Source of the DNA: Aeromicrobium sp.
GTDB lineage: Bacteria; Actinomycetota; Coriobacteriia; Anaerosomatales; Anaerosomataceae
DNA length: 64,000 nt
NCBI GenBank assembly: GCA_015351705.1
Contig: JADIIM010000024.1
Coordinates: forward strand, 1 to 64,000
Direction: 5' to 3'
Shown here: positions 1 to 64,000 of the stretch, one piece after another
Layout of the letters: each line of letters begins with the position of its first letter
How positions within the stretch are numbered: position 1 is the stretch's first letter
The notes under the pieces: model-generated
Databases searched by the model: none
Seen by the model: the letters and a program-made list of their open reading frames with translations, nothing else
Told to the model about the DNA's origin: nothing
Program-made: the position numbers and the translations under genes

Positions 1-30
1 GTCGAGTCCGATGTGGGTAAGCTGGTGCAT
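1..30 (-). CDS. 5' end of a minus-strand gene, cut by the window edge
   Basis: Only the first ten codons are visible, reading MHQLTHIGLD from an ATG whose complement is at 28-30. A GGAGGG ribosome binding site on the minus strand (36-44) sits about seven bases upstream, and a TATAAC -10-like hexamer lies at 86-91 (minus strand), so the start is credible although the product cannot be named. It diverges from the small membrane protein gene that starts at 147. Confidence 0.5.
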   Translation of the reverse strand, partial: MHQLTHIGLD

Positions 31-146
31 GGCCGGTTCCCTCCGTGTGTCGGCACCCCGGGGCCCATCCCTGGGGATGATCCACGTTATACGCGGACCG
101 GGCCGGCCATCTCATAGTGACTAGGCATAGCAGAGGGGGGATTGCC

Positions 147-431
147 GTGAGGCGAATTGCGATTGCTAGTGGCATCAGTGGGGTGCTCGTGCTGGCTTCG
201 ATTCTCCTGATGAGTGCTGTCGACACCGGGCTGACGCGACTGCTCGCCTTCATCTTCCTGCAGTATCCCGCGATGCTGATCGGTTATGTGACCGGCGGGG
301 AGGCAACCACCTACGCGCTGGCCATCGTTGCCTGGGTTCTCTGGAGCGTCATCATGTACGCCGCTTCGTGGTTCATCGGTACGTTCGTCGGTGGCCTGAG
401 GGCCGCTGAACGACCGGCGAGGCATGCCTAA
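147..431 (+). CDS. small integral membrane protein, function unknown
   Basis: The GTG start at 147 is chosen because a GAGGGGGG ribosome binding site lies just upstream; an in-frame GTG at 117 has none. The 94-residue product has hydrophobic segments near residues 4-23, 30-50 and 60-82, and a short basic tail ending in ARHA. It looks like a three-helix inner-membrane protein. I do not recognise a family. It is preceded by a divergent gene and followed by a 317-base non-coding stretch, so it is probably monocistronic. Confidence 0.6.
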   Translation: MRRIAIASGISGVLVLASILLMSAVDTGLTRLLAFIFLQYPAMLIGYVTGGEATTYALAIVAWVLWSVIMYAASWFIGTFVGGLRAAERPARHA

Positions 432-748
432 CCCGCGTTTCCTTAACGTCACTCTGTCCCTGTGGGATGCCTGACACGAGTCGGGTAGCCTCGGATCCGG
501 CCGCGGAGTGGCCCACCGCGCTTCTGTCACCGCAGACCGGTTGACCGTCAGCTGTTATGGCCCCCGCACCGGCATTCGAGGGGTCGCTTTCGCGACCTGG
601 TAGGTGCCTGGCCTAGAGGCCCCGGTCAAGAGCAGGAAGCGCCGCCCGTGTGCGGTATCCTCGTGCTGCGGGTGATTCGGGGGCGGCGCTGCGGCTGAAG
701 CACAAGAGCGTTGGGTATGATGTGGCGTATCTAGGTCGGGGGGCCGAC
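432..748. other. 317-base intergenic region with inverted repeats
   Basis: No convincing gene is seen on either strand. Two structures stand out: a short perfect hairpin GGTCGC-TTTC-GCGACC at 582-597, and a ten-base inverted repeat AGCGCCGCCC/GGGCGGCGCT with arms at 638-647 and 681-690. The loop of the latter holds a TATCCT -10-like hexamer at 656-661. The region may hold the promoter and leader of the gene starting at 749. Confidence 0.4.
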
Positions 749-1333
749 GTGGAGTTCCTTCGCCTCTGGTGGTTCGGCTACACGCGTCCGAGCGCATTCG
801 TCGAAGGCATCATCGCGAGGCGTGGTTGGCTGCTCGGATTCGGCGGCCAAGGTGTGCGCGTGGCACTGGACTCCCTGCTCGAGTACCTCCCGGTCGCGAT
901 CATGGGCCGGGTCCCGCCTACTCCGCCTGTGATTCCGATCCCGGCGAACGGCTACTACTGGCTCCTCGTCTTCGCCGCCCCTACGATCATCTTCGCTCAG
1001 ATGCTCCTCGGCTCGCTGGCGGGACACGCGATCCTGCGCGCCCTGGGTCGGGAAAGCGATCTCGGGTTCCTGGTCAATGTTGCCGGCATGACTGCGTTGG
1101 TGGTTGGCGCCGTGATCGTTGTCTGGGACTGGACGTGGTTCGCCCTCGGTTTCCACGATCAGGTGTTTCTCGGGATCACGCACCTGCTCCTGGACGGTTG
1201 GGGCATATACCTGAGCGTCCTGGCGATGAGGCGCCGTCTCGGTGTGCCGGTGACGCTGGGAATCGGGCTCAACATCGTGGGCATCGTTGTGGCGCTGTCC
1301 CTCGCCGTTCCGTTCATGCGCGCGCCATTCTAG
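749..1333 (+). CDS. YIP1-like polytopic membrane protein
   Basis: The GTG start at 749 follows a GGGGGG stretch and gives an N-terminus MEFLRLWWFGYTRP that resembles bacterial YIP1-family proteins, which begin with a short amphipathic segment before the membrane domain. The 194-residue product has about five hydrophobic segments (roughly residues 65-90, 95-120, 125-150 and 160-190 after a first amphipathic region) and ends in MRAPF. YIP1-domain proteins in bacteria are uncharacterised membrane proteins. An upstream in-frame start at 650 would add residues that do not look like a membrane protein. Confidence 0.55.
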   Translation: MEFLRLWWFGYTRPSAFVEGIIARRGWLLGFGGQGVRVALDSLLEYLPVAIMGRVPPTPPVIPIPANGYYWLLVFAAPTIIFAQMLLGSLAGHAILRALGRESDLGFLVNVAGMTALVVGAVIVVWDWTWFALGFHDQVFLGITHLLLDGWGIYLSVLAMRRRLGVPVTLGIGLNIVGIVVALSLAVPFMRAPF

Positions 1334-1466
1334 GAGTGCTCCACACACACCCGACCAGGGCAACCAGCAGACAGAGCGCCTGAAGGGGTATCCTCGGCAG
1401 GGACGGCGGGCGAGGCGCGCTGCAGCTGACGACCAACAACGCTGGAAAGGACGATCGGGGCACCTG

Positions 1467-1694
1467 ATGTCGTGCACGGACGGACCAGGCGAATACCTCG
1501 CCACCCACCCCGTTGCTTATGCGCTGTCAGTCGCTGGTGCTGGTACGGCAGTCGGCGTGTTCGCATCCCGCGCGGCAACTTCGCGTGGCCTGAGGCGCCT
1601 GGGGTGGGTCCTGCTGTTCGCACTTGAGGCGACCATCTTCGTTGGAGTCGTCGTTGCCACCGAGAATGCGAAGCGGGCCGTCTCGTCTGGCTGA
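1467..1694 (+). CDS. small two-helix membrane protein, function unknown
   Basis: The ATG at 1467 has a weak purine-rich upstream sequence (GATCGGGG). The 75-residue product has hydrophobic segments around residues 13-32 and 45-64, separated by a basic loop (SRGLRRLG). It resembles no family I know. It lies between a YIP1-like gene and a CPBP protease gene on the same strand, in a run of small membrane proteins. Confidence 0.45.
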   Translation: MSCTDGPGEYLATHPVAYALSVAGAGTAVGVFASRAATSRGLRRLGWVLLFALEATIFVGVVVATENAKRAVSSG

Positions 1695-1777
1695 CGAGTG
1701 GATCGATACGCCGCGTGACAGGGCAGACTCGGCTTGTGAGGCGCGGAGGGCCGCGCTGCAGTGGAGAGGATGGGTCT

Positions 1778-2695
1778 TTGACGGACGCACTGAGGCAGGC
1801 CAGGGCGCTGGCCACCAGAGTCGGGTTGCTGGGTTTTCCGCTCATCTACCTCGGCTGGGCATACCTGTTCTGGCTTCCCATCTTCATGTCCAGCGAGTCG
1901 GTGTGGTCCTTCCCTAAGATCCTGCTGTTCCTTGCTGGGGGAGCAAGCCCGCTTGTCGCTGGCGTGGTGTTGGCGGGTCTCACGGGTGGCCGCCAGCGCA
2001 TCCGGGACATGGGTCACCGTCTCGTCGACATCCGCCGCATCAGTCTGCGCTGGTTTGCCGTCATCTTTCTCTTCTGGCTGGCTTTCGACCTGCTCATGGC
2101 AGGGGCAGCATTTGTCTTCGGCATCACGGATCGCCCGCTGGACATCGCCTGGGACGTGGTGTCGACGCCCCGGACGCTCGCGTTCATGCTGATCCTCTCG
2201 TTCGTGTTTCCTGCCGTCGAGGAGATCGGGCTTCGCGGCTACTGGCTCGATGAACTTCAGCAGCGTTTTAGCCCGGTGGTCGCCGGCCTCCTCAACGGAG
2301 CCGCCTGGGCTGTCTGGCACACGCCTTTCGTGTGGTTCCCGGGTTACTACGCCAACACCTCCTTCAACCCGCAGTTGTGGTGGTGGCTGCCCTCGATCGT
2401 CCTGCACACCCTGCTCATCGTGTGGGTGTACAACGGCACGGGCCGCAGCATCCTCGCCGTGCTCCTCTTTCACGCCATGATGAACTTCACTGGCGAGTTC
2501 CTGGGCCTGGCGCCGGAGATCTTCCCGTTCATGCTCATCGGCAACCTCCTTGCGGCGGCGGCGGTTGTTGCCGGGTCGCGGTTCATGCGACGGAGTCCCG
2601 TGTCTGCGTCTGACCAGGGCGTCAATCTGGTAACGCCGTGTGAGGATGCCTGCTGGAGCGTCGAGTGTCAGAGGCGGAAGCCGCGTCAACCGTGA
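1778..2695 (+). CDS. CPBP-family intramembrane metalloprotease
   Basis: A CAAX/bacteriocin-processing (Abi) family protease of 305 residues with about eight membrane helices. The three family motifs are visible: EExxxR in EEIGLRGYW, the aromatic/histidine motif in AVWHTPF, and the C-terminal histidine in LLFHAMMN. These residues form the metal-dependent active site within the membrane. The start is taken as TTG 1778 because GAGAGGA (1764-1770) lies seven bases upstream; an in-frame ATG at 1715 lacks a ribosome binding site. Bacterial CPBP proteins act in peptide maturation, immunity to self-made peptides or membrane protein turnover; the substrate here is unknown. The next gene starts 11 bases after the stop. 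Confidence 0.8.
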   Translation: MTDALRQARALATRVGLLGFPLIYLGWAYLFWLPIFMSSESVWSFPKILLFLAGGASPLVAGVVLAGLTGGRQRIRDMGHRLVDIRRISLRWFAVIFLFWLAFDLLMAGAAFVFGITDRPLDIAWDVVSTPRTLAFMLILSFVFPAVEEIGLRGYWLDELQQRFSPVVAGLLNGAAWAVWHTPFVWFPGYYANTSFNPQLWWWLPSIVLHTLLIVWVYNGTGRSILAVLLFHAMMNFTGEFLGLAPEIFPFMLIGNLLAAAAVVAGSRFMRRSPVSASDQGVNLVTPCEDACWSVECQRRKPRQP

Positions 2696-2706
2696 GGGGA
2701 CCGCAG

Positions 2707-3186
2707 ATGGCGGAGGGCGACACTCGGAGCCCGATGACTCAAGACTGGACACCGGTCTCCTTCGAGCACTGTGATCACGTCAAGGGGCCCTTCTATCACG
2801 GACCCAAGTCCGTGGTGACGCCGGGCGATGAGCTCGTCGCCGGGTTCGGCTCCAACTTCCAGGACAGCAGGGTCTCCAACCACATCTACTTCAGCGCCCT
2901 GGTGGACACCGCCGCGTGGGGAGCGGAGCTGGCGTCCGCGCTGGCAGGAAGCGACGAGCGCGGACACATCTACATCGTCGAGCCCTTGGGTCCGTTCGAG
3001 GACGACCCCAACGTCACCAACAAGAGGTTCCCCGGCAACCCGACCCAGTCGTACCGCACGCGAGCACCGCTGCGGGTCATCGGCGAGGTGGAAGGCTGGG
3101 AGGGGCACAGCCCCGAGGCACTCAAAGGGATGCTCGACCATCTGGAGAAGCTGCGCGAGCAGGGGCTGGACGTGATCGAGGACTAG
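2707..3186 (+). CDS. arr: NAD(+)-rifampin ADP-ribosyltransferase (Arr)
   Basis: A 159-residue protein with the hallmarks of Arr enzymes, which inactivate rifamycins by transferring ADP-ribose from NAD+ to the 23-hydroxyl. Diagnostic segments are FYHGPKS near the N-terminus (the NAD-binding His/Tyr region), the AAWGAELASAL helix, IYIVEPLGPFEDDPN, and FPGNPTQSYRTRAPLR near the C-terminus. Length matches the short Arr family (about 140-150 residues) plus a short N-terminal extension. The ATG at 2707 follows GAGGGGA at 2692-2698. The gene lies directly after the CPBP protease gene and just before an acyltransferase gene, so it is probably cotranscribed. Chromosomal arr genes also occur in environmental bacteria. 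Confidence 0.9.
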   Translation: MAEGDTRSPMTQDWTPVSFEHCDHVKGPFYHGPKSVVTPGDELVAGFGSNFQDSRVSNHIYFSALVDTAAWGAELASALAGSDERGHIYIVEPLGPFEDDPNVTNKRFPGNPTQSYRTRAPLRVIGEVEGWEGHSPEALKGMLDHLEKLREQGLDVIED

Positions 3187-3208
3187 GCGCGCGTTGAACG
3201 GGGGGATC

Positions 3209-4012
3209 ATGTCCGCCGATGAGCACAGGACGCTCTCTCGGGCCCTGTGGCTGCTCAACCCCCGCAGGGCATACCATCGCGCCTCGATCGTGGGCGCGCA
3301 CCGGATCCCCCGCTCGGGCGGGTGCCTGATCGTCAGCAATCACGGGCGGTTGGACTTCGACTCCTTCATCCTGATGCGCCTGATCCTCCGGGAGCGGGGG
3401 CGGGCCACACGGATGATGGCCGATCACCTGTGGTTCACGATCCCCCTCGCCGGCCGAATCTTCCACTCGACCGGCGCCGTCGACGGGACGCGGGAGAACG
3501 CCACGCGCCTGCTCGAAAACGGCGAGCCAGTGCTGACCTACCCTGGTGGGGTGCGCGAGATCGTGGGTAGCACGTTTCGCAGGGAGCACATCGACTGGGA
3601 GGGCCGCAGAGGGTTCGCCCGGGTCGCCGCCGACGCGGGCGTTCCCGTCGTGCCCATCGTCGGTGTAGGGGTCAACAGCGGCCACATCTTCCTCACGAGC
3701 GGGCGGCTCCTGGGCAAGTTCCTCTTCCAGGGGCTGCTGCGGCTTGGACCCGACTACGCCGACTATCGCGACCCGCTCACCATCGGCATCATCCCGATCC
3801 CGCTTACGTTCGGGCTGGCGGTCAACTTCCCGCTGCCGTGCAAGCTCACGTACTACGTCGGTGAGCCGATCCTCCCGCCCAGTTCGGCGGAGGGCGCGCC
3901 CGCGTCGGAGTCGGCAGTCGAAGACTTCGCACAGCAGGTCATCAGGTCGATGTGGGACCTGATCCGCCTCCATGGACGACCGCCCGAGGCGCCTACGGAG
4001 GTGAGCGGGTAG
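3209..4012 (+). CDS. PlsC/DGAT2-like phospholipid acyltransferase family protein
   Basis: A 267-residue acyltransferase of the PlsC (1-acylglycerol-3-phosphate acyltransferase) superfamily. The catalytic His/Asp block appears as SNHGRLDFDSF; its spacing differs slightly from the classical HX4D, resembling the DGAT2-like branch. A YPGGVREIV segment occupies the place of the substrate-binding motif. A hydrophobic stretch near GIIPIPLTFGLA may contact the membrane. The ATG at 3209 follows GGGGGG; an in-frame TTG at 3194 is a weaker alternative. The role is probably acylation of a glycerolipid or another lipid alcohol at the inner face of the membrane; acceptor specificity cannot be read from sequence. 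Confidence 0.75.
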   Translation: MSADEHRTLSRALWLLNPRRAYHRASIVGAHRIPRSGGCLIVSNHGRLDFDSFILMRLILRERGRATRMMADHLWFTIPLAGRIFHSTGAVDGTRENATRLLENGEPVLTYPGGVREIVGSTFRREHIDWEGRRGFARVAADAGVPVVPIVGVGVNSGHIFLTSGRLLGKFLFQGLLRLGPDYADYRDPLTIGIIPIPLTFGLAVNFPLPCKLTYYVGEPILPPSSAEGAPASESAVEDFAQQVIRSMWDLIRLHGRPPEAPTEVSG

Positions 4013-4063
4013 CGTCGCGTGCTGTAGACTCGGGCAGGGAGCGTTCGCTGCGCCTGGCATCTG

Positions 4064-4204
4064 ATGCGCAACGACGTTGGGTGCCGATCCGAGTTCGTCG
4101 AGGCCTTCCCGCCTGATGGCGCTCTGCGCGTGAGAGTCACGGCATCACCAGACGGCGCGCTCCAGGAAGTGGACGCGGCGACGGCCGGGCGACGGACCGA
4201 GTAG
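4064..4204 (+). CDS. possible 46-residue peptide, doubtful
   Basis: An open frame from ATG 4064 to TAG 4204 encodes 46 residues, with a segment ALRVRVTASPDGAL that could form beta strands. No ribosome binding site precedes the ATG. It fills an otherwise empty 230-base gap. It might be the remnant of a longer gene or chance coding in GC-rich DNA; I lean to chance. Confidence 0.2.
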   Translation: MRNDVGCRSEFVEAFPPDGALRVRVTASPDGALQEVDAATAGRRTE

Positions 4205-4244
4205 CTGCATCCGGCCTGCGTAGGGTCACGTTCGGAGGTGCGAC

Positions 4245-4502
4245 ATGGACGTCAGCGACTTCACCTTCGCAGCATCGAAGCCACGCACATGCCCGGTCTG
4301 CGGCTCTCCGCGGGTCGCCGATATCGTCTACGGCATGCCATCGCCCGAGATGCTCGACTCGCCTGGCTACGGTGAACGGTTCGTGACCGGCGGATGCCTG
4401 GTCGACGATGTCTCCCCGGCGTGGCGCTGCCGTGCGTGTGAGACCTCGATCTACCCGGAACACGCGTGCCGGGCACTCGAGGACCTGCCGCCGCCCTTCT
4501 GA
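4245..4502 (+). CDS. zinc-ribbon protein, function unknown
   Basis: An 85-residue protein with a CPVCG knuckle near residue 18 and a CRAC knuckle near residue 66, a spacing that would make a split zinc ribbon. Between them are PSPEMLDSPGYGERFVTGGC and an acidic/aromatic stretch; the tail is EDLPPPF. The ATG is preceded by GGAGG with good spacing. Similar small proteins are usually annotated as hypothetical. The next gene, a DUF1801 protein, starts 95 bases later on the same strand. Confidence 0.6.
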   Translation: MDVSDFTFAASKPRTCPVCGSPRVADIVYGMPSPEMLDSPGYGERFVTGGCLVDDVSPAWRCRACETSIYPEHACRALEDLPPPF

Positions 4503-4597
4503 TCCGTGACGGTGTACGCTACGGGAGGAGGCCCACGGCCGACGGTTCTGGTCAGCGGCCCTCGTCCGACGCTGATCGTGGCCGAGGAGGTGACGGA

Positions 4598-5026
4598 GTG
4601 ACCGAGTCCAAGACGCATCCACATGTCGTCATGCCGTCGGAGGCCGAGTTGGCCGACGTGATCCTCGGCATACATCCCGCGCATCACGACCTGTACGTGC
4701 AGACGCATCGGCTGGTGCTGGACGCGGTCCCGGGTGTGAGGCACGCCATCGACCTCGTCGATGGCGGGGTCGGCTATGGCGCCCACCAGTTCGGGTACGA
4801 CGGCTGGGGGATGGCCGCGTTGGTACCGCACAAGAACTGGGTGTCTGTCGTGTTCTTCCGAGGCGCCGTCCTTGAGGATCCCGACGGGTTGCTCGAGGGC
4901 ACCGGTGCGTCGGTCAGGCACGTGAAGCTGCGTTCTGTCGACGACCTCGTGGCCCGGCGCGGAGCCCTGGTGCGTCTCCTCAAGACCGCAGCCGGGCTGG
5001 GCCACACGCAGACGAGCGCGCGATAG
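4598..5026 (+). CDS. DUF1801-family protein
   Basis: A 142-residue protein with the DUF1801 fold signature: an N-terminal helical part (VILGIHPAHHDLYVQTHRLVL), then the core strand segments around GVGYGAHQFGYDGWGMAALVPHKNWVSVVF, then a helical C-terminus. The GTG at 4598 is chosen because GAGGAGG sits about seven bases upstream; an earlier in-frame start at 4466 would overlap the preceding gene. DUF1801 proteins are small cytoplasmic proteins with a frataxin-like fold and no settled function. A second, more typical DUF1801 protein is encoded at 17527-17910. Confidence 0.65.
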   Translation: MTESKTHPHVVMPSEAELADVILGIHPAHHDLYVQTHRLVLDAVPGVRHAIDLVDGGVGYGAHQFGYDGWGMAALVPHKNWVSVVFFRGAVLEDPDGLLEGTGASVRHVKLRSVDDLVARRGALVRLLKTAAGLGHTQTSAR

Positions 5027-5047
5027 GCGCGCGAGAGGGGAGCCGCG

Positions 5048-5086
5048 TTGCTCTACATCCAGCTTGAGAAGCTGCAGCGCTCGTGA
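5048..5086 (+). CDS. 12-residue upstream peptide overlapping the next start
   Basis: A TTG at 5048, five bases after the strong site GAGAGGGGAG, opens a 12-codon frame (MLYIQLEKLQRS). Its TGA overlaps the GTG start at 5083 (GTGA). The downstream gene has no good ribosome binding site of its own. The arrangement suggests translational coupling through a short leader peptide, but a sequencing error that fuses it to the next gene would look the same. Confidence 0.35.
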   Translation: MLYIQLEKLQRS

Positions 5087-5706
5087 GGTTCCGGATCGGG
5101 CCCGTACCGGAAGACCCCGATTTTCGTCCCGAGGCAGAAGGCTGGACCCTTCTGCGCGAGCCTCGCCCCGGGCTCATGATGTCGGTCGCGATCCCGCTCG
5201 GCACGCTCATGGCCGGGGCCCTGGCCGTCGGGTGGAGCCGAATCGTGCCCCTCGCGGCGCCCATCGATGGCTTCACGCTCTCGATCACGCTGCCGGCCCT
5301 GGCCATGGCGCTTCTGGCCATCGGGGCGTTCATCGTGGCGCACGAATCACTTCACGCGGTGCCTGTCCTCATCGCCGGGTCGGGCGAACACATGGTCGTC
5401 GGGTTCTGGCCGCGTTATCTGGCGCCGTACGTCGCGTACCTCGGGGCACTGCCCAAGCGCGTACAACTGCTGTGCGGTGCCATGCCGCTGCTTGTCCTCA
5501 CGGTGCTGCCGGTGCCCATTGCCCTGGCGGTTCCCGCATCGGCCCCGTGGATGGCCGGCATCAGCATCCTGAACATGCTGGGCTCCTCGGCGGACCTGAT
5601 CATGATCGCGCTCATCGCACGTCAGGTACCGTCCGGGGCCGAGACGCGCAACCAGGGGCACGCGACGTGGTGGCGCAGGCCGGTTGGGCGTACACTCTCA
5701 GGATGA
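5083..5706 (+). CDS. DUF3267-like membrane protein with HExxH zincin motif
   Basis: A 207-residue membrane protein with about four to five hydrophobic segments and an HExxH motif in IVAHESLHAVPV, as in DUF3267 (putative zincin) proteins. The first half includes a beta-rich cytoplasmic part (MRFRIGPVPEDPDF), then helices around residues 40-60, 67-90, 120-150 and 155-185. A metallopeptidase role is suggested only by the motif. GTG 5083 overlaps the stop of a 12-codon upstream frame, so translation may be coupled. The downstream pentapeptide gene starts about 50 bases later. Confidence 0.55.
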   Translation: MRFRIGPVPEDPDFRPEAEGWTLLREPRPGLMMSVAIPLGTLMAGALAVGWSRIVPLAAPIDGFTLSITLPALAMALLAIGAFIVAHESLHAVPVLIAGSGEHMVVGFWPRYLAPYVAYLGALPKRVQLLCGAMPLLVLTVLPVPIALAVPASAPWMAGISILNMLGSSADLIMIALIARQVPSGAETRNQGHATWWRRPVGRTLSG

Positions 5707-5756
5707 CGGTCGACGGAGTGCCGACGGATGGGGGTCCGCCGGGGCGAGGGGGGATC

Positions 5757-6206
5757 ATGAGCGACCCGTACATGGGCCCGCTGACGCGCGACGGCGTGGT
5801 CACGCGCTACGAGCAGGGCAATCGGAACTTCGGCAACTTCGACCTCTCCGGTGTCGACTTGAGCGGTCTCGGTCTGGCGATGGCCACGTTCACCGAGTGC
5901 GACCTGCGTGGTGCGAACCTGCGTCACACGGCGCTGGGAAAGGCGTATCTTCGCGGAGCGGACCTTTCCGGGGCGGACCTCACGCGTGCATCGCTGCTCG
6001 AGGCCGATCTCACGGGAGCCGACCTCTCCGGCGCCAGGCTCGACACGGCGAGCATGATCCGCGTCAACCTCACGGGCGCGGACCTGACCGGAGCCGACTG
6101 CACCAACGCAGACCTCGGCGGTGCGACGCTGCCGGATGGGACCACGTACCGGCCTGGCATGAGCCTGGGGTCATTCGGCGTCACGGGTGACCCGATGATC
6201 ATCTGA
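5757..6206 (+). CDS. pentapeptide repeat protein
   Basis: A 149-residue protein made mostly of tandem A(D/N)LxG-type pentapeptides, roughly from residue 25 to 125 (for example ADLSGADLT and ADLTGADLSG), which predicts a right-handed quadrilateral beta-helix. The ATG at 5757 follows GAGGGGGG; an in-frame ATG at 5703 is possible but lacks a site. Pentapeptide proteins such as MfpA and Qnr can shield DNA gyrase, but this one is shorter and its role is not shown by the sequence. The C-terminus (TYRPGMSLGSFGV) leaves the repeat. Confidence 0.8.
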   Translation: MSDPYMGPLTRDGVVTRYEQGNRNFGNFDLSGVDLSGLGLAMATFTECDLRGANLRHTALGKAYLRGADLSGADLTRASLLEADLTGADLSGARLDTASMIRVNLTGADLTGADCTNADLGGATLPDGTTYRPGMSLGSFGVTGDPMII

Positions 6207-6249
6207 CACGCTCAGGACGCGGTTGTCCTGATCGAGGCAGGGGGAAGTC

Positions 6250-6564
6250 ATGGTCTATCGGAACCGGCCCGACATCGAGCCAGCGCATGTGTGGATCATC
6301 GTGGGAGCGGTGTTCTTGGGGTGGGTCTCGCTACAGGCCTACGTGGCGCTCCACGACAGCCGCAGTCCCGGTACGCCGCGCCTGACTGGGGCTGCCAGGG
6401 CAGTGATGCCGATGGTGGTGATCGGCGTCCCGGTGCTGTGCGTGGGGATCATCGTCACATACGACAACGGCTTGACCCCGCTCGGCGTGATCGCGGGCAT
6501 CGCGGGTGTGTCGCTGCTGGTGGCCGCGCCTCTTCTCGGCCTGCTCCGACCGTCCGGACGGTAG
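6250..6564 (+). CDS. small membrane protein, function unknown
   Basis: A 104-residue protein with three predicted membrane helices (about residues 13-31, 50-70 and 77-97). The ATG is preceded by AGGGGGA. I do not recognise a family. It lies between the pentapeptide protein and the chromate transporter genes. A -10-like TACGAT (6595-6600) just after its stop suggests the transporter has its own promoter. Confidence 0.6.
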   Translation: MVYRNRPDIEPAHVWIIVGAVFLGWVSLQAYVALHDSRSPGTPRLTGAARAVMPMVVIGVPVLCVGIIVTYDNGLTPLGVIAGIAGVSLLVAAPLLGLLRPSGR

Positions 6565-6633
6565 ATGCCGGACCGGCCACGAGATGCCGCGTTGTACGAT
6601 AGGACCCACAGGCAGCACGCGGACAGGACCGGG

Positions 6634-7245
6634 GTGAGCGCAGTCGACGGCACCACGCAACCTTCTGGCGCTCCGGACGCCCTCGTCGGTCTCCGGAGCA
6701 TCTTCTGGGCGTTCTTCCGAGTGGGCATGCTCACCATCGGCGGTGGACTGGCCATGGCCACGGTCATCCGGCACGAACTGGTGCTGCGCCGCAGGTGGGT
6801 GAGCGATGCCGAGTTCATGCGCGAGATGGCCACCGCCACGCTCGTGCCCGGCGCGATCGCGGTCAACATCGCGCATCTGCAGGGCCGACGGTTGCGCGGC
6901 ACGGCCGGCTCAGCGGTGGCGATCCTCGGCACGGTCCTGCCGGCGTTCGGGATCATCCTCGCGGTCGCGCTCCTGGCGCTGCCGTACTTCGAGAATCCGG
7001 TGGTGGCCGCATTCCTGCGCGGGTGTGCCATCGCGGTCGCTGGCCAGCTGGCGTTCGCCGCGTTCGTCTTCGCGCGCACGCACCTGAGGAGCGTCACCAG
7101 CGTTGCGGTGTGCGCGGTCACACTCACGGTGCTTGCGGTCTTCGGCGTCCACCCGGTGGTGGCGATGGCGCTCGCGGGCGTACTCGGCTATGTGCTCGCG
7201 GGCGACCGCTTCCGGCCGGCCCGCATCGACACGGCGCCGGACTGA
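6634..7245 (+). CDS. chromate transporter subunit, first half (CHR family)
   Basis: A 203-residue protein with one CHR (chromate ion transporter) domain of about five to six membrane helices. The N-terminal signature FWAFFRVGMLTIGGGLAMA matches the conserved FxxGxxxFGGG motif, and TLVPGAIAVNIA matches the PGP-type motif of the family. With the next gene it makes a two-gene short-chain CHR transporter, in which the halves have opposite membrane orientation. Family members export chromate or related oxyanions. GTG 6634 is preferred over an upstream in-frame ATG at 6565 because a TACGAT promoter-like box lies between them. Confidence 0.8.
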   Translation: MSAVDGTTQPSGAPDALVGLRSIFWAFFRVGMLTIGGGLAMATVIRHELVLRRRWVSDAEFMREMATATLVPGAIAVNIAHLQGRRLRGTAGSAVAILGTVLPAFGIILAVALLALPYFENPVVAAFLRGCAIAVAGQLAFAAFVFARTHLRSVTSVAVCAVTLTVLAVFGVHPVVAMALAGVLGYVLAGDRFRPARIDTAPD

Positions 7246-7270
7246 TGGTCTGTAACACGACGGAGGCGTG

Positions 7271-7798
7271 ATGGGGACGCTGCTGCAGCTGTTCGTGAGC
7301 TTCATCACGGTCGGACTGGGCGCTTATGGCGGCGGCCTGGTGACGGTCCCGCTCATCCAGCATGAGGTCGTCGCGGTGCGAGGCTGGCTCGCTGCCGAGG
7401 AGATGGCGCAGCTGCTCGCGGTTGCGCAGATGACGCCGGGCCCGATCGCCATCAACGGCGCGACGTTCGTGGGCTACCGGGTGGCCGGCCTGCCCGGATC
7501 GGTGGTCGCCACCGTTGCGGTGCTCCTGCCGTCACTGCTGATCCTCGCGGCGCTCATCCGCGTCATGGACCGCATCTCGGGTAACGGGCACCTCGAGCGG
7601 GCGCGCGGCGGCCTGCAGGTGGGCGTGCTCGCGCTCATTCTGTTCGCGGTGTGGTCGTACGGCACAGTGGTGGTCACCGGCTGGGTCGAACTCGCGCTCG
7701 CCGCAGGCGCGTTCTGCCTGCTCGTGGTCTCCGAGGGTAAGGTCCAGCCAGCCATCGTGATCCTCGGCTGCGGGGTGCTGGGCATAGCGCTCTTCTGA
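7271..7798 (+). CDS. chromate transporter subunit, second half (CHR family)
   Basis: The partner CHR domain, 175 residues. The motifs FITVGLGAYGGGLVTVPL and AQMTPGPIAINGATFVGY are the classic GGG and TPGP signatures. About five membrane helices are predicted. The ATG at 7271 follows ACGGAGG. The 25-base gap to the first subunit and the shared strand indicate cotranscription; both products are needed for transport in characterised two-gene CHR systems. Anion specificity (chromate or sulfate) cannot be decided from sequence. Confidence 0.85.
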   Translation: MGTLLQLFVSFITVGLGAYGGGLVTVPLIQHEVVAVRGWLAAEEMAQLLAVAQMTPGPIAINGATFVGYRVAGLPGSVVATVAVLLPSLLILAALIRVMDRISGNGHLERARGGLQVGVLALILFAVWSYGTVVVTGWVELALAAGAFCLLVVSEGKVQPAIVILGCGVLGIALF

Positions 7799-7831
7799 GT
7801 GCGGCATGCGTCGCGTGGTGTCAGTTCCCGC

Positions 7832-7840
7832 TGGTATACT
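7832..7840 (+). promoter_or_regulatory. extended -10 promoter TGGTATACT
   Basis: A TGn-extended -10 element ending in TATACT (7835-7840) lies 45 bases before the start at 7885. There is no clear -35 hexamer, which fits an extended -10 promoter. It probably drives the YvlD-like gene and the rapZ cluster. Confidence 0.6.
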
Positions 7841-7884
7841 GAGGTGACCTTGTACGACGGGGTTCCCCGGAGGGAGCGAGGCTC

Positions 7885-8235
7885 ATGAAGTTCGTCCTAC
7901 GCGTACTTATCACCGCTGCCACCATCTTCGGCGTGGCGTACCTCTCGAACATGTGGCTCGTGAGCGTCGACGAGTTCTGGCCCACGGCGGTCATCGCGGC
8001 GCTCGTGCTCGGTGTCGCCAACGCGATCGTCAAACCGATCGTGCACGTGCTCGCGTTCCCGATCACGTTCCTGACTCTCGGCCTGTTCGGCCTCGTGGTC
8101 AACGCGGCGATGCTCTACCTCGTCGCATGGGTAGTGCCCGGCTTCGAGACCACCGGCTTCCTCCAGACGGTGCTCGCCGCGATCATCATCTCGGCGGTCA
8201 GCGGCGCTGGCGCCAAGCTCGTCGACCGCGACTGA
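7885..8235 (+). CDS. YvlD-like phage_holin_4_2 family membrane protein
   Basis: A 116-residue protein of the PF04020 type, with four membrane helices at about residues 5-22, 30-48, 52-76 and 88-108. The pattern ANAIVKPIVHVLAFPITFLTLGLF is diagnostic. Despite the family name these are ordinary chromosomal membrane proteins, not evidence of a prophage. The ATG is preceded by CGGAGGGAG. rapZ starts 15 bases after the stop, so the two are likely cotranscribed from the promoter at 7832. Confidence 0.8.
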   Translation: MKFVLRVLITAATIFGVAYLSNMWLVSVDEFWPTAVIAALVLGVANAIVKPIVHVLAFPITFLTLGLFGLVVNAAMLYLVAWVVPGFETTGFLQTVLAAIIISAVSGAGAKLVDRD

Positions 8236-8250
8236 TACGGGAGGGCCGTG

Positions 8251-9168
8251 ATGACCCACGACGCCCCCGACATCGATGCCGGGGAGCACGATCGAGGCGC
8301 CCGCGACCTGGTGCTGATCACCGGCATGTCCGGCGCCGGACGCACCGAGGCTGTTCACACCTTCGAGGACCTCGGCTACTTCTGCATCGACAACCTGCCC
8401 CCGGCGCTCATCGGCCAGATGGTGGCGCTCACCACGTTGCCGGGCAGCCACGTCCACCGCATCGCGGTGGCGTGTGACGTGCGCGGTGGCGAGTTCTTCG
8501 ACGACCTCATCGGCGCGCTCGACGAACTCGAGCGCGCGGGCCACTCGTTCCGCATCCTGTTCCTCACCGCTGACGACCGCACGCTCGTGCGGCGCTTCAA
8601 GGAGACGCGCCGACGCCACCCGCTCGCCGAGGTCGGCTCGGTCGCCGAGGGCATCGCGGCCGAGCGGCGGACCGTCGAGGCGATCAAAGAGCGTGCGGAC
8701 CTGATCATCGACACGAGCGGACTGCGGCCACCCGAGCTCAGGGCGCATATCCGCGAGTCGTTCGTGACTGCGGGGCGCGAGGACCAGCTCAACGTGAGCA
8801 TCATGTCGTTCGGCTTCAAGTACGGCGTGCCGATCGACGCGGACATCGTCATGGACGTGCGCTTCCTGCCCAACCCGCACTACAGCGACCGGCTGCGCCC
8901 CAAGACCGGCCTGGACCGGCCCGTACGCTCCTTCGTGCTCGACAAGCCGGAGACCGGCACGTTCCTCGACCGCTGGTTCCCGCTCGTTGAGTTTTTGCTG
9001 CCCAACTACCTGTCCGAGGGCAAGACGCATCTGACCGTCGCACTCGGCTGCACCGGTGGCATGCACCGCAGCGTGGCACTCGCCGAGCGCACCGCCGACC
9101 ACATCCGCTCGCTCGGCTTCTCCGTGACCGTGTCGCATCGCGACATCGGCAAGGACCGGGGCCAGTGA
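8251..9168 (+). CDS. rapZ: RapZ-type P-loop nucleotide-binding protein
   Basis: A 305-residue RapZ/YvcJ protein. It has a Walker A variant GMSGAGRT (25-32), the DNLPP signature after it, a Walker B region, and the conserved C-terminal domain with GxTGGxHRSV in CTGGMHRSVALAE. In proteobacteria RapZ senses glucosamine-6-phosphate and adapts RNase E to small RNAs; in Gram-positives the role is less clear. Arginine in place of the Walker lysine is usual in actinobacterial homologues. The ATG at 8251 has GGGAGGG five bases upstream. The stop overlaps the start of yvcK, giving the conserved rapZ-yvcK-whiA trio. Confidence 0.92.
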   Translation: MTHDAPDIDAGEHDRGARDLVLITGMSGAGRTEAVHTFEDLGYFCIDNLPPALIGQMVALTTLPGSHVHRIAVACDVRGGEFFDDLIGALDELERAGHSFRILFLTADDRTLVRRFKETRRRHPLAEVGSVAEGIAAERRTVEAIKERADLIIDTSGLRPPELRAHIRESFVTAGREDQLNVSIMSFGFKYGVPIDADIVMDVRFLPNPHYSDRLRPKTGLDRPVRSFVLDKPETGTFLDRWFPLVEFLLPNYLSEGKTHLTVALGCTGGMHRSVALAERTADHIRSLGFSVTVSHRDIGKDRGQ

Positions 9169-10112
9169 TGGCAGCGCGGCGCGCTGTGGCCATCGGTGGA
9201 GGGACGGGCCTCCCGCTCGTCTTAGGCTGCCTGCTCGACGGCGGCTTCGACGTGACGGCGGTCGTCACCATGGCGGACGATGGCGGGTCCTCGGGCAGCC
9301 TGCGCCGTGAGCTTGGCATCCTGCCCCCCGGCGATATCCGCAACTGCCTGGTCGCGCTTGCCGAGCCCGGCAGCGAGCTCGGGCGCGTCTTCCAGTACCG
9401 TTTCGGCAAAGGGGAGGGGCTTGCGGGTCACGCTCTCGGCAATCTCATCATCGCCGCGCTCGCCGAGCTCGAGGGCGACTTCGCGCGCGGGGTCGAGGCG
9501 GCCGGACAGCTCCTGGGCGTCCGGGGCCGCGTCCTGCCGTCCACGCTCGCCGACGTCGTGCTGACCGGGCGCGACGCCGCCGGGCGGCTGGTGATCGGGC
9601 AGGCCAACGTCGCGGTCACCGACGGACCGGTCACGCGGGTGTGCGTGGAGCCCGCGTCGCCGCCCGCCTACGGTCCTGCGGTCGAGGCCGTCCGCGCAGC
9701 CGACGTCATCGTGATCGGCCCCGGCAGCCTGTTCACGTCGATCATCCCCAACTTCCTGGTGGCGGGCATGACCGAGGCGGTTCGTGAGAGTGACGCGCGG
9801 GTGGTGTACGTCTGCAACGTTGCGAACATGCGCGGTGAGACGGCCGGGATGAGCGCCGCCGACCACGTGGACGCGCTCGTGGCTCACGGACTGGCCGATG
9901 ACATCGATGCCGCGCTCGTCGATGATGGTACGGTGGCCCCGCTCGTCGTGCCCGGCGTGCCGGAGCTCCGGCCTGTCTACGGCGGGGCTGCGGACCGGCA
10001 GCGGATCGAGGCGCTCGGTATCGCCGTCCGTCTGGCGCCGCTGGCCGATCCACACATGCCCACGCGTCACGACCGCGCCCGGCTCGCCGCGGCGCTCGCG
10101 GAGGTGTGGTGA
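9168..10112 (+). CDS. yvcK: YvcK/GlmR gluconeogenesis and cell-envelope factor
   Basis: A 314-residue CofD-like protein: GGGTGLPLVL at the N-terminus, ADDGGSSGSLR, PPGDIRNCLVAL, and the GPGSLFTSIIPNFLV segment, all characteristic of YvcK/GlmR. These proteins bind UDP-GlcNAc and direct carbon to peptidoglycan precursors (GlmS activation in Bacillus), and are essential on gluconeogenic carbon sources. The ATG overlaps the rapZ stop (GTGATG); a GTG three bases earlier is an alternative. Translation is probably coupled on both sides. Confidence 0.92.
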   Translation: MAARRAVAIGGGTGLPLVLGCLLDGGFDVTAVVTMADDGGSSGSLRRELGILPPGDIRNCLVALAEPGSELGRVFQYRFGKGEGLAGHALGNLIIAALAELEGDFARGVEAAGQLLGVRGRVLPSTLADVVLTGRDAAGRLVIGQANVAVTDGPVTRVCVEPASPPAYGPAVEAVRAADVIVIGPGSLFTSIIPNFLVAGMTEAVRESDARVVYVCNVANMRGETAGMSAADHVDALVAHGLADDIDAALVDDGTVAPLVVPGVPELRPVYGGAADRQRIEALGIAVRLAPLADPHMPTRHDRARLAAALAEVW

Positions 10113-11038
10113 TGTCCTTCACCGCCGAGGTCAAGGAGGAACTCGCACGCGTGGGCATGGAGCGCCCGTGTTGTGCGCGGGCCGAGCTCTCGGCGCTGGT
10201 GCGTGTTGAGGGCACGCTGCACTTCACGGGGAACGAGCGCGTTCGGCTGGAACTCGCCACCGAGACGGCGCCTGTCGCCCGCAAGGTGATCAAGCTCTTG
10301 CGGAGCGTGTTCGACCTGACCACCGAGCTCACGGTGCGCCGCTCGGTACTGCACCGCTCGAACAACTACCTCATCACGGTGGTGAGCCAGCCCGCGCTCT
10401 CACCGGCGCTCACGGAGCTCGGCATCGTAGATGAGTCGCGCGTGCCGTTGTACACGGTGCCGTCGTGGCTCGTTCGGACCGACTGCTGCGCGATCTCCTA
10501 CCTGCGCGGCACGTTCCTCGGCGGCGGGTTCGTCGCCGACCCGCACGGTGACTTCCACTTCGAGCTGACCGCCGAGTCCGAGCAGGTGGCGGACGACCTC
10601 GTGGCGCTCATGGCGCGCTTCGGCATCAACGCGCGCGTGACCACCCGGCGCGGCTCGTACGCCGTCTACCTCAAAGGCGCCGAGCCCATCGTGACCTTCC
10701 TTGCGCTCGTGGGCGCGCACCGTGCGCTCCTGCGCACCGAGGACGTACGCATCTTGAAGGAGATGCGCAACGACGTGAACCGTCTCGTGAACGCCGAGAC
10801 CGCCAACCTGCAGAAGACCGCGACCGCCGCTGCCGAGCAGGTGGCTGCGGTCCGTTCGCTCGAGCGCGCCCGCGGCCTTGACTCGCTCCCGCCGGCGCTG
10901 CGCGAGATCGCGTTCCTGCGGCTCGAGCATCCGGACGTGAGTCTGCGCGAACTCGGTGAGTTGGCCGATCCACCGCTGTCCAAGTCGGCGGTCTACCATC
11001 GCATCAGGCGGCTCGAGGAACTGGCCGCCGACGGGTGA
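10112..11038 (+). CDS. whiA: WhiA sporulation/cell-division regulator
   Basis: A 308-residue WhiA: an N-terminal LAGLIDADG-homing-endonuclease-like domain (residues about 1-190, with [13 protein letters not shown]) and a C-terminal helix-turn-helix (about 225-305, ending [16 protein letters not shown]). In Streptomyces WhiA activates sporulation septation genes; in non-sporulating Gram-positives it affects division and chromosome segregation. ATG 10112 overlaps the yvcK stop (TGATG), so the two are translationally coupled. Confidence 0.93.
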
Positions 11039-11168
11039 GAAGTACGCGGAGGGACGGGGCGCCGTGGTGCGCACCACAGATGCCCGCCCCCGCGTCTTTG
11101 GGTACTATGAGGGGCGGGCCGTTTCGCCCGCTCAAGCTGTCCACATGCATCTCGAGGAGGGGTACCAC

Positions 11169-12170
<1,002 letters not shown>

Positions 12171-12183
12171 CACCGCACCGGAC

Positions 12184-12215
12184 GCGGGGCGTCCTCCGGC
12201 CGGAGGGCGCCCCGC
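12184..12215 (+). terminator. GC-rich hairpin between gap and pgk
   Basis: Two 16-base arms (12184-12199 and 12200-12215) are complementary except for one G-U pair, forming a strong stem. No U run follows, so it is more likely an mRNA processing or stability element, or an attenuator that lets gap be expressed above pgk, than a full terminator. Confidence 0.5.
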
Positions 12216-12263
12216 TCGCAACCCGTCGTGGACCGTCAGCATCCGTCACGAACCGGAGTCGCC

Positions 12264-13451
12264 ATGTTCACCAAGAAGACCGTCAAGGACGTCGACGTCA
12301 GCGGCAAGCGCGTGCTCGTCCGCGTCGACTTCAACGTGCCGCTCGCCGAGGGCGCGGTGGCCGATGACACGCGCATCCGTGCCGCGCTGCCGACGATCCG
12401 CTACCTGATCGACCACGGCGCACGCGTGGTCCTGATGAGCCACCTCGGCCGGCCGAGCGGGGAGCCGGATCCCCAGTACTCGCTCAAGCCGGTCCGGCGC
12501 ACACTGCAGCGGCTCATCGGACGAAACGTCGCGTTCTCGCCGGAGGTGGTCGGTCCCGAGGCCGCCGAGGCCGTCGGGCGCATGATCGACGGCGAGATCC
12601 TCATGCTCGAGAACGTCCGGTTCCATCCCGGCGAGAAGAGCAACGACTCCGCGTTCGCCGAGGCGCTCGCGTCACTCGGCGACATCTACGTGAACGACGC
12701 GTTCGGCGCGGCGCACCGGGCACATGCGTCCACCGCCGGTGTGGCCGAGTGCCTTCCGGCCTACGCGGGCCTGCTGCTCGCTCGCGAGGTGGAGACCCTC
12801 ACCGGCATCCTCACTGAGCCGGACCGGCCGTTCGTCGCGATCCTCGGCGGCAGCAAGGTGAGCGACAAGTTCGGCGTGATCGACAAGCTCATCGAGTGCT
12901 GCGACTCTCTGCTCATCGGCGGTGGCATGGCGTTCACGTTCCTCGTGGCCAAGGGCCTTGAGGTGGGCGACTCCATCGTGGAGGCCGATTGGATCGAGCC
13001 CGCCAAGCAGATGCTTGAGAAGGCGCGCTTAGCCGGTGTCGACCTCGTCCTGCCCACCGACTTCGTCATCGCCGCCGAGATGACCGAGGACGCCGAGACG
13101 CGCGTCGTCGGACGCGAGGAGATCCCCATCGGGATGAAGGGCCTCGATATCGGTCCGAGCTCGACCGAGCTCTACAAGGGCGAGATCGCACGTGCGAAGA
13201 CCATCTTCTGGAACGGCCCGATGGGCGTGTTCGAGATGACGCCGTTCGAGGCGGGCACCCGTGAGGTGGCGGTCGCCGTGGGCCGCAACAACCGCGCGGT
13301 GTCGATCATCGGCGGTGGCGACTCGGTGGCCGCGCTCAAGAAGTTCGGACTCGAGGACCGCGTGACGTTCGTCTCCACAGGCGGCGGCGCCTCGATGAAG
13401 CTGCTCGAAGGCTCGGCGCTACCCGGCGTCGACGCGCTCCTCGACCGTTAG
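12264..13451 (+). CDS. pgk: phosphoglycerate kinase
   Basis: A 395-residue PGK transferring phosphate from 1,3-bisphosphoglycerate to ADP. The signature RVLVRVDFNVPL is near the N-terminus, SHLGRPSG contacts substrate, and the C-terminal nucleotide-binding GGGDSVAALKKFG and STGGGASMKLLEG are intact. ATG 12264 has GGAG six bases upstream; an in-frame GTG at 12228 is a weaker start. Length is typical. tpiA follows after nine bases. Confidence 0.95.
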   Translation: MFTKKTVKDVDVSGKRVLVRVDFNVPLAEGAVADDTRIRAALPTIRYLIDHGARVVLMSHLGRPSGEPDPQYSLKPVRRTLQRLIGRNVAFSPEVVGPEAAEAVGRMIDGEILMLENVRFHPGEKSNDSAFAEALASLGDIYVNDAFGAAHRAHASTAGVAECLPAYAGLLLAREVETLTGILTEPDRPFVAILGGSKVSDKFGVIDKLIECCDSLLIGGGMAFTFLVAKGLEVGDSIVEADWIEPAKQMLEKARLAGVDLVLPTDFVIAAEMTEDAETRVVGREEIPIGMKGLDIGPSSTELYKGEIARAKTIFWNGPMGVFEMTPFEAGTREVAVAVGRNNRAVSIIGGGDSVAALKKFGLEDRVTFVSTGGGASMKLLEGSALPGVDALLDR

Positions 13452-13460
13452 GAGAGACCG

Positions 13461-14228
13461 ATGACACGCCGCATGCTCGTTGCGGGCAACTGGAAGATGT
13501 ACACCACCTCCGGCGAGGGCGCTCTGCTCATCCAGGACCTCGCGCGCCACGTGAAAGGCGACTGGGACGAGGTGGAGGTCGCCGTCTGTCCGCCGTTCAC
13601 CGGGCTCAAGGCCGCCTCGACCGTCATCGAGCTCGACAAGCTGGCCCTATCCCTCGGCGCGCAGGACGTTCACTGGGAGGCCGAGGGCGCGTTCACCGGC
13701 GCGATCGCTCCGCGTATGCTTGCCGAGCTGCGCTGCGACTACGTGATCGTCGGTCACTCGGAGCGCCGCGAGTACTTCGGCGACACGAACGAGACGGTCA
13801 ACAAGAAGGTCCGCGCGACGTTCGATGCGGGCATGGTGCCCATCATGTGCTGCGGTGAGACGCTCGCCACGCGCGAGGCGCTTGAGACCGAGAGCTTCGT
13901 GCGCACGCAGGTGATGGAAGGCGCCGCCGGGCTCTCGGCCGAGGAGGCTGCACGGCTCGTGATCGCCTACGAGCCGATCTGGGCCATCGGCACCGGTCGC
14001 ACGCCCACGCCCGAGGCAGCCAACGACGTGTGCCGTTCGATCCGCGCCACCGTCGGCGCCATGTACGGCCCGCCTGCGGCGATGGCCGTCCGGGTGCTCT
14101 ACGGCGGGTCGGTCAAGCCCGAGAACGCGCGGATGTTCTTCTCCGAGCCCGACATCGACGGTGCGCTCGTGGGTGGAGCGGCGCTCAAGGCCGAGTCGTT
14201 CGCCGACATCGTGAAGGCCGCGCGGTAG
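13461..14228 (+). CDS. tpiA: triose-phosphate isomerase
   Basis: A 255-residue TIM-barrel enzyme interconverting dihydroxyacetone phosphate and glyceraldehyde-3-phosphate. Seen are the catalytic lysine in VAGNWKM, the histidine in IVGHSERREYF, the glutamate in AYEPIWAIGTG, and the phosphate-binding YGGSVKPEN. AGGAGAG precedes the ATG. Its TAG overlaps the GTG of gpmI by one base, implying tight coupling. Confidence 0.95.
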   Translation: MTRRMLVAGNWKMYTTSGEGALLIQDLARHVKGDWDEVEVAVCPPFTGLKAASTVIELDKLALSLGAQDVHWEAEGAFTGAIAPRMLAELRCDYVIVGHSERREYFGDTNETVNKKVRATFDAGMVPIMCCGETLATREALETESFVRTQVMEGAAGLSAEEAARLVIAYEPIWAIGTGRTPTPEAANDVCRSIRATVGAMYGPPAAMAVRVLYGGSVKPENARMFFSEPDIDGALVGGAALKAESFADIVKAAR

Positions 14229-15763
14229 TGGAGGCGCGCACGCCCGTCGCGCTGGTGATCATGGACGGGTACGGCATGGCCGAGCCCGGCCCGGGCAACG
14301 CCATCTCCCAGGCGCGGACCCCCAACCTCGACCGTCTGTTCGCCACCTGCCCATGGACGACCCTTGAGGCGAGCGGTCTGGCCGTGGGACTTCCCGAGGG
14401 GCAGATGGGCAACTCGGAGGTCGGGCACCTCAACATGGGTGCGGGCCGGGTCGTCTACCAGGAACTCACGCGGATCAATCTCGCGATCGAGGACGGAAGC
14501 CTTGTGCGCAACGAAGCGCTCGGGGGTGCGATGGAGGCCGCGGTGGCCGACGGCGGCGCCGTTCACCTCATGGGCCTCGTCTCGGACGGCGGTGTGCACA
14601 GCCACCAGGAGCACCTTTACGCGCTCGTCCGCATGGCCGCTGCCCGTGGCGCGACCCGTGTGTTCGTCCATGCGTTCCTCGACGGCCGGGACGTGCCGCC
14701 CACGAGTGGTCTGGGCTACCTGGAGCGGCTCGAGGCCGTGCTCGCCGAGAGCGGCGTGGGGGCGATCGCCACCGTTGCCGGCCGCTACTATGCGATGGAC
14801 CGCGACAACCGATGGGAGCGCGTCGAGCGCGCCTGGCGCGCGATGGTCACGGGTGAGGGGTCCGCTGCGTCCTCGGCCACCGGCGCAGTCGCCGCCTCGT
14901 ATGCGGCCGGCGTGACCGACGAGTTCGTGGAGCCGGTGGTGGTGACCGGTGCGGACGGCGCGCCAATCGCCGCCGTCTCGGAAGGCGATGCCCTCATCTT
15001 CTTCAACTTCCGGCCCGACCGCGCCCGCGAGATCACGCGCGCGTTCGTGGACCCGGCGTTTACCGGGTTCGCGCGTCCGCACGTGCCGTCGGTGCGCTTC
15101 GTCTGCCTGACCGAGTACGACCCGACGATTCCTGCAGCGGTCGCGTTTCCCAAGGACCTGCCGTGTTGCGTCCTGGCCGACGTGGTGGCCGAGGCCGGGC
15201 TGCGGCAGCTCCACATCGCCGAGACGGAGAAGTACGCGCACGTGACCTTCTTCTTCAACGGCGGCGCGGAGCCGCCCAAGGCGGGGGAGGAGCGGATCCT
15301 CGTTCCCAGCCCCAAGGTGGCCACCTACGACCTGCAGCCCGAGATGAGCGCACCGGAGGTCACCCGGAGGCTGGTGGGGGCCATCGAGGCGGACTCGGCG
15401 GACCTGTACATCGTCAACTACGCCAACTGCGACATGGTGGGCCATACCGGCGTGCTCGGGGCGGCCATCGCGGCCGTGGAGGCGGTGGATGCGGGTGTGG
15501 GGGCGGTCGTCGACGCCGTGCGGGCGCGGGGCGGCGCGGTGCTCATCACCGCCGACCACGGCAACGCCGAGCAGATGCACGACCCCTCGGACGGCGGAGC
15601 GTTCACTGCCCACACGCTCAGCTCGGTCCCGCTCATCTGCGTCGCGGACGGCGCCTCGTCGCTGCACTCAGGCGGCATCCTTGCCGACGTCGCGCCCACC
15701 GTGTGTGCGCTGCTCGGCCTGGACGCCCCCGCCGAGTGGACGGGGCGCTCGCTGCTGGGCTGA
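14228..15763 (+). CDS. gpmI: cofactor-independent phosphoglycerate mutase
   Basis: A 511-residue metal-dependent iPGM interconverting 3- and 2-phosphoglycerate. It shows the alkaline-phosphatase superfamily metal sites (VIMDGYGMAEPGPGNA at the start, TADHGNAEQM near the end) and phosphoserine nucleophile Ser63 in GQMGNSEVGHLNMG. The GTG 14228 is set by overlap with the tpiA stop and by alignment of the N-terminus with the family; a longer frame upstream is only the alternative reading of tpiA. Confidence 0.94.
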   Translation: MEARTPVALVIMDGYGMAEPGPGNAISQARTPNLDRLFATCPWTTLEASGLAVGLPEGQMGNSEVGHLNMGAGRVVYQELTRINLAIEDGSLVRNEALGGAMEAAVADGGAVHLMGLVSDGGVHSHQEHLYALVRMAAARGATRVFVHAFLDGRDVPPTSGLGYLERLEAVLAESGVGAIATVAGRYYAMDRDNRWERVERAWRAMVTGEGSAASSATGAVAASYAAGVTDEFVEPVVVTGADGAPIAAVSEGDALIFFNFRPDRAREITRAFVDPAFTGFARPHVPSVRFVCLTEYDPTIPAAVAFPKDLPCCVLADVVAEAGLRQLHIAETEKYAHVTFFFNGGAEPPKAGEERILVPSPKVATYDLQPEMSAPEVTRRLVGAIEADSADLYIVNYANCDMVGHTGVLGAAIAAVEAVDAGVGAVVDAVRARGGAVLITADHGNAEQMHDPSDGGAFTAHTLSSVPLICVADGASSLHSGGILADVAPTVCALLGLDAPAEWTGRSLLG

Positions 15764-15795
15764 GGTCGGTCCGCTGTACTGGATGGGAGGCGGCT

Positions 15796-16491
15796 GTGAA
15801 GACCATCGGCATCATCGGCGGCATGAGCTGGGAGTCCACCGTCCCGTACTACCGGCGCATCAACGAGCTGGTGAAGGCCCGTCTCGGCGGACTGCACTCG
15901 GCGCGGCTGGTGCTCGTGAGCGTCGACTTCGCCGAGGTCGAGACGCTGCAGTCCGCCGGTGACTGGGACGAGGGCGGGCGGGTGATGGCCGATGCTGCCC
16001 GCTCGCTTGAGGCGGCCGGCGCCGACTGTGTGCTCATCGCCACGAACACGATGCACCGGGTGGCGCCCGCTGTGGAGGCCGCCGTGACCATCCCGCTTCT
16101 GCACATCGCTGACGCCACCGGTCAGGCGATCGCGGCCGCGGGGCTCGGCACGGTGGGACTGCTCGGCACGCGCTTCACGATGGAGCAGGACTTCTACCGC
16201 TCGCGGCTGGCCGAGCGTCATGGCATCTCGGCCATCGTGCCCGATGCCGAGGAGCGCCGGTACCTTGATCGGGTGATCTACACCGAGCTGTGCTGCGGGG
16301 TGATCTCCGAGGAGTCGCGTGCGCGGTTTCGCACGATCATCGCGGGGCTTGTGCGGCGCGGCGCCGAGGGCATCGTGCTCGGCTGCACCGAGATCCCGCT
16401 GCTCGTGACTGCGGAAGACGCGACGGTGCCGCTGTTCGATACGGGTGAGCTGCACGCGCGCGCAGCGGTGGAGTTCTCACTCGGCGGGTAG
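15796..16491 (+). CDS. aspartate/glutamate racemase family protein (YgeA-like)
   Basis: A 231-residue Asp/Glu racemase superfamily enzyme. The start MKTIGIIGGMSWEST is typical. The first active-site position is threonine (ATNTMH) and the second is cysteine (GCTEIPLL), the Thr/Cys pairing seen in YgeA-type broad-specificity amino acid racemases rather than the Cys/Cys of MurI. It may supply D-amino acids or interconvert polar amino acids. GTG 15796 follows GGGAGGCGG. It trails the glycolytic genes by 32 bases, so cotranscription is likely. Confidence 0.82.
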   Translation: MKTIGIIGGMSWESTVPYYRRINELVKARLGGLHSARLVLVSVDFAEVETLQSAGDWDEGGRVMADAARSLEAAGADCVLIATNTMHRVAPAVEAAVTIPLLHIADATGQAIAAAGLGTVGLLGTRFTMEQDFYRSRLAERHGISAIVPDAEERRYLDRVIYTELCCGVISEESRARFRTIIAGLVRRGAEGIVLGCTEIPLLVTAEDATVPLFDTGELHARAAVEFSLGG

Positions 16492-16556
16492 GCCGTCGCG
16501 GGGTGGTTGTAACAATCGTTGCAATATCGCGATGTACGTCCGATGGAAGTGGGCAG

Positions 16557-16573
16557 ATACCCCCTACGGGTAG
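16557..16573 (+). promoter_or_regulatory. candidate CsoR/CstR-type operator upstream of the SDR gene
   Basis: ATACCCCCTACGGGTAG has TACCC/GGGTA arms and closely resembles the palindromes at 35307, 36651 and 43651. It lies about 20 bases before the SDR start, downstream of a possible TTGTAA...GATGTA promoter (16508-16536). It is less symmetrical than the others. Confidence 0.35.
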
Positions 16574-16594
16574 GGCCACTGATCGGAGGTTCCC

Positions 16595-17392
16595 ATGTCA
16601 CGCACCTACGTCATCACCGGAACGGCCTCGGGCATCGCCGCCGCTACGGCGAAGCTCCTCACCGAGGCAGGACACAAGGTCATCGGCGTCGACATCCATG
16701 ACGCCGACATCGTCGCCGATCTCAGCACGAAAGAAGGTCGCCTCGAAGCCGCGAACAGGGCGATCGAGCTTTCCGGCGGGAAGATCGATGCGGTCATCGC
16801 GTGTGCCGGCCTGGCGCACCCGATACCCACGACGGTCTCGGTCAACTACTTCGGCATGACCGAGTTCCTCGACGCGCTCGCCCCCACGCTCGCGAAGTCC
16901 GACGCGCCACGCGCTGTGCTGATCTCCTCCATGGCGTCGCTCATGCCCAACGACCCGGCGCTCGTCGAGGCGATGTTCACCGACGACGACGAGACGAAAG
17001 CGTTGGCGCGCGCGCAGGAGCTCGTGGACATCGGCGGTGGCATGGAGCAGCTCATCTACGGCTCCACCAAGCGCGCGATCAGCCGTTGGGTGCGCCGGGA
17101 GTGCATCAAGCCGCAGTGGGCCGGCGCGGGGATCCCGCTGAACGCTATCGGTCCCGGTATCGTCAGGACACCCATGGTGGCCGACATGATCGCCACCGAG
17201 GAGGCCCGCGCGGCGCTCGACTCCCAGGTGCCGATGCCGCTCAACTACTACCTGGAGCCCGAGAACGTCGCTCACCTGCTCATCTGGCTTGCCAGCGTCG
17301 AGAACACGCATGTCACCGGGCAGACGATCTACATCGACGGCGGGTCGGATGCGGTGCTGCGCGGTGACAACGTCTGGGATCTCGCTGACTGA
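16595..17392 (+). CDS. short-chain dehydrogenase/reductase (hydroxysteroid dehydrogenase-like)
   Basis: A 265-residue SDR with ITGTASGIAAATA as the glycine-rich NAD(P) motif, Asp in VIGVDIHDAD after beta-2 (NAD preference), CAGLA, SSMAS with the catalytic serine, and YGSTK with catalytic Tyr/Lys. The sequence resembles 3-alpha-hydroxysteroid dehydrogenases of the Comamonas HsdA type in its short N-terminal half and in AGAGIPLNAIGPGIVRTPM. The physiological substrate is unknown. GGAGG precedes the ATG. A metal/persulfide-type palindrome lies in its leader. Confidence 0.82.
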   Translation: MSRTYVITGTASGIAAATAKLLTEAGHKVIGVDIHDADIVADLSTKEGRLEAANRAIELSGGKIDAVIACAGLAHPIPTTVSVNYFGMTEFLDALAPTLAKSDAPRAVLISSMASLMPNDPALVEAMFTDDDETKALARAQELVDIGGGMEQLIYGSTKRAISRWVRRECIKPQWAGAGIPLNAIGPGIVRTPMVADMIATEEARAALDSQVPMPLNYYLEPENVAHLLIWLASVENTHVTGQTIYIDGGSDAVLRGDNVWDLAD

Positions 17393-17427
17393 CGCTGGTC
17401 GACGGGTAAGGTAAGAGGACTCACTTG

Positions 17428-17454
17428 GCCGGGCGGCGCCGCGCGTCGCCCGGC
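17428..17454 (+). terminator. hairpin after the SDR gene
   Basis: GCCGGGCG (17428-17435) pairs with CGCCCGGC (17447-17454) across an 11-base loop, 36 bases after the SDR stop. No long U run follows. It probably ends or attenuates the SDR transcript before the DUF1801 gene. Confidence 0.45.
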
Positions 17455-17526
17455 GCATTCGTGTCCTGCATCCATGCGTGCCGAGGAATGCACGTCCCTG
17501 TCGACAGACGATTAGGGGTGAGTCAG

Positions 17527-17910
17527 ATGTCGAAGCGCTCTGAAGCGAGTCCCATCGACGAGTACATAGCCGGGTTCCCGGAGGACGTCCGGCGCGTGCT
17601 CGAGGAGTTGCGCGCGCTGGTCCGGGACGCCGTGCCGGAGGCGGTCGAGACGATCAGCTACGCCATCCCCACGTTCGATCTGAACGGCACGCACCTGGTG
17701 CATTTCGGCGGGTTCCGTAAGCACGTCGGGTTCTATCCGATCCCGAGCGGCATGGAAGCCTTCGCCAACGAGCTCAAGCCGTACAAGAAGGGCAAGGGTT
17801 CGGTGCAGTTCCCCCTCGGCGAGCCGTTGCCCGCCGATCTCATCCGGCGTATCGTCGCGTTCCGCGTCGCCGAGATCACGGGTGGCGGCTCGGGCGGCGG
17901 TGCGGGGTAA
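17527..17910 (+). CDS. DUF1801 (YdhG-like) protein
   Basis: A 127-residue DUF1801 protein of the classic YdhG type: IDEYIAGFPEDVRRVLEELRALVRD-like N-terminal helix, then ETISYAIPTFDLNG, HFGGFRKHVGFYPIPSG and KGKGSVQFPLGEPLP. YdhG homologues have a frataxin-like fold and have been proposed as iron chaperones; that role is not shown here. AGGGGTGAG precedes ATG 17527. It lies just before the hydrogenase operon promoter, so an iron or Fe-S link is possible but only inferred from position. Confidence 0.8.
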   Translation: MSKRSEASPIDEYIAGFPEDVRRVLEELRALVRDAVPEAVETISYAIPTFDLNGTHLVHFGGFRKHVGFYPIPSGMEAFANELKPYKKGKGSVQFPLGEPLPADLIRRIVAFRVAEITGGGSGGGAG

Positions 17911-17968
17911 CGTCCCGCCGTGGCCCTTCTCAGCCAACGATGCAGGAGCCGGCGCGTGCGTCATGAAG

Positions 17969-17974
17969 TATACT
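17969..17974 (+). promoter_or_regulatory. -10 box of the hydrogenase operon promoter
   Basis: A perfect-looking TATACT lies 44 bases before hydB. A -35 consensus is not evident 17 bases upstream, which would fit activator-dependent expression. Confidence 0.5.
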
Positions 17975-18017
17975 GGTCCGCTATGTGCGCCGGGTCGTCT
18001 GGGGAAGGGCATACTGC

Positions 18018-19052
18018 ATGAGGACGCTGTTCTTAGGCGCGCGCGAATTCGCGCCGTTCGTGGATCTTCTGATCGGATCGACCCGGGTCATCGGCCCGGT
18101 GGCCAAACGGCAGAAGTTCGTGTTCGCCGAACTGGAGTCCTCAGGCGATCTTCGCCTCGACTACGATGTGACGATCCTCCCGCCGAAGAAGGTCTTCTTC
18201 CCGCCGGTGCAGCCGCTCGTGTGCTTCGACGCGGCGTCGGTGCGCGACTGCATCGACCCGGTCCCTACGGTGCTCCTCGGCGTGCACCCGTACGACGTCA
18301 AGGGCATCGACATGACCGATCTCCTCTTCCGCGAGCGCCACGCCGACTGGAACTACCTCGGCCAGCGTGAGGCCACCACCATTGTCGCTTCCGGCGTCCA
18401 GAGCGTCGCGCCTCGCGCGTTCTGGGCGTCGATCGGCACGGAGATCGCCCCGGTGGGCCACGACGCGTTCCTCACCGCCATCGACGGCGGGTACGTCTTC
18501 GAGCCGCGCACGCCCAAGGGAGTGGCGCTCGCGCGGCACGGCGCCTTCCGCGAGGCCACGCCGGAGGAGATCGCGGCCGCCGAGCGCGCCAACGCCGAGG
18601 CTGCCGAGCGCTGCTCGCGCGCGCTGCCGTACACGAGCGCCGAGATCGCCGAGCGGGTGCGTGCCGCCTTCCGTGACGAGGCCATGTGGGACGCGCTCGC
18701 GCTCGACTGCTTCAGCTGCGGCTCGTGCAACACGGTGTGCCCCACCTGTTACTGCTTCGACGTGCGCGACACCTGGAATCTCGACCAGACGAGCGGCACG
18801 CGGTCCCGCTATTGGGACGCGTGCCTCACGCGCGAGTTCGCCTCGGTCACGATGGCCGGCGGCGAGAAGGAGAACTTCCGAGAGCACCACCAGTCGCGCT
18901 TCCGGCACCGGTTCATGCGCAAGGCCGCGTACCTCAACGAGAAGCTCGGCGGGCCCGCCTGCACGGGCTGTGGGCGCTGTGCGGCGGCGTGCACGGCCGA
19001 CATCGCCGATCCGGTCCGCGTCATCACGACCATCATGGAGGCCACCGCATGA
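18018..19052 (+). CDS. hydB: NiFe hydrogenase (sulfhydrogenase) beta subunit, Fe-S protein
   Basis: A 344-residue electron-transfer subunit of the HydB/AsrA type. The N-terminal 200 residues match the family's domain (VYPPK-like ILPPKKVFFPPVQPL); the C-terminus has two [4Fe-4S] motifs, CFSCGSCNTVCPTCYC and CTGCGRCAAAC. It carries electrons between the flavin subunit and the hydrogenase small subunit in the cytoplasm. The ATG at 18018 follows GGGGAAGGG; an in-frame upstream start at 17985 lies very close to the promoter. The order B-G-D-A is the same as in the Pyrococcus soluble hydrogenase I operon. Confidence 0.88.
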   Translation: MRTLFLGAREFAPFVDLLIGSTRVIGPVAKRQKFVFAELESSGDLRLDYDVTILPPKKVFFPPVQPLVCFDAASVRDCIDPVPTVLLGVHPYDVKGIDMTDLLFRERHADWNYLGQREATTIVASGVQSVAPRAFWASIGTEIAPVGHDAFLTAIDGGYVFEPRTPKGVALARHGAFREATPEEIAAAERANAEAAERCSRALPYTSAEIAERVRAAFRDEAMWDALALDCFSCGSCNTVCPTCYCFDVRDTWNLDQTSGTRSRYWDACLTREFASVTMAGGEKENFREHHQSRFRHRFMRKAAYLNEKLGGPACTGCGRCAAACTADIADPVRVITTIMEATA

Positions 19053-19903
19053 GCGATACGCACAGCGCTTCGCCCGACGGGGAACACCGCGGGCTCTTCG
19101 TCCCGCGCGAGGCGAAGATCATCCACACATCGCGGCCCACCGCATCGGAGAAGCACTTCACACTGCAGCTCGCGAGCGGCGAGCCGCTCAAGTTCACGCC
19201 CGGCCAGATCCTCGAGGTGGGCGTGATGGGCTACGGTGAGGTGCCGATCGGCATCGCGAGCTCGCCGACGCGCGAGGCGAGCTTCGACATCGTGGTGCGG
19301 ACGGTGGGGAGGGTCACGACCGCGATCAACGAGCGGGAGGTGGGCGACTCGCTGTGGATCCGCGGGCCGCTCGGCCACGGGTTCGAGCTCGAGGCGCTGC
19401 GAGGTAACGACGTGCTCATCGTCGCCGGTGGCATCGGCCTGTGTCCCACGCGGAGCCTTGTCGAGTACATCCTGGACCGGCGCGAGGAGTTCGGGCGCTT
19501 CACGCTCTTCTACGGTGCGCGCGACCCGCTGCAGCTGCTGTTCACCGAGGACCGCGTCGCGTGGCGCGGGTCGGCGGACGTGGACTACTTCGAGACCGTC
19601 GACCGTGCCGATGCCACTTGGAGCGGCAACGTCGGCGTGATCACCACGCTGTTCCACAAGACCACGAGCATCACGCCGGATACCCGCGTGGTTATCTGCG
19701 GACCACCGATCATGTTCGAGTTCGTGCTGCGTGAGCTCGACGTGCTCGGCGTAGCGCGCGAGAACATCTACGTGGACCTCGAGCGCCGCATGAAGTGCGG
19801 CGTGGGCAAGTGCGGCCACTGCCAGATCAACGACAAGTACTGCTGCATCGATGGGCCGGTGTTCACCTTCGCCGAGATCCACGAGCTCGAGGAGGCGATC
19901 TAG
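19049..19903 (+). CDS. hydG: hydrogenase gamma subunit, FAD/NAD(P)H-binding reductase
   Basis: A 284-residue ferredoxin-reductase-like flavoprotein (HydG/PyrK relatives). FAD-binding beta barrel in the first 110 residues (PIGIASSPTR), NAD(P)-binding half from about 115 (IVAGGIGLCPTRSLV, CGPPIMFEF), and a C-terminal [2Fe-2S] motif CGVGKCGHCQINDKYCC. It is the site of NAD(P)H exchange. The ATG overlaps the hydB stop by four bases (ATGA). Whether NADH or NADPH is used cannot be read safely. Confidence 0.88.
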   Translation: MSDTHSASPDGEHRGLFVPREAKIIHTSRPTASEKHFTLQLASGEPLKFTPGQILEVGVMGYGEVPIGIASSPTREASFDIVVRTVGRVTTAINEREVGDSLWIRGPLGHGFELEALRGNDVLIVAGGIGLCPTRSLVEYILDRREEFGRFTLFYGARDPLQLLFTEDRVAWRGSADVDYFETVDRADATWSGNVGVITTLFHKTTSITPDTRVVICGPPIMFEFVLRELDVLGVARENIYVDLERRMKCGVGKCGHCQINDKYCCIDGPVFTFAEIHELEEAI

Positions 19904-19905
19904 CC

Positions 19906-20649
19906 ATGGCACAGCTGAGGATCGCGTTCTTCGACTTCGCCAGTTGTGAGGGATGCCAGATCGAATTCACCAACTACGGTGACGTCGCCACCCTGCAACT
20001 GCTCGAGCACGTGGAGATCGTCGAGTTCCGCGAGGCGATGACCGAGACCACCGACGGACGCATCGACGTGGCGTTCGTGGAGGGCAGTTTCACCCGCGAG
20101 GCTGACCGGGCCAGGCTGCAGGAGATCCGCGCTCGGGCCCGCACCGTCGTCGCGTACGGGGCGTGCGCCTGCACCGGCGGCATCAACGCACTCAAGAACC
20201 ACCAGGACGACTTCGCCGAGTACGTGTACGGCGACGCCGCACGGATGCCGCACCTGCGCAGCGGCACAGCGCGTCCCATCTCGGCGGCCATCAAGGTCGA
20301 TTACGAGGTCCGTGGCTGCCCGATGAGCAAGGACGAGTTGCTGTTGGTGCTTTCGAACCTCATCCACGGCACGGAGCATTGGGTGCCGACCTATCCGGTC
20401 TGCGTGGAGTGCAAGCGCCGCGAGACCATCTGCCGGTACGACGAGGGCGACCATTGCATGGGGCAGGTGGCCCGCGCAGGCTGCGGGGCGCCGTGTCCCG
20501 CCGACGGTGTGCCGTGTGAGGCGTGCCGCGGCTTCGTGGAAGACGCCAACCTGAACGCGCTCGAGAGAGTGCTCGTGGACCGCGGCGGATTGAGCCAGCG
20601 CCGGGCGGTCGGCAAGTCCCGCATGTTCACCGCGAATCCGAGGAGCTAG
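19906..20649 (+). CDS. hydD: NiFe hydrogenase small (delta) subunit
   Basis: A 247-residue small subunit without a twin-arginine signal, so cytoplasmic. SCEGCQIEFTN near residue 12 and GACACTGG near residue 85 supply ligands of the proximal [4Fe-4S] cluster together with VRGCP. The C-terminal half is rich in cysteine (CVECKRRETIC, CGAPCPADGVPCEAC), fitting two more clusters. GGAGG precedes the ATG at 19906, two bases after the hydG stop. This subunit links HydB clusters to the NiFe centre in HydA. Confidence 0.9.
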   Translation: MAQLRIAFFDFASCEGCQIEFTNYGDVATLQLLEHVEIVEFREAMTETTDGRIDVAFVEGSFTREADRARLQEIRARARTVVAYGACACTGGINALKNHQDDFAEYVYGDAARMPHLRSGTARPISAAIKVDYEVRGCPMSKDELLLVLSNLIHGTEHWVPTYPVCVECKRRETICRYDEGDHCMGQVARAGCGAPCPADGVPCEACRGFVEDANLNALERVLVDRGGLSQRRAVGKSRMFTANPRS

Positions 20650-20655
20650 TCACCC

Positions 20656-21972
20656 ATGTCGCAACGCATCACCATCGACGTCAACCATCTCACCCGGGTC
20701 GAGGGTCACGGCAACATCGTGGTGAACGTGACCGACGGCGTCATCGAGCGCTGTGAGTGGCAGATTCCCGAGGCGCCGCGCTTCTTCGAGGCGATGGTGC
20801 GTGGCCGCCACTACTCTGAAGTGGCGCGCATCACGAGCCGCATCTGCGGCATTTGCTCGATCGGTCACACGCTCGCCTCGGTGATCGCCACCGAGGCCGC
20901 GCTCGGCATCGAGGCCACGCCGCAGACGAGGAGGCTCCGCACGCTACTCAAGCACGCCGAGAACTTCGACTCGCACGTGCTCCACGTCTACGTGCTCGTG
21001 GCGCCTGACCTTCTCGGCGCGCCGTCGGTGTTCCCGCTCGTGCAGACGCATCCGGACGTGGTCGCGCGTGCGCTGCGCCTGAAACGGCTCGGCCACGAGT
21101 GGGGCTCGGCCATCGGTGGGCGTAGCACGCATCCGACCACCGCCGTGCCGGGCGGCTTCACGCGGGTCCCGCGGGTGCGCGACTTGGAGGCGTTGCGCGA
21201 CAAGATCCTCGCCGCAGTGCCGGATCTTGAAGCGACCGTCGACACGATCGCTGCGCTCGCTCCGGCGATCCCGGCCTTCGAACGGCCCACCGAGTACATG
21301 GCTGTCTCCAGCCACGATGAGTACGGCCTCTTCGGCGGCTTCGTGCAGACGATCCTCGCCGACGGCGATCGCGCAAGCTACGAGGTAGCCGACTACCGGT
21401 CCTGCACCAACGAGTACGTCTCGCCACTGTCCACCGCCAAGTACACGCGCAACCGGCTGGGCAGCTACGCCGCCGGTGCGCTCGCCCGGTTCAACGTCAA
21501 CGCTGACATGCTGCACCCGGAGGCGAAGCGCGTGGCCGAGCGCCTCGGTCTGGCGCCGGTGTGCGTGAACCCCTACATGAACCCGGTGGCGCAGGTAGTT
21601 GAGATCGTCCACTCGGTCCATGAGGGCCTCCGGCTGATCGACGAGCTGCTGGCCGCGGGCATCGGCGACGAGCTGCTCGCGGAGCCGACGTCATGCGGTA
21701 CGGGCGCCGCCGCGGTGGAGGTGCCGCGCGGCATCCTGTTCCACGAGTACACCTTCGATGCCGAGGGCATCTGCACCGAGGCGGACTGCATCATCCCGAC
21801 CGGTCAGAACCACGGCAACATCCAGCTCGACTTCGAGGCGCTGCTGCCCCAGTTGCTCGCGCAGGACAAGTCCGAGGACGAGATGCGCCTGGCGTTCGAG
21901 ATGCTCGTGCGCGCCTACGACCCGTGCATCTCATGTTCCACGCACCATCTCGACGTCACGTTCGTGCGGTAG
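20656..21972 (+). CDS. hydA: NiFe hydrogenase large (alpha) subunit
   Basis: A 438-residue catalytic subunit. The NiFe ligands are the N-terminal motif RICGIC (Cys64, Cys67) and the C-terminal DPCISCSTH (Cys424, Cys427). Cleavage after His430 would remove the eight-residue tail HLDVTFVR, the normal maturation step. Together with hydBGD it defines a group 3b-type bidirectional, NAD(P)-linked hydrogenase, a family also able to reduce polysulfide in Pyrococcus. It follows hydD by six bases. No hyp maturation genes lie in this window. Confidence 0.93.
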   Translation: MSQRITIDVNHLTRVEGHGNIVVNVTDGVIERCEWQIPEAPRFFEAMVRGRHYSEVARITSRICGICSIGHTLASVIATEAALGIEATPQTRRLRTLLKHAENFDSHVLHVYVLVAPDLLGAPSVFPLVQTHPDVVARALRLKRLGHEWGSAIGGRSTHPTTAVPGGFTRVPRVRDLEALRDKILAAVPDLEATVDTIAALAPAIPAFERPTEYMAVSSHDEYGLFGGFVQTILADGDRASYEVADYRSCTNEYVSPLSTAKYTRNRLGSYAAGALARFNVNADMLHPEAKRVAERLGLAPVCVNPYMNPVAQVVEIVHSVHEGLRLIDELLAAGIGDELLAEPTSCGTGAAAVEVPRGILFHEYTFDAEGICTEADCIIPTGQNHGNIQLDFEALLPQLLAQDKSEDEMRLAFEMLVRAYDPCISCSTHHLDVTFVR

Positions 21973-21985
21973 GCGGCGCGGGCGC

Positions 21986-22432
21986 GTGCGGTATCTCGTC
22001 GGCATTGGCACCTACCACGGTCGCGACGACTCCATCGGCTTGCGCGTGGCCGAGGCGATCGCCGAGCGCGGACTGGATGTGGGCTTCTCCGCCATCGACC
22101 TTGGTGGCAACCTGCTCGATCTGGTGCATTACCTGGGCGAGGAGACCACAAACGTGCTCGTGGTCGACGCCGCCCGCATGGGGCGTGCGCCGGGGGAGCG
22201 CGCGTTGTTCGCACCTGCCGACGTTGTCACCGAGAAGCTGGCCGCGGGTATCAGCACGCACGAGGGTGACCTACTCAAGGTGCTGGAGTTCGCCTCGGCG
22301 CTCGGTCAGCCGCTTCCCCCGATCACGATCCTCGGCATCGAGCCCGCCGAGCTCGGTGAGGGCGCCGGGCTCTCTGATGCTCTGGCATCCCGCTTCGAGG
22401 AGTACGTTGCTGCTGCGGTGGGGTTCTTCTGA
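21986..22432 (+). CDS. hydrogenase maturation endopeptidase
   Basis: A 148-residue HybD/HycI-family protease expected to cut the C-terminal tail of HydA after nickel insertion. The N-terminal motif reads GIGTYHGRDDSIGLRVAE, so the usual GN and DDG positions are GT and DDS, while Asp14/Asp15 remain. The second metal-ligand region is near LGGNLLDLVHYL. GTG 21986 is in place 13 bases after hydA; no strong ribosome binding site is seen, suggesting coupling. It ends the hydrogenase operon. Confidence 0.8.
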   Translation: MRYLVGIGTYHGRDDSIGLRVAEAIAERGLDVGFSAIDLGGNLLDLVHYLGEETTNVLVVDAARMGRAPGERALFAPADVVTEKLAAGISTHEGDLLKVLEFASALGQPLPPITILGIEPAELGEGAGLSDALASRFEEYVAAAVGFF

Positions 22433-22487
22433 GGGTGAGTCGACGGGGGGGCGGCACGCCGCCAATGCCGAGCAGACGGTGCGCCGG

Positions 22488-22516
22488 TTGAGCGCCACTC
22501 GCACCGCGGGTATACT
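22488..22516 (+). promoter_or_regulatory. secG promoter, TTGAGC-N17-TATACT
   Basis: A -35 TTGAGC (22488-22493) and -10 TATACT (22511-22516) are separated by exactly 17 bases and lie 57 bases before the secG start. This is one of the best sigma-70-type promoters in the window and shows that secG is transcribed independently of the hydrogenase genes. Confidence 0.75.
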
Positions 22517-22572
22517 GTCACGGTTCGCATGAGACGTACGGTCGCCTTCGGGCGGCGCGTGAGGAGAGTGTT

Positions 22573-22818
22573 GTGGAAGCCATCGCATACATCGTTATCG
22601 CGCTCCATGTGATATGCGCTATCGGCCTGGTTCTATTCGTGCTCTTGCATTCAGGCAAAGGCACGGGCGTCTCGTCGCTGTTCGGTGCGGGCATGCCGAC
22701 GTCGGCCACCGGAACGGGCATCGTCGAGAAGAACCTCGATCGCATCACACTCGGCTTCGGTGCAGGTTATGTGCTTACCGCACTGTTGCTGATGCTTGTC
22801 TACCGCCCCGGGGCCTGA
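22573..22818 (+). CDS. secG: preprotein translocase subunit SecG
   Basis: An 81-residue SecG with two membrane helices (about residues 3-22 and 57-77). The cytoplasmic loop HSGKGTGVSSLFGAGMPTSATGTG is typical. It stabilises the SecYE channel and assists SecA cycling. The GTG start follows GAGGAGAG. In actinobacteria secG commonly follows tpiA; here the two are separated by about 8.3 kb of other genes. A strong terminator follows. Confidence 0.93.
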   Translation: MEAIAYIVIALHVICAIGLVLFVLLHSGKGTGVSSLFGAGMPTSATGTGIVEKNLDRITLGFGAGYVLTALLLMLVYRPGA

Positions 22819-22846
22819 CCGGAGCGAACGTTCTCTCGAGTTGCTG

Positions 22847-22877
22847 AAGGGGGCCCGCCGAGCAGGCGGGCCCCCTT
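22847..22877 (+). terminator. rho-independent terminator after secG
   Basis: A 13-base perfect stem (22847-22859 with 22865-22877) closes a five-base loop GAGCA. The stem starts with AA and ends TT, so the transcript has a short U tail followed by CGTTCTT. It separates secG from the peptide transport operon. Confidence 0.8.
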
Positions 22878-23094
22878 CGTTCTTCGATCTGCGAGGTCTC
22901 CTGCGTGCTTGCACTTCGATGCAAAGAGGGACAGACTACATTGTTAGTCATACGGAGCAGGCGCGCCCGTTGGGCCGGTTCTCGTTGGTCCGGCGGTCGC
23001 ACGGGCAGCCGTAGGGAGGGATGGGCTAGGCGACACCCTGTTCGATCGCATCACACGTACCTGTATCTGACACGCAACTGGAGGGAGGCTCACC

Positions 23095-24750
23095 TTGTCT
23101 GAGCGATTCCGCAAAGGTCTCGCCCTGATGCTGGCACTGGCGCTGGCCGTTTCGATGCTGGCTGTCACCGGCTGTGGGGGCACGACCGACGAGGAGCCGG
23201 GCGACGAGCCCGCCGCTGATGAGAAGGCTGGCGGCACGTTCAAGTTCTACATCAGCGAGCCGGCGTTCATCGATCCGATCAACCTGCAGGAGTCCGAGGG
23301 CACCCAGGTAGGCCAGGCCGTCTTCGACAGCCTCGTGGCGTTCGATCCCATCACTTCTGAGATCATGCCCGCGGCCGCCGAGTCCTGGTCGGCCAACGAG
23401 GACGCCACGGTCTGGACCTTCAAGCTCGTTGAGGGCGCGAAGTTCCACAACGGCCGTGAGGTCACCGCTGCGGACTTCAAGTACGCGTGGGAGCGCATCT
23501 GCACCCCCGCAAACCTGTCCGAGATCTCGTATCACCTCTCGGCAGTCGTAGGCTATGACGAGATGCAGGCCGAGGAGGCCACCGAGCTCGAGGGTGTCAA
23601 GGTCGTCGATGACTACACGCTCGAGGTGACGCTCGCGTATCCGTTCGCCGACTTCGAGTACGTCGTCGGTCACCCGGCGCTCGCGCCGGTGCCGCAGGAG
23701 GAAGTCGAGGCCGATCCGGCCGCCTTCGCGGACAAGCCGATCGGCAACGGCCCGTTCATGATGGCCGAGCCGTGGGCGCACGATCAGTACATCAAGGTCA
23801 CCCGCTTCGATGACTACTACGGCGACGCGCCGTACATCGACGGTGTCGACTACGTGATCCTCGCCGACCAGGACACCGCGTTCCTCGAGTTCCAGGCCGG
23901 CAACCTCGACTTCGTGCCGATCCCGACCGGCCAGATCCAGGCCGCGGTGGAGCAGTACGGCGAGAGCCCTGACGGCTACACCGTCAATCCGGGCCAGCAG
24001 GTCAGCCTCGGTGGCGAGCAGGCGATCTACTACCTCCTCGTGAACAACGAGCAGGAGCCGCTGGACGACCCGCTGGTGCGCCAGGCGATGTCGATGGCCA
24101 TCGACCGCCAGGACATCTGCGACAAGGTCTTCGAGGGCACGCGCGAGCCTGCGACGGGCATCGTCCCGCCGGGCATCGTGGGCCACCGCCCGGATGCCTT
24201 CCCGTACGCCAAGTTCGACGTCGAGGCCGCCAAGGCCAAGCTCGCCGAGGCCGGTTATCCGGATGGCGAGGGCTTCCCCAAGATCACCATCGAGTTCAAC
24301 AGTGGCTCGGGTCACGAGGACATCCTCCTGCTCGTCCAGGAGAACCTGAAGGCCATCGGTATCGAGGGTGAGATGGTGGGCAGCGAGTGGGCGCAGTACC
24401 TGGACAAGCTGGGTGCTGGCGACTACTCCATCGGCCGTCTTGGCTGGATCGCCGACTACCCGGTCATGGACAACTTCCTGTATCCGCTGTTCAAGACCGG
24501 CAGTGGCGACAACTACTCGTTCTATGCCAACGCCGAGGTCGACGCGCTGATGGACGAGGCCCGTGGCACCGCTGATGGCGATGAGCGCGTGGCGCTGTTC
24601 CGTGAGGCCGAGGAGATCATCGGTGAGGACTCGCCGGTCATCCCGATGTTCTACTACAAGCACACGCGTGTCGCGTCCGAGCGCGTGAACGACGGCATCT
24701 ACAGCCCGAACGGTCTGTTCACGTTCGAGTCGGTGTGGCTGTCGAAGTAG
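23095..24750 (+). CDS. peptide ABC transporter substrate-binding lipoprotein (family 5)
   Basis: A 551-residue OppA/DppA-type lipoprotein. A signal peptide of about 26 residues ends in the lipobox LAVTGC, with Cys27 to be lipidated; an acidic linker (EEPGDEPAADE) follows. The mature part carries SBP_bac_5 features such as AAESWSANEDATVWTFKL, GREVTAADFKYAWER and RQAMSMAIDRQDI. It captures oligopeptides outside the membrane for the permease genes downstream. The TTG start follows GGAGGGAGG. A 276-base leader precedes it without a clear promoter. Confidence 0.92.
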   Translation: MSERFRKGLALMLALALAVSMLAVTGCGGTTDEEPGDEPAADEKAGGTFKFYISEPAFIDPINLQESEGTQVGQAVFDSLVAFDPITSEIMPAAAESWSANEDATVWTFKLVEGAKFHNGREVTAADFKYAWERICTPANLSEISYHLSAVVGYDEMQAEEATELEGVKVVDDYTLEVTLAYPFADFEYVVGHPALAPVPQEEVEADPAAFADKPIGNGPFMMAEPWAHDQYIKVTRFDDYYGDAPYIDGVDYVILADQDTAFLEFQAGNLDFVPIPTGQIQAAVEQYGESPDGYTVNPGQQVSLGGEQAIYYLLVNNEQEPLDDPLVRQAMSMAIDRQDICDKVFEGTREPATGIVPPGIVGHRPDAFPYAKFDVEAAKAKLAEAGYPDGEGFPKITIEFNSGSGHEDILLLVQENLKAIGIEGEMVGSEWAQYLDKLGAGDYSIGRLGWIADYPVMDNFLYPLFKTGSGDNYSFYANAEVDALMDEARGTADGDERVALFREAEEIIGEDSPVIPMFYYKHTRVASERVNDGIYSPNGLFTFESVWLSK

Positions 24751-24780
24751 TGCCGGTCCGCCTCTGACGGATCGTGCGAT

Positions 24781-24814
24781 GTGTGCCGGGGCACCCCCGG
24801 GTGCCCCGGCACAC
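24781..24814 (+). terminator. long hairpin between binding-protein and permease genes
   Basis: GTGTGCCGGGGCAC (24781-24794) is the exact complement of GTGCCCCGGCACAC (24801-24814). Such hairpins after binding-protein genes of ABC operons typically protect the upstream mRNA and reduce read-through, so that the binding protein is made in excess. No U run follows. Confidence 0.6.
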
Positions 24815-24857
24815 ACATTCAGAAGCGCTCGCATGCACACCTAGGAAGACAGGTCTC

Positions 24858-25829
24858 ATGGCCAAGTACGTACTCCGGCGCATCCTTCAGATGATCCCGG
24901 TGTTCCTCGGGGTCACGCTCATCCTCTTCGCACTCCGCATCCCCGGCCTCCTGCCCGGTGACCCCGTGCAGCTGATCGTGGGCGAGCGCCCGCTCACGCC
25001 GGCGCTCAGGGCGGAGATCGAGGCGAAGCACCACCTGAACGAACCGCTCCACATCCAGTACGGCTACTACGTGAGCGGCATCCTGCAAGGGGACCTTGGG
25101 TCATCGCTGCAGAAGGGTCGGGACGTGACCGACATCCTTCTCGACAAGTTCCCCAACACCGCCCGACTCGCGATCGCGGCGATCCTCGTCGAGATCGTCG
25201 TCGGCCTGCTGGCCGGCATCATTTCCGCCGTGAAGCAGTACTCCTTCTGGGACGTCCTCGTGACGCTCTCCACGTCGGTCCTCGTCGCCGTGCCGGTGTT
25301 CTGGCTCGGCATGCTCTTGCAGATGCTCTTCGGCATCAAGATGCGGGAATGGACCGGGGGCGCGTTCTCTCTGCCGATGTCCGGCATGGGGGACCCGCCC
25401 GATCTCGTGCACCTCATCCTTCCGGCCATCACCCTGGCGTCGGTCTCGACGGCATACGTGGCTCGCATCATGCGTAGCCAGATGCTCGAGGCCATGGGCC
25501 AGGACTACATACGCACCGCCAAGGCCAAGGGCCTGTCGGAGCGCGTCGTCATCTTCAAGCACGCGCTCAAGAACGCGCTCATCCCCGTCGTCACGTTCAT
25601 CGGCATCGATCTCGGCATGCTGATGGCCGGGGCGATCCTCACCGAGACGGTCTTCTCCTGGCCCGGCATCGGCCGAGAGATATACCTTGCCGTCATGACA
25701 CGTGACTGGCCCATCGTGATGGGCGGGGTCATCGTCGTCGTCCTCATCGTGATGGTCGTGAACCTGCTGGTCGACATCAGCTACGCGATCCTCGACCCGC
25801 GAATCCGATACGGAGGTAAGGCCGAATGA
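24858..25829 (+). CDS. dppB: peptide ABC transporter permease (DppB/OppB type)
   Basis: A 323-residue inner-membrane permease with an N-terminal helix (YVLRRILQMIPVFLGVTLILF) and five more helices. The binding-protein-dependent transport signature is EAMGQDYIRTAKAKGLSERVVIFKHALKNA, the coupling helix that contacts the ATPases. It forms the translocation pore with the next gene product. ATG 24858 is preceded by AGGAAGACAGG. Opp versus Dpp specificity is not decidable. Confidence 0.92.
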   Translation: MAKYVLRRILQMIPVFLGVTLILFALRIPGLLPGDPVQLIVGERPLTPALRAEIEAKHHLNEPLHIQYGYYVSGILQGDLGSSLQKGRDVTDILLDKFPNTARLAIAAILVEIVVGLLAGIISAVKQYSFWDVLVTLSTSVLVAVPVFWLGMLLQMLFGIKMREWTGGAFSLPMSGMGDPPDLVHLILPAITLASVSTAYVARIMRSQMLEAMGQDYIRTAKAKGLSERVVIFKHALKNALIPVVTFIGIDLGMLMAGAILTETVFSWPGIGREIYLAVMTRDWPIVMGGVIVVVLIVMVVNLLVDISYAILDPRIRYGGKAE

Positions 25830-26803
25830 GCGCCGACAAGCGGCACACCGGCGCAGGCACGCCGACCGGTCCGATGGACGCGGGCGGCCATCCCGTCGCC
25901 GACGAGCAGGTCCGGGCCGTTGTGCCCGGCGCGGGTGAGATGGCCCAGCGCCCGTCGCGCACCCTGTGGGGAGACGCATGGATGCGCCTCCGCAAGAACA
26001 AACTCGCCATCGCCGGCCTGGTCTGGATCGTCTTCGTCGTCACACTGACCCTGACAGCCGACCTGTGGGTTCCGCGCTACTTCGCCGAGCCCACGTCAAC
26101 CCAGTTCGGGAGTCTCCAGTCACCGTCGCTCGAGCATCCGTTCGGCACCGACCGTATCGGTCGCGACGTGTTCTCTCGCGTCGTCTACGGCGCGCGGGTC
26201 TCGCTCGCTGTCGGCGTCCTGGCGGTGAGCATATCGATCGCCATCGGGTTGCTCATGGGCTCGCTCTCCGGCTATTACGGCGGGATCCTGGACGCGCTCG
26301 TCATGCGCACGGCCGACATCTTCTTCGCCTTCCCTTACATGCTGTTCGCGATCGCGCTCCTCGCGCTCCTCGGGCCGGGGTATCAGAACGTGTTCATCGC
26401 CATCGGCATCCTTGGCTGGCCGTCGATCGCGCGCGTCTTGCGTAGCTCCATCCTGTCGGTCAAGGAGAACGAGTACGTCGATGCGGCCCGCGCCATGGGC
26501 GCGTCTGACCTGCGAATCATGCTCCGGCACATCATGCCCAACGCCATCGCACCCATCATCGTCTACGGCACGATGAGCATCGGTGGCGCCATCATCACCG
26601 AGGCCGCGCTCTCGTACCTCGGCATGGGGGTACAGCCTCCCACGCCGTCGTGGGGGCACATGCTCTCCGAGGCCAAGGCGCTCATGATCCCCGCGCCATG
26701 GCTGACGGTGTGGCCGGGCTTCGCCATCCTGACAACCGTGCTCGCGTTCGTGCTCATGGGGGACGGGCTCCGGGACGCGCTCGACGTGAAGATGAAGGAC
26801 TGA
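25826..26803 (+). CDS. dppC: peptide ABC transporter permease (DppC/OppC type)
   Basis: A 325-residue permease with an unusually long soluble N-terminus (about 55 residues) before WMRLRKNKLAIAGLVWI. The OppC signature FGTDRIGRDVFSRVVYGARVS and the coupling-helix segment EYVDAARAMGASDLRIMLRHIMPN are intact. The ATG overlaps the dppB stop (ATGA), with CGGAGG upstream. It pairs with DppB. Confidence 0.92.
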   Translation: MSADKRHTGAGTPTGPMDAGGHPVADEQVRAVVPGAGEMAQRPSRTLWGDAWMRLRKNKLAIAGLVWIVFVVTLTLTADLWVPRYFAEPTSTQFGSLQSPSLEHPFGTDRIGRDVFSRVVYGARVSLAVGVLAVSISIAIGLLMGSLSGYYGGILDALVMRTADIFFAFPYMLFAIALLALLGPGYQNVFIAIGILGWPSIARVLRSSILSVKENEYVDAARAMGASDLRIMLRHIMPNAIAPIIVYGTMSIGGAIITEAALSYLGMGVQPPTPSWGHMLSEAKALMIPAPWLTVWPGFAILTTVLAFVLMGDGLRDALDVKMKD

Positions 26804-26804
26804 C

Positions 26805-27827
26805 ATGGGTGCTCTTCTCGAGGTCACGAACCTCACGACACACTTCACCACCCGCGACGGCGTCGTGCGCGCTGTTGACGGCGTGAGTTTCTCGCTGGAC
26901 AAGGGTCAGACGCTCGCCATCGTTGGTGAGTCGGGCTCGGGCAAGTCGGTGACAGCACTGTCGCTCATGCGGCTCATCCCGGAGCCCCCGGGGAAGATCG
27001 CAGCCGGCGAGGTACTGCTCAACGGGGACAGCGTGCTCGCCATGAATGAGGAGCAGGTCCGATCGCTGCGCGGTGATCGCATCGCGATGATCTTCCAGGA
27101 CCCGATGACCTCGCTCAACCCGGTCTTCCGCGTGGGCCACCAGATCGCGGAAGCTCTGCGACTTCACAAGAAGATGACGCGCAGAGAGGCCGAGGCGCGC
27201 GCGGTGGACATGCTCGAACTCGTCGGCATCCCCAATGCGCCACATCGTGCACGGGACTATCCCCACCAGTTCTCCGGCGGTATGAGGCAGCGTGCCATGA
27301 TCGCCATGGCGCTCGCGTGCGATCCGGACATCCTTATCGCCGATGAGCCCACCACGGCCCTCGACGTGACCATCCAGGCGCAGATCCTCGAACTCATGAT
27401 CGAGATGCAGCAGCGCACCGGTGCCGCGATCATCATGATCACCCACGACCTCGGCGTCGTTGCCGATATGGCCAACGACGTCATGGTGATGTACGCCGGT
27501 AAGCAGGTGGAGTACGGAAGCGCCCACGAGGTGTTCTACAAGCCGCTCCACCCCTACACGTGGGGGCTTCTCGACAGCCTGCCGCGTCATGACATCGACG
27601 AGAAGGGCACGCTGCTGCCGATCGAAGGTCAGCCGCCGAGCCTCATCGATGTCCCGCCCGGCTGCGCATTCCATCCGCGGTGTCCCTATGCCAGGAGCGT
27701 GTGCCGAACGAAGGTACCGGAGCTCCGCGACGTGGAGAACGGTCATCTGGCCGCGTGTCACTTCGCCGGTGAGCCGGGCTTCGTCCGAGGTGCGGCCACA
27801 CCGGACCGTGAGGCGGTGACGGCGTGA
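26805..27827 (+). CDS. dppD: peptide ABC transporter ATPase (DppD/OppD type)
   Basis: A 340-residue ATP-binding subunit. Walker [10 protein letters not shown]-loop [10 protein letters not shown], signature FSGGMRQR, Walker [13 protein letters not shown] and the switch histidine in ITHDLG are all present. The C-terminal oligopeptide/dipeptide extension contains [21 protein letters not shown] with the four-cysteine motif found in this family, which binds a [4Fe-4S] cluster in some members. It starts two bases after dppC and overlaps dppF by four. Confidence 0.93.
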
Positions 27828-28873
27828 GCGAGCTACTGAGGGTCGATGGTCTGGTCAAGTACTTCGGCGTGGAGCAGGGCGTGCTCGCATCCCGTCTCGG
27901 CAAGAAGGTCCATGCCGTGGACGGAGTGTCGTTCCAGGTGAACTCGGGGGAGACCCTGGGCCTCGTGGGTGAGTCGGGTTGCGGGAAGTCCACCGCAGGC
28001 CGCTGCATCATCCGCCTGCTGGAGCCGACCGCCGGGTCTGTCGTCTTCGATGGGACCGACGTCGGTTCGCTCAAGGGCAAGGCGCTGCAGGCGTTCCGGC
28101 GCGACGTCCAGTTCATCTTCCAGGACCCATACGCATCGCTCAATCCGCGCATGACCATCGGCGAGATCGTGTGGGAGCCGTTGGTGGTCCACGGCATCGG
28201 CACCACTGCCGAGCGTCGCACGCGCGCCAAGGAGCTGCTCGACGTCGTCGGCTTGAACCCCGAGCACATCAACCGCTATCCGCACGAGTTCTCAGGCGGC
28301 CAGCGCCAGCGCATCGGGATCGCCCGCGCGCTTGCGCTCAATCCGCGGCTGATCATCTGCGACGAGCCGGTCTCGGCGCTCGACGTCTCCATCCAGGCGC
28401 AGGTGATCAACCTGCTGGACGAGCTGCAGGACACGTTCGGGCTCACGTACGTCTTCATCGCCCATGACCTTTCGGTCGTCCGGCACATCTCGGACCGCGT
28501 GGCGGTGATGTACCTCGGCAAGATCGTCGAGACGGGGGACTGGAAGGGCCTGTACGACCAGCCGCACCACCCCTACACACAGTCACTCCTTTCCGCGGTG
28601 CCGGTGCCCGATCCAGACAAGCAACGACAGCGGGAGCGCATCATCTTGAAGGGCGATGTGCCGAGCCCGATCGACCCGCCCACCGGGTGCCGCTTCCATA
28701 CACGCTGCCCGATCGCTCAGTTCCCGAAGTGCAGCGCCGAGGAGCCCGAGTTGCGCGAGGTGGCGCCCGGCCACGCCGCCGCGTGTCACTTCGCCGAGGC
28801 GTTCCCTATCCCGGTCGAGGCCCAGACCCGTTCGGTCGCCGCCCAGCCTGGCGCGGCAGATGAGGCACTCTGA
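27824..28873 (+). CDS. dppF: peptide ABC transporter ATPase (DppF/OppF type)
   Basis: A 349-residue ATP-binding subunit: Walker [10 protein letters not shown]-loop [17 protein letters not shown], signature FSGGQRQR, Walker [13 protein letters not shown], switch IAHDLSVV, then the C-terminal extension with [18 protein letters not shown] 27824 overlaps the dppD stop. It completes a five-gene importer; the heterodimer DppD-DppF powers uptake. tRNA-Leu follows. Confidence 0.93.
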
Positions 28874-28913
28874 GGCCGGTCGGCGACCTCTAGGCACGAA
28901 CCGGAGGTCTTGT

Positions 28914-28919
28914 TATACT
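28914..28919 (+). promoter_or_regulatory. -10 box TATACT of tRNA-Leu
   Basis: TATACT 31 bases before the tRNA 5' end, preceded by TTGT. No strong -35 is visible. Distance fits a short 5' leader removed by RNase P. Confidence 0.5.
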
Positions 28920-28949
28920 CTCGTTCGCTGCCCTCCGGGGCACCTGCGA

Positions 28950-29035
28950 GTCCGAGTGGCGGAATGGCAGACGCGCTAGGTTGAGGGCCTAGTGTCCTTA
29001 GGGACGTGCGAGTTCAACTCTCGCCTCGGACACCA
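28950..29035 (+). tRNA. tRNA-Leu (anticodon GAG)
   Basis: An 86-base class II tRNA. Acceptor GTCCGAG pairs with CTCGGAC; the anticodon stem CTAGG/CCTAG closes loop TTGAGGG, giving GAG for CUC/CUU codons. A long variable arm (TGTCCTTAGGGAC region) is present as expected for leucine. The T loop GTTCAAC is standard, and CCA is encoded. Confidence 0.95.
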
Positions 29036-29043
29036 CACATGAG

Positions 29044-29076
29044 CAGGGCCCCTGCCCCACGAGGGTAGGGGCCCTG
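29044..29076 (+). terminator. hairpin after tRNA-Leu
   Basis: CAGGGCCCCTGCC (29044-29056) pairs with GGTAGGGGCCCTG (29064-29076), one G-U pair, seven-base loop. It starts nine bases after the CCA end. U tail is weak. A hairpin sharing the AGGGCCC stem base follows tRNA-Cys at 58381-58410. Confidence 0.65.
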
Positions 29077-29227
29077 AGTCGTCCGCGGGCCTTGTCGTCT
29101 GTCACTGGCAGCCCTGGATCGTGCCGACGGTCTCTGGAGGGCGCCGTGCCGCCGCGCGTCTGCTGGTGTCCCTGTCGGTTGACTTAAGGAAGATGTACAA
29201 TGGCGTTCGCCGACCCAGGAGGACTTG

Positions 29228-29842
29228 ATGAACCGACGTGTGCTCATTCTCGTTATCGCAGCGACGATTCTCATCGGCGCTGTAGCCGTCTTCGCCCTCA
29301 GGTCGGGCGGGGCCGATGACGCCGTTGTCCAGGACCCCGGTACCGGCCTCGGCTCGCTCGAGCCGACCGCGTCGGGCGGCTCCTCTATCGACACCTCGAC
29401 TGCCGATGCCTCGACCGCCGAGGGCGGCCAGCGCGAGACGACCGACGGCGAGGCCGCGCGTCCTGTCGTGCCCGTGCCCGAGGGGTCCGCGATCAGCGGC
29501 GGCTCCTCGGACTCGTCCGACCCTTCGTCCGGCGACGGTGGGTCCGGTGACACGGCCAAGCCCGCGCAGCCGGTCCCGGTGGGGCTGAGCGAGGAGCAGC
29601 GCAAGGCCGTCTTCTGGGACCTCATCGCCGCATGGGACCGTGCGGTGCTCGAGGCGGAGAAGGCGTTCCCGTTGAGCGCCGACAACCCTGACGTGGTCGC
29701 TCACGTGAAGCTCAGGATGTCGCTCATCGCCGAGTACGAGGCCGAGATCATGGACGAGTACGACATCACGGCCGCACAGCTCGAGACGATCTACAACGAG
29801 GGCATAGCCAAGCGCTGGCCCATGCCTCCGTACGAGGAGTAA
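29228..29842 (+). CDS. membrane-anchored extracytoplasmic protein, function unknown
   Basis: A 204-residue protein: an N-terminal uncleaved or signal-type helix (residues 4-22, after MNRR), then a low-complexity linker rich in Ser, Asp, Gly and Thr (about 28-115), then a roughly 75-residue helical domain from GLSEEQRKAVFWDLIAAWD to the end (RWPMPPYEE). The domain has an acidic, coiled appearance and no family I recognise. AGGAGG precedes ATG 29228. The linker suggests the domain is held away from the membrane at the cell surface. Confidence 0.7.
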   Translation: MNRRVLILVIAATILIGAVAVFALRSGGADDAVVQDPGTGLGSLEPTASGGSSIDTSTADASTAEGGQRETTDGEAARPVVPVPEGSAISGGSSDSSDPSSGDGGSGDTAKPAQPVPVGLSEEQRKAVFWDLIAAWDRAVLEAEKAFPLSADNPDVVAHVKLRMSLIAEYEAEIMDEYDITAAQLETIYNEGIAKRWPMPPYEE

Positions 29843-29897
29843 CGCGCCGCGTATCGACGTGCCGGTCGTAACGCTCACCGTGCACGCTGGCCGGCGG

Positions 29898-29903
29898 TAT
29901 ACT
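29898..29903 (+). promoter_or_regulatory. -10 box TATACT before the radical-SAM-like gene
   Basis: TATACT lies 30 bases before the GTG at 29933, followed by GG as in several other promoters of the window. The -35 region is not conserved. Confidence 0.5.
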
Positions 29904-29932
29904 GGTGACCCGGCCATCGATGGGGAGCGCGC

Positions 29933-30640
29933 GTGCTTGAGTTCGTGAGGGTGGAGGTTGGCGAAGGGTCACCGCCCGGCTGTAGCCGCTGCGCGCCGGC
30001 CGTACCGGCCACGTACCACGACCTTGATCGTCTCGCGGAGGACATTGCGCACGCCGTTCGAACGCCCTCCGGTTCTGTCGCTCAGGGCCTGCTGCTCAGC
30101 GGCCCGGACCCGTTCTCACACCCCGCGCTTCCGGCTGTCGTTGAAGCCTGTGTGAGTACCGGCGTACCGCGTATCGGCATCGAGACGGCCGGCACGGCGC
30201 TTTCCGTACACGGGAATGCGGCGGGCGTGCTCGCTGCCGGGGTACGGCACCTGTTCGTCCGGGTGCTGTCGGGTGACGCGGCAACCCATGATGGGCTCGT
30301 GGGGCGCCCGGGAGCGCTCTCGGGAGCGCTCGCCGGCATCGCCACCTACCGCGCCGCCGCCGTGGAGGCCGACGTGCCGTGTGTCGTGACAGGAGTCGTC
30401 CCTGTCTGCCGCCACGTCCGCGACGCGCTTCCCCTGACAGTCGCCGCGCTTGCGCGAGCGGGAGTCGACGCCGTGCGCCTCGTGGAGGGCCGTGACCCGG
30501 GAGGCCAGGCGGCTGCGGCCATCGCCGCTGCGTGTGACACGGGGATGGTCAACCGCGTGTGGGTGGAAGTGTCGCCCGCGCTGCCGCTCCCGGCCTCCCA
30601 CGCGCTCCACGTCCTGGACCCGGGGGTGAGTGATGGCTGA
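29933..30640 (+). CDS. radical-SAM-like TIM-barrel protein lacking the CxxxCxxC motif
   Basis: A 235-residue protein whose layout follows radical SAM enzymes: LLLSGPDPFSHPALPAVVEAC resembles the GGEP-containing strand, IGIETAG resembles the ETNG strand, and VRVLSGDAATHDGLVGRPGA resembles the usual SLDG/HD region. The cluster loop should hold CxxxCxxC but has only CSRC (Cys17, Cys20). It therefore either cannot bind a standard [4Fe-4S] cluster or is a partner protein. The next gene, a B12 radical SAM protein, overlaps it by eight bases, which suggests the two products work together. Confidence 0.55.
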   Translation: MLEFVRVEVGEGSPPGCSRCAPAVPATYHDLDRLAEDIAHAVRTPSGSVAQGLLLSGPDPFSHPALPAVVEACVSTGVPRIGIETAGTALSVHGNAAGVLAAGVRHLFVRVLSGDAATHDGLVGRPGALSGALAGIATYRAAAVEADVPCVVTGVVPVCRHVRDALPLTVAALARAGVDAVRLVEGRDPGGQAAAAIAAACDTGMVNRVWVEVSPALPLPASHALHVLDPGVSDG

Positions 30641-31910
30641 GCCGTTGAAGGTCGTCTTGCTCGCACTCAACGCGCCAGGATACCAGTCCCTCGCGCTCGG
30701 CTACCTGCGCGCATACGCCGAGTCGGACCGCAGGCTGCAGGGCCGAGTGGCGTTCCAGACGCTCGATCTTTCCTCCGCCGATGATGCGTGGTGGGTCGCG
30801 TACCGGGTGGTCGGACTCGAGCCCGATGTGCTCGCAGTCTCCGTGATGTGTTGGAACGCGCGGCAGGTCTACGACATCTGCCGAATCGTGCGGACGGCGC
30901 TTCCGGAGACGCGCATCGTCCTCGGCGGGCCGGAGGTCGGCCCCATCGCCGCGGAGGTGCTCGATACCCACCCGGAGGTCGAGGCGGTCGTGCGCGGGGA
31001 GGGCGAGGAGGCGTTTGCCGACGTGCTCGATCTCGCGCGGAGGGGCAAGCCCTTCACCCGGGCTGACGGTGTGACGGCGCGCGATGCGTCAGGAGAGCCC
31101 GTTGCCGCACCGGACCGCGCTCTCATCGCCGATCTTGACACCATCCCGTCGCCGTACCTGAGTGGTGTCATGGAGCCCGCGGAGGGCGTCGCCTATATCG
31201 AAACGTACCGCGGGTGCCCTCACCGCTGCGCGTACTGCTTCGAGGGCAAGGGGTACGGTCGGATCCGGTCGTTCGGGCGTGAGCGTGTCGCCGCGGAGAT
31301 CGCCCACCTCGCCGGAGAGCGCGGGATACGCGCGTTCTCCTTCATCGACCCGGTCTTCAATCTGACCGATGAGCGCCTGGCCTGGCTCTCGGACACGCTT
31401 GCGCCGTTCGCGGCGCGCGGCACGCGGCTGCACACGGTGGAGGTGGACATCCAGCGCATCGATGATGAGGCCGCCGCGCTTCTGGTGCGCGCGGGGGTGG
31501 AGTCGGTTGAGACGGGTCCGCAGACTATCGGTGCCGAGGCGCTCGAGGCGTGTCACCGCCCCTTCGACGCCGGCCGGTTCGCCGCAGGCGTCGCTGCGCT
31601 CAAACGTCGCGGGATCCCGGTGGAGTGCGACCTGATCGCCGGCCTGCCCGGTGACACGGCCGACGACTTCCTGGCGGGCGTCGCGTTCGTCCTTTCGCTC
31701 GACCCCGGCAAGATCCAGACGTCCACACTGCACGTGCTTCCTGGTACCGAGCTCTACGTGCGCGCCGAGGAGCTCGGCTTGCGGTTCGATCCCGAGCCGC
31801 CGCATGAGATCGTCGCCACATCCACCATCGGCTTCGCCGACCTGCGTCGCCTTGAGGCGCGCTCGATCCACCTCGCCCGCGTCTACGCCGCCCGATTGAC
31901 AGGAGTCTGA
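30633..31910 (+). CDS. B12-binding domain radical SAM protein
   Basis: A 425-residue enzyme: an N-terminal cobalamin-binding Rossmann domain (about 1-140, with VLLALNAPG, ALGYL, VSVMCWNA and LGGPEVGP), and a radical SAM TIM barrel (about 185-400) with Cys195, Cys199 and Cys202 in CPHRCAYC. The helix ALEACHRPFD and AGLPGDTADDF resemble the YgiQ/DUF4080-type group. Such proteins do methylations or unusual ring chemistry; the substrate is unknown. ATG 30633 is preferred over the GTG three bases before. It is translationally coupled to the preceding gene. Confidence 0.85.
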   Translation: MAEPLKVVLLALNAPGYQSLALGYLRAYAESDRRLQGRVAFQTLDLSSADDAWWVAYRVVGLEPDVLAVSVMCWNARQVYDICRIVRTALPETRIVLGGPEVGPIAAEVLDTHPEVEAVVRGEGEEAFADVLDLARRGKPFTRADGVTARDASGEPVAAPDRALIADLDTIPSPYLSGVMEPAEGVAYIETYRGCPHRCAYCFEGKGYGRIRSFGRERVAAEIAHLAGERGIRAFSFIDPVFNLTDERLAWLSDTLAPFAARGTRLHTVEVDIQRIDDEAAALLVRAGVESVETGPQTIGAEALEACHRPFDAGRFAAGVAALKRRGIPVECDLIAGLPGDTADDFLAGVAFVLSLDPGKIQTSTLHVLPGTELYVRAEELGLRFDPEPPHEIVATSTIGFADLRRLEARSIHLARVYAARLTGV

Positions 31911-31911
31911 C

Positions 31912-33072
31912 GTGCCGCCCGTCTCCCATCGAGCAGAATCGATCCGCCCGTTCGTCGTCATGGATGTCGTGGCGCGCGCCAAGGAGCTCGAGGCGGCCGG
32001 TCGCGACATCGTGCGGCTCGAGATCGGCGATCCGGACTTCGCGACACCTGAGGTCATCGTCCGTGCTGCCGAGGCGGCCATGGATGCTGGCGACACAGGC
32101 TACACGCAGTCTCTCGGACTGCCTGGCCTTCGCGATGCGGTCGCGGGGCACATGCATGATTCCTACGGGGTCGATGTCGACCCCGCGGACATCGTGGTCA
32201 CCCAGGGCACATCGCCCGCGATGCTGCTGTTGTTCGGGTCGCTTCTCGACCCCGGCGACGAGGTCATCATGGCCGATCCGTGCTATCCGGCGTATCCCAA
32301 CTACGTCTCGTTCCTGGGCGGTGTTCCGGTGCCCGTGCGTGTACGCGCCGAGGAGGGCTTCCGCTTCCGCCTTGACGAGGTCGAGCGCGCTGTGACGGCC
32401 CGGACCAAGGCGATCATGATCAACTCGCCCTCGAACCCCACCGGCGGTGTTCTCGGTGCTGAAGACCTGACCGGTCTCGCCGCCATGGCCGAGCGCCACG
32501 GGCTGTGGCTTGCGAGCGATGAGATCTACCACGGGCTTCAGTTCGAGGGACGGTCGCACACCGTTCTCGAGTTCACCGACCGCGCCTTCGTGCTCAACGG
32601 CTTCTCGAAGGCCTATGCGATGACCGGCTGGCGGCTCGGATACCTGATCGCGCCGCGTCAGTTCGTGCGTCCCGCCGAGAAGATCCAGCAGAACTTCTTC
32701 CTGTGCGCCAACCACTTCGTGCAGGTGGCGGGTACCGCAGCGCTCCTGCACGCCCAGGCCGACGTGGCCCGCATGCGTGCCGTCTACGGCGAGCGCCGCC
32801 GGTACCTGGTCCCCGCGCTCCGCGAGGTCGGGCTCGGGGTCGCCGTCGAGCCGGCCGGTGCGTTCTACGTGTTCGCCGATGCTCGCGCTTGGGGCGCGGA
32901 CTCCATCATGCTCGCCGAGCGTCTGCTCGAAGAAGCGGGTGTGGCCGCTGCACCCGGAGTGGACTTCGGGCCGGGGGGAGAAGGGTTCCTCCGGTTCAGT
33001 TATGCTACATCGATGGAGCGATTGCAGGAGGGGGTCGCACGTCTGGCCGCGTGGGCAGGTACTTCAGTGTGA
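31912..33072 (+). CDS. class I/II PLP-dependent aminotransferase
   Basis: A 386-residue fold-type I aminotransferase similar to aspartate/aromatic aminotransferases (AspC/PatA type). Visible are the N-terminal EIGDPDFATPE, NSPSNPTGGVL with the PLP-contacting Asn, SDEIYHGL with the pyridine-contacting Asp, the Schiff-base lysine in NGFSKAYAMTGWRLGY, and an arginine in GFLRFSYA for the substrate carboxylate. GTG 31912 follows AGGAG one base after the upstream gene, so it belongs to the same operon. Donor and acceptor cannot be assigned. Confidence 0.9.
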   Translation: MPPVSHRAESIRPFVVMDVVARAKELEAAGRDIVRLEIGDPDFATPEVIVRAAEAAMDAGDTGYTQSLGLPGLRDAVAGHMHDSYGVDVDPADIVVTQGTSPAMLLLFGSLLDPGDEVIMADPCYPAYPNYVSFLGGVPVPVRVRAEEGFRFRLDEVERAVTARTKAIMINSPSNPTGGVLGAEDLTGLAAMAERHGLWLASDEIYHGLQFEGRSHTVLEFTDRAFVLNGFSKAYAMTGWRLGYLIAPRQFVRPAEKIQQNFFLCANHFVQVAGTAALLHAQADVARMRAVYGERRRYLVPALREVGLGVAVEPAGAFYVFADARAWGADSIMLAERLLEEAGVAAAPGVDFGPGGEGFLRFSYATSMERLQEGVARLAAWAGTSV

Positions 33073-33215
33073 GCGTCGATGTGCCGATGTAGAGGCGGGG
33101 GCCAGGCGACGCACAGAGGCCTTACCATATGCCTCACCAGGCGTGATGCGGCAACGGTACGATGCTTGCTTAGAGTGCTCGGCTGGTATTCCGCCCGATC
33201 GCACGGGGGTGTTTC

Positions 33216-33938
33216 TTGAGTAGCGAAGTCTGGAGCAAGGCGGATCTGCATATCCACTCCAACCACAGTGACGGTGTGGCGAAGATCCCGCAGATCATGG
33301 AGTACGTCGCGACGAAGACCGATCTCAAGGTCATCGCGATCACCGATCACAACACCATCGAAGGCGCGCTCTTCGCCAAGGAGCTTGAGGACGTCTACGG
33401 TGTCGAGGTCGTCATCGGCGAGGAGGTCTCGGCCAAGGAAGGCCACGTCATCGGCCTGTTCCTGTCCGAGGAGATCCCGCCTGGCCTGTCTGCCGCCGAG
33501 ACGATCCGCCGGATCTCTGAGCAGGACGGCATCGCCATCATCCCGCATCCCTTCTCAAGCAGGGGCGTGTTCGGCCCGTTCGGGCGCAACGCGTTCACCT
33601 CGGCGGTGAGCGAGCTCGCCTTCCACGCGCTGGAGGTCTACAACTCCGTGCCATACCTGGGCTGGGCGAACCGGGTGGCCGCCAAGATGTTCACGGGAGG
33701 CCAGGGCATCGCCGCGGTGGGTGGCTCCGACTCACACGTCCTCGAGGGCATCGGCACCGGATACACACTGTTCCGCGGCACCACGGCCGAAGACCTGCGC
33801 CGGAGCATCGAGCAACTCGAGACGCGTGCCGAGGCCGGCCGCGGTGGTCTGGCCCTCGCGCTACGGTACGCGTTCCGCATCCCTCAGATCAGGCGCCGTC
33901 AGGCGTGGAACTGGGAGCGCTGCAAGGTCAAGGCCTGA
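33216..33938 (+). CDS. PHP-domain metal-dependent phosphoesterase
   Basis: A 240-residue PHP protein: ADLHIHSNHSDG holds the first metal-binding His pair, ITDHNTIEG the second, a glutamate in GEEVSAKEGHVIGLF, IIPHPFS the third His, and GGSDSHVL the last Asp/His. Family members hydrolyse phosphoesters such as 3',5'-nucleoside bisphosphates or histidinol phosphate. The C-terminus (about 190-240) adds a basic helical tail. TTG 33216 is set by GGGGGTG upstream; the His motif begins only ten residues in, so an earlier start is not needed. Confidence 0.85.
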   Translation: MSSEVWSKADLHIHSNHSDGVAKIPQIMEYVATKTDLKVIAITDHNTIEGALFAKELEDVYGVEVVIGEEVSAKEGHVIGLFLSEEIPPGLSAAETIRRISEQDGIAIIPHPFSSRGVFGPFGRNAFTSAVSELAFHALEVYNSVPYLGWANRVAAKMFTGGQGIAAVGGSDSHVLEGIGTGYTLFRGTTAEDLRRSIEQLETRAEAGRGGLALALRYAFRIPQIRRRQAWNWERCKVKA

Positions 33939-33948
33939 CGCGACGGTG

Positions 33949-35304
33949 TTAGCATCGCGCGGCCTCGACCGTGCGCACGATGGCTTCCACCAGTCCGTCG
34001 TCGTCTGCCCAGCACGGAAGCGTCACGACAGTGACGCTCTCCGGTACCCGGGCACCGTCCACCGCGTGGCGCAGGTCGACCGTGGTCTCGAGTGAGGGCA
34101 GCACGATCGTCGACGGTGCGACGACTATGTGGCTGCGGCCCAGCGCGGCGACGTGCCTGACCGCCTCGGTCACATCCGGCGTTCGCCAGTCCAGCCAGGC
34201 GATGCGCGCCGCCCGTTCGTCGATCCCGGCGGAGCACAGATGCATCCGTACACGCTGGTTGAAGTAGTTCTCCTCCTCCCGTGCGTCCGGATGCTGGCGC
34301 TCCCATTCGGCCGGGGTGCCCGGGGACACGAGCACGACACCGACGTCATGGCGCTCGGCGCACTGCGCGCTCGCAAGGATCCGCTCGGCCAGACGCCCCG
34401 CAAGGGCCGTGTCGTTCCAGAGCCCGGGCGCGAACCGAACGAGTCCCTGAGCCCAGACAGGCTGCGTCGCCTGGAGTGTGTGCTTCGCCCCGTCCACCTC
34501 GTCGCTGTCCTCGTGGCCGAGCGGCACCACGGTCACCCGTGCTGCGCCATCGCTCATGTTCCGGGCGATGGCGTCCGAGAGGGAGCCCGCGTCGGCTGCG
34601 GCGGCGACGATCACGCGGGCGCGCGTGCTTCTGGAAGGCTCATGCGACCCCGATTGGTCCGGTGCCGGGCGATCGACGCGCTCAGCGAGACGGTCTGACA
34701 CGCGCTCAGCGAGGCCGCGCACAGCCGAAACTCCGGGGGAGCGACCACCCGAGACGCGGTAGCGTGTCTTGACTGCCATGAACACGAGCGGGACGGCGGC
34801 CACGGGCATCTCGACCCCCGCGCCTTCGGTGAGACGGCGATGCCGCCTGGCCACCCACCCGACGCTATACCGCTCGGGCTCGGACCATGCGAGCAGCACG
34901 ACCAGGTGGGCGTCGACCGCACCCGGTTCGGGCGGCCACGTGGGGACCGTGTCACGCGCCAGATGAAGCAGGGCGGCCGCTGCGATGCGGTACCCGATCG
35001 CCACACCGGCGAGTAGGAAGAACCCCGCGGCGAGCATCGACTGGAACGACGCATAGCGCGCGTATATGGCGCCCATCGTAGAGAGCGCGACCGTAAGACC
35101 CCCTGCGCTGAGAAGGATGGAAAGCGTGGAGACCCCGCGCGGAGAAGACATGGCCGCAACGATCCCAGCGCCGCAGACCAGGCTCCCTGACAACAGTACG
35201 ATCCAGTCGACCACGTCTGCGCTGCCACCTCCCGTGCTGACGATAGACGATGCCACGTTCTTCCGCCAACCGTCACGACGAGCAGCGGTAGGCGCGGTTG
35301 ACAT
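33949..35304 (-). CDS. membrane-anchored chelatase-like protein (ferrochelatase/CbiX superfamily), divergent from trxA
   Basis: A 451-residue protein with three predicted membrane helices near residues 32-51, 60-81 and 88-112, then a large cytoplasmic region. From about residue 245 the sequence follows a chelatase half-domain: VVLVSPGTPAEW, HPDAREEENYFNQRVR, GIDERAARIAWLDWRTPD, RSHIVVAPSTIVLPSLETTVDL. The catalytic histidine of ferrochelatase (SAHS-type motif) is replaced by SPGT, while a glutamate remains in SLETTVDL. It may bind rather than metallate a tetrapyrrole. ATG 35304 (complement) is the first start not overlapping trxA, and lies beside the operator at 35307. Confidence 0.5.
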   Translation of the reverse strand: MSTAPTAARRDGWRKNVASSIVSTGGGSADVVDWIVLLSGSLVCGAGIVAAMSSPRGVSTLSILLSAGGLTVALSTMGAIYARYASFQSMLAAGFFLLAGVAIGYRIAAAALLHLARDTVPTWPPEPGAVDAHLVVLLAWSEPERYSVGWVARRHRRLTEGAGVEMPVAAVPLVFMAVKTRYRVSGGRSPGVSAVRGLAERVSDRLAERVDRPAPDQSGSHEPSRSTRARVIVAAAADAGSLSDAIARNMSDGAARVTVVPLGHEDSDEVDGAKHTLQATQPVWAQGLVRFAPGLWNDTALAGRLAERILASAQCAERHDVGVVLVSPGTPAEWERQHPDAREEENYFNQRVRMHLCSAGIDERAARIAWLDWRTPDVTEAVRHVAALGRSHIVVAPSTIVLPSLETTVDLRHAVDGARVPESVTVVTLPCWADDDGLVEAIVRTVEAARC

Positions 35305-35325
35305 GAATACCCCATGGGGTATATC
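35298..35325 (+). promoter_or_regulatory. trxA promoter with CsoR/CstR-type operator in the spacer
   Basis: A consensus -35 TTGACA (35298-35303) and a TATATC -10 (35320-35325) flank the perfect 16-base palindrome ATACCCCATGGGGTAT (35307-35322). A repressor bound there would block RNA polymerase. The same palindrome abuts the start of the divergent chelatase-like gene at 35304, so both genes may respond. Confidence 0.75.
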
Positions 35326-35364
35326 ATCCCAACGACGTTCGTATCGACAAGGAGGGGATGTGCA

Positions 35365-35688
35365 GTGAGCGCTGCTGTCCGCGAGATTTCTGAAAGCGAC
35401 TTCCAGTCCGAGGTTCTCGACGCCGCCACGCCGGTGATCGTCGACTTCTGGGCGCCGTGGTGCGGTCCGTGCCGTATGGTCGCGCCTGAGCTCGAGAAGC
35501 TTGCCGCCAAGACCGGAGACGGCGTTTCGTTCGTCAAGGTCAACGTGGATGAGGCCCGAGAGGTCGCCATGCGCTATGGGATCATGAGTATCCCGACCAT
35601 CGCGAAGTTCGAGCGTGGTACCCTTGTGTCGCAGGTCGTTGGTGCGCGCGGCGCCGATGCGCTCGCGCGGGAGTTCGGGCTGGTCTAG
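35365..35688 (+). CDS. trxA: thioredoxin
   Basis: A 107-residue classical thioredoxin with the redox motif WCGPC (32-36) in VIVDFWAPWCGPCRM and the cis-proline loop SIPT. It reduces protein disulfides, and in sulfur metabolism can clear persulfides. GTG 35365 follows AGGAGGGG. Its promoter contains a CsoR/CstR-type palindrome, so it is likely an inducible thioredoxin. FmdB-type and DUF302 genes follow on the same strand. Confidence 0.93.
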   Translation: MSAAVREISESDFQSEVLDAATPVIVDFWAPWCGPCRMVAPELEKLAAKTGDGVSFVKVNVDEAREVAMRYGIMSIPTIAKFERGTLVSQVVGARGADALAREFGLV

Positions 35689-35693
35689 CACGG

Positions 35694-35888
35694 ATGCCCA
35701 CGTATGACCTGCGCTGTGGCGAATGTGGGCACCGGTTCGACCGGTTCTTGATGCGGCTGATCAGGGAGGCCGACAAGGTATGCCCGAAGTGTGGCTCCAC
35801 GCGCGTGAGTACAGGGGTTGGCGGCGGGTACCTCGCACCGCCGCCGCGTTCTGGTTCGGGGTGCGCTCCAGGAGGCGGTTTCTCTTGA
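35694..35888 (+). CDS. FmdB-type zinc-ribbon protein
   Basis: A 64-residue protein beginning MPTYDLRCGECGHRFD with a second pair in VCPKCGS, the FmdB/putative regulatory CxxC-CxxC zinc ribbon, and a glycine/proline-rich tail ending in GGGFS. Members are small zinc-binding proteins of unclear function. It starts five bases after trxA, so it shares the palindrome-controlled promoter. Confidence 0.82.
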   Translation: MPTYDLRCGECGHRFDRFLMRLIREADKVCPKCGSTRVSTGVGGGYLAPPPRSGSGCAPGGGFS

Positions 35889-35918
35889 GCGTGACCGGGC
35901 GCCCGTGAGGCGGCCGGC

Positions 35919-36278
35919 ATGAGCACCCCCGTGGAGTTCACCTACAAGCGTGCTGGTTCGAGAAGTTTTGAGGAAACACTGGAAGCCGTGGAGAGCGCTG
36001 TGCGCCTCCGCGGCTTCACCGTCGTGCGTCGGCATGACCTGCAGGCGCGTCTAGCGGCGAAGGGGTTCGTGATACAGCCGCTCGTGATCCTGGATATCGC
36101 ATTACCGGAGGGCGAGGCACACCCGTGCAAGCTCCACGTGTATCGCGAGGGCGATACGGTGTGGGTGACGGTGATCAGACCGACCGTGGCGTGGGGTGTC
36201 GTGGGGCCGATCGGCGACCTGAGTCCGGAGAGCGCCGAGGCGTCGATGGTCGGCGTTGTGGACGATGCCGTGGGGTGA
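35919..36278 (+). CDS. DUF302 protein
   Basis: A 119-residue DUF302 protein: SFEETLEAVESAVRLRGFTVVRRHDLQARLAAKGF is the conserved amphipathic helix and strand, followed by the beta segment ILDIALPEGEAHPCKLHVYREGDTVWV-like region containing the family cysteine near HPCKL, and a final IGDLSPESAEA helix. DUF302 proteins often occur with sulfur-metabolism genes and CsoR-like regulators (general knowledge); no biochemical role is established. Third gene of the trxA operon, 30 bases after the FmdB-type gene. Confidence 0.82.
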   Translation: MSTPVEFTYKRAGSRSFEETLEAVESAVRLRGFTVVRRHDLQARLAAKGFVIQPLVILDIALPEGEAHPCKLHVYREGDTVWVTVIRPTVAWGVVGPIGDLSPESAEASMVGVVDDAVG

Positions 36279-36292
36279 TCCGCGTCAGGCGG

Positions 36293-36595
36293 TCACTGGA
36301 CGCAGCTCGAGTACTTGAGGAAGACCTTGATCGCTTCGTCGATCAGCTCGTCACGTGACTTGTCTTCGTCGTCCAGAAGGCAGGTCTTCATCGAGTACCC
36401 TATGATGTGAAGACCTACCTGGTTGAGCGCCGACTTCGCGGCCATGATCTGCGTAAGGACCGCTTCACAGTCCTTCTCCGATTCGATCATCGTCTGAAGT
36501 CCACGGATCTGCCCCTCAAGGCGCTTGAGGCGGTTGATGATGCGCCGGCGCTCCTCCTGGGTGGGCGTCATGCTGGTTGCGGATGAGCTGTCCAT
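36293..36595 (-). CDS. CsoR/CstR-family repressor, CstR-like
   Basis: A 100-residue all-helical DUF156 repressor. The family core INRLKRLEGQIRGLQTMIE is followed by Cys43 (KDCEAVLTQI) and Cys72 (GYSMKTC). The position of the CsoR copper-ligand histidine, four residues before the second cysteine, is Ser68. Cu(I) sensors need C-H-C, whereas persulfide sensors (CstR) keep only the two cysteines, so persulfide sensing is favoured. AGGAG precedes the ATG on the minus strand. The gene faces the DUF302 gene and diverges from the CDF gene across the palindrome at 36651, indicating autoregulation. Confidence 0.82.
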   Translation of the reverse strand: MDSSSATSMTPTQEERRRIINRLKRLEGQIRGLQTMIESEKDCEAVLTQIMAAKSALNQVGLHIIGYSMKTCLLDDEDKSRDELIDEAIKVFLKYSSCVQ

Positions 36596-36647
36596 CGCGC
36601 GCTCCTTGTGTCGGTGGGTAGCGGCAGGTGCGTGGTTTCCGGAGGCG

Positions 36648-36677
36648 AATATACCCCCTGGGGGTATGTACAGGCAA
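36648..36677 (-). promoter_or_regulatory. repressor promoter with 17-base operator palindrome
   Basis: The perfect palindrome ATACCCCCTGGGGGTAT (36651-36667) lies between a minus-strand -35-like TTGCCT (36672-36677) and -10 TATATT (36648-36653), the promoter of the repressor gene. It also lies 25 bases before the plus-strand CDF start at 36692, so it could control both directions. Confidence 0.72.
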
Positions 36678-36691
36678 GTGGGGGTCGAGCG

Positions 36692-37630
36692 GTGGGCTGC
36701 AAGCGCGTGGCACAGACGTCATCTGAGCGGAGTCGCGCGGTCAGGCGCGTGCTGTGGTGGGTGCTCGCGCTCAACCTGCTCGTTGCCGCCGCAAAACTCT
36801 CCTACGGACTGCTCATCGACTCCGTGTCGGTGACCGCCGACGGCTTCCACTCTCTTTTCGATGGCACGTCCAACGTCATCGGCCTCCTGGGTCTGGGCCT
36901 GGCCGCTCGTCCGGCCGACCGGGAGCATCCGTACGGGCACGCCCGCTACGAGACGTTCGCATCAGCGGCCATCGGCGCACTTCTCCTGTTCGCCGCGTGG
37001 CGGGTGGGGTCCTCGGCGATCGGGCGACTGATCGACCCCGGACCGGGCCCTGCGGTCGACGCCGTGAGCTTCGCGATCATGGGTGCGACACTCGCGGTCA
37101 ACCTGGCGGTGACGGTTGCCGAGCGTCGCGCCGCACGTCGCCTCGGGAGCTCGATACTGGCGGCGGACGCGAGTCACACTGCGAGCGATGTGGCGGTCAC
37201 CCTCGGTGTCATGGGCGGGCTCGTCGCGGTGCGTCTCGGCTACCCGATCGCAGACCCGCTCCTGGCGCTGCTGGTCGCCGCGTTCATCGTCCTCGCAGCG
37301 GTGCGCGTCCTCGGGGGGGCCGGTGCCGCACTGGCCGACACCGTCCGCATCGAGCCGGAGGAGGTAAGCGCGGTGGCGTGCGCGGTGGAAGGCGTGCTCG
37401 GCTGTCACGATGTGCGGAGCCGCTCGGCGGGCTCAGACGTTCACGTTGACCTCCACGTCCAGGTCGACCCCAGCGTGAGCGTGGGCGTCGGTCACGAGAT
37501 CGCCGAGTCGGTGGAACGCGCGGTGTGCTCGGCGTTCGACGAGGTGACCGACGTGATCGCCCATCTCGAGCCCTTCGACGAGTACCAGCAGGAGAAGACG
37601 CGCGAGCAGGAACGGGCCGGGCTGCTGTGA
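36692..37630 (+). CDS. cation diffusion facilitator (CDF) efflux protein
   Basis: A 312-residue CDF transporter with six membrane helices and a C-terminal cytoplasmic domain (about 205-290). Metal-site residues are HSLFD in TM2 (HxxxD) and HTASD in TM5 (HxxxD), the pairing typical of Zn/Cd/Co-type CDFs. The C-terminal domain carries VHVDLHVQVD. GTG 36692 is chosen after GGGGG; an earlier in-frame start at 36608 would run through the operator. Divergence from the repressor suggests metal- or thiol-responsive expression. Confidence 0.85.
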   Translation: MGCKRVAQTSSERSRAVRRVLWWVLALNLLVAAAKLSYGLLIDSVSVTADGFHSLFDGTSNVIGLLGLGLAARPADREHPYGHARYETFASAAIGALLLFAAWRVGSSAIGRLIDPGPGPAVDAVSFAIMGATLAVNLAVTVAERRAARRLGSSILAADASHTASDVAVTLGVMGGLVAVRLGYPIADPLLALLVAAFIVLAAVRVLGGAGAALADTVRIEPEEVSAVACAVEGVLGCHDVRSRSAGSDVHVDLHVQVDPSVSVGVGHEIAESVERAVCSAFDEVTDVIAHLEPFDEYQQEKTREQERAGLL

Positions 37631-38640
37631 GCACGGGCGCCGATCGACCCGCGCGCTCCGGGACGCTTACCGGCTACGGCCTTGTGCTGCTGTCGGCCGT
37701 CTGTTGGGCGACCGGCGGACTGATGGCCAAGTGGCTCTTCACCCCTGTAGGGGAGGCGAGCGCGAACTGGCTCGTACGGCCGCTCGGCATCGCCATAGAC
37801 CCGCTGATGCTGTCGGCCGCTCGCGCGGTGGTCTCGAGCGCGCTGGTGATCGCGTACCTGGCTCTCCGGCGGCGTCAGCGCCTCGTGGTGCCCCTCCGTC
37901 AGATGCCGTTCCTGGTGGTCTTCGGTGTGCTCGGCCTGGCGCTCATGCACTTCGCGTACTTCAAGACGATCTCGCTCACCGGGGTGGCGACGGCCATCCT
38001 CCTGGAGTACCTGGCTCCGGTGATCGTGCTCGTCTTCTCCGTCCTGCTGCTTGGCGAGCGGTTCACGCTCGCGCTGCCCGGCGCGGTGGCCCTGAGCGTG
38101 ACGGGGTGTGCGCTTATGGTCGGGGCTCTTGGAGGGGACGGGCTGGTCGTCTCCGGGGAGGGGATCGCCTGGGGGCTCGCATCGGCGGTGTTCTTCGCCG
38201 GGTATGCGCTCATGGGGCGGTATGCCGCCACGCGATACTCGCCGTGGACCCTGATGGCGTACGGACTGACCTCGGCAAGCGTCTTCTGGATGATCGTGCT
38301 GGGCGGGCCGGGCCCCCTGATCGAGCTGCTGTCGGATGCACGTGCGTTCGCGGCGATCGTGGTGCTCTCGGTGGTGAGCACCGTGGTACCCTTCGGCGCC
38401 TTCCTCAAGGCGCTACAGTCGATCGAGGCGACGCGGGCGTCGATCACCTCGACCGCCGAGCCAGTGATCGCCGGGTTCGCTGCGTGGTTCCTCTTCGACG
38501 AGCGGCTCGGGGTGCTCCAGCTTCTGGGCGCGCTGCTGGTGGTGGGCGCGGTGATGTTGTCGCAGGTCCGGGTGCCGGTGCAGCCTGAGGTGCCACTGCC
38601 GCCTGACGGTCTGTTAGACGACGAGCGAACGAGTGCATAA
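37627..38640 (+). CDS. EamA/DMT-family transporter
   Basis: A 337-residue drug/metabolite transporter with ten membrane helices in two EamA repeats (about 15-150 and 165-310). The conserved LEYLAPVIVLVFSVLLLGERFT and TSTAEPVIAGFAAWFLFDERL segments close each repeat. The GTG overlaps the CDF stop by four bases (GTGA), so it is cotranscribed. Substrates may be amino acids or metabolites; nothing shows which. Confidence 0.85.
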   Translation: MSTGADRPARSGTLTGYGLVLLSAVCWATGGLMAKWLFTPVGEASANWLVRPLGIAIDPLMLSAARAVVSSALVIAYLALRRRQRLVVPLRQMPFLVVFGVLGLALMHFAYFKTISLTGVATAILLEYLAPVIVLVFSVLLLGERFTLALPGAVALSVTGCALMVGALGGDGLVVSGEGIAWGLASAVFFAGYALMGRYAATRYSPWTLMAYGLTSASVFWMIVLGGPGPLIELLSDARAFAAIVVLSVVSTVVPFGAFLKALQSIEATRASITSTAEPVIAGFAAWFLFDERLGVLQLLGALLVVGAVMLSQVRVPVQPEVPLPPDGLLDDERTSA

Positions 38641-38649
38641 TCAACGTGG

Positions 38650-38655
38650 TACGCT
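38650..38655 (+). promoter_or_regulatory. possible extended -10 before rpoN
   Basis: TGGTACGCT places a TG-extended -10-like TACGCT about 34 bases before the rpoN ATG. No -35 is visible; support is weak. Confidence 0.3.
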
Positions 38656-38688
38656 CTTTGCTTATGCACCCGACCCAGTGGTGGGACG

Positions 38689-40083
38689 ATGGAGCTCGTA
38701 CAACGCCCAGAGTTGCGACAGAAGATCACGCTCTCACCCCAGGTGTATCAGGGTCTGAGCATCCTTGCCATGCCCGTGGTCGAGCTGCAGTCGCTGATCG
38801 AGACCGAGTTGCTGGAGAACCCGGTCCTCGAGCTTGAAGACGACGAGTACGACTCCTCCGATGAGACGGACGAGCGCGAGGCGTCCGCTGACGAGGAACG
38901 CGCCTGGGACGAGTGGCTCGACCAGTACGAGGAACTCGAGCGCATGGACGGCGTCGCCCAACGCGACCCCAATGCTGAGGACATCAACGCCGATGAGTTC
39001 GTTGGTGGGCTGCTGAGCTTCGCCGACCACCTCCTCGAGCAGCTGACCCTGCTCGACCTCGCCGATGACGTCGCTCGCGCTGCCCGTGCCATCATCGGCT
39101 CGCTCGACGATGACGGCCTGTTCGTGGAGGAGTGCGCCGAGATCGCCCGGATAGCCGGGGTCGCTGAAGCGACGGTTGAGCGCGCCCTCGAGGTGGTCCA
39201 GCAGCTCGACCCGCCCGGCGTCGGGGCCCGTTCGGTCACCGAGGCGCTGCTGATCCAGGCCGAGGTCATCGGCGTGACCAATGACATCCTGCGCGCCATC
39301 ATCGAGGAGCACCTCGACGATGTGGCCGTGAACCACTTCCGGAAGATCGCCCGGGCGCTCGGCGTGACCGAGGACGAGGTCCGCGAGGAAGTGACCTCGC
39401 TGAAGCTGCTCAACCCGCGTCCGGCCGGGGCGTTCTCGCCCGGCCCCGCGCCCGGCTACATCGTGCCCGATGTCACATTGCGGCGGTTCGGCGACGAGTG
39501 GCTGATCATCCCGAACTCCGAGGCCGTCCCTACGCTGCGCGTCAGCCCGCGCTACCGGTCCATGCTGCGCTCCGGCTCGAGTGCCGACGACGAGACGCGA
39601 CGGTACCTCAAGGACAAGATCCGCCAGGCCGAGGTGTTCATGCGCAACGTCGACCGCAGGCGCGACACCGTGAGTCGCATCGCGGAGATCATCCTCGAGG
39701 TGCAGGCCGACTTCTTCGAGAACGGCAAGGGCGACCTGCGTCCGCTGCGCTTGGAGGACGTGGCCTCGGAGATCGGCGTCCACCTGTCGACGGTCAGCCG
39801 TGGCGTCACCGGCAAGTACATGGCCACCCCGTACGGCCTGTACGAACTCAAGCACTTCTTCTCGGGCGGGTACCGCACCGCCACAGGGATGGACGTCGCC
39901 TCCACGACGGTGAAGCAACGGATCAAGACGCTGCTCGAGGGCGAGGACCCGCTCCATCCGCTCTCGGACCAGCGACTCGCCGATGCGCTGTCCGACGAGG
40001 GCATCAAGGTCGCCCGGCGCACCGTGGCCAAGTATCGCGAGGAGCTCGGCATCGAGCCGTCCTGGGCGCGGAAGCGCCGATGA
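38689..40083 (+). CDS. rpoN: RNA polymerase sigma-54 factor
   Basis: A complete 464-residue sigma-54. Region I (RQKITLSPQVYQGLSILAMP) interacts with enhancer-binding proteins; an acidic region II follows (about 48-85); the core-binding domain spans about 95-270; the helix-turn-helix has LSTVSRGVTGKYMATPYG; and the RpoN box ARRTVAKYRE is at 442-451, identical to the consensus. It directs polymerase to -24/-12 promoters and needs an AAA+ activator, which is encoded two genes downstream. The stop overlaps the kinase ATG by four bases. Sigma-54 is rare in actinobacteria. Confidence 0.95.
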   Translation: MELVQRPELRQKITLSPQVYQGLSILAMPVVELQSLIETELLENPVLELEDDEYDSSDETDEREASADEERAWDEWLDQYEELERMDGVAQRDPNAEDINADEFVGGLLSFADHLLEQLTLLDLADDVARAARAIIGSLDDDGLFVEECAEIARIAGVAEATVERALEVVQQLDPPGVGARSVTEALLIQAEVIGVTNDILRAIIEEHLDDVAVNHFRKIARALGVTEDEVREEVTSLKLLNPRPAGAFSPGPAPGYIVPDVTLRRFGDEWLIIPNSEAVPTLRVSPRYRSMLRSGSSADDETRRYLKDKIRQAEVFMRNVDRRRDTVSRIAEIILEVQADFFENGKGDLRPLRLEDVASEIGVHLSTVSRGVTGKYMATPYGLYELKHFFSGGYRTATGMDVASTTVKQRIKTLLEGEDPLHPLSDQRLADALSDEGIKVARRTVAKYREELGIEPSWARKRR

Positions 40084-41600
40084 AGGGCCCCCTGTCGCAG
40101 AACCGCGACACGGCGGTCCGTCCGACTTCGGGTGCGACCGGTCGCGACGTCGCGTTGGTGGTCGTCCTCATCGGCGTGATCACGGCTCTGCACTACCTGA
40201 CCATGTCCACCGAGGACACCATGGCGATGCACCTGCTGTACCGGAAGCTCTACTACGTGCCGGTCATGTACGCCGGGTTCGCGTTCGGCTGGCGTGGAGG
40301 GTTGGTCGCCGCGACGGCGTCTGCTGCACTCTTCGCGCCGCATGCCCGTGTGGCGATGGGCGGGCTCGTCGGGCCGGCAACGGACAACCTGTACGAGATC
40401 GTGATGTTCTTCGCCGTCGGCCTGCTCTTCGGGTGGCTTCGGGATCTCGAGGAGCGCAAGACGACGGACCTGCGTCAGGTCAAGACCCAGCTCGAAGATG
40501 CGTACCGCACGCTCGAGGAACGCGCGATCCAGCTGGTGAACATCCAGGACTACACCCAGTCGGTCTTGCGCTCGATAACGTCCGGGGTCCTCACGGTGGG
40601 CCCTGACGGCTCGGTGGCTACCGCGAATCCCGCTGCCGAGCGCATCCTCGGCATGCCTGAGGAGGAGATGGTGCCACGCCGACTCGGCGTCTTGTTCGAG
40701 TCGGACGGCGGCATCGACGAGGGACTCACACGGCTGCTCGAGGGGAGGGTCCCGCGTCTGCTCATGGACGCCCAGGCCGTGACGCGGGCGGGGAAGACGA
40801 TCCACGCGCAGGTGGCGATGTCGCGGATGCGTAACGTGGATGGGCGCCTGCTCGGCGCGGTGGTGACCTTCGATGACGTCTCCGAGGTCAAGGCGCTCAC
40901 CGACCAGCTCATCCGCACCGACCGTCTTGCGGCGATGGGGGAACTGACCGCCGGCGTCGCGCACGAGGTCCGCAATCCACTCGGCATCATCCGCGCTTCT
41001 GTGCAGCTGCTCGAGGACGCAGGCTGTGACGCGGCCCGCACGCGTGACGCCACGGGCGTGATCAAGCAGGAGATCGACCGGCTGGACAAGGTTATCAAGG
41101 CCCTGCTGGACTTCGGGCGCCCCTCGGCGCCGACACTGCGGCCGACAGACGTCGAGAGCGTCGTCACCGACGTCGTGCTGTTCACCCGGCGCTTCGCGGG
41201 CCAGGCGCGCGTGGAGATCGACACCGAGTTCGCGGCCGGTGTCCCGCTTGTCTCCGCGGACGCCGATCAGCTCAAGCAGGTGCTGGTGAACCTCGTCTCC
41301 AACGCCGTCCAGGCGATGGAGGATACCGGCGGCAGGATCACCGTTCGCGTATGGGACGACGACGGGTACGTGTTCGTGTCGGTGACCGACACCGGTCCCG
41401 GGATCGCGGGCGACCTTCTGGCAAGGATCTTCGACCCGTTCTACTCGACGCGCGACGACGGCACAGGCCTTGGTCTGACGATCGTTCATCGGATCATCGA
41501 TCAGCACGGCGGTCGCATCGATGTTGAGAGCGAGCCTGGCTCGGGCACCCGCTTCGCCATCGCGCTTCCGGCCGCCACGACGAGAGGGGGAACCGCATGA
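40080..41600 (+). CDS. NtrB-like sensor histidine kinase
   Basis: A 506-residue membrane kinase: an N-terminal group of four helices (about residues 22-115) of the MASE/DUF4118-like sort, a coiled segment (about 120-150), a PAS domain (about 155-265, SVLRSITSGVLTVGPDGSVATANPAAERILG), HisKA with the phosphoacceptor in GVAHEVRNPLGIIRAS, and HATPase_c with N box NLVSNAVQAM, G1 TDTGPGI and G2 GTGLGLTI. It should phosphorylate the NtrC-type regulator in the next gene. The input signal is unknown. Confidence 0.92.
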   Translation: MKGPLSQNRDTAVRPTSGATGRDVALVVVLIGVITALHYLTMSTEDTMAMHLLYRKLYYVPVMYAGFAFGWRGGLVAATASAALFAPHARVAMGGLVGPATDNLYEIVMFFAVGLLFGWLRDLEERKTTDLRQVKTQLEDAYRTLEERAIQLVNIQDYTQSVLRSITSGVLTVGPDGSVATANPAAERILGMPEEEMVPRRLGVLFESDGGIDEGLTRLLEGRVPRLLMDAQAVTRAGKTIHAQVAMSRMRNVDGRLLGAVVTFDDVSEVKALTDQLIRTDRLAAMGELTAGVAHEVRNPLGIIRASVQLLEDAGCDAARTRDATGVIKQEIDRLDKVIKALLDFGRPSAPTLRPTDVESVVTDVVLFTRRFAGQARVEIDTEFAAGVPLVSADADQLKQVLVNLVSNAVQAMEDTGGRITVRVWDDDGYVFVSVTDTGPGIAGDLLARIFDPFYSTRDDGTGLGLTIVHRIIDQHGGRIDVESEPGSGTRFAIALPAATTRGGTA

Positions 41601-42946
41601 TGCGTCGCGTGCTTGTTGCCGACGACGAGAAGAACATGCGTTGGGTGCTGCGGGAAGCACTTGAGGCCGAGGGCTACGAGGTGACGGAGGCCGCGGACGG
41701 CAAGGAGGCGCTCTCCGCCGTCGCCGACCAGGAGCCGGACGTGCTCGTGCTCGACCACAAGATGCCCGCTCCTGATGGCATGGAGGTCCTTCGTCGACTG
41801 CGCGGCAAAGGGTTCACATTCCCCATCATCATGTTGACCGCACACGGCAACGTACAGACGGCGGTCGAGGCGATGAAGGCGGGTGCGGACGAGTACCTCA
41901 CCAAGCCATTCGATCTCGAAGAGCTGAAGCTGAGCATCGAGAAGGCGCTCAAGATGAGCGAACTGGCTGCGGAAGTCGACCGGCTGCGCGGGGAGCTCGA
42001 GCACGAACTCGATCTGGACGGCATCGTCGCGGCCGATCCGAAGATGCTCGGCGTGCTCGAGACGGTCAGGAAGGTGGCGCCGACCAACGCCTCGGTCATG
42101 CTCTACGGAGAGTCCGGGACGGGCAAGGAGCTGGTCGCCCGGGCGCTTCATCAGCTGTCCGAGCGCGCCTCGCGTCCGTTCGTCTCGGTCAGCGCGGGAG
42201 CGCTGCCCGAGACGCTCCTGGAAAGCGAGCTCTTCGGCTACGAGAAGGGGGCCTTCACCGGTGCGATGACGGCCAAGCCCGGGCGGTTCGAGATGGCCAA
42301 CGGGGGCACGCTCTTCCTCGACGAGATCGGCGATATCTCCCTGGCCGTCCAGGTCAAGCTGCTGCGCGTCTTGCAGGAGCGCACCTTCGAGCGTCTCGGA
42401 GGCACGAAGAGCATCGAGGTGGACGTGCGTGTGGTCTCGGCCACCAACCGCGACCTGCAGCAGCTCATCGCGGACGGGACGTTCCGTGAGGACCTCTACT
42501 ACCGGCTGAACGTGGTGCCGATCACGATCCCGCCCCTGCGCAAGCGGCCCGAGGACATCCCCTCGCTCGTCGCGTACTTCCTGCGTCGGAACGGAGCCGA
42601 GGGCAGGACGCTGACGCCCACGGCGATGCAGGCGTTGATGGACTACCAGTGGCCGGGGAACGTACGTGAGCTTGAGAACACCATCGAGCGGGTGGTCATC
42701 CTGTCGCACGGTGACGAGATCGGCGTGGACGATCTTCCTGCCGAGGTGCGCTCCGGGGCGGTGGTCTGCGACGCCGGTACGCGATGCTTCGTCCTACCCG
42801 AGAGCGGAGTGGATCTCGAGGAGGTCGAGCTGGACTTCGTGAAGCAGGCGCTCGAGCGCGCGGGCGGGAGCGTGCCCAAGGCGGCCAAGATGCTCGGTCT
42901 TACCACCAAGACCCTTGAAGCGCGCATGAACAGATACGGCTTGTGA
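41597..42946 (+). CDS. sigma-54-dependent response regulator (NtrC family)
   Basis: A 449-residue activator: receiver domain (1-120, phosphoacceptor Asp53 in VLVLDHKMP), AAA+ domain (about 145-380) with Walker A GESGTGKE (171-178), the sigma-54-contacting GAFTGA loop (218-223), Walker [10 protein letters not shown] and the RELEN arginine-finger region, then a Fis-type helix-turn-helix (about 410-449, [19 protein letters not shown]). It remodels sigma-54 closed complexes. ATG 41597 overlaps the kinase stop and follows GAGGGGG. A sigma-54 promoter lies just after its stop. Confidence 0.95.
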
Positions 42947-42956
42947 CTCCGTTCCT

Positions 42957-42972
42957 TGGCACATGGCTTGCA
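42957..42972 (+). promoter_or_regulatory. sigma-54 promoter TGGCAC-N5-TTGCA
   Basis: TGGCAC (42957-42962), five bases, then TTGCA (42968-42972): GG and GC at the required 12-base offset, matching the -24/-12 consensus fully. It begins ten bases after the activator gene and lies about 57 bases before the next start at 43014, placing transcription start near 42983. Confidence 0.8.
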
Positions 42973-43013
42973 TTCACGTTGAACGATGTCGGACTCGGAT
43001 GAGGGTGTTGCCG

Positions 43014-43373
43014 ATGACGGAGGCGCGACGCAGAAGGATCACGATCGCAGGCGCGGTCGTGACAGCCGTCGCGCTCGCAGGCACCGGACTCCTGCTGTGC
43101 GGTGAGACCGGATCGGTTGGCTGCGCCGCGTCCGCGCAGTTCGGCTGGCTGACCCCCGTGGTCACCGCCATGGTCCTCGGCGGCGCGGCCTTCGTGCTCG
43201 CCGGGCAGCGGCGCTCCGGGCGTGATGGAGCGCCCTCGGGCGATGTGGTTCCCTGCAGTGCGTGCGGACGCGAGCTCTTTGGCGAATGGCGCATGTGTCC
43301 GTACTGTGGGGCGATGATCCGACGCAACCGTTCCCCCCGCGCCGCTGAGACGGCGCCTGAGCAGTCCAGCTGA
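43014..43373 (+). CDS. small membrane protein with C-terminal zinc ribbon
   Basis: A 119-residue protein: two hydrophobic helices (about 9-30 and 42-64) and a C-terminal zinc ribbon with CSACGRELFGEWRMCPYCG. ATG 43014 follows GAGGGTG; an in-frame ATG at 42999 is possible. It is the first gene after the sigma-54 promoter and so the best candidate target of the upstream activator. No family function is known to me. Confidence 0.65.
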   Translation: MTEARRRRITIAGAVVTAVALAGTGLLLCGETGSVGCAASAQFGWLTPVVTAMVLGGAAFVLAGQRRSGRDGAPSGDVVPCSACGRELFGEWRMCPYCGAMIRRNRSPRAAETAPEQSS

Positions 43374-43387
43374 CGGAGGAGCCTCAG

Positions 43388-43612
43388 ATGCCCCAAGTGA
43401 CCACACGTTTCCGCAACACCGGCATGCACTGCCCCTCGTGCTCGATGCTCATCCAGATGGAGGTCGGCGACCTCCCGGGCGTTTCCGAGGTCGTCTCCGA
43501 CCACGCGACATCCGAGACCTCGGTGACGTACGATCCGAACGTCGTGGGTATCGACGACATCGTTGGGGCGATCGTGAAGGCCGGCTACAGCGCGGAGCCG
43601 ATCGACGCTTAG
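43388..43612 (+). CDS. HMA-domain metal-binding protein (copper-chaperone-like)
   Basis: A 74-residue ferredoxin-like HMA domain with GMHCPSC (metal-binding CxxC in the usual GMxCxxC context) and the strand DHATSETSVTYDPNVVG. CopZ-like proteins carry Cu(I) to efflux ATPases; no CopA is encoded nearby, so a mercury/copper or thiol-handling role is open. GGAGGAG precedes the ATG. It follows the zinc-ribbon membrane gene by 14 bases and is likely under the same sigma-54 promoter. Confidence 0.85.
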   Translation: MPQVTTRFRNTGMHCPSCSMLIQMEVGDLPGVSEVVSDHATSETSVTYDPNVVGIDDIVGAIVKAGYSAEPIDA

Positions 43613-43639
43613 CGCGGCGGCCCTCCTGGGCCTCACCGG

Positions 43640-43669
43640 TTGGACACGAAATACCCCGTAGGGTATACT
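43640..43669 (+). promoter_or_regulatory. ccdA promoter with CsoR/CstR-type operator in the spacer
   Basis: TTGGAC (43640-43645) and TATACT (43664-43669) are 18 bases apart. The spacer contains ATACCCCGTAGGGTAT (43651-43666), the same palindrome family as at 35307 and 36651, overlapping the -10. Repression by the encoded CstR-like protein is expected. Confidence 0.72.
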
Positions 43670-43715
43670 GCGCCAGACATGACGGACGGATGCGCCCGCG
43701 AGGGGAGTGCCGAAG

Positions 43716-44441
43716 GTGACCGGTCAGGTGAGCGTGTTGGCGGCGTTGGGGGCCGGTGTGCTGACCTTCCTTTCACCGTGCGTTCTGCCGCTCATCCCCG
43801 GGTACATCGCGTTCATGAGCGGTGTCAGCTCCACCGACACGTCCGACGAACGCCGCCGCGTGCCCGCAGTGCTGCTTCCAGCCCTGCTGTTCGTGTCGGG
43901 GTTCACCATCGTGTTCGTGGTCCTCGGGGCGTCGGCCTCGCTCCTCGGGCCGTTCTTCACGGCGAACAAGCGGATCTTCGAGATCGTGGCAGGCATCGTC
44001 CTGGTCGCTCTCGGCCTGTTCATGCTGGGCGTGATCAAGGCCCCCTGGCTGTACGGTGAGGCCCGGTTCGAGATGCACAAGGCGCGGCGGTTCGGTCCGC
44101 TCGCCGGCCTGGTCATGGGCATGGCGTTCGCCTTCGGCTGGTCGCCGTGCGTGGGTCCTATCCTCGGCTCCATCCTCATGCTCGCCGTCAATAGCGCCGA
44201 GGCTGGACGTGGGGCGCTGCTCCTCGCGGTGTACTCGGCGGGCCTGGGGATCCCGTTCCTCGCGGTGGCGCTTGCACTCGGGAGGATCACGCCGGTGCTG
44301 AACTGGCTGAACCGGCGTGCGCTCGTGATAAACCGTGTGGCCGGCGCCGTTCTCATCGCGCTCGGCGGACTCATCGCCACCGGATGGCTGGCCGCTGTGG
44401 TCGGGGAGCTGTCCGATGTCGTGCCGAGGATCGGCGGCTGA
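43716..44441 (+). CDS. ccdA: CcdA-type thiol-disulfide transmembrane transporter
   Basis: A 241-residue, six-helix CcdA/DsbD-beta family protein with the two redox cysteines in LSPCVLPLIPGYIAFMSG and GWSPCVGPILG. It moves reducing equivalents from cytoplasmic thioredoxin across the membrane, for cytochrome c maturation or repair of extracytoplasmic thiols. GTG 43716 is chosen for spacing from GAGGGGA; GTG 43707 is too close. A thioredoxin under the same operator type (35365) is the natural electron donor. Confidence 0.9.
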   Translation: MTGQVSVLAALGAGVLTFLSPCVLPLIPGYIAFMSGVSSTDTSDERRRVPAVLLPALLFVSGFTIVFVVLGASASLLGPFFTANKRIFEIVAGIVLVALGLFMLGVIKAPWLYGEARFEMHKARRFGPLAGLVMGMAFAFGWSPCVGPILGSILMLAVNSAEAGRGALLLAVYSAGLGIPFLAVALALGRITPVLNWLNRRALVINRVAGAVLIALGGLIATGWLAAVVGELSDVVPRIGG

Positions 44442-44469
44442 GGAATCGCCTTCGCGCGTCGAGACCGCG

Positions 44470-44498
44470 TTGCCGCACCATCGCACCTGCTCTACGAT
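44470..44498 (+). promoter_or_regulatory. promoter TTGCCG-N17-TACGAT
   Basis: A -35-like TTGCCG (44470-44475) and -10-like TACGAT (44493-44498) with 17-base spacing lie 46 bases before the phosphatase start. Confidence 0.55.
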
Positions 44499-44543
44499 GG
44501 TGTGACTGATCACCCGCAGGCCGCGTGTGGACGAGGGGACGCG

Positions 44544-47500
44544 ATGCTCAGGCGGCAGCCACCACGCCTTTCGCTCACCAACAGGTTGCTCGCGCTCGGG
44601 GCGCTCATCGTCCTGATCACCACCGCGCTGCTGCTCGTCACGTCATCAGCGGGCGTTTACGAGATGGCGGTCCGCCAGGAGCAGGAGCGTCAGACCGCGT
44701 ATCGGGAGATGTTCGCCGCAGACCTGAGCGGCTGGTTCGCCTCGGCGGGCCGTGCTGCGCGTTCGATGGCCACGCTCTCGTCGCTCACCGCGACAGACAC
44801 CCAGGCGATGACCGGCGCGCTGGCGACCGCCGTGAACGAGGCGGAGCCCTGGGTCCTCGGCGCGGTCCTCACCGACCCGTCGGACGGCCGGATGACCGGG
44901 TGGGCTCGCGATGGCCAGGGTGTCATCGACGATCCACCGAGCATCGTGCGCAGTGAGACCGAGGGCCTCTCCTTCGTGTGGCAGACCGGGAGCGGGGACC
45001 CGTCCGCCGGAAGGCTCTGGGTCGTCGCGCCGGTCCGGCTGGCCGAGGGCCCGCCACGGCTGCTCAAGGTGCTTCTCGGCACTGCACCGGTGGTGGCGTT
45101 GCTCGATGAGGTCGCTGAGGTCTCGGGCAGCGCATGCGTGGTCGTGTTCGACTCCGACGGTTCACCGCTGTTCGTGAGCACCGACGCACTGCTGGGGGAC
45201 CGGCCGACCTACACGTTCACGGCCGACGCCGGCGATGTCGGGAAAGGCCGGCTGCGTGCCGGCGGGACGGCGTCACATGTCGGCTACTACACCACGCTCG
45301 AGCCGCCCACCGGCCCCGGTTGGCGCGTGGGCGTGCTGGAGGAATCAGAGCAGGCTTGGCGCGAGACGTGGTCTGCGCTACGTCCTGGCATCCTCGGTTG
45401 GGCGGTGGCGCTCGGCGCCGCGCTCGCGGCCTCGATGACCGTCGTCGGGCGGGTGACCAGGCCGTTACGTCAGCTTGAGATCCGCGCGAGAGCCCTCGCC
45501 TCCGGTGCTCGCATCGAACCCGCCGAGGTGGAGCAGGACGATGAGGTGGGAAGACTTCTTGAGGCACCGAACTCTGTGGCTCGCCGCCTCGACCGACTCG
45601 GCGACATCGCCGAGCTTCTTGCCCGTGCGTCGGACCGCTCGCTCGTGCTCGAGGGGGTCACATCGTCGATCGCGCACATGCTCGGTCCTGTGGATGTGGA
45701 CGTGCTGCTGCTCTCCGAGGAGGGCGACCTCGAACTGGTCGCTGCGGAGGGCGTGCTGGCGAACGGACGTCACGAGAGCGTCCTCGTCCCGGAGGTCCAG
45801 TGGGTCGCCGACGCGCTTGCCTCCGGCGAGCCGGTGACCACGGTGCCGGATGGCCCTGATCCGCTGGTCGAACTGCACGGACGCACGCATGCCGCCGTGC
45901 TCGCGGTCCCGCTGCGTGCCGGGGACGATGTCATCGGTGCGGTCGTGGTCGTACGCGAGCAGGACCATGGCTTCCGTGAAGGAGAGATAGAGACGGTGCG
46001 TTCGTTCGCCGCTCAGGCGTCGGTCGCTTTGCATACCTCGCGACTCTTCGAGGACGAGCGCCGTTCGCGCACCGAGGCCGAAGCGCTCCGTGCGATCGCC
46101 GAGCGGATCACATCACCGCTCACGTTGGAGGACACGCTTTCGGAGGTGGGCATCGCGGCGGCCGACCTTGTCGGCCTTGAACGCGCAGTCGTTGTGCTTG
46201 AGGAGCCCGATCGGTTCGGCTTCTCAGGCACTCCTGACGTGGCCGCGCAGGACTGGCTTGCCGCATGGCAGGAGACGGGCCGGCAGGCATCGGACGGTCC
46301 GGTGGTGTTCGAACGGGCGGACGCGGTCCCGGCCGCGCGCAGAGCGCTTGATGCCGCGAGGGCGGGCTCGGCGCTGCTCGTGCCCCTCGTCATCGAGGAC
46401 GCGCATGTCGGGCTGCTCGTGATGACCACGAGCAGGGCGCAGGTGCGCATGGACGCACATCGGCTCGCCCTTGCAGACACGGTCGGCAAGCAGGCGTCCC
46501 TGGCGCTGCAGAACGCGGACTTGTACGAGCAGGCCGCACGACGTGCAGACAACCTGGAGACCATCTTCCGGATCAGCTATGCGGTGGGCTCCTCGCTGCA
46601 GAGCCGCATCGTCTTGAACCGAGTGCTCGATGTGGTGCAGAAGATCCTCTCGGCGGACGCGGTCATGCTGCTCACATACGATGCGAAGCGCAAGATCATG
46701 TCCGTGCCGATGGCGCGCGGGATCCTGCATCACGACATGCTCGCGGCCACGTTCAGGCCTGGAGAGGACGTGCCCGGGCGGGTGTTCGAGACCCGGGAGC
46801 CCGAACGCTTCGACCGCCTGGACGGAGCTGACACCAGACTGCTCAACGCAGCGGCGGCGCAGGGCCTGCAGTCGCTCCTCGCCGTCCCGCTGCTCGCTCG
46901 CGGACGCAGCATCGGCGTGCTTGCCGCGTTCGCGACCGCCCCCGGCGCCTTCACGGGAGACGACCTGGATCTTCTGAGGACCTTCGCCTCGCAGGCCGCG
47001 CTCGCGATCGACACCGCCGAGCTGTTCAGCCGCGAGCACCACGTCGCGACGGTATTGCAGCAAAGCATCCTGCCGAGCACGATCCCTCGCGTGCCCGGCA
47101 TCGAGACCCACAGCGTCTACCTGCCGGCGTTCGGCGATGCGGAGATCGGTGGCGACTACTACGACCTGTTCATCGCCCGGGACGGGCGTGTCGCTATCAC
47201 CATCGGCGACGTGTGCGGCAAGGGCGTCGAGGCCGCAACGAAGACCTCGATGATCAAGTACGCCATCCGTGGCATGGCGGCGGCAGGGCTTCAGCCGTCT
47301 GAGATCGTAGAGCAGCTGAACGCCATGATCATCGAGTCAGGCGACCCGAGCGGGATCGTGACGGTGTGGGTGGGTTATCTCGACACGGCGACGGGTGGAC
47401 TCACCTACGCCAACGGCGGCCATCCGCCGCCGCTCGTGTTCGATGCTTCGAGCGGCGCCATCGAACGGTTGACGACCACCGGTGCATTGCTCGGTGCGGT

Positions 47501-47750
47501 CTCTGACGCGCGATGGAACGAGGCGCGTGTCACTCTCGCCCCGGGCGCGTCGTTGCTCCTGTACACGGACGGCGTGACCGAGGCGCGCAGCGGCATCCGC
47601 TTCTTCGGCGAAGGCCGTGTCCGCAGGGCGCTTCGGCAGGGCGGGTCGGCCGCCGAGATCACGCAGCGCCTGCTGGCCTCGGTCCAGCGCTTCGCAGCCG
47701 GCGACCTGCGCGACGACGCAGCAATCCTGACGGTCGTCAGGTCCGGCTGA
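44544..47750 (+). CDS. membrane PP2C-type (SpoIIE/RsbU) phosphatase with sensor, HAMP and three GAF domains
   Basis: A 1068-residue signalling protein. Helices near 15-37 and 283-305 flank a periplasmic sensor of about 245 residues; a HAMP-like segment follows (VTRPLRQLEIRARALASG), then three GAF domains (about 365-515, 525-670 and 675-830), and a C-terminal SpoIIE-type phosphatase (about 850-1068) with GGDYYDLF, GDVCGKGVEAA, DGVTEAR and DDAAILTV motifs that bind two Mn/Mg ions. It should dephosphorylate an anti-anti-sigma STAS protein; the next gene encodes a STAS domain. ATG 44544 follows GAGGGGA. Confidence 0.9.
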   Translation: MLRRQPPRLSLTNRLLALGALIVLITTALLLVTSSAGVYEMAVRQEQERQTAYREMFAADLSGWFASAGRAARSMATLSSLTATDTQAMTGALATAVNEAEPWVLGAVLTDPSDGRMTGWARDGQGVIDDPPSIVRSETEGLSFVWQTGSGDPSAGRLWVVAPVRLAEGPPRLLKVLLGTAPVVALLDEVAEVSGSACVVVFDSDGSPLFVSTDALLGDRPTYTFTADAGDVGKGRLRAGGTASHVGYYTTLEPPTGPGWRVGVLEESEQAWRETWSALRPGILGWAVALGAALAASMTVVGRVTRPLRQLEIRARALASGARIEPAEVEQDDEVGRLLEAPNSVARRLDRLGDIAELLARASDRSLVLEGVTSSIAHMLGPVDVDVLLLSEEGDLELVAAEGVLANGRHESVLVPEVQWVADALASGEPVTTVPDGPDPLVELHGRTHAAVLAVPLRAGDDVIGAVVVVREQDHGFREGEIETVRSFAAQASVALHTSRLFEDERRSRTEAEALRAIAERITSPLTLEDTLSEVGIAAADLVGLERAVVVLEEPDRFGFSGTPDVAAQDWLAAWQETGRQASDGPVVFERADAVPAARRALDAARAGSALLVPLVIEDAHVGLLVMTTSRAQVRMDAHRLALADTVGKQASLALQNADLYEQAARRADNLETIFRISYAVGSSLQSRIVLNRVLDVVQKILSADAVMLLTYDAKRKIMSVPMARGILHHDMLAATFRPGEDVPGRVFETREPERFDRLDGADTRLLNAAAAQGLQSLLAVPLLARGRSIGVLAAFATAPGAFTGDDLDLLRTFASQAALAIDTAELFSREHHVATVLQQSILPSTIPRVPGIETHSVYLPAFGDAEIGGDYYDLFIARDGRVAITIGDVCGKGVEAATKTSMIKYAIRGMAAAGLQPSEIVEQLNAMIIESGDPSGIVTVWVGYLDTATGGLTYANGGHPPPLVFDASSGAIERLTTTGALLGAVSDARWNEARVTLAPGASLLLYTDGVTEARSGIRFFGEGRVRRALRQGGSAAEITQRLLASVQRFAAGDLRDDAAILTVVRSG

Positions 47751-47841
47751 GCGGCTCGGTCGGGGAGCGCGCCCGGTGTTTGGCCGGGACGCGCTGGTGG
47801 AATGTCATGCCTCGTAGTTTCCGGCGCGCAGGAGGACGTGG

Positions 47842-48609
47842 ATGAAGATCGTCACCGAGCATGTACACGACGCGAGCGTGTGCGTCGTCAAGGTCCTCGG
47901 TGATATCGACATGGTCACCACTCCCGACGTTCAGCTCGCTGTGGAGAGCGCCGTCAATCGTGGATGCGTGAACGTCGTTCTCGATCTTGCCAGAGTCACG
48001 TACGCCGACAGCACGGCGCTCGGCCTGATCGTATGGATGGATCGCCTGCTCGAGCCGAAGGGCGGCCGCCTCATCCTCGCGGGCGCCGACCGCAACGTCG
48101 CTCGGATACTCGAGCTATCAGGGCTCATCGGCGCTGCGCATACGGTGAGCTCCGCATCGAGTGCCGCCGAGGCGCTCGTCGGTCTTGGGCCGGTCGAACA
48201 GGCCGGTCCGGCGTTGTGGGTGCGCGAGTTCAGCTATCCGGCGATGCCGGAATCGCTCGCCGAGGGGCGCACGCGCGTGTGCGAGGCGATCGAGCCACTC
48301 GGCATGGCCGAGTCGGCCCTCTTCGACGTCAGGGTCGCCATCGGCGAGGCGCTCTCCAACGCGATCCGACACGGGTCATCGGAGACCGGTGCGGACACCG
48401 TCTCGGTGAGCGTCAGCGCGTTCGATGACCGGGTCGTCGTCGAGGTCAGGGACCAGGGCGTCGGCTTCGATGGAAGCGCGGTCCCGGACCAGGACCCCTA
48501 CGCGGCATCGGGTCGGGGCGTCATGTTCATGCGGGCACTCATGGACCGCGTGGACTTCGCCCCGCTCGCCGGCGGCGGCACAGCGGTCACCCTGGTCAAG
48601 CACCGCTGA
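47842..48609 (+). CDS. STAS-HATPase fusion (anti-anti-sigma plus anti-sigma kinase in one chain)
   Basis: A 255-residue protein in two parts. Residues 1-110 are a STAS domain with DSTALGL and the phosphorylatable Ser57. Residues about 130-255 are an RsbW/SpoIIAB-like HATPase_c_2 kinase with N box GEALSNAIRHG, G1 VRDQGVGFD and G2 GRGVMFMRAL. Normally these are separate partner proteins. The adjacent phosphatase is the likely antagonist. GGAGG precedes ATG 47842, 91 bases after the phosphatase gene. No partner sigma factor is encoded nearby. Confidence 0.88.
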   Translation: MKIVTEHVHDASVCVVKVLGDIDMVTTPDVQLAVESAVNRGCVNVVLDLARVTYADSTALGLIVWMDRLLEPKGGRLILAGADRNVARILELSGLIGAAHTVSSASSAAEALVGLGPVEQAGPALWVREFSYPAMPESLAEGRTRVCEAIEPLGMAESALFDVRVAIGEALSNAIRHGSSETGADTVSVSVSAFDDRVVVEVRDQGVGFDGSAVPDQDPYAASGRGVMFMRALMDRVDFAPLAGGGTAVTLVKHR

Positions 48610-48669
48610 CGGTGGTTGCGCGGTACGAGATGCCTGGTGCCTCGGCGTGATAACCACGGCCGGTAGCGG

Positions 48670-48675
48670 TATCCT
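48670..48675 (+). promoter_or_regulatory. -10-like TATCCT before the nitroreductase gene
   Basis: TATCCT lies 34 bases before ATG 48709 and excludes the upstream in-frame ATG at 48676 as the main start. No clear -35. Confidence 0.35.
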
Positions 48676-48708
48676 ATGAGCGGGGGATCACCGGATGGAA
48701 GGGTTCGC

Positions 48709-49275
48709 ATGGAACTCATGCAGACACTGCGTTCGCGCCGGTCGGTACGGGTCTTCGACGGCACGCCGGTCGACCGCGCCGTGCTGGAGGAGATCATCGC
48801 TGTTGCTGCGCTGGCGCCGTCGCGGATGAATCGGCAGCCGTGGTTCTTCCATGTGGCGACGGGCGATGCCCGTAGGCGTGTCGCCGAGGTCATGGCTATG
48901 ACGACCTCGTATCTTGATGAGTACATGGATGTGCTCGGCCCTGAGGGCGTGGAGCGGGCGGCGCGTTTCTACGCCGAGTTGGGGCATGCGCCGGTCGTCA
49001 TCGGCGTCGCAACGCCGAAGACGGAGGACCGGTTCGAGACGCGGGACTTTGCCATCTCGGTCGGAGCCTCCGTCGAGAACCTGCTGCTCGCGGCTGCCGA
49101 TCACGGCCTGGGCACGTGCGTCCTCTCGGTCCCGCACTGGGTCGCCGATCAGCTGACGAACGTGTTCGAGATCGACCCGGAGTGGGAGATCGTCTCGCTT
49201 ATCGTGCTCGGGTACGCGGATGAGACGCCTCGGCCCCAGGAACGTGAGGCCGAGGTGGCCGTGTTCCTCGAGTGA
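48709..49275 (+). CDS. nitroreductase-family FMN protein
   Basis: A 188-residue nitroreductase with the FMN phosphate motif RSRRSVR, APSRMNRQPW in the flavin/NAD(P)H region, and GLGTCVLSVP near the second flavin contact. It forms a homodimer that transfers electrons from NAD(P)H to nitro, quinone or flavin substrates; the physiological role is unknown. GGAAGGG lies six bases before ATG 48709. The HAD gene overlaps its stop. Confidence 0.87.
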   Translation: MELMQTLRSRRSVRVFDGTPVDRAVLEEIIAVAALAPSRMNRQPWFFHVATGDARRRVAEVMAMTTSYLDEYMDVLGPEGVERAARFYAELGHAPVVIGVATPKTEDRFETRDFAISVGASVENLLLAAADHGLGTCVLSVPHWVADQLTNVFEIDPEWEIVSLIVLGYADETPRPQEREAEVAVFLE

Positions 49276-49976
49276 GGCGCCACGACGCCGTCTTCTTCGA
49301 CGTCGGCAATACGCTGCTGTTTCCCCGGCCGAGTGTGTCCGAGGTGTGCCGAGAGATCCTCGCTGAGGCCGGACACGTCCGCGACGTCGGTGCGATCGAC
49401 TCGTTCATGCCGCTCGTGGACGCCTACTACGAGGAGCGCTACGCCGAGGACGACGCCTTCTGGACGGACGAGGGCCGTACGCACTCCGTGTGGGTCGGCA
49501 TGTACTCGCTCTTGTGCCGCAAGCTCGGTATCGAAGACGAGGCGGTCATGATCGCCCGACGCGTCTACGAGGAGTTCGGACGCCCGGAGCGATGGGCGCT
49601 GTATGGCGACGTGCGTCCGGCGTTCGAGCGTCTTCGGGGCGCGGGCATGAAGGTCGGCATCATCTCCAACTGGGACACGCGCCTGAGCGGTATCCTGCGC
49701 GGTCTCGGCCTCGGCGATGTCCTCGATGATGTGGTGAGCTCGGCTGATGTGGGGCTACACAAGCCTGACCCGCGGATCTTCGAGCTGGCCTGCGAACGTG
49801 TGGGCGTGCAGCCGGCGCGGGCGGCGCACGTGGGCGATCACCACTATGCGGACTACCTCGGCGCCCGTGCTCTCGGGATGACCGCTGTGCTCATAGACCG
49901 GCACGGTGTCGAGGCGGACCATGGTGTGCGTCCCATCGCGTCGCTCGACGAGTTGGAACCCGAACTGGACCTCTGA
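49272..49976 (+). CDS. HAD-superfamily hydrolase
   Basis: A 234-residue HAD subfamily IA hydrolase. The first motif FFDVGNTLLF keeps the nucleophilic Asp but has Gly at the usual second Asp position, as in the DREG-2-like group. Motif II is IISNWD, motif III KPDPRIFELA, motif IV HVGDHHYADYLGA. A helical cap lies at about 20-100. The GTG overlaps the nitroreductase stop, indicating translational coupling. Substrate unknown. Confidence 0.88.
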   Translation: MRRHDAVFFDVGNTLLFPRPSVSEVCREILAEAGHVRDVGAIDSFMPLVDAYYEERYAEDDAFWTDEGRTHSVWVGMYSLLCRKLGIEDEAVMIARRVYEEFGRPERWALYGDVRPAFERLRGAGMKVGIISNWDTRLSGILRGLGLGDVLDDVVSSADVGLHKPDPRIFELACERVGVQPARAAHVGDHHYADYLGARALGMTAVLIDRHGVEADHGVRPIASLDELEPELDL

Positions 49977-50028
49977 TCTGCGGGCGCGTGGCTGAAGGCA
50001 GCCACGGGACGTGTACGGGAAGGGCATG

Positions 50029-50616
50029 ATGAGACAGCACACGGTCGTGGTCACAGGAACCTCCGGAGCAGCCTACGGTCTGCGCCTGGTCGAGCAGCTG
50101 TTGGGCGTAGGAGGGGTCGACCTGGTCTTCACGCCCTCCGGCGCGCGGGTCGCGTCCCGGGAGCTCGGGCTGGACCTACCTTCAGGCGCCGCGCGCGAGT
50201 CGGTGACGCGCTTCCTCGAACTGCGTCCCGATCTTCCACTGACAGTGGCCATCGGGGAGGCCGCGCCTGCCTCCGAGAACGTGTCCGCACCACACTCGGC
50301 CACGATCGTGGCGCCTGCCTCGGCCGAGTTCCTGCAGGGACTGGCGTGGGGTGGTGCGACAAGCCCTGTTTCGCGAATGGTGCGTTCGGCGATGCGCATG
50401 GGACGACAGATGATCGTCGTGCCACGCCAGACGCCTATCGATGGCGTCGACCTTCGGGCACTGACCATGCTGGCGGACGCCGGCGTCCGGGTGGTTCCCG
50501 CAAGCCCGGCGCTGCCGAGGCCTCCCGCGTCGGTCGACGACATGGTCAACCATGTCGTTGGAGTCGTGCTGGACGTTCTGGGCGTGGCCCACGACCTGGC
50601 AGGAGGGTCGCGATGA
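50029..50616 (+). CDS. ubiX: UbiX flavin prenyltransferase
   Basis: A 195-residue UbiX/Pad1 protein that makes prenylated FMN for UbiD decarboxylases. VVVTGTSGAAYGLRLVEQL is the flavin-binding N-terminus, SMRMG-type segment VRSAMRMGRQMIVVPRQTP and the C-terminal PRPPASVDDMVNHVVG are diagnostic. No ubiD is in the window. Two adjacent ATGs (50026 and 50029) are possible; the second has better spacing from GGGAAGGG. Its stop overlaps the next start. Confidence 0.93.
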   Translation: MRQHTVVVTGTSGAAYGLRLVEQLLGVGGVDLVFTPSGARVASRELGLDLPSGAARESVTRFLELRPDLPLTVAIGEAAPASENVSAPHSATIVAPASAEFLQGLAWGGATSPVSRMVRSAMRMGRQMIVVPRQTPIDGVDLRALTMLADAGVRVVPASPALPRPPASVDDMVNHVVGVVLDVLGVAHDLAGGSR

Positions 50617-51128
50617 TGAGTACGGAGGAACCCGACGTGAGCAGGGACGCGCCTGAGGCGAGCACGGGCCTCGCGCGCTCACTGCCCAACTACACGCGCT
50701 ACGTGATCGTGGTCCCGGTGTTCGGTCTGTTCGCCGGAGCGGTGACGCTCACGGTCATGGCGGCAGTGGAGACCGCACGGGTCATCGTCCACGCGGTGGG
50801 CGGGGAGTTGGCGAAGAAGGACGCGGTCCTCGAGTTCATCGAGCTGGCCGACATCTTCTTGCTCGCAACGGTCCTGTACATCATGGCACTCGGGCTGTAC
50901 GAGTTGTTCATCGACGACTCGATACCCCTGCCCGCGTGGTTGCAGGTGCATTCCTTAGACGACCTGAAGGACAAGCTCGTCGGCGTGATCGCAGTCGTGC
51001 TCGCCGTGTCGTTCCTCGGCTCGGTCATCAAGGGCATCGAACCACAGGCGCTGATGTACCAGGGAGCCGGTATCGCTGCCGTCGTAGGGGCGATGGGGTA
51101 CTTCCTCAAGGGCGGCAAGCGGGGCTGA
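50613..51128 (+). CDS. UPF0114 (YqhA-like) membrane protein
   Basis: A 171-residue YqhA-family protein with four membrane helices (about residues 28-55, 75-95, 118-138 and 145-162). YIMALGLYELFIDDSIPLPAWLQVHSLDDLKDKLVGVI is the family signature. The function of UPF0114 is unknown. ATG 50613 overlaps the ubiX stop and follows AGGAGGG. Confidence 0.87.
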   Translation: MMSTEEPDVSRDAPEASTGLARSLPNYTRYVIVVPVFGLFAGAVTLTVMAAVETARVIVHAVGGELAKKDAVLEFIELADIFLLATVLYIMALGLYELFIDDSIPLPAWLQVHSLDDLKDKLVGVIAVVLAVSFLGSVIKGIEPQALMYQGAGIAAVVGAMGYFLKGGKRG

Positions 51129-51166
51129 GCGGGTGTGGTCATAGCGGACGCACTCTCAAGCGGCAC

Positions 51167-51196
51167 TTGACGGTTGTGCATGCGGCGGGGCACAAT
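51167..51196 (+). promoter_or_regulatory. promoter TTGACG-N18-CACAAT
   Basis: TTGACG (51167-51172) and CACAAT (51191-51196), 18 bases apart, lie 38 bases after the UPF0114 stop. They would start a short transcript for the gene at 51275. Confidence 0.5.
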
Positions 51197-51274
51197 CTGC
51201 GATGACAGGTCGTCATGGTAACCGTCGTCATCGCAGTTGTCGCAGCCATCGTCGCAGCAGAAGGAGTCGCAGCC

Positions 51275-51427
51275 ATGACCGTCACCGAGGCGCGCAAGCG
51301 CTATCCCCTCGTGCCACGCGACATCCTCGCGTGGGCCGTCGCCAACATCAGCGATCCCCGTGATCTTGAGCGCGGCCTGTTCCGGTTGGACCAGGCGCGC
51401 AGGATCCAGATCAAGTACGGCGTCTAA
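51275..51427 (+). CDS. 50-residue protein, function unknown
   Basis: A 50-residue, charged helical protein (MTVTEARKRYPLVPRDILAW ... RIQIKYGV). The ATG at 51275 has AAGGAG eight bases upstream; an in-frame ATG at 51215 would add a repetitive hydrophobic leader encoded by near-repeats of GTCGCAGCC. Its stop is three bases from the convergent end of the antiporter operon on the other strand. I do not recognise it. Confidence 0.5.
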   Translation: MTVTEARKRYPLVPRDILAWAVANISDPRDLERGLFRLDQARRIQIKYGV

Positions 51428-51429
51428 GC

Positions 51430-52980
51430 CTACCGGGTCGCAAGCAAGACGAGCGCGACCGCGAGAAGCACGAACAGCGTGCTCGCGGTCACCCATGTCA
51501 CGAGACGCTCCTCGACTCCCAGCAGCGGCCGGCCCGCCTGCGGCCCTGTCTCGGCGGTCACGCGTTCTGACGGCTTCCGAGAGGGGAGCGCGGCGTTCGC
51601 TGCGCGCACGAGGCGGGCACCGGTCACCAGGATGTCCCCGGGCGCGAGCGCGCCATCGAGGCGCGCGAAGACACCGCGGGTCTGCCGTACGACGGCCGTG
51701 AGCCCGAGAGCGACGAGCGCCGGCCACGTTGCCGTCAGCAGCGCGCGCGGGTCGAGTACCGCCTCGATGGCGTGGTGGTTCCATGTCGCGGGCCAGGCCC
51801 AGCATGTCACGGCGACCAGGACGAGGATCCCTCCCCAGAGCGCTGCGGGTGCTCGGTGGCGCGTATCGGGTGCCACCTGCGCGTGTCGGGCCGTCAGGAT
51901 GAAGAAGCGGATCATGAGCCCAGCGGTGCCCACGGCCGCCCACGGAAGCAGCGAGTAGACGGCATGCGGGACGGACCCTGACAGCGCATACACCGCGTCT
52001 TTGAGTGCGTACTTGGCGACGAAGCCGCTCGTCAGCGGGGCGCCCACAAGCGCGAGTGCCGGTAGCGCCAGTCCTGCGAGCGCGAGCGACCGCGCGCGTC
52101 CTGCCGTGCGCGCGACGATGTCATCGCCGAGCACCAGCGCGCTCTTGGCAAGTCCGTGATGGAGCGAGAACGCGATGATCGCGGCGTGAGACAGCGGGAC
52201 GGCAGCCGGGTCGGCGAGCCCGGCTCCAGCAGCGATGAGCACCAGTCCCATCTGGCTGGCACTCGAATAGCCGAGCACCGCGCGCGGCGTCGTGGTAAGG
52301 ATGCCGAGTGCGGCGGCTCCGAAGGCGGTCGTCAGGCCCGCGAGCATCACCACGGCCGCCCAGTTCTCGGGCATGACGCCTGCGGGCAGGAGCCTGAGCA
52401 TCGCGAGCGCACCGACCTTGGCAGACGCACCCGCAAGCGCGGAGGCAGGCCCCGCAGGCGCGTACGCGTAGCTCAATGGGAGGATGCCGCTCGCCGGGAG
52501 CGTTCCGATCTTGAGCGCGATCGAGGCGAGCAGAAGGCCGGTCGCAAGATCGCGGACCGGGGAGGTGGCCATCGCGGTCACAAGCATGTCGAGGCGCAGA
52601 CCCCCTGCCTCGACCGCCATCAGAGCGAGTGCCGCGAGCAGGAGCGCTTCTCCGATGACCGTGAGGGTGAGGTAGATCGCCCCGGCTCGACGCCCCTCGG
52701 GCGTGCCGCCTGCGGTGATCAGGCCCCATGCCGGCAGCGCCATGAGCGCGAAGCACAGGTAGAAGGAGATCGCGTCGGCGGCAAGGGCGACGGTGACACC
52801 GCCGATAGCGGACGGGAGGTAGTACGCGAAGATGCGCCGGCGCGCGCCGCGTGGCGTCGTCACGAACGAATACAGCCCCGATACCGTCCAGATCACGCCG
52901 AACAGGAACAGGTACGGGACGGAGACGCTGTCGAGGGCGAACGAGAGCGATCCGCCACCGGTGGGGAGCAGAGGTGTCAC
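51430..52980 (-). CDS. third Mrp/NADH-dehydrogenase-like antiporter subunit
   Basis: A 516-residue multi-helix protein of the proton_antipo_M family (about 13-14 helices, including a C-terminal one). Segments around LASIALKIGTLPASGILPLSYAYAPAGPASALAGASAKVGA and LGYSSASQMGLVLIAAGAG match the proton-channel core, and a lysine in ALKIG and one in ASAKVGA fall where channel lysines are expected. It is the most divergent and last of the three large subunits. GTG 52980 overlaps the preceding stop (GTGA). It ends the operon, three bases from a convergent small gene. Confidence 0.78.
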   Translation of the reverse strand: MTPLLPTGGGSLSFALDSVSVPYLFLFGVIWTVSGLYSFVTTPRGARRRIFAYYLPSAIGGVTVALAADAISFYLCFALMALPAWGLITAGGTPEGRRAGAIYLTLTVIGEALLLAALALMAVEAGGLRLDMLVTAMATSPVRDLATGLLLASIALKIGTLPASGILPLSYAYAPAGPASALAGASAKVGALAMLRLLPAGVMPENWAAVVMLAGLTTAFGAAALGILTTTPRAVLGYSSASQMGLVLIAAGAGLADPAAVPLSHAAIIAFSLHHGLAKSALVLGDDIVARTAGRARSLALAGLALPALALVGAPLTSGFVAKYALKDAVYALSGSVPHAVYSLLPWAAVGTAGLMIRFFILTARHAQVAPDTRHRAPAALWGGILVLVAVTCWAWPATWNHHAIEAVLDPRALLTATWPALVALGLTAVVRQTRGVFARLDGALAPGDILVTGARLVRAANAALPSRKPSERVTAETGPQAGRPLLGVEERLVTWVTASTLFVLLAVALVLLATR

Positions 52981-54446
52981 GGCATCAGCCCCCCGAACGA
53001 CGGCGCGATGGCGGTCAGTGCCCAGTGGGCGGGCGACCCGGGCAGACCGGCGGTGAGACCGAAGATGATGGAGAGTGCGGCGACGGTCACGATGGGCCAC
53101 AGCATGCGTGGATCGCTTTCGGTGCCTGCGGCCTCGGGGTGGTCACCGGGCCGAAGCGAGGCGATCAGGATCGGCACCATGTAGCCGATCGCCAGCGCCC
53201 CGCTCGCAACGTAGACGAGCAGCGCCCACGGCGCGCCACCCTCGGCCGCGCCAACACCGAGAAGCCACTTGCTCGCGAACCCGGCAAGCGGGGGGATGCC
53301 GGCGAGTGCGAACGCGGCCACCGCGAACGACGTCATCGTGACCGGCATGCGCCGCGCCACTCCGGGGAGGGCGCTCACCTTCTTGACGTGAAGCGTCTCG
53401 GCCAGGCTCCCGGCGGTGAAGAACATCGTGATCTTCATGACGGCGTGGTGGGCGAGGTGGGCCAGTGCTCCGGCCGCGGCAAGCGGGGAGCAGAGCGCCG
53501 TTCCGAGGGTGATGTACGAGAGCTGCGCGACGGTGGAGTAGGCGAGCCGTCGCTTGAGATCTTCCTGCCTGAGTGCGACCACACTGCCGAAGATGATGCC
53601 GAAGGCGGCGAGCACGGCGAGCGCCTGCGCGACACCGAGCGCCGAGGACAGCTCGGGGCCGTAGAGCTCGTTGACGAGCCTGATCATCCCGAACACGCCG
53701 GCTTTGACCACCGCGACCGCGTGGAGCAGCGAGCTGACCGGAGCGGGGGCGACCATCGCCCCGGGCAGCCAGCCGTGGAGCGGGACGAGTGCCGCCTTGA
53801 CGCCGAAGCCTGCGGCCAGGAGCCCGAAGATGATCCGCAGCTCGGTGGTATGGCCGCTGACAGATGCGAGGGCGCCTCCCGGAGTGAAGGGGACCGGGCC
53901 GGCGAGGACCGTGAGCCACGTCACGCCCACCAACAGGGCCGCCCCACCACCGAGTGCGTAGAACAGGTACTTGCGACCGGCGGCGATCGCCTCGGAAGAC
54001 CCGGAGTGCACTACGAGCGGGTAGGTCGTGAGCGACAGGATCTCGTAGAAGATGAAGAGCGTGATCGGATCGGCCGCGAGCGCGACGCCGTTGGCGGCCG
54101 CGATGCACCAGGCGAAGAAGCCGAAGAACCGTGCGCGGTCACGGGCGTGGTCCATGTAGCCGATCGCGTAGACAAGTGTCACGCCCCACAGGACGGTGGC
54201 GACCGCCGAGAACAACAGTCCGAGCAGGTCAGCGTGGACGCCGAAGTCGAGACCCGGGAGGGTCGGGACGGCGTGGGAGAGCACCTCGCCTGCGTACGAC
54301 TTGATGACGAGCGAGACCACCACGACAGACGAGACGATCGCACCGACGAGGTTCACTGCAGCACGGGCAGTGCCCCGGCGGTCGCCGAGCGCGAAGGTGA
54401 CCACGCCGGTGAGCGCGGGCAGGAGCACGGGAAGCCACACGGTCAC
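52977..54446 (-). CDS. second Mrp-like antiporter subunit (proton_antipo_M family)
   Basis: A 489-residue, roughly 14-helix protein. Signatures include DPITLFIFYEILSLTTYPLVVHSG, with the conserved channel glutamate, AGFGVKAALVPLHGWLPGAMVAPAPVSSLLHAVAVVKAG, and LKRRLAYSTVAQLSYI. It resembles NuoL/MrpD-type ion translocators. GTG 54446 follows GGGGGTG and overlaps the preceding gene's stop; a longer frame on this strand upstream is only a shadow of that gene. Confidence 0.85.
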   Translation of the reverse strand: MTVWLPVLLPALTGVVTFALGDRRGTARAAVNLVGAIVSSVVVVSLVIKSYAGEVLSHAVPTLPGLDFGVHADLLGLLFSAVATVLWGVTLVYAIGYMDHARDRARFFGFFAWCIAAANGVALAADPITLFIFYEILSLTTYPLVVHSGSSEAIAAGRKYLFYALGGGAALLVGVTWLTVLAGPVPFTPGGALASVSGHTTELRIIFGLLAAGFGVKAALVPLHGWLPGAMVAPAPVSSLLHAVAVVKAGVFGMIRLVNELYGPELSSALGVAQALAVLAAFGIIFGSVVALRQEDLKRRLAYSTVAQLSYITLGTALCSPLAAAGALAHLAHHAVMKITMFFTAGSLAETLHVKKVSALPGVARRMPVTMTSFAVAAFALAGIPPLAGFASKWLLGVGAAEGGAPWALLVYVASGALAIGYMVPILIASLRPGDHPEAAGTESDPRMLWPIVTVAALSIIFGLTAGLPGSPAHWALTAIAPSFGGLMP

Positions 54447-55924
54447 GGCGTCACCCCCGCGCTCTGCAGCGTCGTGCTGGCGGCCGCAAGATCGCTGATC
54501 AGCGGGACAGCGAACAGCAGAAGGACAGCAGCCGCGGTCAGCGCGAGCGGCAGCCACTCGGTGCGCACGGGCTTGGGTGCGGGTGCGGTCTCGGCCGGCG
54601 CGTCGGCGATCAGGATCGCCACGAGGCGGAACATGTATGCCGCCGCGAGAAGGCCACCGACGACGAGCACGACCGCCCACCACCACTCACCGGAGGTCAG
54701 CGCAGCAGAGATGAGCAGCCACTTGGCGGCGAACCCACCGCTCGGCGGGAGCCCCATCATCGTCACGCCGGACAACGCGACGGCGAAGGTAAGGACGGGG
54801 ACGGCGCGTGCGGCGCCGCGCATCTCGGCGAGGCGGTCGTGGCCGAAGCGCGTGATGAGGCCGCCGGCGGCGAGGAAGAGGCCGCCCTTGGCGAGACCGT
54901 GCGCCGTGGCGTGCACGAGTGCGCCCGTCAGCGCGAGTGCGAGCACGTCCCTTCCGTTGCGTGCGAGTGGGAACACGAGGAAGAGGTAGCCGATCTGGGC
55001 GACGGTGGAGTACGCGACGAGGAGCTTGATGCGCGTCTGCACGAGCGCCTGCACCGAACCCCAGACGATCGCCGCGGCGCCGAGCACGCCGAGGAGTGTC
55101 GCGGCGCCGGGCAGGTAGCCGTCCGGCATGACATCGAGCATGAGTCGCAACACCACGAAGTAGGAGCCCTTGACCACGAGCGCCGAGAGCGCAGCGCTCA
55201 CCGGGGTGGGTGCCGAGGCGTGTGCGGTGGGCAGCCAGAAGTGGGCGGGAACGAGCGCCGTCTTGAGCACGAGTGCGGCGACCATCAATGCGAGGCCCGT
55301 CGCCGCGGTGGTGTCGGGCACGAGGCGCTCGCTGAGAGTGGCCATGTCGACCGCTCCGGCCGACGCGTACAGCAAGGCGACGCCGAGGAGATAGGTCATC
55401 GCGCCGAGCATACTTGCGAAGAGGTAGCGCATGCCGGCGCGCAGCGCGTCGGGCCCACCGCTGATCGTGACGAGCGCCACGGCGGAGATGCCCACGAGCT
55501 CGATGCACACGTAGACGTTGAAGACGTCACCGGTCAGGAACAGGCCGTTGAGTGACGTCCACATGAACAGCCACAGCGTCCAGAAGAGGCCGTGGCCGTA
55601 CGCGGTGGGGTCGGTGGACCGGAAGTACCCTGACGCATAGACGGTCACGACAAGGCCCACGATCGAGGTGAGGACGATGAACAGCGCGGCCATGCCATCG
55701 GCGACGAGGTCGATGCCCATCGGGGCGCCCCAGCCGCCGATACGGTAGCGGAACGGGCCCTCGGCGAGAACCCGTGCGGCGAACAGCACGGCGAGCACGA
55801 CGTCGGCGGTGGCGGTGGCCAGGGCCACGTGCGGAGCCACACGTCGGCCGGCGACGAACGCCACGCACGCACCGACGAGCGGCGTGATCACGAGCAGCGC
55901 CGGGAGGTGATGCACCACGTTCAC
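54443..55924 (-). CDS. mrpD: first MrpD-like antiporter subunit (proton_antipo_M family)
   Basis: A 493-residue MrpD/MnhD-type subunit with about 14 helices: FNVYVCIELVGISAVALVTISGG with the channel glutamate, VAALVLKTALVPAHFWLPTAHASAPTPVSAALSALVVKGSYFVVLR with conserved lysines, and LVAYSTVAQIGYLFLVFPL. It follows the MrpC subunit, matching the mbhG-mbhH order. GTG 55924 overlaps the mrpC stop by four bases. Confidence 0.9.
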   Translation of the reverse strand: MNVVHHLPALLVITPLVGACVAFVAGRRVAPHVALATATADVVLAVLFAARVLAEGPFRYRIGGWGAPMGIDLVADGMAALFIVLTSIVGLVVTVYASGYFRSTDPTAYGHGLFWTLWLFMWTSLNGLFLTGDVFNVYVCIELVGISAVALVTISGGPDALRAGMRYLFASMLGAMTYLLGVALLYASAGAVDMATLSERLVPDTTAATGLALMVAALVLKTALVPAHFWLPTAHASAPTPVSAALSALVVKGSYFVVLRLMLDVMPDGYLPGAATLLGVLGAAAIVWGSVQALVQTRIKLLVAYSTVAQIGYLFLVFPLARNGRDVLALALTGALVHATAHGLAKGGLFLAAGGLITRFGHDRLAEMRGAARAVPVLTFAVALSGVTMMGLPPSGGFAAKWLLISAALTSGEWWWAVVLVVGGLLAAAYMFRLVAILIADAPAETAPAPKPVRTEWLPLALTAAAVLLLFAVPLISDLAAASTTLQSAGVTP

Positions 55925-56241
55925 CGGCGCTCACCCGGCTTCTCGTCCGCATCGAGGGTGGTGCGGCCGGTCTCGGAGAAGTACCGCTTCACGATCGCCA
56001 GGCCCAGTGCGGTCATTGCGACGGTCACGACGATGCCGGTCAGCACCATCGCTTGTGGGACCGGGTCGGGTTCGGGCGTGGGTGTGCGGTTGGCGAGACC
56101 GATGAGCACCAGGAAGATGCCGCTGCCCATGAAGTTGGCGGCGATCACCTTGTGCACGAGGTGGGACCGCTCGAGCAGTCCGTAGGTGCCGAGCGCGAAG
56201 AGGACCGCGCCGCCGGCGACGTAGACGTCGTAGGTCGTCAT
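55921..56241 (-). CDS. mrpC: MrpC (NuoK-like) subunit
   Basis: A 106-residue, three-helix NuoK/MrpC homologue: YDVYVAGGAVLFALGTYGLLERSHLVHKVIAANFMGSGIFLVLIGLANR holds the first two helices, and VPQAMVLTGIVVTVAMTALGLAIV the third, with the conserved PQALVLT-type motif. It is a core membrane subunit of Mrp antiporters. ATG 56241 overlaps the previous gene by four bases. Confidence 0.9.
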   Translation of the reverse strand: MTTYDVYVAGGAVLFALGTYGLLERSHLVHKVIAANFMGSGIFLVLIGLANRTPTPEPDPVPQAMVLTGIVVTVAMTALGLAIVKRYFSETGRTTLDADEKPGERR

Positions 56242-56927
56242 CGGCGCTCACCCTCTGATGTGTCTGAGGCGGAGGCGAGGAAGAGACTCGTCAGACTCGC
56301 GCCGATCGAGAGCGTCAAGAGGATTTCCACGAGGAGCACGAGGCTCTTGCGACTCTCGTCGGGGTACTGCAGCAGCGTCCCGCCGAGAGCGAGCGGCAGG
56401 AGGGCCACGGCGATGAACGTCAGGAGCCCCACCGCGAGCACCCACCGCATCGGGGCGCCCGAGCTCCAGCGAGGTCGCGCGAAGCCGGAGAGTGCGAGGA
56501 GGATGCCTGCCGCACCGAGCACGGCGCCGCCCTGGAACGCGCCACCGGGGCCCGATGAGCCGATCCAGACGAGGTGACCTGCCACGACGATCATGATCGG
56601 GACGTAGGCACGGGTCAGCGCGCCGAGGACCGGCCCAGCCACACCGCTGATGCGACGCGACAGGGCGTCGGGATCGGTGCGCAGCGATAGTACCGCGATG
56701 GTCGCGAGCATGAGGACGGCGATCTCGAGCAGGGTGTCGTAGCCGCGGAAGTCGAGAAGCACCGCGGTGACCACGTTCTTGATGCCGCTGGCCTTGGCGC
56801 CTGCGGTCATCTCGGCCGAGAGCCCGGTGGCCGTGTCCGGGAGCGCGTGGACCGCGCGCAGCACGAGTGCGAACACTGCGAGGCTCGCGGCGAGCGGGAC
56901 GAGGCGGATGCGGGGGCGCTCAGGCAT
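56238..56927 (-). CDS. fused MbhE-MrpB-like subunit
   Basis: A 229-residue protein. The N-terminal half (DFRGYDTLLEIAVLMLATIAVLSL) matches MbhE/MrpA C-terminal pieces, and the C-terminal half (PIMIVVAGHLVWIGSSGPGGAFQGGAVLGAAGILLALSG) matches MrpB/MnhB with its GPGGGFQGG-type motif. So it combines two subunits that are separate in many operons. About six to seven helices are predicted. The start is uncertain: ATG 56927 or GTG 56936, both near GGAGGG. Confidence 0.82.
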   Translation of the reverse strand: MPERPRIRLVPLAASLAVFALVLRAVHALPDTATGLSAEMTAGAKASGIKNVVTAVLLDFRGYDTLLEIAVLMLATIAVLSLRTDPDALSRRISGVAGPVLGALTRAYVPIMIVVAGHLVWIGSSGPGGAFQGGAVLGAAGILLALSGFARPRWSSGAPMRWVLAVGLLTFIAVALLPLALGGTLLQYPDESRKSLVLLVEILLTLSIGASLTSLFLASASDTSEGERR

Positions 56928-57207
56928 CGGGCTCACCGCCCTCCGGCTCGGCGGCCGATGCGTACGGTGTTTCGCTGCGCCTCAGGTGACCGATGGCATC
57001 AAGCATCAGCGCACCGGTCACGCCTGCGCCGATCGCGGCCTCGGCCATGGCGACATCGGGGCTCGACAGCCGGATCCAGGCGATGGCCATGAACAGCCCG
57101 AAGATGACGAACATGACGACGGACTTGAACATCTGGCGCTGGGAGAGCGAGCCGACGGCGATCCAGATGATGGTCGCGACAAGGAGTATGTCGAAGACGA
57201 TCATCAT
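56920..57207 (-). CDS. MbhD/MrpA-C-terminal-like (DUF4040) subunit
   Basis: A 95-residue, three-helix protein. SQRQMFKSVVMFVIFGLFMAIAWIRLSSPDVAMAEAAIGAGVTGALML contains the conserved LxAPDVAxTEAAVG motif that in MrpA lies in its C-terminal DUF4040 part and in Mbh is a free subunit, MbhD. Its presence as a separate gene is a mark of the Mbh-like gene order. ATG 57207 overlaps the mrpG stop. Confidence 0.88.
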   Translation of the reverse strand: MMIVFDILLVATIIWIAVGSLSQRQMFKSVVMFVIFGLFMAIAWIRLSSPDVAMAEAAIGAGVTGALMLDAIGHLRRSETPYASAAEPEGGEPDA

Positions 57208-57521
57208 CGGCGCTCACGCGTCCACGGCTCGAGTCCGCTGCCGCGCGCGGCGTTGGCCACGAGGTAGCACGCGGTCGCACCAGTGACGATGACGATGAGC
57301 CATATCAGGTACAGCTTGAGCACGACGATCCAGGACTCGGCCCGGAGGGCGAGTCCCGTCACGACGAACCCGAGGCCCAGGTTGTCCGCTTTGGTGAGGG
57401 CGTGGAGCCGGGTGTACACGTCGGGGAACCGCACCAGGCCCACCGAGCCGGCGAAGAAGAAGAACGCACCGACGGCGAACAGAGCGGTACTGCCCCAACC
57501 TGCGATCGTCTCCCACGTCAT
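57204..57521 (-). CDS. mrpG: MrpG subunit
   Basis: A 105-residue MrpG/MnhG with three helices; the motif SVGLVRFPDVYTRLHALTKADNLG is diagnostic. A small accessory membrane subunit needed for complex assembly. ATG 57521 overlaps the mrpF stop by four bases (ATGA). Confidence 0.92.
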   Translation of the reverse strand: MTWETIAGWGSTALFAVGAFFFFAGSVGLVRFPDVYTRLHALTKADNLGLGFVVTGLALRAESWIVVLKLYLIWLIVIVTGATACYLVANAARGSGLEPWTRERR

Positions 57522-57781
57522 CGGTCCTCGGCCCCCCATGCGCGCTTGACGAAGGAGACCGAGGTGAGCGCGCCGAGCAGCGCGAAGACGAGCGCCATGT
57601 CGCGCAGCGCTCCGATGCCCGTGATCTCGGCGAGGACGAGGGTGAGTGCCACACCCGACGTGCCGAAGAGCATGGCCGAGAGCATGCGGTCGGTGCCGGT
57701 GGGGCCGCGCTCGATGCGATAGATGCCGAGCGAGACGGTCGCCATGATGACGACGGCGAGGACCTCGAGTGCGAGCGTCAC
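57518..57781 (-). CDS. mrpF: MrpF subunit
   Basis: An 87-residue MrpF/MnhF with three helices and the conserved RGPTGTDRMLSAMLFGTSG segment. It overlaps mrpE and mrpG by four bases each, so the whole set is translationally coupled. GTG 57781 is the start. Confidence 0.92.
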   Translation of the reverse strand: MTLALEVLAVVIMATVSLGIYRIERGPTGTDRMLSAMLFGTSGVALTLVLAEITGIGALRDMALVFALLGALTSVSFVKRAWGAEDR

Positions 57782-58317
57782 GAGTCACCGCCCATCTGCA
57801 GCGGCGGCAGGTTCGCACCGAACAGGCCGGCGACACGCTCCTCGACCTGTGCGAGATCGGCGAGCACCGACTCGTGATTGTCCAGCACGTGGACCTCGAG
57901 CGTGTCCCCGCCGAGGAAGCGGGCGCTCAGCGTGCCGGGTAGCAGGCTGATGGTGTTGGCGAGAACGACGCGTGGTCCGTCGCCTGCGAGGCGCAGCGGG
58001 TAACGCACGCAGGCAGGATCGAGCGGCATGGCCGGGGAGAGTGCGCGTCGGGCGACGTCAAGGCCACCGAGGAAGGACTGCACGAGGAAGAAGCCCGCGA
58101 ACCTGACCGCACCGGGGAGGTGGACCGCTGAGAGCGATCGGGGTTGCAGGGCGACCGAGAGGGCGGCGCCGATCATCGCCAGAGGCACCCCCACGGCCAG
58201 AGAACCGGGGTCGGCCTCGGTGATGAGCACCCAGATGGCGCCGAGCGCGAGAGTGCGAAGCACGAACAGCCGGATTCGCTCGCGCCGTGAGATCGTTGTG
58301 GCGGTCTGCTGGGACAC
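57778..58317 (-). CDS. mrpE: MrpE subunit
   Basis: A 179-residue MrpE/MnhE: two N-terminal helices (about 18-55), then PLRLAGDGPRVVLANTISLLPGTLSARFLGGDTLEVHVLD, which contains the family core (TPGT-like LLPGTLS). First gene of the nine-gene antiporter operon. GTG 58317 follows GGGAG; an in-frame start at 58368 lies too far upstream of any site. Promoter not clear; TATCGT around 58355-58360 (minus strand) is possible. Confidence 0.88.
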   Translation of the reverse strand: MSQQTATTISRRERIRLFVLRTLALGAIWVLITEADPGSLAVGVPLAMIGAALSVALQPRSLSAVHLPGAVRFAGFFLVQSFLGGLDVARRALSPAMPLDPACVRYPLRLAGDGPRVVLANTISLLPGTLSARFLGGDTLEVHVLDNHESVLADLAQVEERVAGLFGANLPPLQMGGDS

Positions 58318-58380
58318 GTGGCTCCCGGGGCTCGGACGGTGAGTCGGTGGTGAAGCACGATACCACATCTATGTATGAGC

Positions 58381-58410
58381 AGGGCCCTCCCGGCGCGCCG
58401 GGAGGGCCCT
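58381..58410 (-). terminator. 30-base perfect palindrome after tRNA-Cys
   Basis: Positions 58381-58395 are the exact reverse complement of 58396-58410, a very stable GC stem ten bases after the tRNA-Cys CCA end. It should stop the tRNA-Gly/tRNA-Cys transcript and shield the antiporter operon from read-through. Its outer AGGGCCC arm resembles the hairpin after tRNA-Leu. Confidence 0.7.
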
Positions 58411-58420
58411 GGTACTCGGC

Positions 58421-58494
58421 TGGAGGCGACGCCCGGATTCGAACCGGGGATAAGGGCTTTGCAGGCCCCTGCCTTACCACTTGGCGACGTCGCC
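58421..58494 (-). tRNA. tRNA-Cys (anticodon GCA)
   Basis: A 74-base tRNA with encoded CCA. Acceptor GGCGACG/CGTCGCC, anticodon stem GGGGC/GCCCT around loop CTGCAAA (GCA), T loop GTTCGAA. It lies downstream of tRNA-Gly on the same strand. Confidence 0.95.
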
Positions 58495-58583
58495 GCCTGT
58501 GCGGGAGAACGAGCTCCCCTGTCAAAGAAGGTCGACCGCGCGGGCCTCGCTGCTGCCCCTTGGGCCGACCTTCGGTGAGTCGA

Positions 58584-58659
58584 TGGAGCGGACGACGGGA
58601 TTCGAACCCGCGACCCCAACCTTGGCAAGGTTGTGCTCTACCAGCTGAGCCACGTCCGC
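58584..58659 (-). tRNA. tRNA-Gly (anticodon GCC)
   Basis: A 76-base tRNA with encoded CCA. Acceptor GCGGACG/CGTCCGC, anticodon stem CAACC/GGTTG around TTGCCAA (GCC), T loop GTTCGAA. A TAGTCT -10-like sequence on the minus strand (58671-58676) lies 12 bases upstream, close to the 5' end. It is likely cotranscribed with tRNA-Cys. Confidence 0.95.
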
Positions 58660-58819
58660 GCGCAAGCGGTAGACTACCACGGGCTCCGACGGCGGCGCAA
58701 CACACGTTTCACGCGTCGTGCGGCCCGGCACTGCGTACTTCGAGCGTGAGCGGCTACCGGCACGGCACCGTGGCGCCAACGAGTCTCACGAAGGGGCTGG
58801 TGCATCGGCGAGAGACTGC

Positions 58820-58825
58820 TACAAT
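58820..58825 (+). promoter_or_regulatory. -10 box TACAAT of tRNA-Val
   Basis: TACAAT lies 24 bases before the tRNA-Val 5' end, at the expected distance for a short leader. No good -35 match is seen. Confidence 0.45.
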
Positions 58826-58849
58826 GGTCGTCGCCGCTTCGGCGGAGAT

Positions 58850-58924
58850 GGGCGCTTAGCTCAGGGGGAGAGCACTTCCTTGACGCGGAAGGGGTCAGAG
58901 GTTCAAATCCTCTAGCGCCCACCA
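58850..58924 (+). tRNA. tRNA-Val (anticodon GAC)
   Basis: A 75-base tRNA with encoded CCA. Acceptor GGGCGCT/AGCGCCC, D loop AGCTCAGGGGGAGAGC, anticodon stem CTTCC/GGAAG around TTGACGC (GAC), T loop GTTCAAA. It is oriented away from the tRNA-Gly/Cys pair. Confidence 0.95.
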
Positions 58925-58934
58925 TGCAACCTCG

Positions 58935-58968
58935 AGGGTCCCGGCACCGGCCGGGGCCCTTTCTTGTT
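58935..58968 (+). terminator. terminator after tRNA-Val
   Basis: AGGGTCCCGGC (58935-58945) pairs with GCCGGGGCCCT (58950-58960), one G-U pair, four-base loop, followed by the U-rich TTCTTGTT. A convincing rho-independent terminator ten bases after the tRNA. Confidence 0.8.
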
Positions 58969-59064
58969 ACGCTGATGTCAGCGGCCCGTGGCGGCTGCTG
59001 AGATCCGTGGCCCGTACACGCTCACGCGCGCCAGCGCGCGGTATGCCGAGTGGAGGATGGTGCG

Positions 59065-60081
59065 GTGAGACGAGTGGCGCGCGTCATCGGATGGGTGGTG
59101 TTGGCCATCGCGACGCTCGTGCTCGTGGGGCCGTTCCTCGTGCCGGTCCCGCCCCTGGAGGGCGCGGTGGACGCACGGTCCCTTGCGGATGACACGTCCC
59201 ACTTCATCACCGTGAACGGCATCGACGTGCACTACCGGACAGCGGGGTCCGGCTCGCCGGTGATCGTGCTGATGCACGGGTTCGGTGCGAGCACGTTCTC
59301 CTGGCGCGACGTGATCGGCCCGCTCGCCGAGCGCGGCACGGTCATCGCCTTCGATCGCCCGGCGTTCGGCCTGACCGGTCGCCCGATGCCCGGCGAGTGG
59401 GATCCCGGTGCGTACGCTGGCGGCAGCCCCTACGCGCCCGAGGCGCAGGCGGACCTCGTGGTCGGCCTGCTTGACGCGCTCGGTCACGAGCGGGCGGTGC
59501 TCGTCGGCCACTCGGCGGGTGGGTCGGTCGCGCTGCTCACAGCGCTGCGCCACGCCGATCGCGTGGAGGCGCTGGTGCTCGAGGATGCGGCCATCTATAC
59601 CGAAGGCGGCCCTCCGGCGTTCATCTATCCGCTGCTCCAGACTCCGCAGGTGCGGCGGATCGGTCCGCTGGTCGCGCGGTCGATCGGTGGCACGGCCGGG
59701 GAACGCTTCCTGGAGTCCGCCTGGCATGATCCATCGCGCATCACGGTGGAGACACGGGAGGGATACCGTCTGCCGCTGCAGGTGCGTGACTGGGACCGCG
59801 CGCTGTGGGAACTCACGGTGGCCCGTTCGCCGCAGCGTCTCGGCGAGCGCGCCGGCGAGGTGATGGCACCGACGCTGGTGATCACCGGCGTGGAAGACCG
59901 CATCGTACCCGCCGAGGAGTCCGAGCGTCTTGCCAGGGAGATCGCAGGCGCGACCCTGGTGAGCATCGAGGGCTGCGGGCACGTACCGCATGAGGAGTGC
60001 ACGGAGGAGTTCGTGTACGCCGTCTACCGATTCCTTGATGTGCTGCCCACTACTGGCGAGGGGTGCCTGTCCGCTCCATAG
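59065..60081 (+). CDS. membrane-anchored alpha/beta hydrolase
   Basis: A 338-residue hydrolase with an N-terminal membrane anchor or signal helix (about residues 5-28). The catalytic triad is Ser in GHSAGG, Asp in GVEDRIVP and His in GCGHVPHEE; the oxyanion region is LMHGFGAS. It resembles epoxide-hydrolase/2-hydroxymuconate-hydrolase-like enzymes. Substrate unknown. GTG 59065 has GGAGG eight bases upstream; GTG 59050 overlaps that site. Confidence 0.88.
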   Translation: MRRVARVIGWVVLAIATLVLVGPFLVPVPPLEGAVDARSLADDTSHFITVNGIDVHYRTAGSGSPVIVLMHGFGASTFSWRDVIGPLAERGTVIAFDRPAFGLTGRPMPGEWDPGAYAGGSPYAPEAQADLVVGLLDALGHERAVLVGHSAGGSVALLTALRHADRVEALVLEDAAIYTEGGPPAFIYPLLQTPQVRRIGPLVARSIGGTAGERFLESAWHDPSRITVETREGYRLPLQVRDWDRALWELTVARSPQRLGERAGEVMAPTLVITGVEDRIVPAEESERLAREIAGATLVSIEGCGHVPHEECTEEFVYAVYRFLDVLPTTGEGCLSAP

Positions 60082-60138
60082 TGGCGATCAGCCGTCATCG
60101 AATCTCAAGCACTCACACCCGCCGGGTCGGTGCCGACG

Positions 60139-60144
60139 TATACT
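60139..60144 (+). promoter_or_regulatory. -10 box TATACT before the cell-wall protein gene
   Basis: TATACT followed by GG, 29 bases before ATG 60173, in the same local context as the boxes at 17969 and 29898. Confidence 0.5.
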
Positions 60145-60172
60145 GGTGGCGCCCGACGAGAGGAGCATCCCG

Positions 60173-61888
60173 ATGAGTGTCCCGCACCGCGCCCTGGCCT
60201 CAGCGACCGCCCTGGTGATCGCCCTTGCTGTCACTGTTGCGCCGCTGGCGCAGACCGCCGAGGCAGCGACGTGGCCGCCAGGGACCTACCGGGTCGCGTT
60301 CGACGTCACTCGTCTGGCGGGCGCCGACCGCTACGAGACATCGGTGGCGATCGCGCGGTCGAGTTTCCCGGGGTGGGCTGGCGTCTCGCACGTGATCGTG
60401 GCATCCGGTGAGGATCGCGCACTTGCGGACCCGCTGGCTGCCGCAAGCCTGTGCTGGGCCTACGACGCGCCACTGCTGCTCGTCGACTCCAGGGGTGTGC
60501 CGGGCGCGGTTCGAACGGCACTCGCTGAGATGCGCTCCGTCAGCGGGACGGTCACCGTGACCGTTGTGGGCGGTCCGACGGCGGTCCCGGCCAAGACCAT
60601 CGCCGCACTCGGTGCCATCGTCGGCTCGGGCAACGTGCGTCAGCCGTGGACGACCGGTGACCGCTACACCACTGCCGCGGGTATCGCGCGCCTGGCATCG
60701 GAGGTCGCATCGGACACAGCACGTGTCGTGCCCGCCAAGGCTCTCGTGGTCAACGGGACGGACAGTGCCGGTCTGGTGGACGCCCTTGCCGCCTCGGCGG
60801 TCTCGGCGCGCACGGGCATCCCGATCCTTCCGGTCATGCGCGACCGCGTGCCGTCGGCAACGGCCGGAGCGTTGGCCGCACTCGGTCCCGGCGAGGTGAT
60901 CGTTCTCGGAGGATCTGCCGTGGTCTCCGATGCCGTCTATGCCACCACCGGCGCCACGGTCCGCTGGGCGGGCGTCGACCGCTACGGGACCGCGGTCACC
61001 GCAGCAGGCGCTGCGCGCACACGCGGATGGCTCACGGGTGACGCCGTGGGGCTGGCCTCGACGGTCCCCGACGCGCTGACCGGATCGATCGACGTGGGGC
61101 GCTCGGGTGGCCCGCTGCTGCACGTCCAGCGCTCGGCGATGGGCCGATCCACGGGCGTCTATCTGCACGGGCAGGCAGGCGCCGTGACCAAGGCGCGCCT
61201 GTACGGCGGGACCGCGGTGCTGACCGATGCACTTGCCGCCGAGGTGCGGGGTGCGCCCACGCGGCCGCTGGTCGTGGCTCCCTCGGCAGGGGCACGGGTG
61301 GCCAAGAGAGCGCGAGTGGCCGTTGCGAGCGGGGCCAACACGAGCGAGATCCGCGTGTACATCGGGAGCCGCCTGATCGCGAGCAAGGCGTGCTCCGGAT
61401 ACGTGACCGTCGACCTGGGGACGATCGAGACGCCTCCGGCGGGCTCGTCGTACCGTGTTGTCGCGATCAGCCCTGAGGACGTGCAGAGCGACACGACCGC
61501 GACCTATCCGCTTCACCAGTATCCCGCCCGGACCTCGATCGTGATCGACAAGTCTGACTTCCGCCTCTACTTCTTCAAAGACGACGTGTTCGTGAAGAGC
61601 TACCCCGTCGCAATCGGCCGGACCAACGCGGAGACACCGGTGGCGATCTGGCGGATCGACTCGAAGTACTACACCGATCCCAACGGGATCTACGGGCCCC
61701 GCAAGATGCGGATGTACCGGAAGGTCGGGTCCTCGTACGTGTATACGGCCTACAACATCCACGGCACGAACCAGCCGTGGGTGATCGGCACGAAGGCTTC
61801 GGCGGGCTGCATCAGGATGTACAACCATGACGTGCTCGACCTGTACCCACGGGTCCCGCTCGGCACGATCGTGCAGACACGGCTGTAG
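60173..61888 (+). CDS. secreted cell-wall protein: three CWB2 repeats plus L,D-transpeptidase (YkuD)
   Basis: A 571-residue exported protein. A signal peptide ends near AQTAEAA (about residue 32). Three cell-wall-binding repeats 2 (CWB2/PF04122) follow, each starting with a xRxAGxDRYxTAxxxA motif: RLAGADRYETSVAIA (about 42), TTGDRYTTAAGIA (about 160) and WAGVDRYGTAVTAA (about 263). After an Ig-like linker (about 360-440) the YkuD catalytic domain ends in NIHGTNQP...ASAGCIRMYNHD with catalytic Cys. It should crosslink peptidoglycan or attach proteins. GAGAGGAG precedes ATG 60173. Confidence 0.92.
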   Translation: MSVPHRALASATALVIALAVTVAPLAQTAEAATWPPGTYRVAFDVTRLAGADRYETSVAIARSSFPGWAGVSHVIVASGEDRALADPLAAASLCWAYDAPLLLVDSRGVPGAVRTALAEMRSVSGTVTVTVVGGPTAVPAKTIAALGAIVGSGNVRQPWTTGDRYTTAAGIARLASEVASDTARVVPAKALVVNGTDSAGLVDALAASAVSARTGIPILPVMRDRVPSATAGALAALGPGEVIVLGGSAVVSDAVYATTGATVRWAGVDRYGTAVTAAGAARTRGWLTGDAVGLASTVPDALTGSIDVGRSGGPLLHVQRSAMGRSTGVYLHGQAGAVTKARLYGGTAVLTDALAAEVRGAPTRPLVVAPSAGARVAKRARVAVASGANTSEIRVYIGSRLIASKACSGYVTVDLGTIETPPAGSSYRVVAISPEDVQSDTTATYPLHQYPARTSIVIDKSDFRLYFFKDDVFVKSYPVAIGRTNAETPVAIWRIDSKYYTDPNGIYGPRKMRMYRKVGSSYVYTAYNIHGTNQPWVIGTKASAGCIRMYNHDVLDLYPRVPLGTIVQTRL

Positions 61889-61909
61889 TCGGGGTCACCC
61901 GGCCGGTCG

Positions 61910-62854
61910 TCAGTCGTCTTCCTGCACCGTGTAGACGTCACGGGGCAGGGCATTGTCCTCGGACACGAGGAAGGTCGCCGCGCGCGGCAGCACGCGGGCC
62001 TCGATGGGGCTGACCGCCGGGCCGATCTCGCCGTCGTACTCCAGCGGTAGCGCCGGGTGTGCAGCGATGGACACCTTCGAGGCAGTATGGATCTCGAGCC
62101 CGGGTCGCTCCGGATGGCTCTGCAGCCTGTCGAGCAGCGCGGCCCACACTGCGGGAAGCAGCCCCGCGGCTGTTCGGCTCTTGAGGACCACGACCTCGAG
62201 CAGCCCGTCCTGCGCGTCGCTGCCGTGGGCGACCTCCAGGTCGAACTGGATGCGGGCGAGGTTGACCAGGAGGACGGCGATCCCATCGGTCTCCAGTGTG
62301 CGATCGTCGAGTTGTATGGTGAACCGCGAGACGGTGGGCGCCAGGTTCTGCAGCGCGCCGATGATGTACGCACCCTCACCGAGTGTCTGCTTGAGCGGGG
62401 CCGCGGCCTCCATCACCGCCGCATCGTAGCCGATGCCCGCCGCTATGCAGAACCCGATCGTCCTGCTGCCCCGTCCGCCCACCGGCGGCACCACGAGCTC
62501 CCCGAGGTCGATCGACACGGTGCGTCCCGCGATCGTGGTGAGCGCAAGCTCGGCGGGATCGAGCGGCATCCTGAGGTTGCGCGCCAGGAGGTTCGCCGTC
62601 CCTGCCGGGTAGGCGAGGATGGGGATCCCCGTGTCGCGCAACGCGTAGGCGACCGAGGAGACGGTACCGTCGCCGCCTGCCGCGACGACCCGGGCGTACT
62701 GGTGGACATCGCGCAGTAGGTGCCCGAGGTCGGCACCCTCGGTCAGGAACCTGAGCGTGACCTCTGCACGGTGCGCGCCGAGCTCGCGGACGAAGTCGAA
62801 CAGGCCGGGGTCACCGGATCCGGAGCGCAGGTTGCTGATCATCAGGATGTTCAC
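61910..62854 (-). CDS. diacylglycerol kinase-family lipid kinase (YegS/DgkB-like)
   Basis: A 314-residue DAGK-catalytic-family protein: N-terminal MNILMISNLRSGSG nucleotide-binding segment, VVAAGGDGTVSSVAYAL with the GGDGT motif, PAGTANLLARNL, and a C-terminal beta domain with LEYDGE. It phosphorylates diacylglycerol or another lipid with ATP. GTG 62854 (complement) has GAGGAG five bases upstream; longer upstream frames overlap the divergent RNase D gene. Convergent with the cell-wall gene, 21 bases apart. Confidence 0.9.
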   Translation of the reverse strand: MNILMISNLRSGSGDPGLFDFVRELGAHRAEVTLRFLTEGADLGHLLRDVHQYARVVAAGGDGTVSSVAYALRDTGIPILAYPAGTANLLARNLRMPLDPAELALTTIAGRTVSIDLGELVVPPVGGRGSRTIGFCIAAGIGYDAAVMEAAAPLKQTLGEGAYIIGALQNLAPTVSRFTIQLDDRTLETDGIAVLLVNLARIQFDLEVAHGSDAQDGLLEVVVLKSRTAAGLLPAVWAALLDRLQSHPERPGLEIHTASKVSIAAHPALPLEYDGEIGPAVSPIEARVLPRAATFLVSEDNALPRDVYTVQEDD

Positions 62855-62949
62855 CGCAGCTCCTCGTGCGTGTCGGCGGCATCGGCTACACTCGGTGGCA
62901 CCGGGCGGCCATCGCGTGCGGCCGCATCCCGTCCATGGCTGGAGACCTA

Positions 62950-64000
62950 TTGTACATCCGTGATCTTGAGGCGCTCTCCCGTGCGTGCGAGGAGCTTGCC
63001 GGCGCACCGGTCGTGGCCATCGACACCGAGTTCATGCGCGAGCGAACGTACTACGCTCGGCTGTGTCTCGTTCAGCTCGCGACCACCGAGGCCGTCTATC
63101 TCATCGACGCGATAGCGCTCGAGGACCGTCTCGACCTGCTCGCGCCGGTCCTGTGCGATCCCGGGACCGTGAAGGTCTTCCACGCAGGCGTACAAGACAT
63201 CGAGATCCTCCTGCGAGCCACGGGCACCACGCCTGCGCCGGTGTTCGACACGCAAGTGGCGGCGACCCTCGCCGGCTTCCCGGCGCAGGTGGGCTACGCG
63301 CAGCTCGTGGGAGACCTGCTCGACGTCCGTATCGACAAGGCCGACACGTTCACCGACTGGTCGGTGCGCCCGCTTGCCGAGGCGCAGCTCGCCTACGCTG
63401 CCGCAGATGTGGAACACCTGCCACGCGTGTACGAGATCCTCCGAGAGAAGCTCAACGAGCAAGGGCGCCTGGACTGGCTTGCCGACGATTTCGTGCGCCT
63501 TGCCGACCCGGACACGTACCTCGTCGACCCCCGGGAGCAGTTCCGAAAGGTGAAGCGCGCCTCGTCTCTGGATCGGCGGTCGCTGGCGGTGTTGCGCGAG
63601 CTCGCTGCGTGGCGGGAGACAGAAGCGCAACGGCGCGACGTCCCCCGGCGATGGCTCGTATCGGACGAGAGCCTGATCGAAATCGCGCGACGGCGTCCTG
63701 CGGACGTGGGTGAGATCGGCGCCATCCGTGGAGTGAACGAGCGCACCGCGACACGGTGCGCACCCGCGCTCGCCGCGGCGATCGCTGCCGGCATGGCGGT
63801 GCCGGAGGACGAGCTGCCGCGTCTGGCGAAGCGTACGCGGATCCCCGGCGATGCGGCCCCTCTCGCCGATGTGCTCCAGGCACTGTGTCGTGTGCGTGCG
63901 CGTGAGAACGGGGTGGCCGTGACGCTGCTGGCCACACGCGACGAGCTCGAGCGTTTTGCTGGCGGTGACCGTGACGGACATCCGCTCGCCGAAGGCTGGC
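62950..64000 (+). CDS. rnd: ribonuclease D, 3' end beyond the window
   Basis: The first 350 residues of an RNase D, a 3'-5' exonuclease that trims tRNA and other RNA precursors. DEDD motifs: Asp/Glu in VAIDTEFMRE, Asp in HAGVQDIEIL, and Tyr/Asp in AYAAADVEHLPRVYE. A first HRDC domain follows (about 200-280, RSLAVLRELAAWRE and RRWLVSDESLIEIARRRP), and the frame stays open to the edge. TTG 62950 fits the family N-terminus and a GGAGA site; ATG 62935, in frame, is an alternative. TACACT at 62886-62891 may be its -10. Confidence 0.88.
   Translation, partial: MYIRDLEALSRACEELAGAPVVAIDTEFMRERTYYARLCLVQLATTEAVYLIDAIALEDRLDLLAPVLCDPGTVKVFHAGVQDIEILLRATGTTPAPVFDTQVAATLAGFPAQVGYAQLVGDLLDVRIDKADTFTDWSVRPLAEAQLAYAAADVEHLPRVYEILREKLNEQGRLDWLADDFVRLADPDTYLVDPREQFRKVKRASSLDRRSLAVLRELAAWRETEAQRRDVPRRWLVSDESLIEIARRRPADVGEIGAIRGVNERTATRCAPALAAAIAAGMAVPEDELPRLAKRTRIPGDAAPLADVLQALCRVRARENGVAVTLLATRDELERFAGGDRDGHPLAEGW

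Follow-up and report, generated by a model that had tools for sequence, protein, structure and literature searches.

The thuricin CD sactisynthases TrnC and TrnD, two proteins of radical-SAM fold, form a stable complex. When both radical-SAM motif cysteines of TrnD are mutated, TrnC still yields the fully modified peptide, and in the published model TrnD binds the leader peptide (PMC12093266). In this system one of the partners can do without its radical-SAM cluster, its main role being to hold the leader peptide. Radical-SAM pairs in which the chemistry of one member can be dispensed with, such as TrnC/TrnD, are only now emerging. The genes investigated here, ORF1 and ORF2, encode paired radical-SAM enzymes of this known type with an unusually complete evolutionary series. 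TrnC and TrnD both retain CxxxCxxC and SPASM clusters, and no B12 enzyme is among them, whereas the pair studied here joins a B12 enzyme to a partner from which the motif was lost naturally. For ORF1 and ORF2, a complex is predicted from a model. Within the open literature, a scope that leaves out most subscription journals, we found no description of a pseudo-partner of this kind.

The source genome sits with MAGs of Anaerosomatales, an order of Coriobacteriia that has been described previously (PMC9686372). In the window (the whole stretch of 64,000 nucleotides analysed), ORF1 (29933..30640, + strand) encodes a degenerate radical-SAM-fold protein of 235 aa with a GTG start, and ORF2 (30633..31910 including the stop, + strand) encodes a B12-binding radical-SAM enzyme of 425 aa from the ATG at 30633. 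The two genes overlap by 8 bases, and ORF3, a class I/II aminotransferase and syntenic neighbour (31912..33072, + strand), begins 1 base past the ORF2 stop. Window coordinates and domain matches thus agreed with the original prediction as to the overlap, the intact three-cysteine motif of ORF2 and the adjoining aminotransferase. Within the surrounding region (28950-33072), a tRNA-Leu(GAG) gene (28950-29035) lies just upstream of the block of oligopeptide-transporter genes and ORF1-ORF2. Between this tRNA gene and ORF1, a 205-aa secreted-looking protein rich in Ser, Gly and Asp is encoded (29225-29842, + strand); it had no convincing family match and was not found at the same place in relatives.

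ORF1 did not match the Pfam Radical_SAM model (PF04055; gathering score 29.5 bits) and was absent among the 19 Radical_SAM matches of a genome-wide scan. Residues 49-153 were weakly matched by several NCBIfam radical-SAM models, among them HxsC4 (8e-9) and AhbD (3e-7). The AlphaFold2 model of ORF1 (pLDDT 94.4, pTM 0.91) resembled the radical-SAM barrels of DesII, Mmp10, BlsE, SkfB, MoaA, NifB and viperin (Foldseek against the PDB, E down to 8e-9). By its fold, a partial TIM barrel, and by its homology to the intact partners L035, L036, L116 and L117, ORF1 is a radical-SAM protein; it lacks, however, the three-cysteine motif of a functional radical-SAM enzyme, with S13 (29969..29971, + strand) replacing the first cysteine. 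Cysteines 2 and 3 of the former CxxxCxxC persist as C17-S-R-C20 (29981..29992, + strand; invariant in 49/49 relatives), in keeping with the earlier description of a radical-SAM barrel that retains CSRC alone. The C-terminal CxxCx5C (SPASM/twitch) motif was also absent from the window ORF1. A radical-SAM-like family labelled pseudo-SAM by NCBI, the haloarchaeal pseudo-SAM/SPASM protein TIGR04347, was no close match (19 of 525 bits), and we know of no B12 partner for it. HxsC and HxsC4, the maturases of the His-Xaa-Ser system, gave the best NCBIfam matches of an intact ORF1 relative (L090; 91 and 72 bits, far under the cut-offs of 500 and 268 bits). They too are paired radical-SAM proteins, but ORF1 is paired with a B12 enzyme, and we saw no gene of a His-Xaa-Ser system.

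The loss of the motif is not a peculiarity of the window. Among the 49 relatives from the order that cover the motif region, position 13 was never cysteine and C17 and C20 were conserved in every sequence (49/49), so the loss is not due to chance. We estimated dN/dS ratios in eight pairs by the Nei-Gojobori method and obtained 0.14-0.50 for ORF1 and 0.05-0.18 for ORF2. These ratios indicate that ORF1 is under purifying selection and constrained less tightly than ORF2. The lost motif and the faster evolution of ORF1 could point to a decaying pseudogene or, as regards the missing cysteine, to a sequencing error. Yet the reading frame is open in all relatives, dN/dS is well below 1 and the cysteine pattern recurs in 49 sequences; with a negligible probability left to pseudogene decay or sequencing error, we regard both, as well as chance, as ruled out by the dN/dS values and the shared pattern.

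ORF1 relatives with a complete CxxxCxxC were found in four pairs from other Actinomycetota families (G363, G390, G301 and G312), in which the motif reads CNNDCVLC, CSNECKHC, CNNNCVNC and CLNSCSFC, respectively. These four proteins also bear a C-terminal CxxCx4-5C twitch motif, and right behind each of the intact ORF1 genes lies an ORF2 relative with 39-46% identity to the window ORF2. Over the first 20 residues the alignment is free of gaps, with C13-C17-C20 in the intact proteins opposite S13-C17-C20 in the window; by this alignment, it is exactly the first cysteine that ORF1 has lost. Scores of ORF1 relatives against Pfam Radical_SAM were graded, from 39-41 bits in the intact proteins through 27, 18 and 16 bits to no match. 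The twitch motif was kept in 10 of 50 relatives from the order and in 5/5 pairs outside it. In the ORF1 tree, lineages with the twitch motif diverge earliest and the short forms group in one clade, so a single loss of the twitch motif is sufficient. These alignments and trees show that the ancestor of ORF1 was a complete radical-SAM/twitch enzyme already paired with ORF2, and that in Anaerosomatales the radical-SAM motif was lost first and the twitch motif later in most lineages.

In the fifth pair from outside the order (G062), the ORF1 relative is without the whole cluster loop, with RIYIDADRPFDD at the cysteine site, but still has the twitch motif, and ORF2 adjoins it. The ORF2 tree placed G062 as sister to the intact G301 pair (support 99/94), in agreement with a quick tree, and a topology forcing G062 together with Anaerosomatales was rejected (AU p = 0.0012). 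Judged by these trees, the loss of the cluster loop in G062 is independent of the loss in Anaerosomatales.

A scan of a genome collection was applied to the order. ORF1 relatives were detected in 56 of 61 genomes (E <= 0.001; a few of these are distant radical-SAM matches only) and ORF2 relatives in 53 of 61 (E <= 1e-30). Where one gene seemed to occur without the other (G028, G036, G046 and G048), the gene lay at a contig end in every case; in G004 the two were on separate contigs, again with a gene at a contig end. Both genes were missing from three near-complete genomes (G032, G040 and G049). Assembly gaps aside, a genome has either both genes or neither. We collected 55 distinct pairs with ORF2 directly 3' of ORF1, and the genes overlap in 44 of them (exactly 4 bases, n=27; 8 bases, n=10). 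The sole pair with a long gap is L014 (G021), where ORF1 is intact but its ORF2 neighbour reads in two separate frames, through either an assembly error or a break in the gene. Conservation of the pair, a check named in advance, is therefore borne out by 55 pairs and across Anaerosomatales. Two genomes carry two copies (L095 and L096 in G056; L081/L092 and L019/L105 in G031) and the pair therefore has paralogues. One copy in these genomes is long, twitch-bearing and outside the syntenic block; the other is short.

The aminotransferase was considered as a third member of the unit, which the comparison did not support. It lies 3' of the pair in most Anaerosomatales loci, within a long syntenic block. 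In most loci of the order, an oligopeptide ABC transporter, the ORF1-ORF2-aminotransferase-PHP protein genes and thioredoxin follow in nearly the same order. However, the aminotransferase does not adjoin the pair in L081/L092, L090, L091, L094 and L095, and none was seen beside the other pairs from outside the order. Several loci, and the other lineages too, have the pair but no adjoining aminotransferase. The gene therefore does not belong to the conserved unit, and its absence beside the pair also rules it out as a pathway partner. Clustering the neighbours of 49 loci and inspecting the loci outside the syntenic block singly revealed no common substrate gene; what lies next to the pair differs between loci (gyrase, IF-2/NusA, ParA-type iron-sulfur ATPases, aspartokinase). 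A lipid substrate was also considered. Cultured Anaerosomatales have ordinary fatty acids and quinones were not detected (PMC9686372), and these data gave no lead to such a substrate.

ORF2 contains a B12-binding domain (PF02310; 30804..31025, + strand) and a Radical_SAM domain (PF04055; 31197..31673, + strand), both above the Pfam cut-offs. Its C195-x3-C199-x2-C202 motif (31215..31238, + strand; within RGCPHRCAYC) is present in 55/55 pairs. This combination of a B12 domain with a radical-SAM domain carrying CxxxCxxC is that of cobalamin-dependent radical-SAM enzymes. The nearest solved proteins are CysS and TokK, and W74 (30852-30854, + strand; conserved in 52/54) aligns with Trp76 of TokK, which lies under the cobalt and characterizes the class B enzymes TokK and CysS. 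By domain content, the tryptophan and the best sequence and fold match, all shared with the TokK/CysS/KedN5 methyltransferases, ORF2 is identified as an intact B12-binding radical-SAM enzyme of this kind. Unlike ORF2, these methyltransferases carry a C-terminal domain, and with 168 of 700 bits ORF2 fell far short of the NCBIfam cut-off for KedN5. With 425 aa, ORF2 ends where TokK (681 aa), CysS (645 aa) and the DUF4080 proteins (567-589 aa) enter their C-terminal domain. The DUF4080 domain (PF13311) is complete in Priestia and Treponema homologues but not found in ORF2, where a match of just 29 residues scored 11.2 of 22.9 bits. The ORF2 of an intact pair (L036) aligned with the Priestia protein at 29% identity across the B12 and radical-SAM domains. 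A plasmid search beyond the phylum returned distant B12 radical-SAM proteins only, with under 34% identity, and at the two annotated plasmid loci inspected the DUF4080 protein stands alone with no ORF1-like neighbour. PLSDB also lists as a plasmid NZ_CP154629.1 (L129), a chromosome-sized replicon of 2.63 Mb from Acetoanaerobium noterae with nearly no annotation.

In one relative (L088), ORF1 and ORF2 are in frame with a single TAG between them, and read-through gives a natural fusion of 714 residues. We modelled this fusion with AlphaFold2 from an alignment of 55 rows. The tethered model, which is that of a relative, has four paired rows and is read without PAE or an unrelated-pair control, reached a pTM of 0.84 and a mean pLDDT of 88.9, with a disordered tether of 58 residues (237-294) between the folds. 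By our own estimate, two folds lacking a defined mutual position would give a pTM of ~0.6 (TM d0 ~9.2 A for a chain of this length). Because 0.84 exceeds this value, the model places the folds with confidence and suggests that ORF1 and ORF2 form a heterodimer with a predicted interface. The proposed modelling of the pair as a complex thus yielded a defined, predicted interface, for this one relative. A Foldseek search with the fused model aligned ~425-445 columns to CysS/TokK and did not inform on the position of ORF1.

Taken together, we favour, with a probability of about 0.6, the explanation that ORF1 is an obligate accessory subunit in a heteromeric cobalamin-dependent radical-SAM enzyme with ORF2. 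The enzyme, composed of these two subunits, would probably be a methyltransferase. ORF2 would bear both cofactors, the B12 and the SAM-cleaving [4Fe-4S] cluster, and perform the radical and cobalamin chemistry. ORF1 would have given up SAM cleavage with the first cysteine, most lineages later losing the twitch cluster as well, and its barrel may have been kept to bind or position the substrate or to cap the active site. Since ORF2 has only 425 aa and is without the C-terminal domain of its relatives, ORF1 may stand in for this domain. The original suggestion that a pseudo-radical-SAM partner presents substrate or acts as a scaffold is well supported by the conserved pair, the predicted interface and the TrnC/TrnD precedent; the link to the aminotransferase and the term 'clusterless' are not. 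The conserved pocket residues and the operon organization would also fit a separate enzyme that acts in the same pathway by other, non-radical chemistry without being an ORF2 subunit. We consider this improbable, as the strict one-to-one pairing, the overlapping genes and the tethered model favour a complex.

The term 'clusterless' requires qualification because CxxxCxxC is gone, but only its first cysteine was lost and other Cys and His residues are invariant, so that absence of a cluster was an inference. Across the degenerate clade (50 relatives from the order, with 39% mean pairwise identity), ten ORF1 columns are fully invariant (M1, C17, C20, G57, H63, R80, G103, G135, C159 and H161), and five of these are Cys or His (C17, C20, H63, C159 and H161). 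G57 and H63 (both 50/50) belong to G57-P-D-P ... H63, the remnant of the GGEP SAM-binding motif (30101..30121, + strand). C159-R-H161 (30407..30415, + strand; 50/50 in the degenerate clade) closes strand beta-5. Around C201, the AACDTG motif is variable in L093, L103, L096, L099, L100, L102 and others, and a C-terminal His of ORF1 also varies in some of these lineages. As AACDTG varies while C17, C20, C159 and H161 are constant, C201 is probably not an essential ligand.

These residues raise the possibility, which we consider less likely, that C17, C20, C159 and H161, possibly joined by H63, make up a re-ligated metal or Fe-S site in what was once the SAM pocket. Such a site could serve electron transfer to ORF2, structure or a SAM-independent reaction. 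A metal is suggested because a purely structural scaffold would not need these four residues. Residue 159 follows directly on the fifth barrel strand (151-158) of the AlphaFold2 model and should therefore lie on the active-site rim, and His161 is found only where the first cysteine was lost, being absent from intact relatives. Electron transfer between radical-SAM proteins has a precedent (PMC10470005). On the other hand, one of the intact relatives already carries Cys at position 159, which makes C159 alone not diagnostic, and the loop-deleted protein of G062, if functional, works without these residues. A histidine at the position equivalent to 63 is, moreover, common in GGEP regions. More doubtful still is the fuller version, in which ORF1 would have rebuilt a metal site from CxxC and C159-x-H161 and become a cofactor subunit feeding electrons or substrate to ORF2, with the loop deletion in G062 as a convergent loss of SAM cleavage.

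For an accessory ORF1 subunit, it becomes testable whether the substrate-binding domain of a cobalamin radical-SAM methyltransferase can be handed over to another protein. The evolutionary series is visible from the intact partner, through forms with the motif lost and the auxiliary cluster kept, to forms that have lost both, in addition to the independent loop deletion. This series makes it possible to test what the radical-SAM fold adds beyond SAM cleavage. In this order of deep-subsurface bacteria, a dead radical-SAM fold has apparently become a helper subunit.
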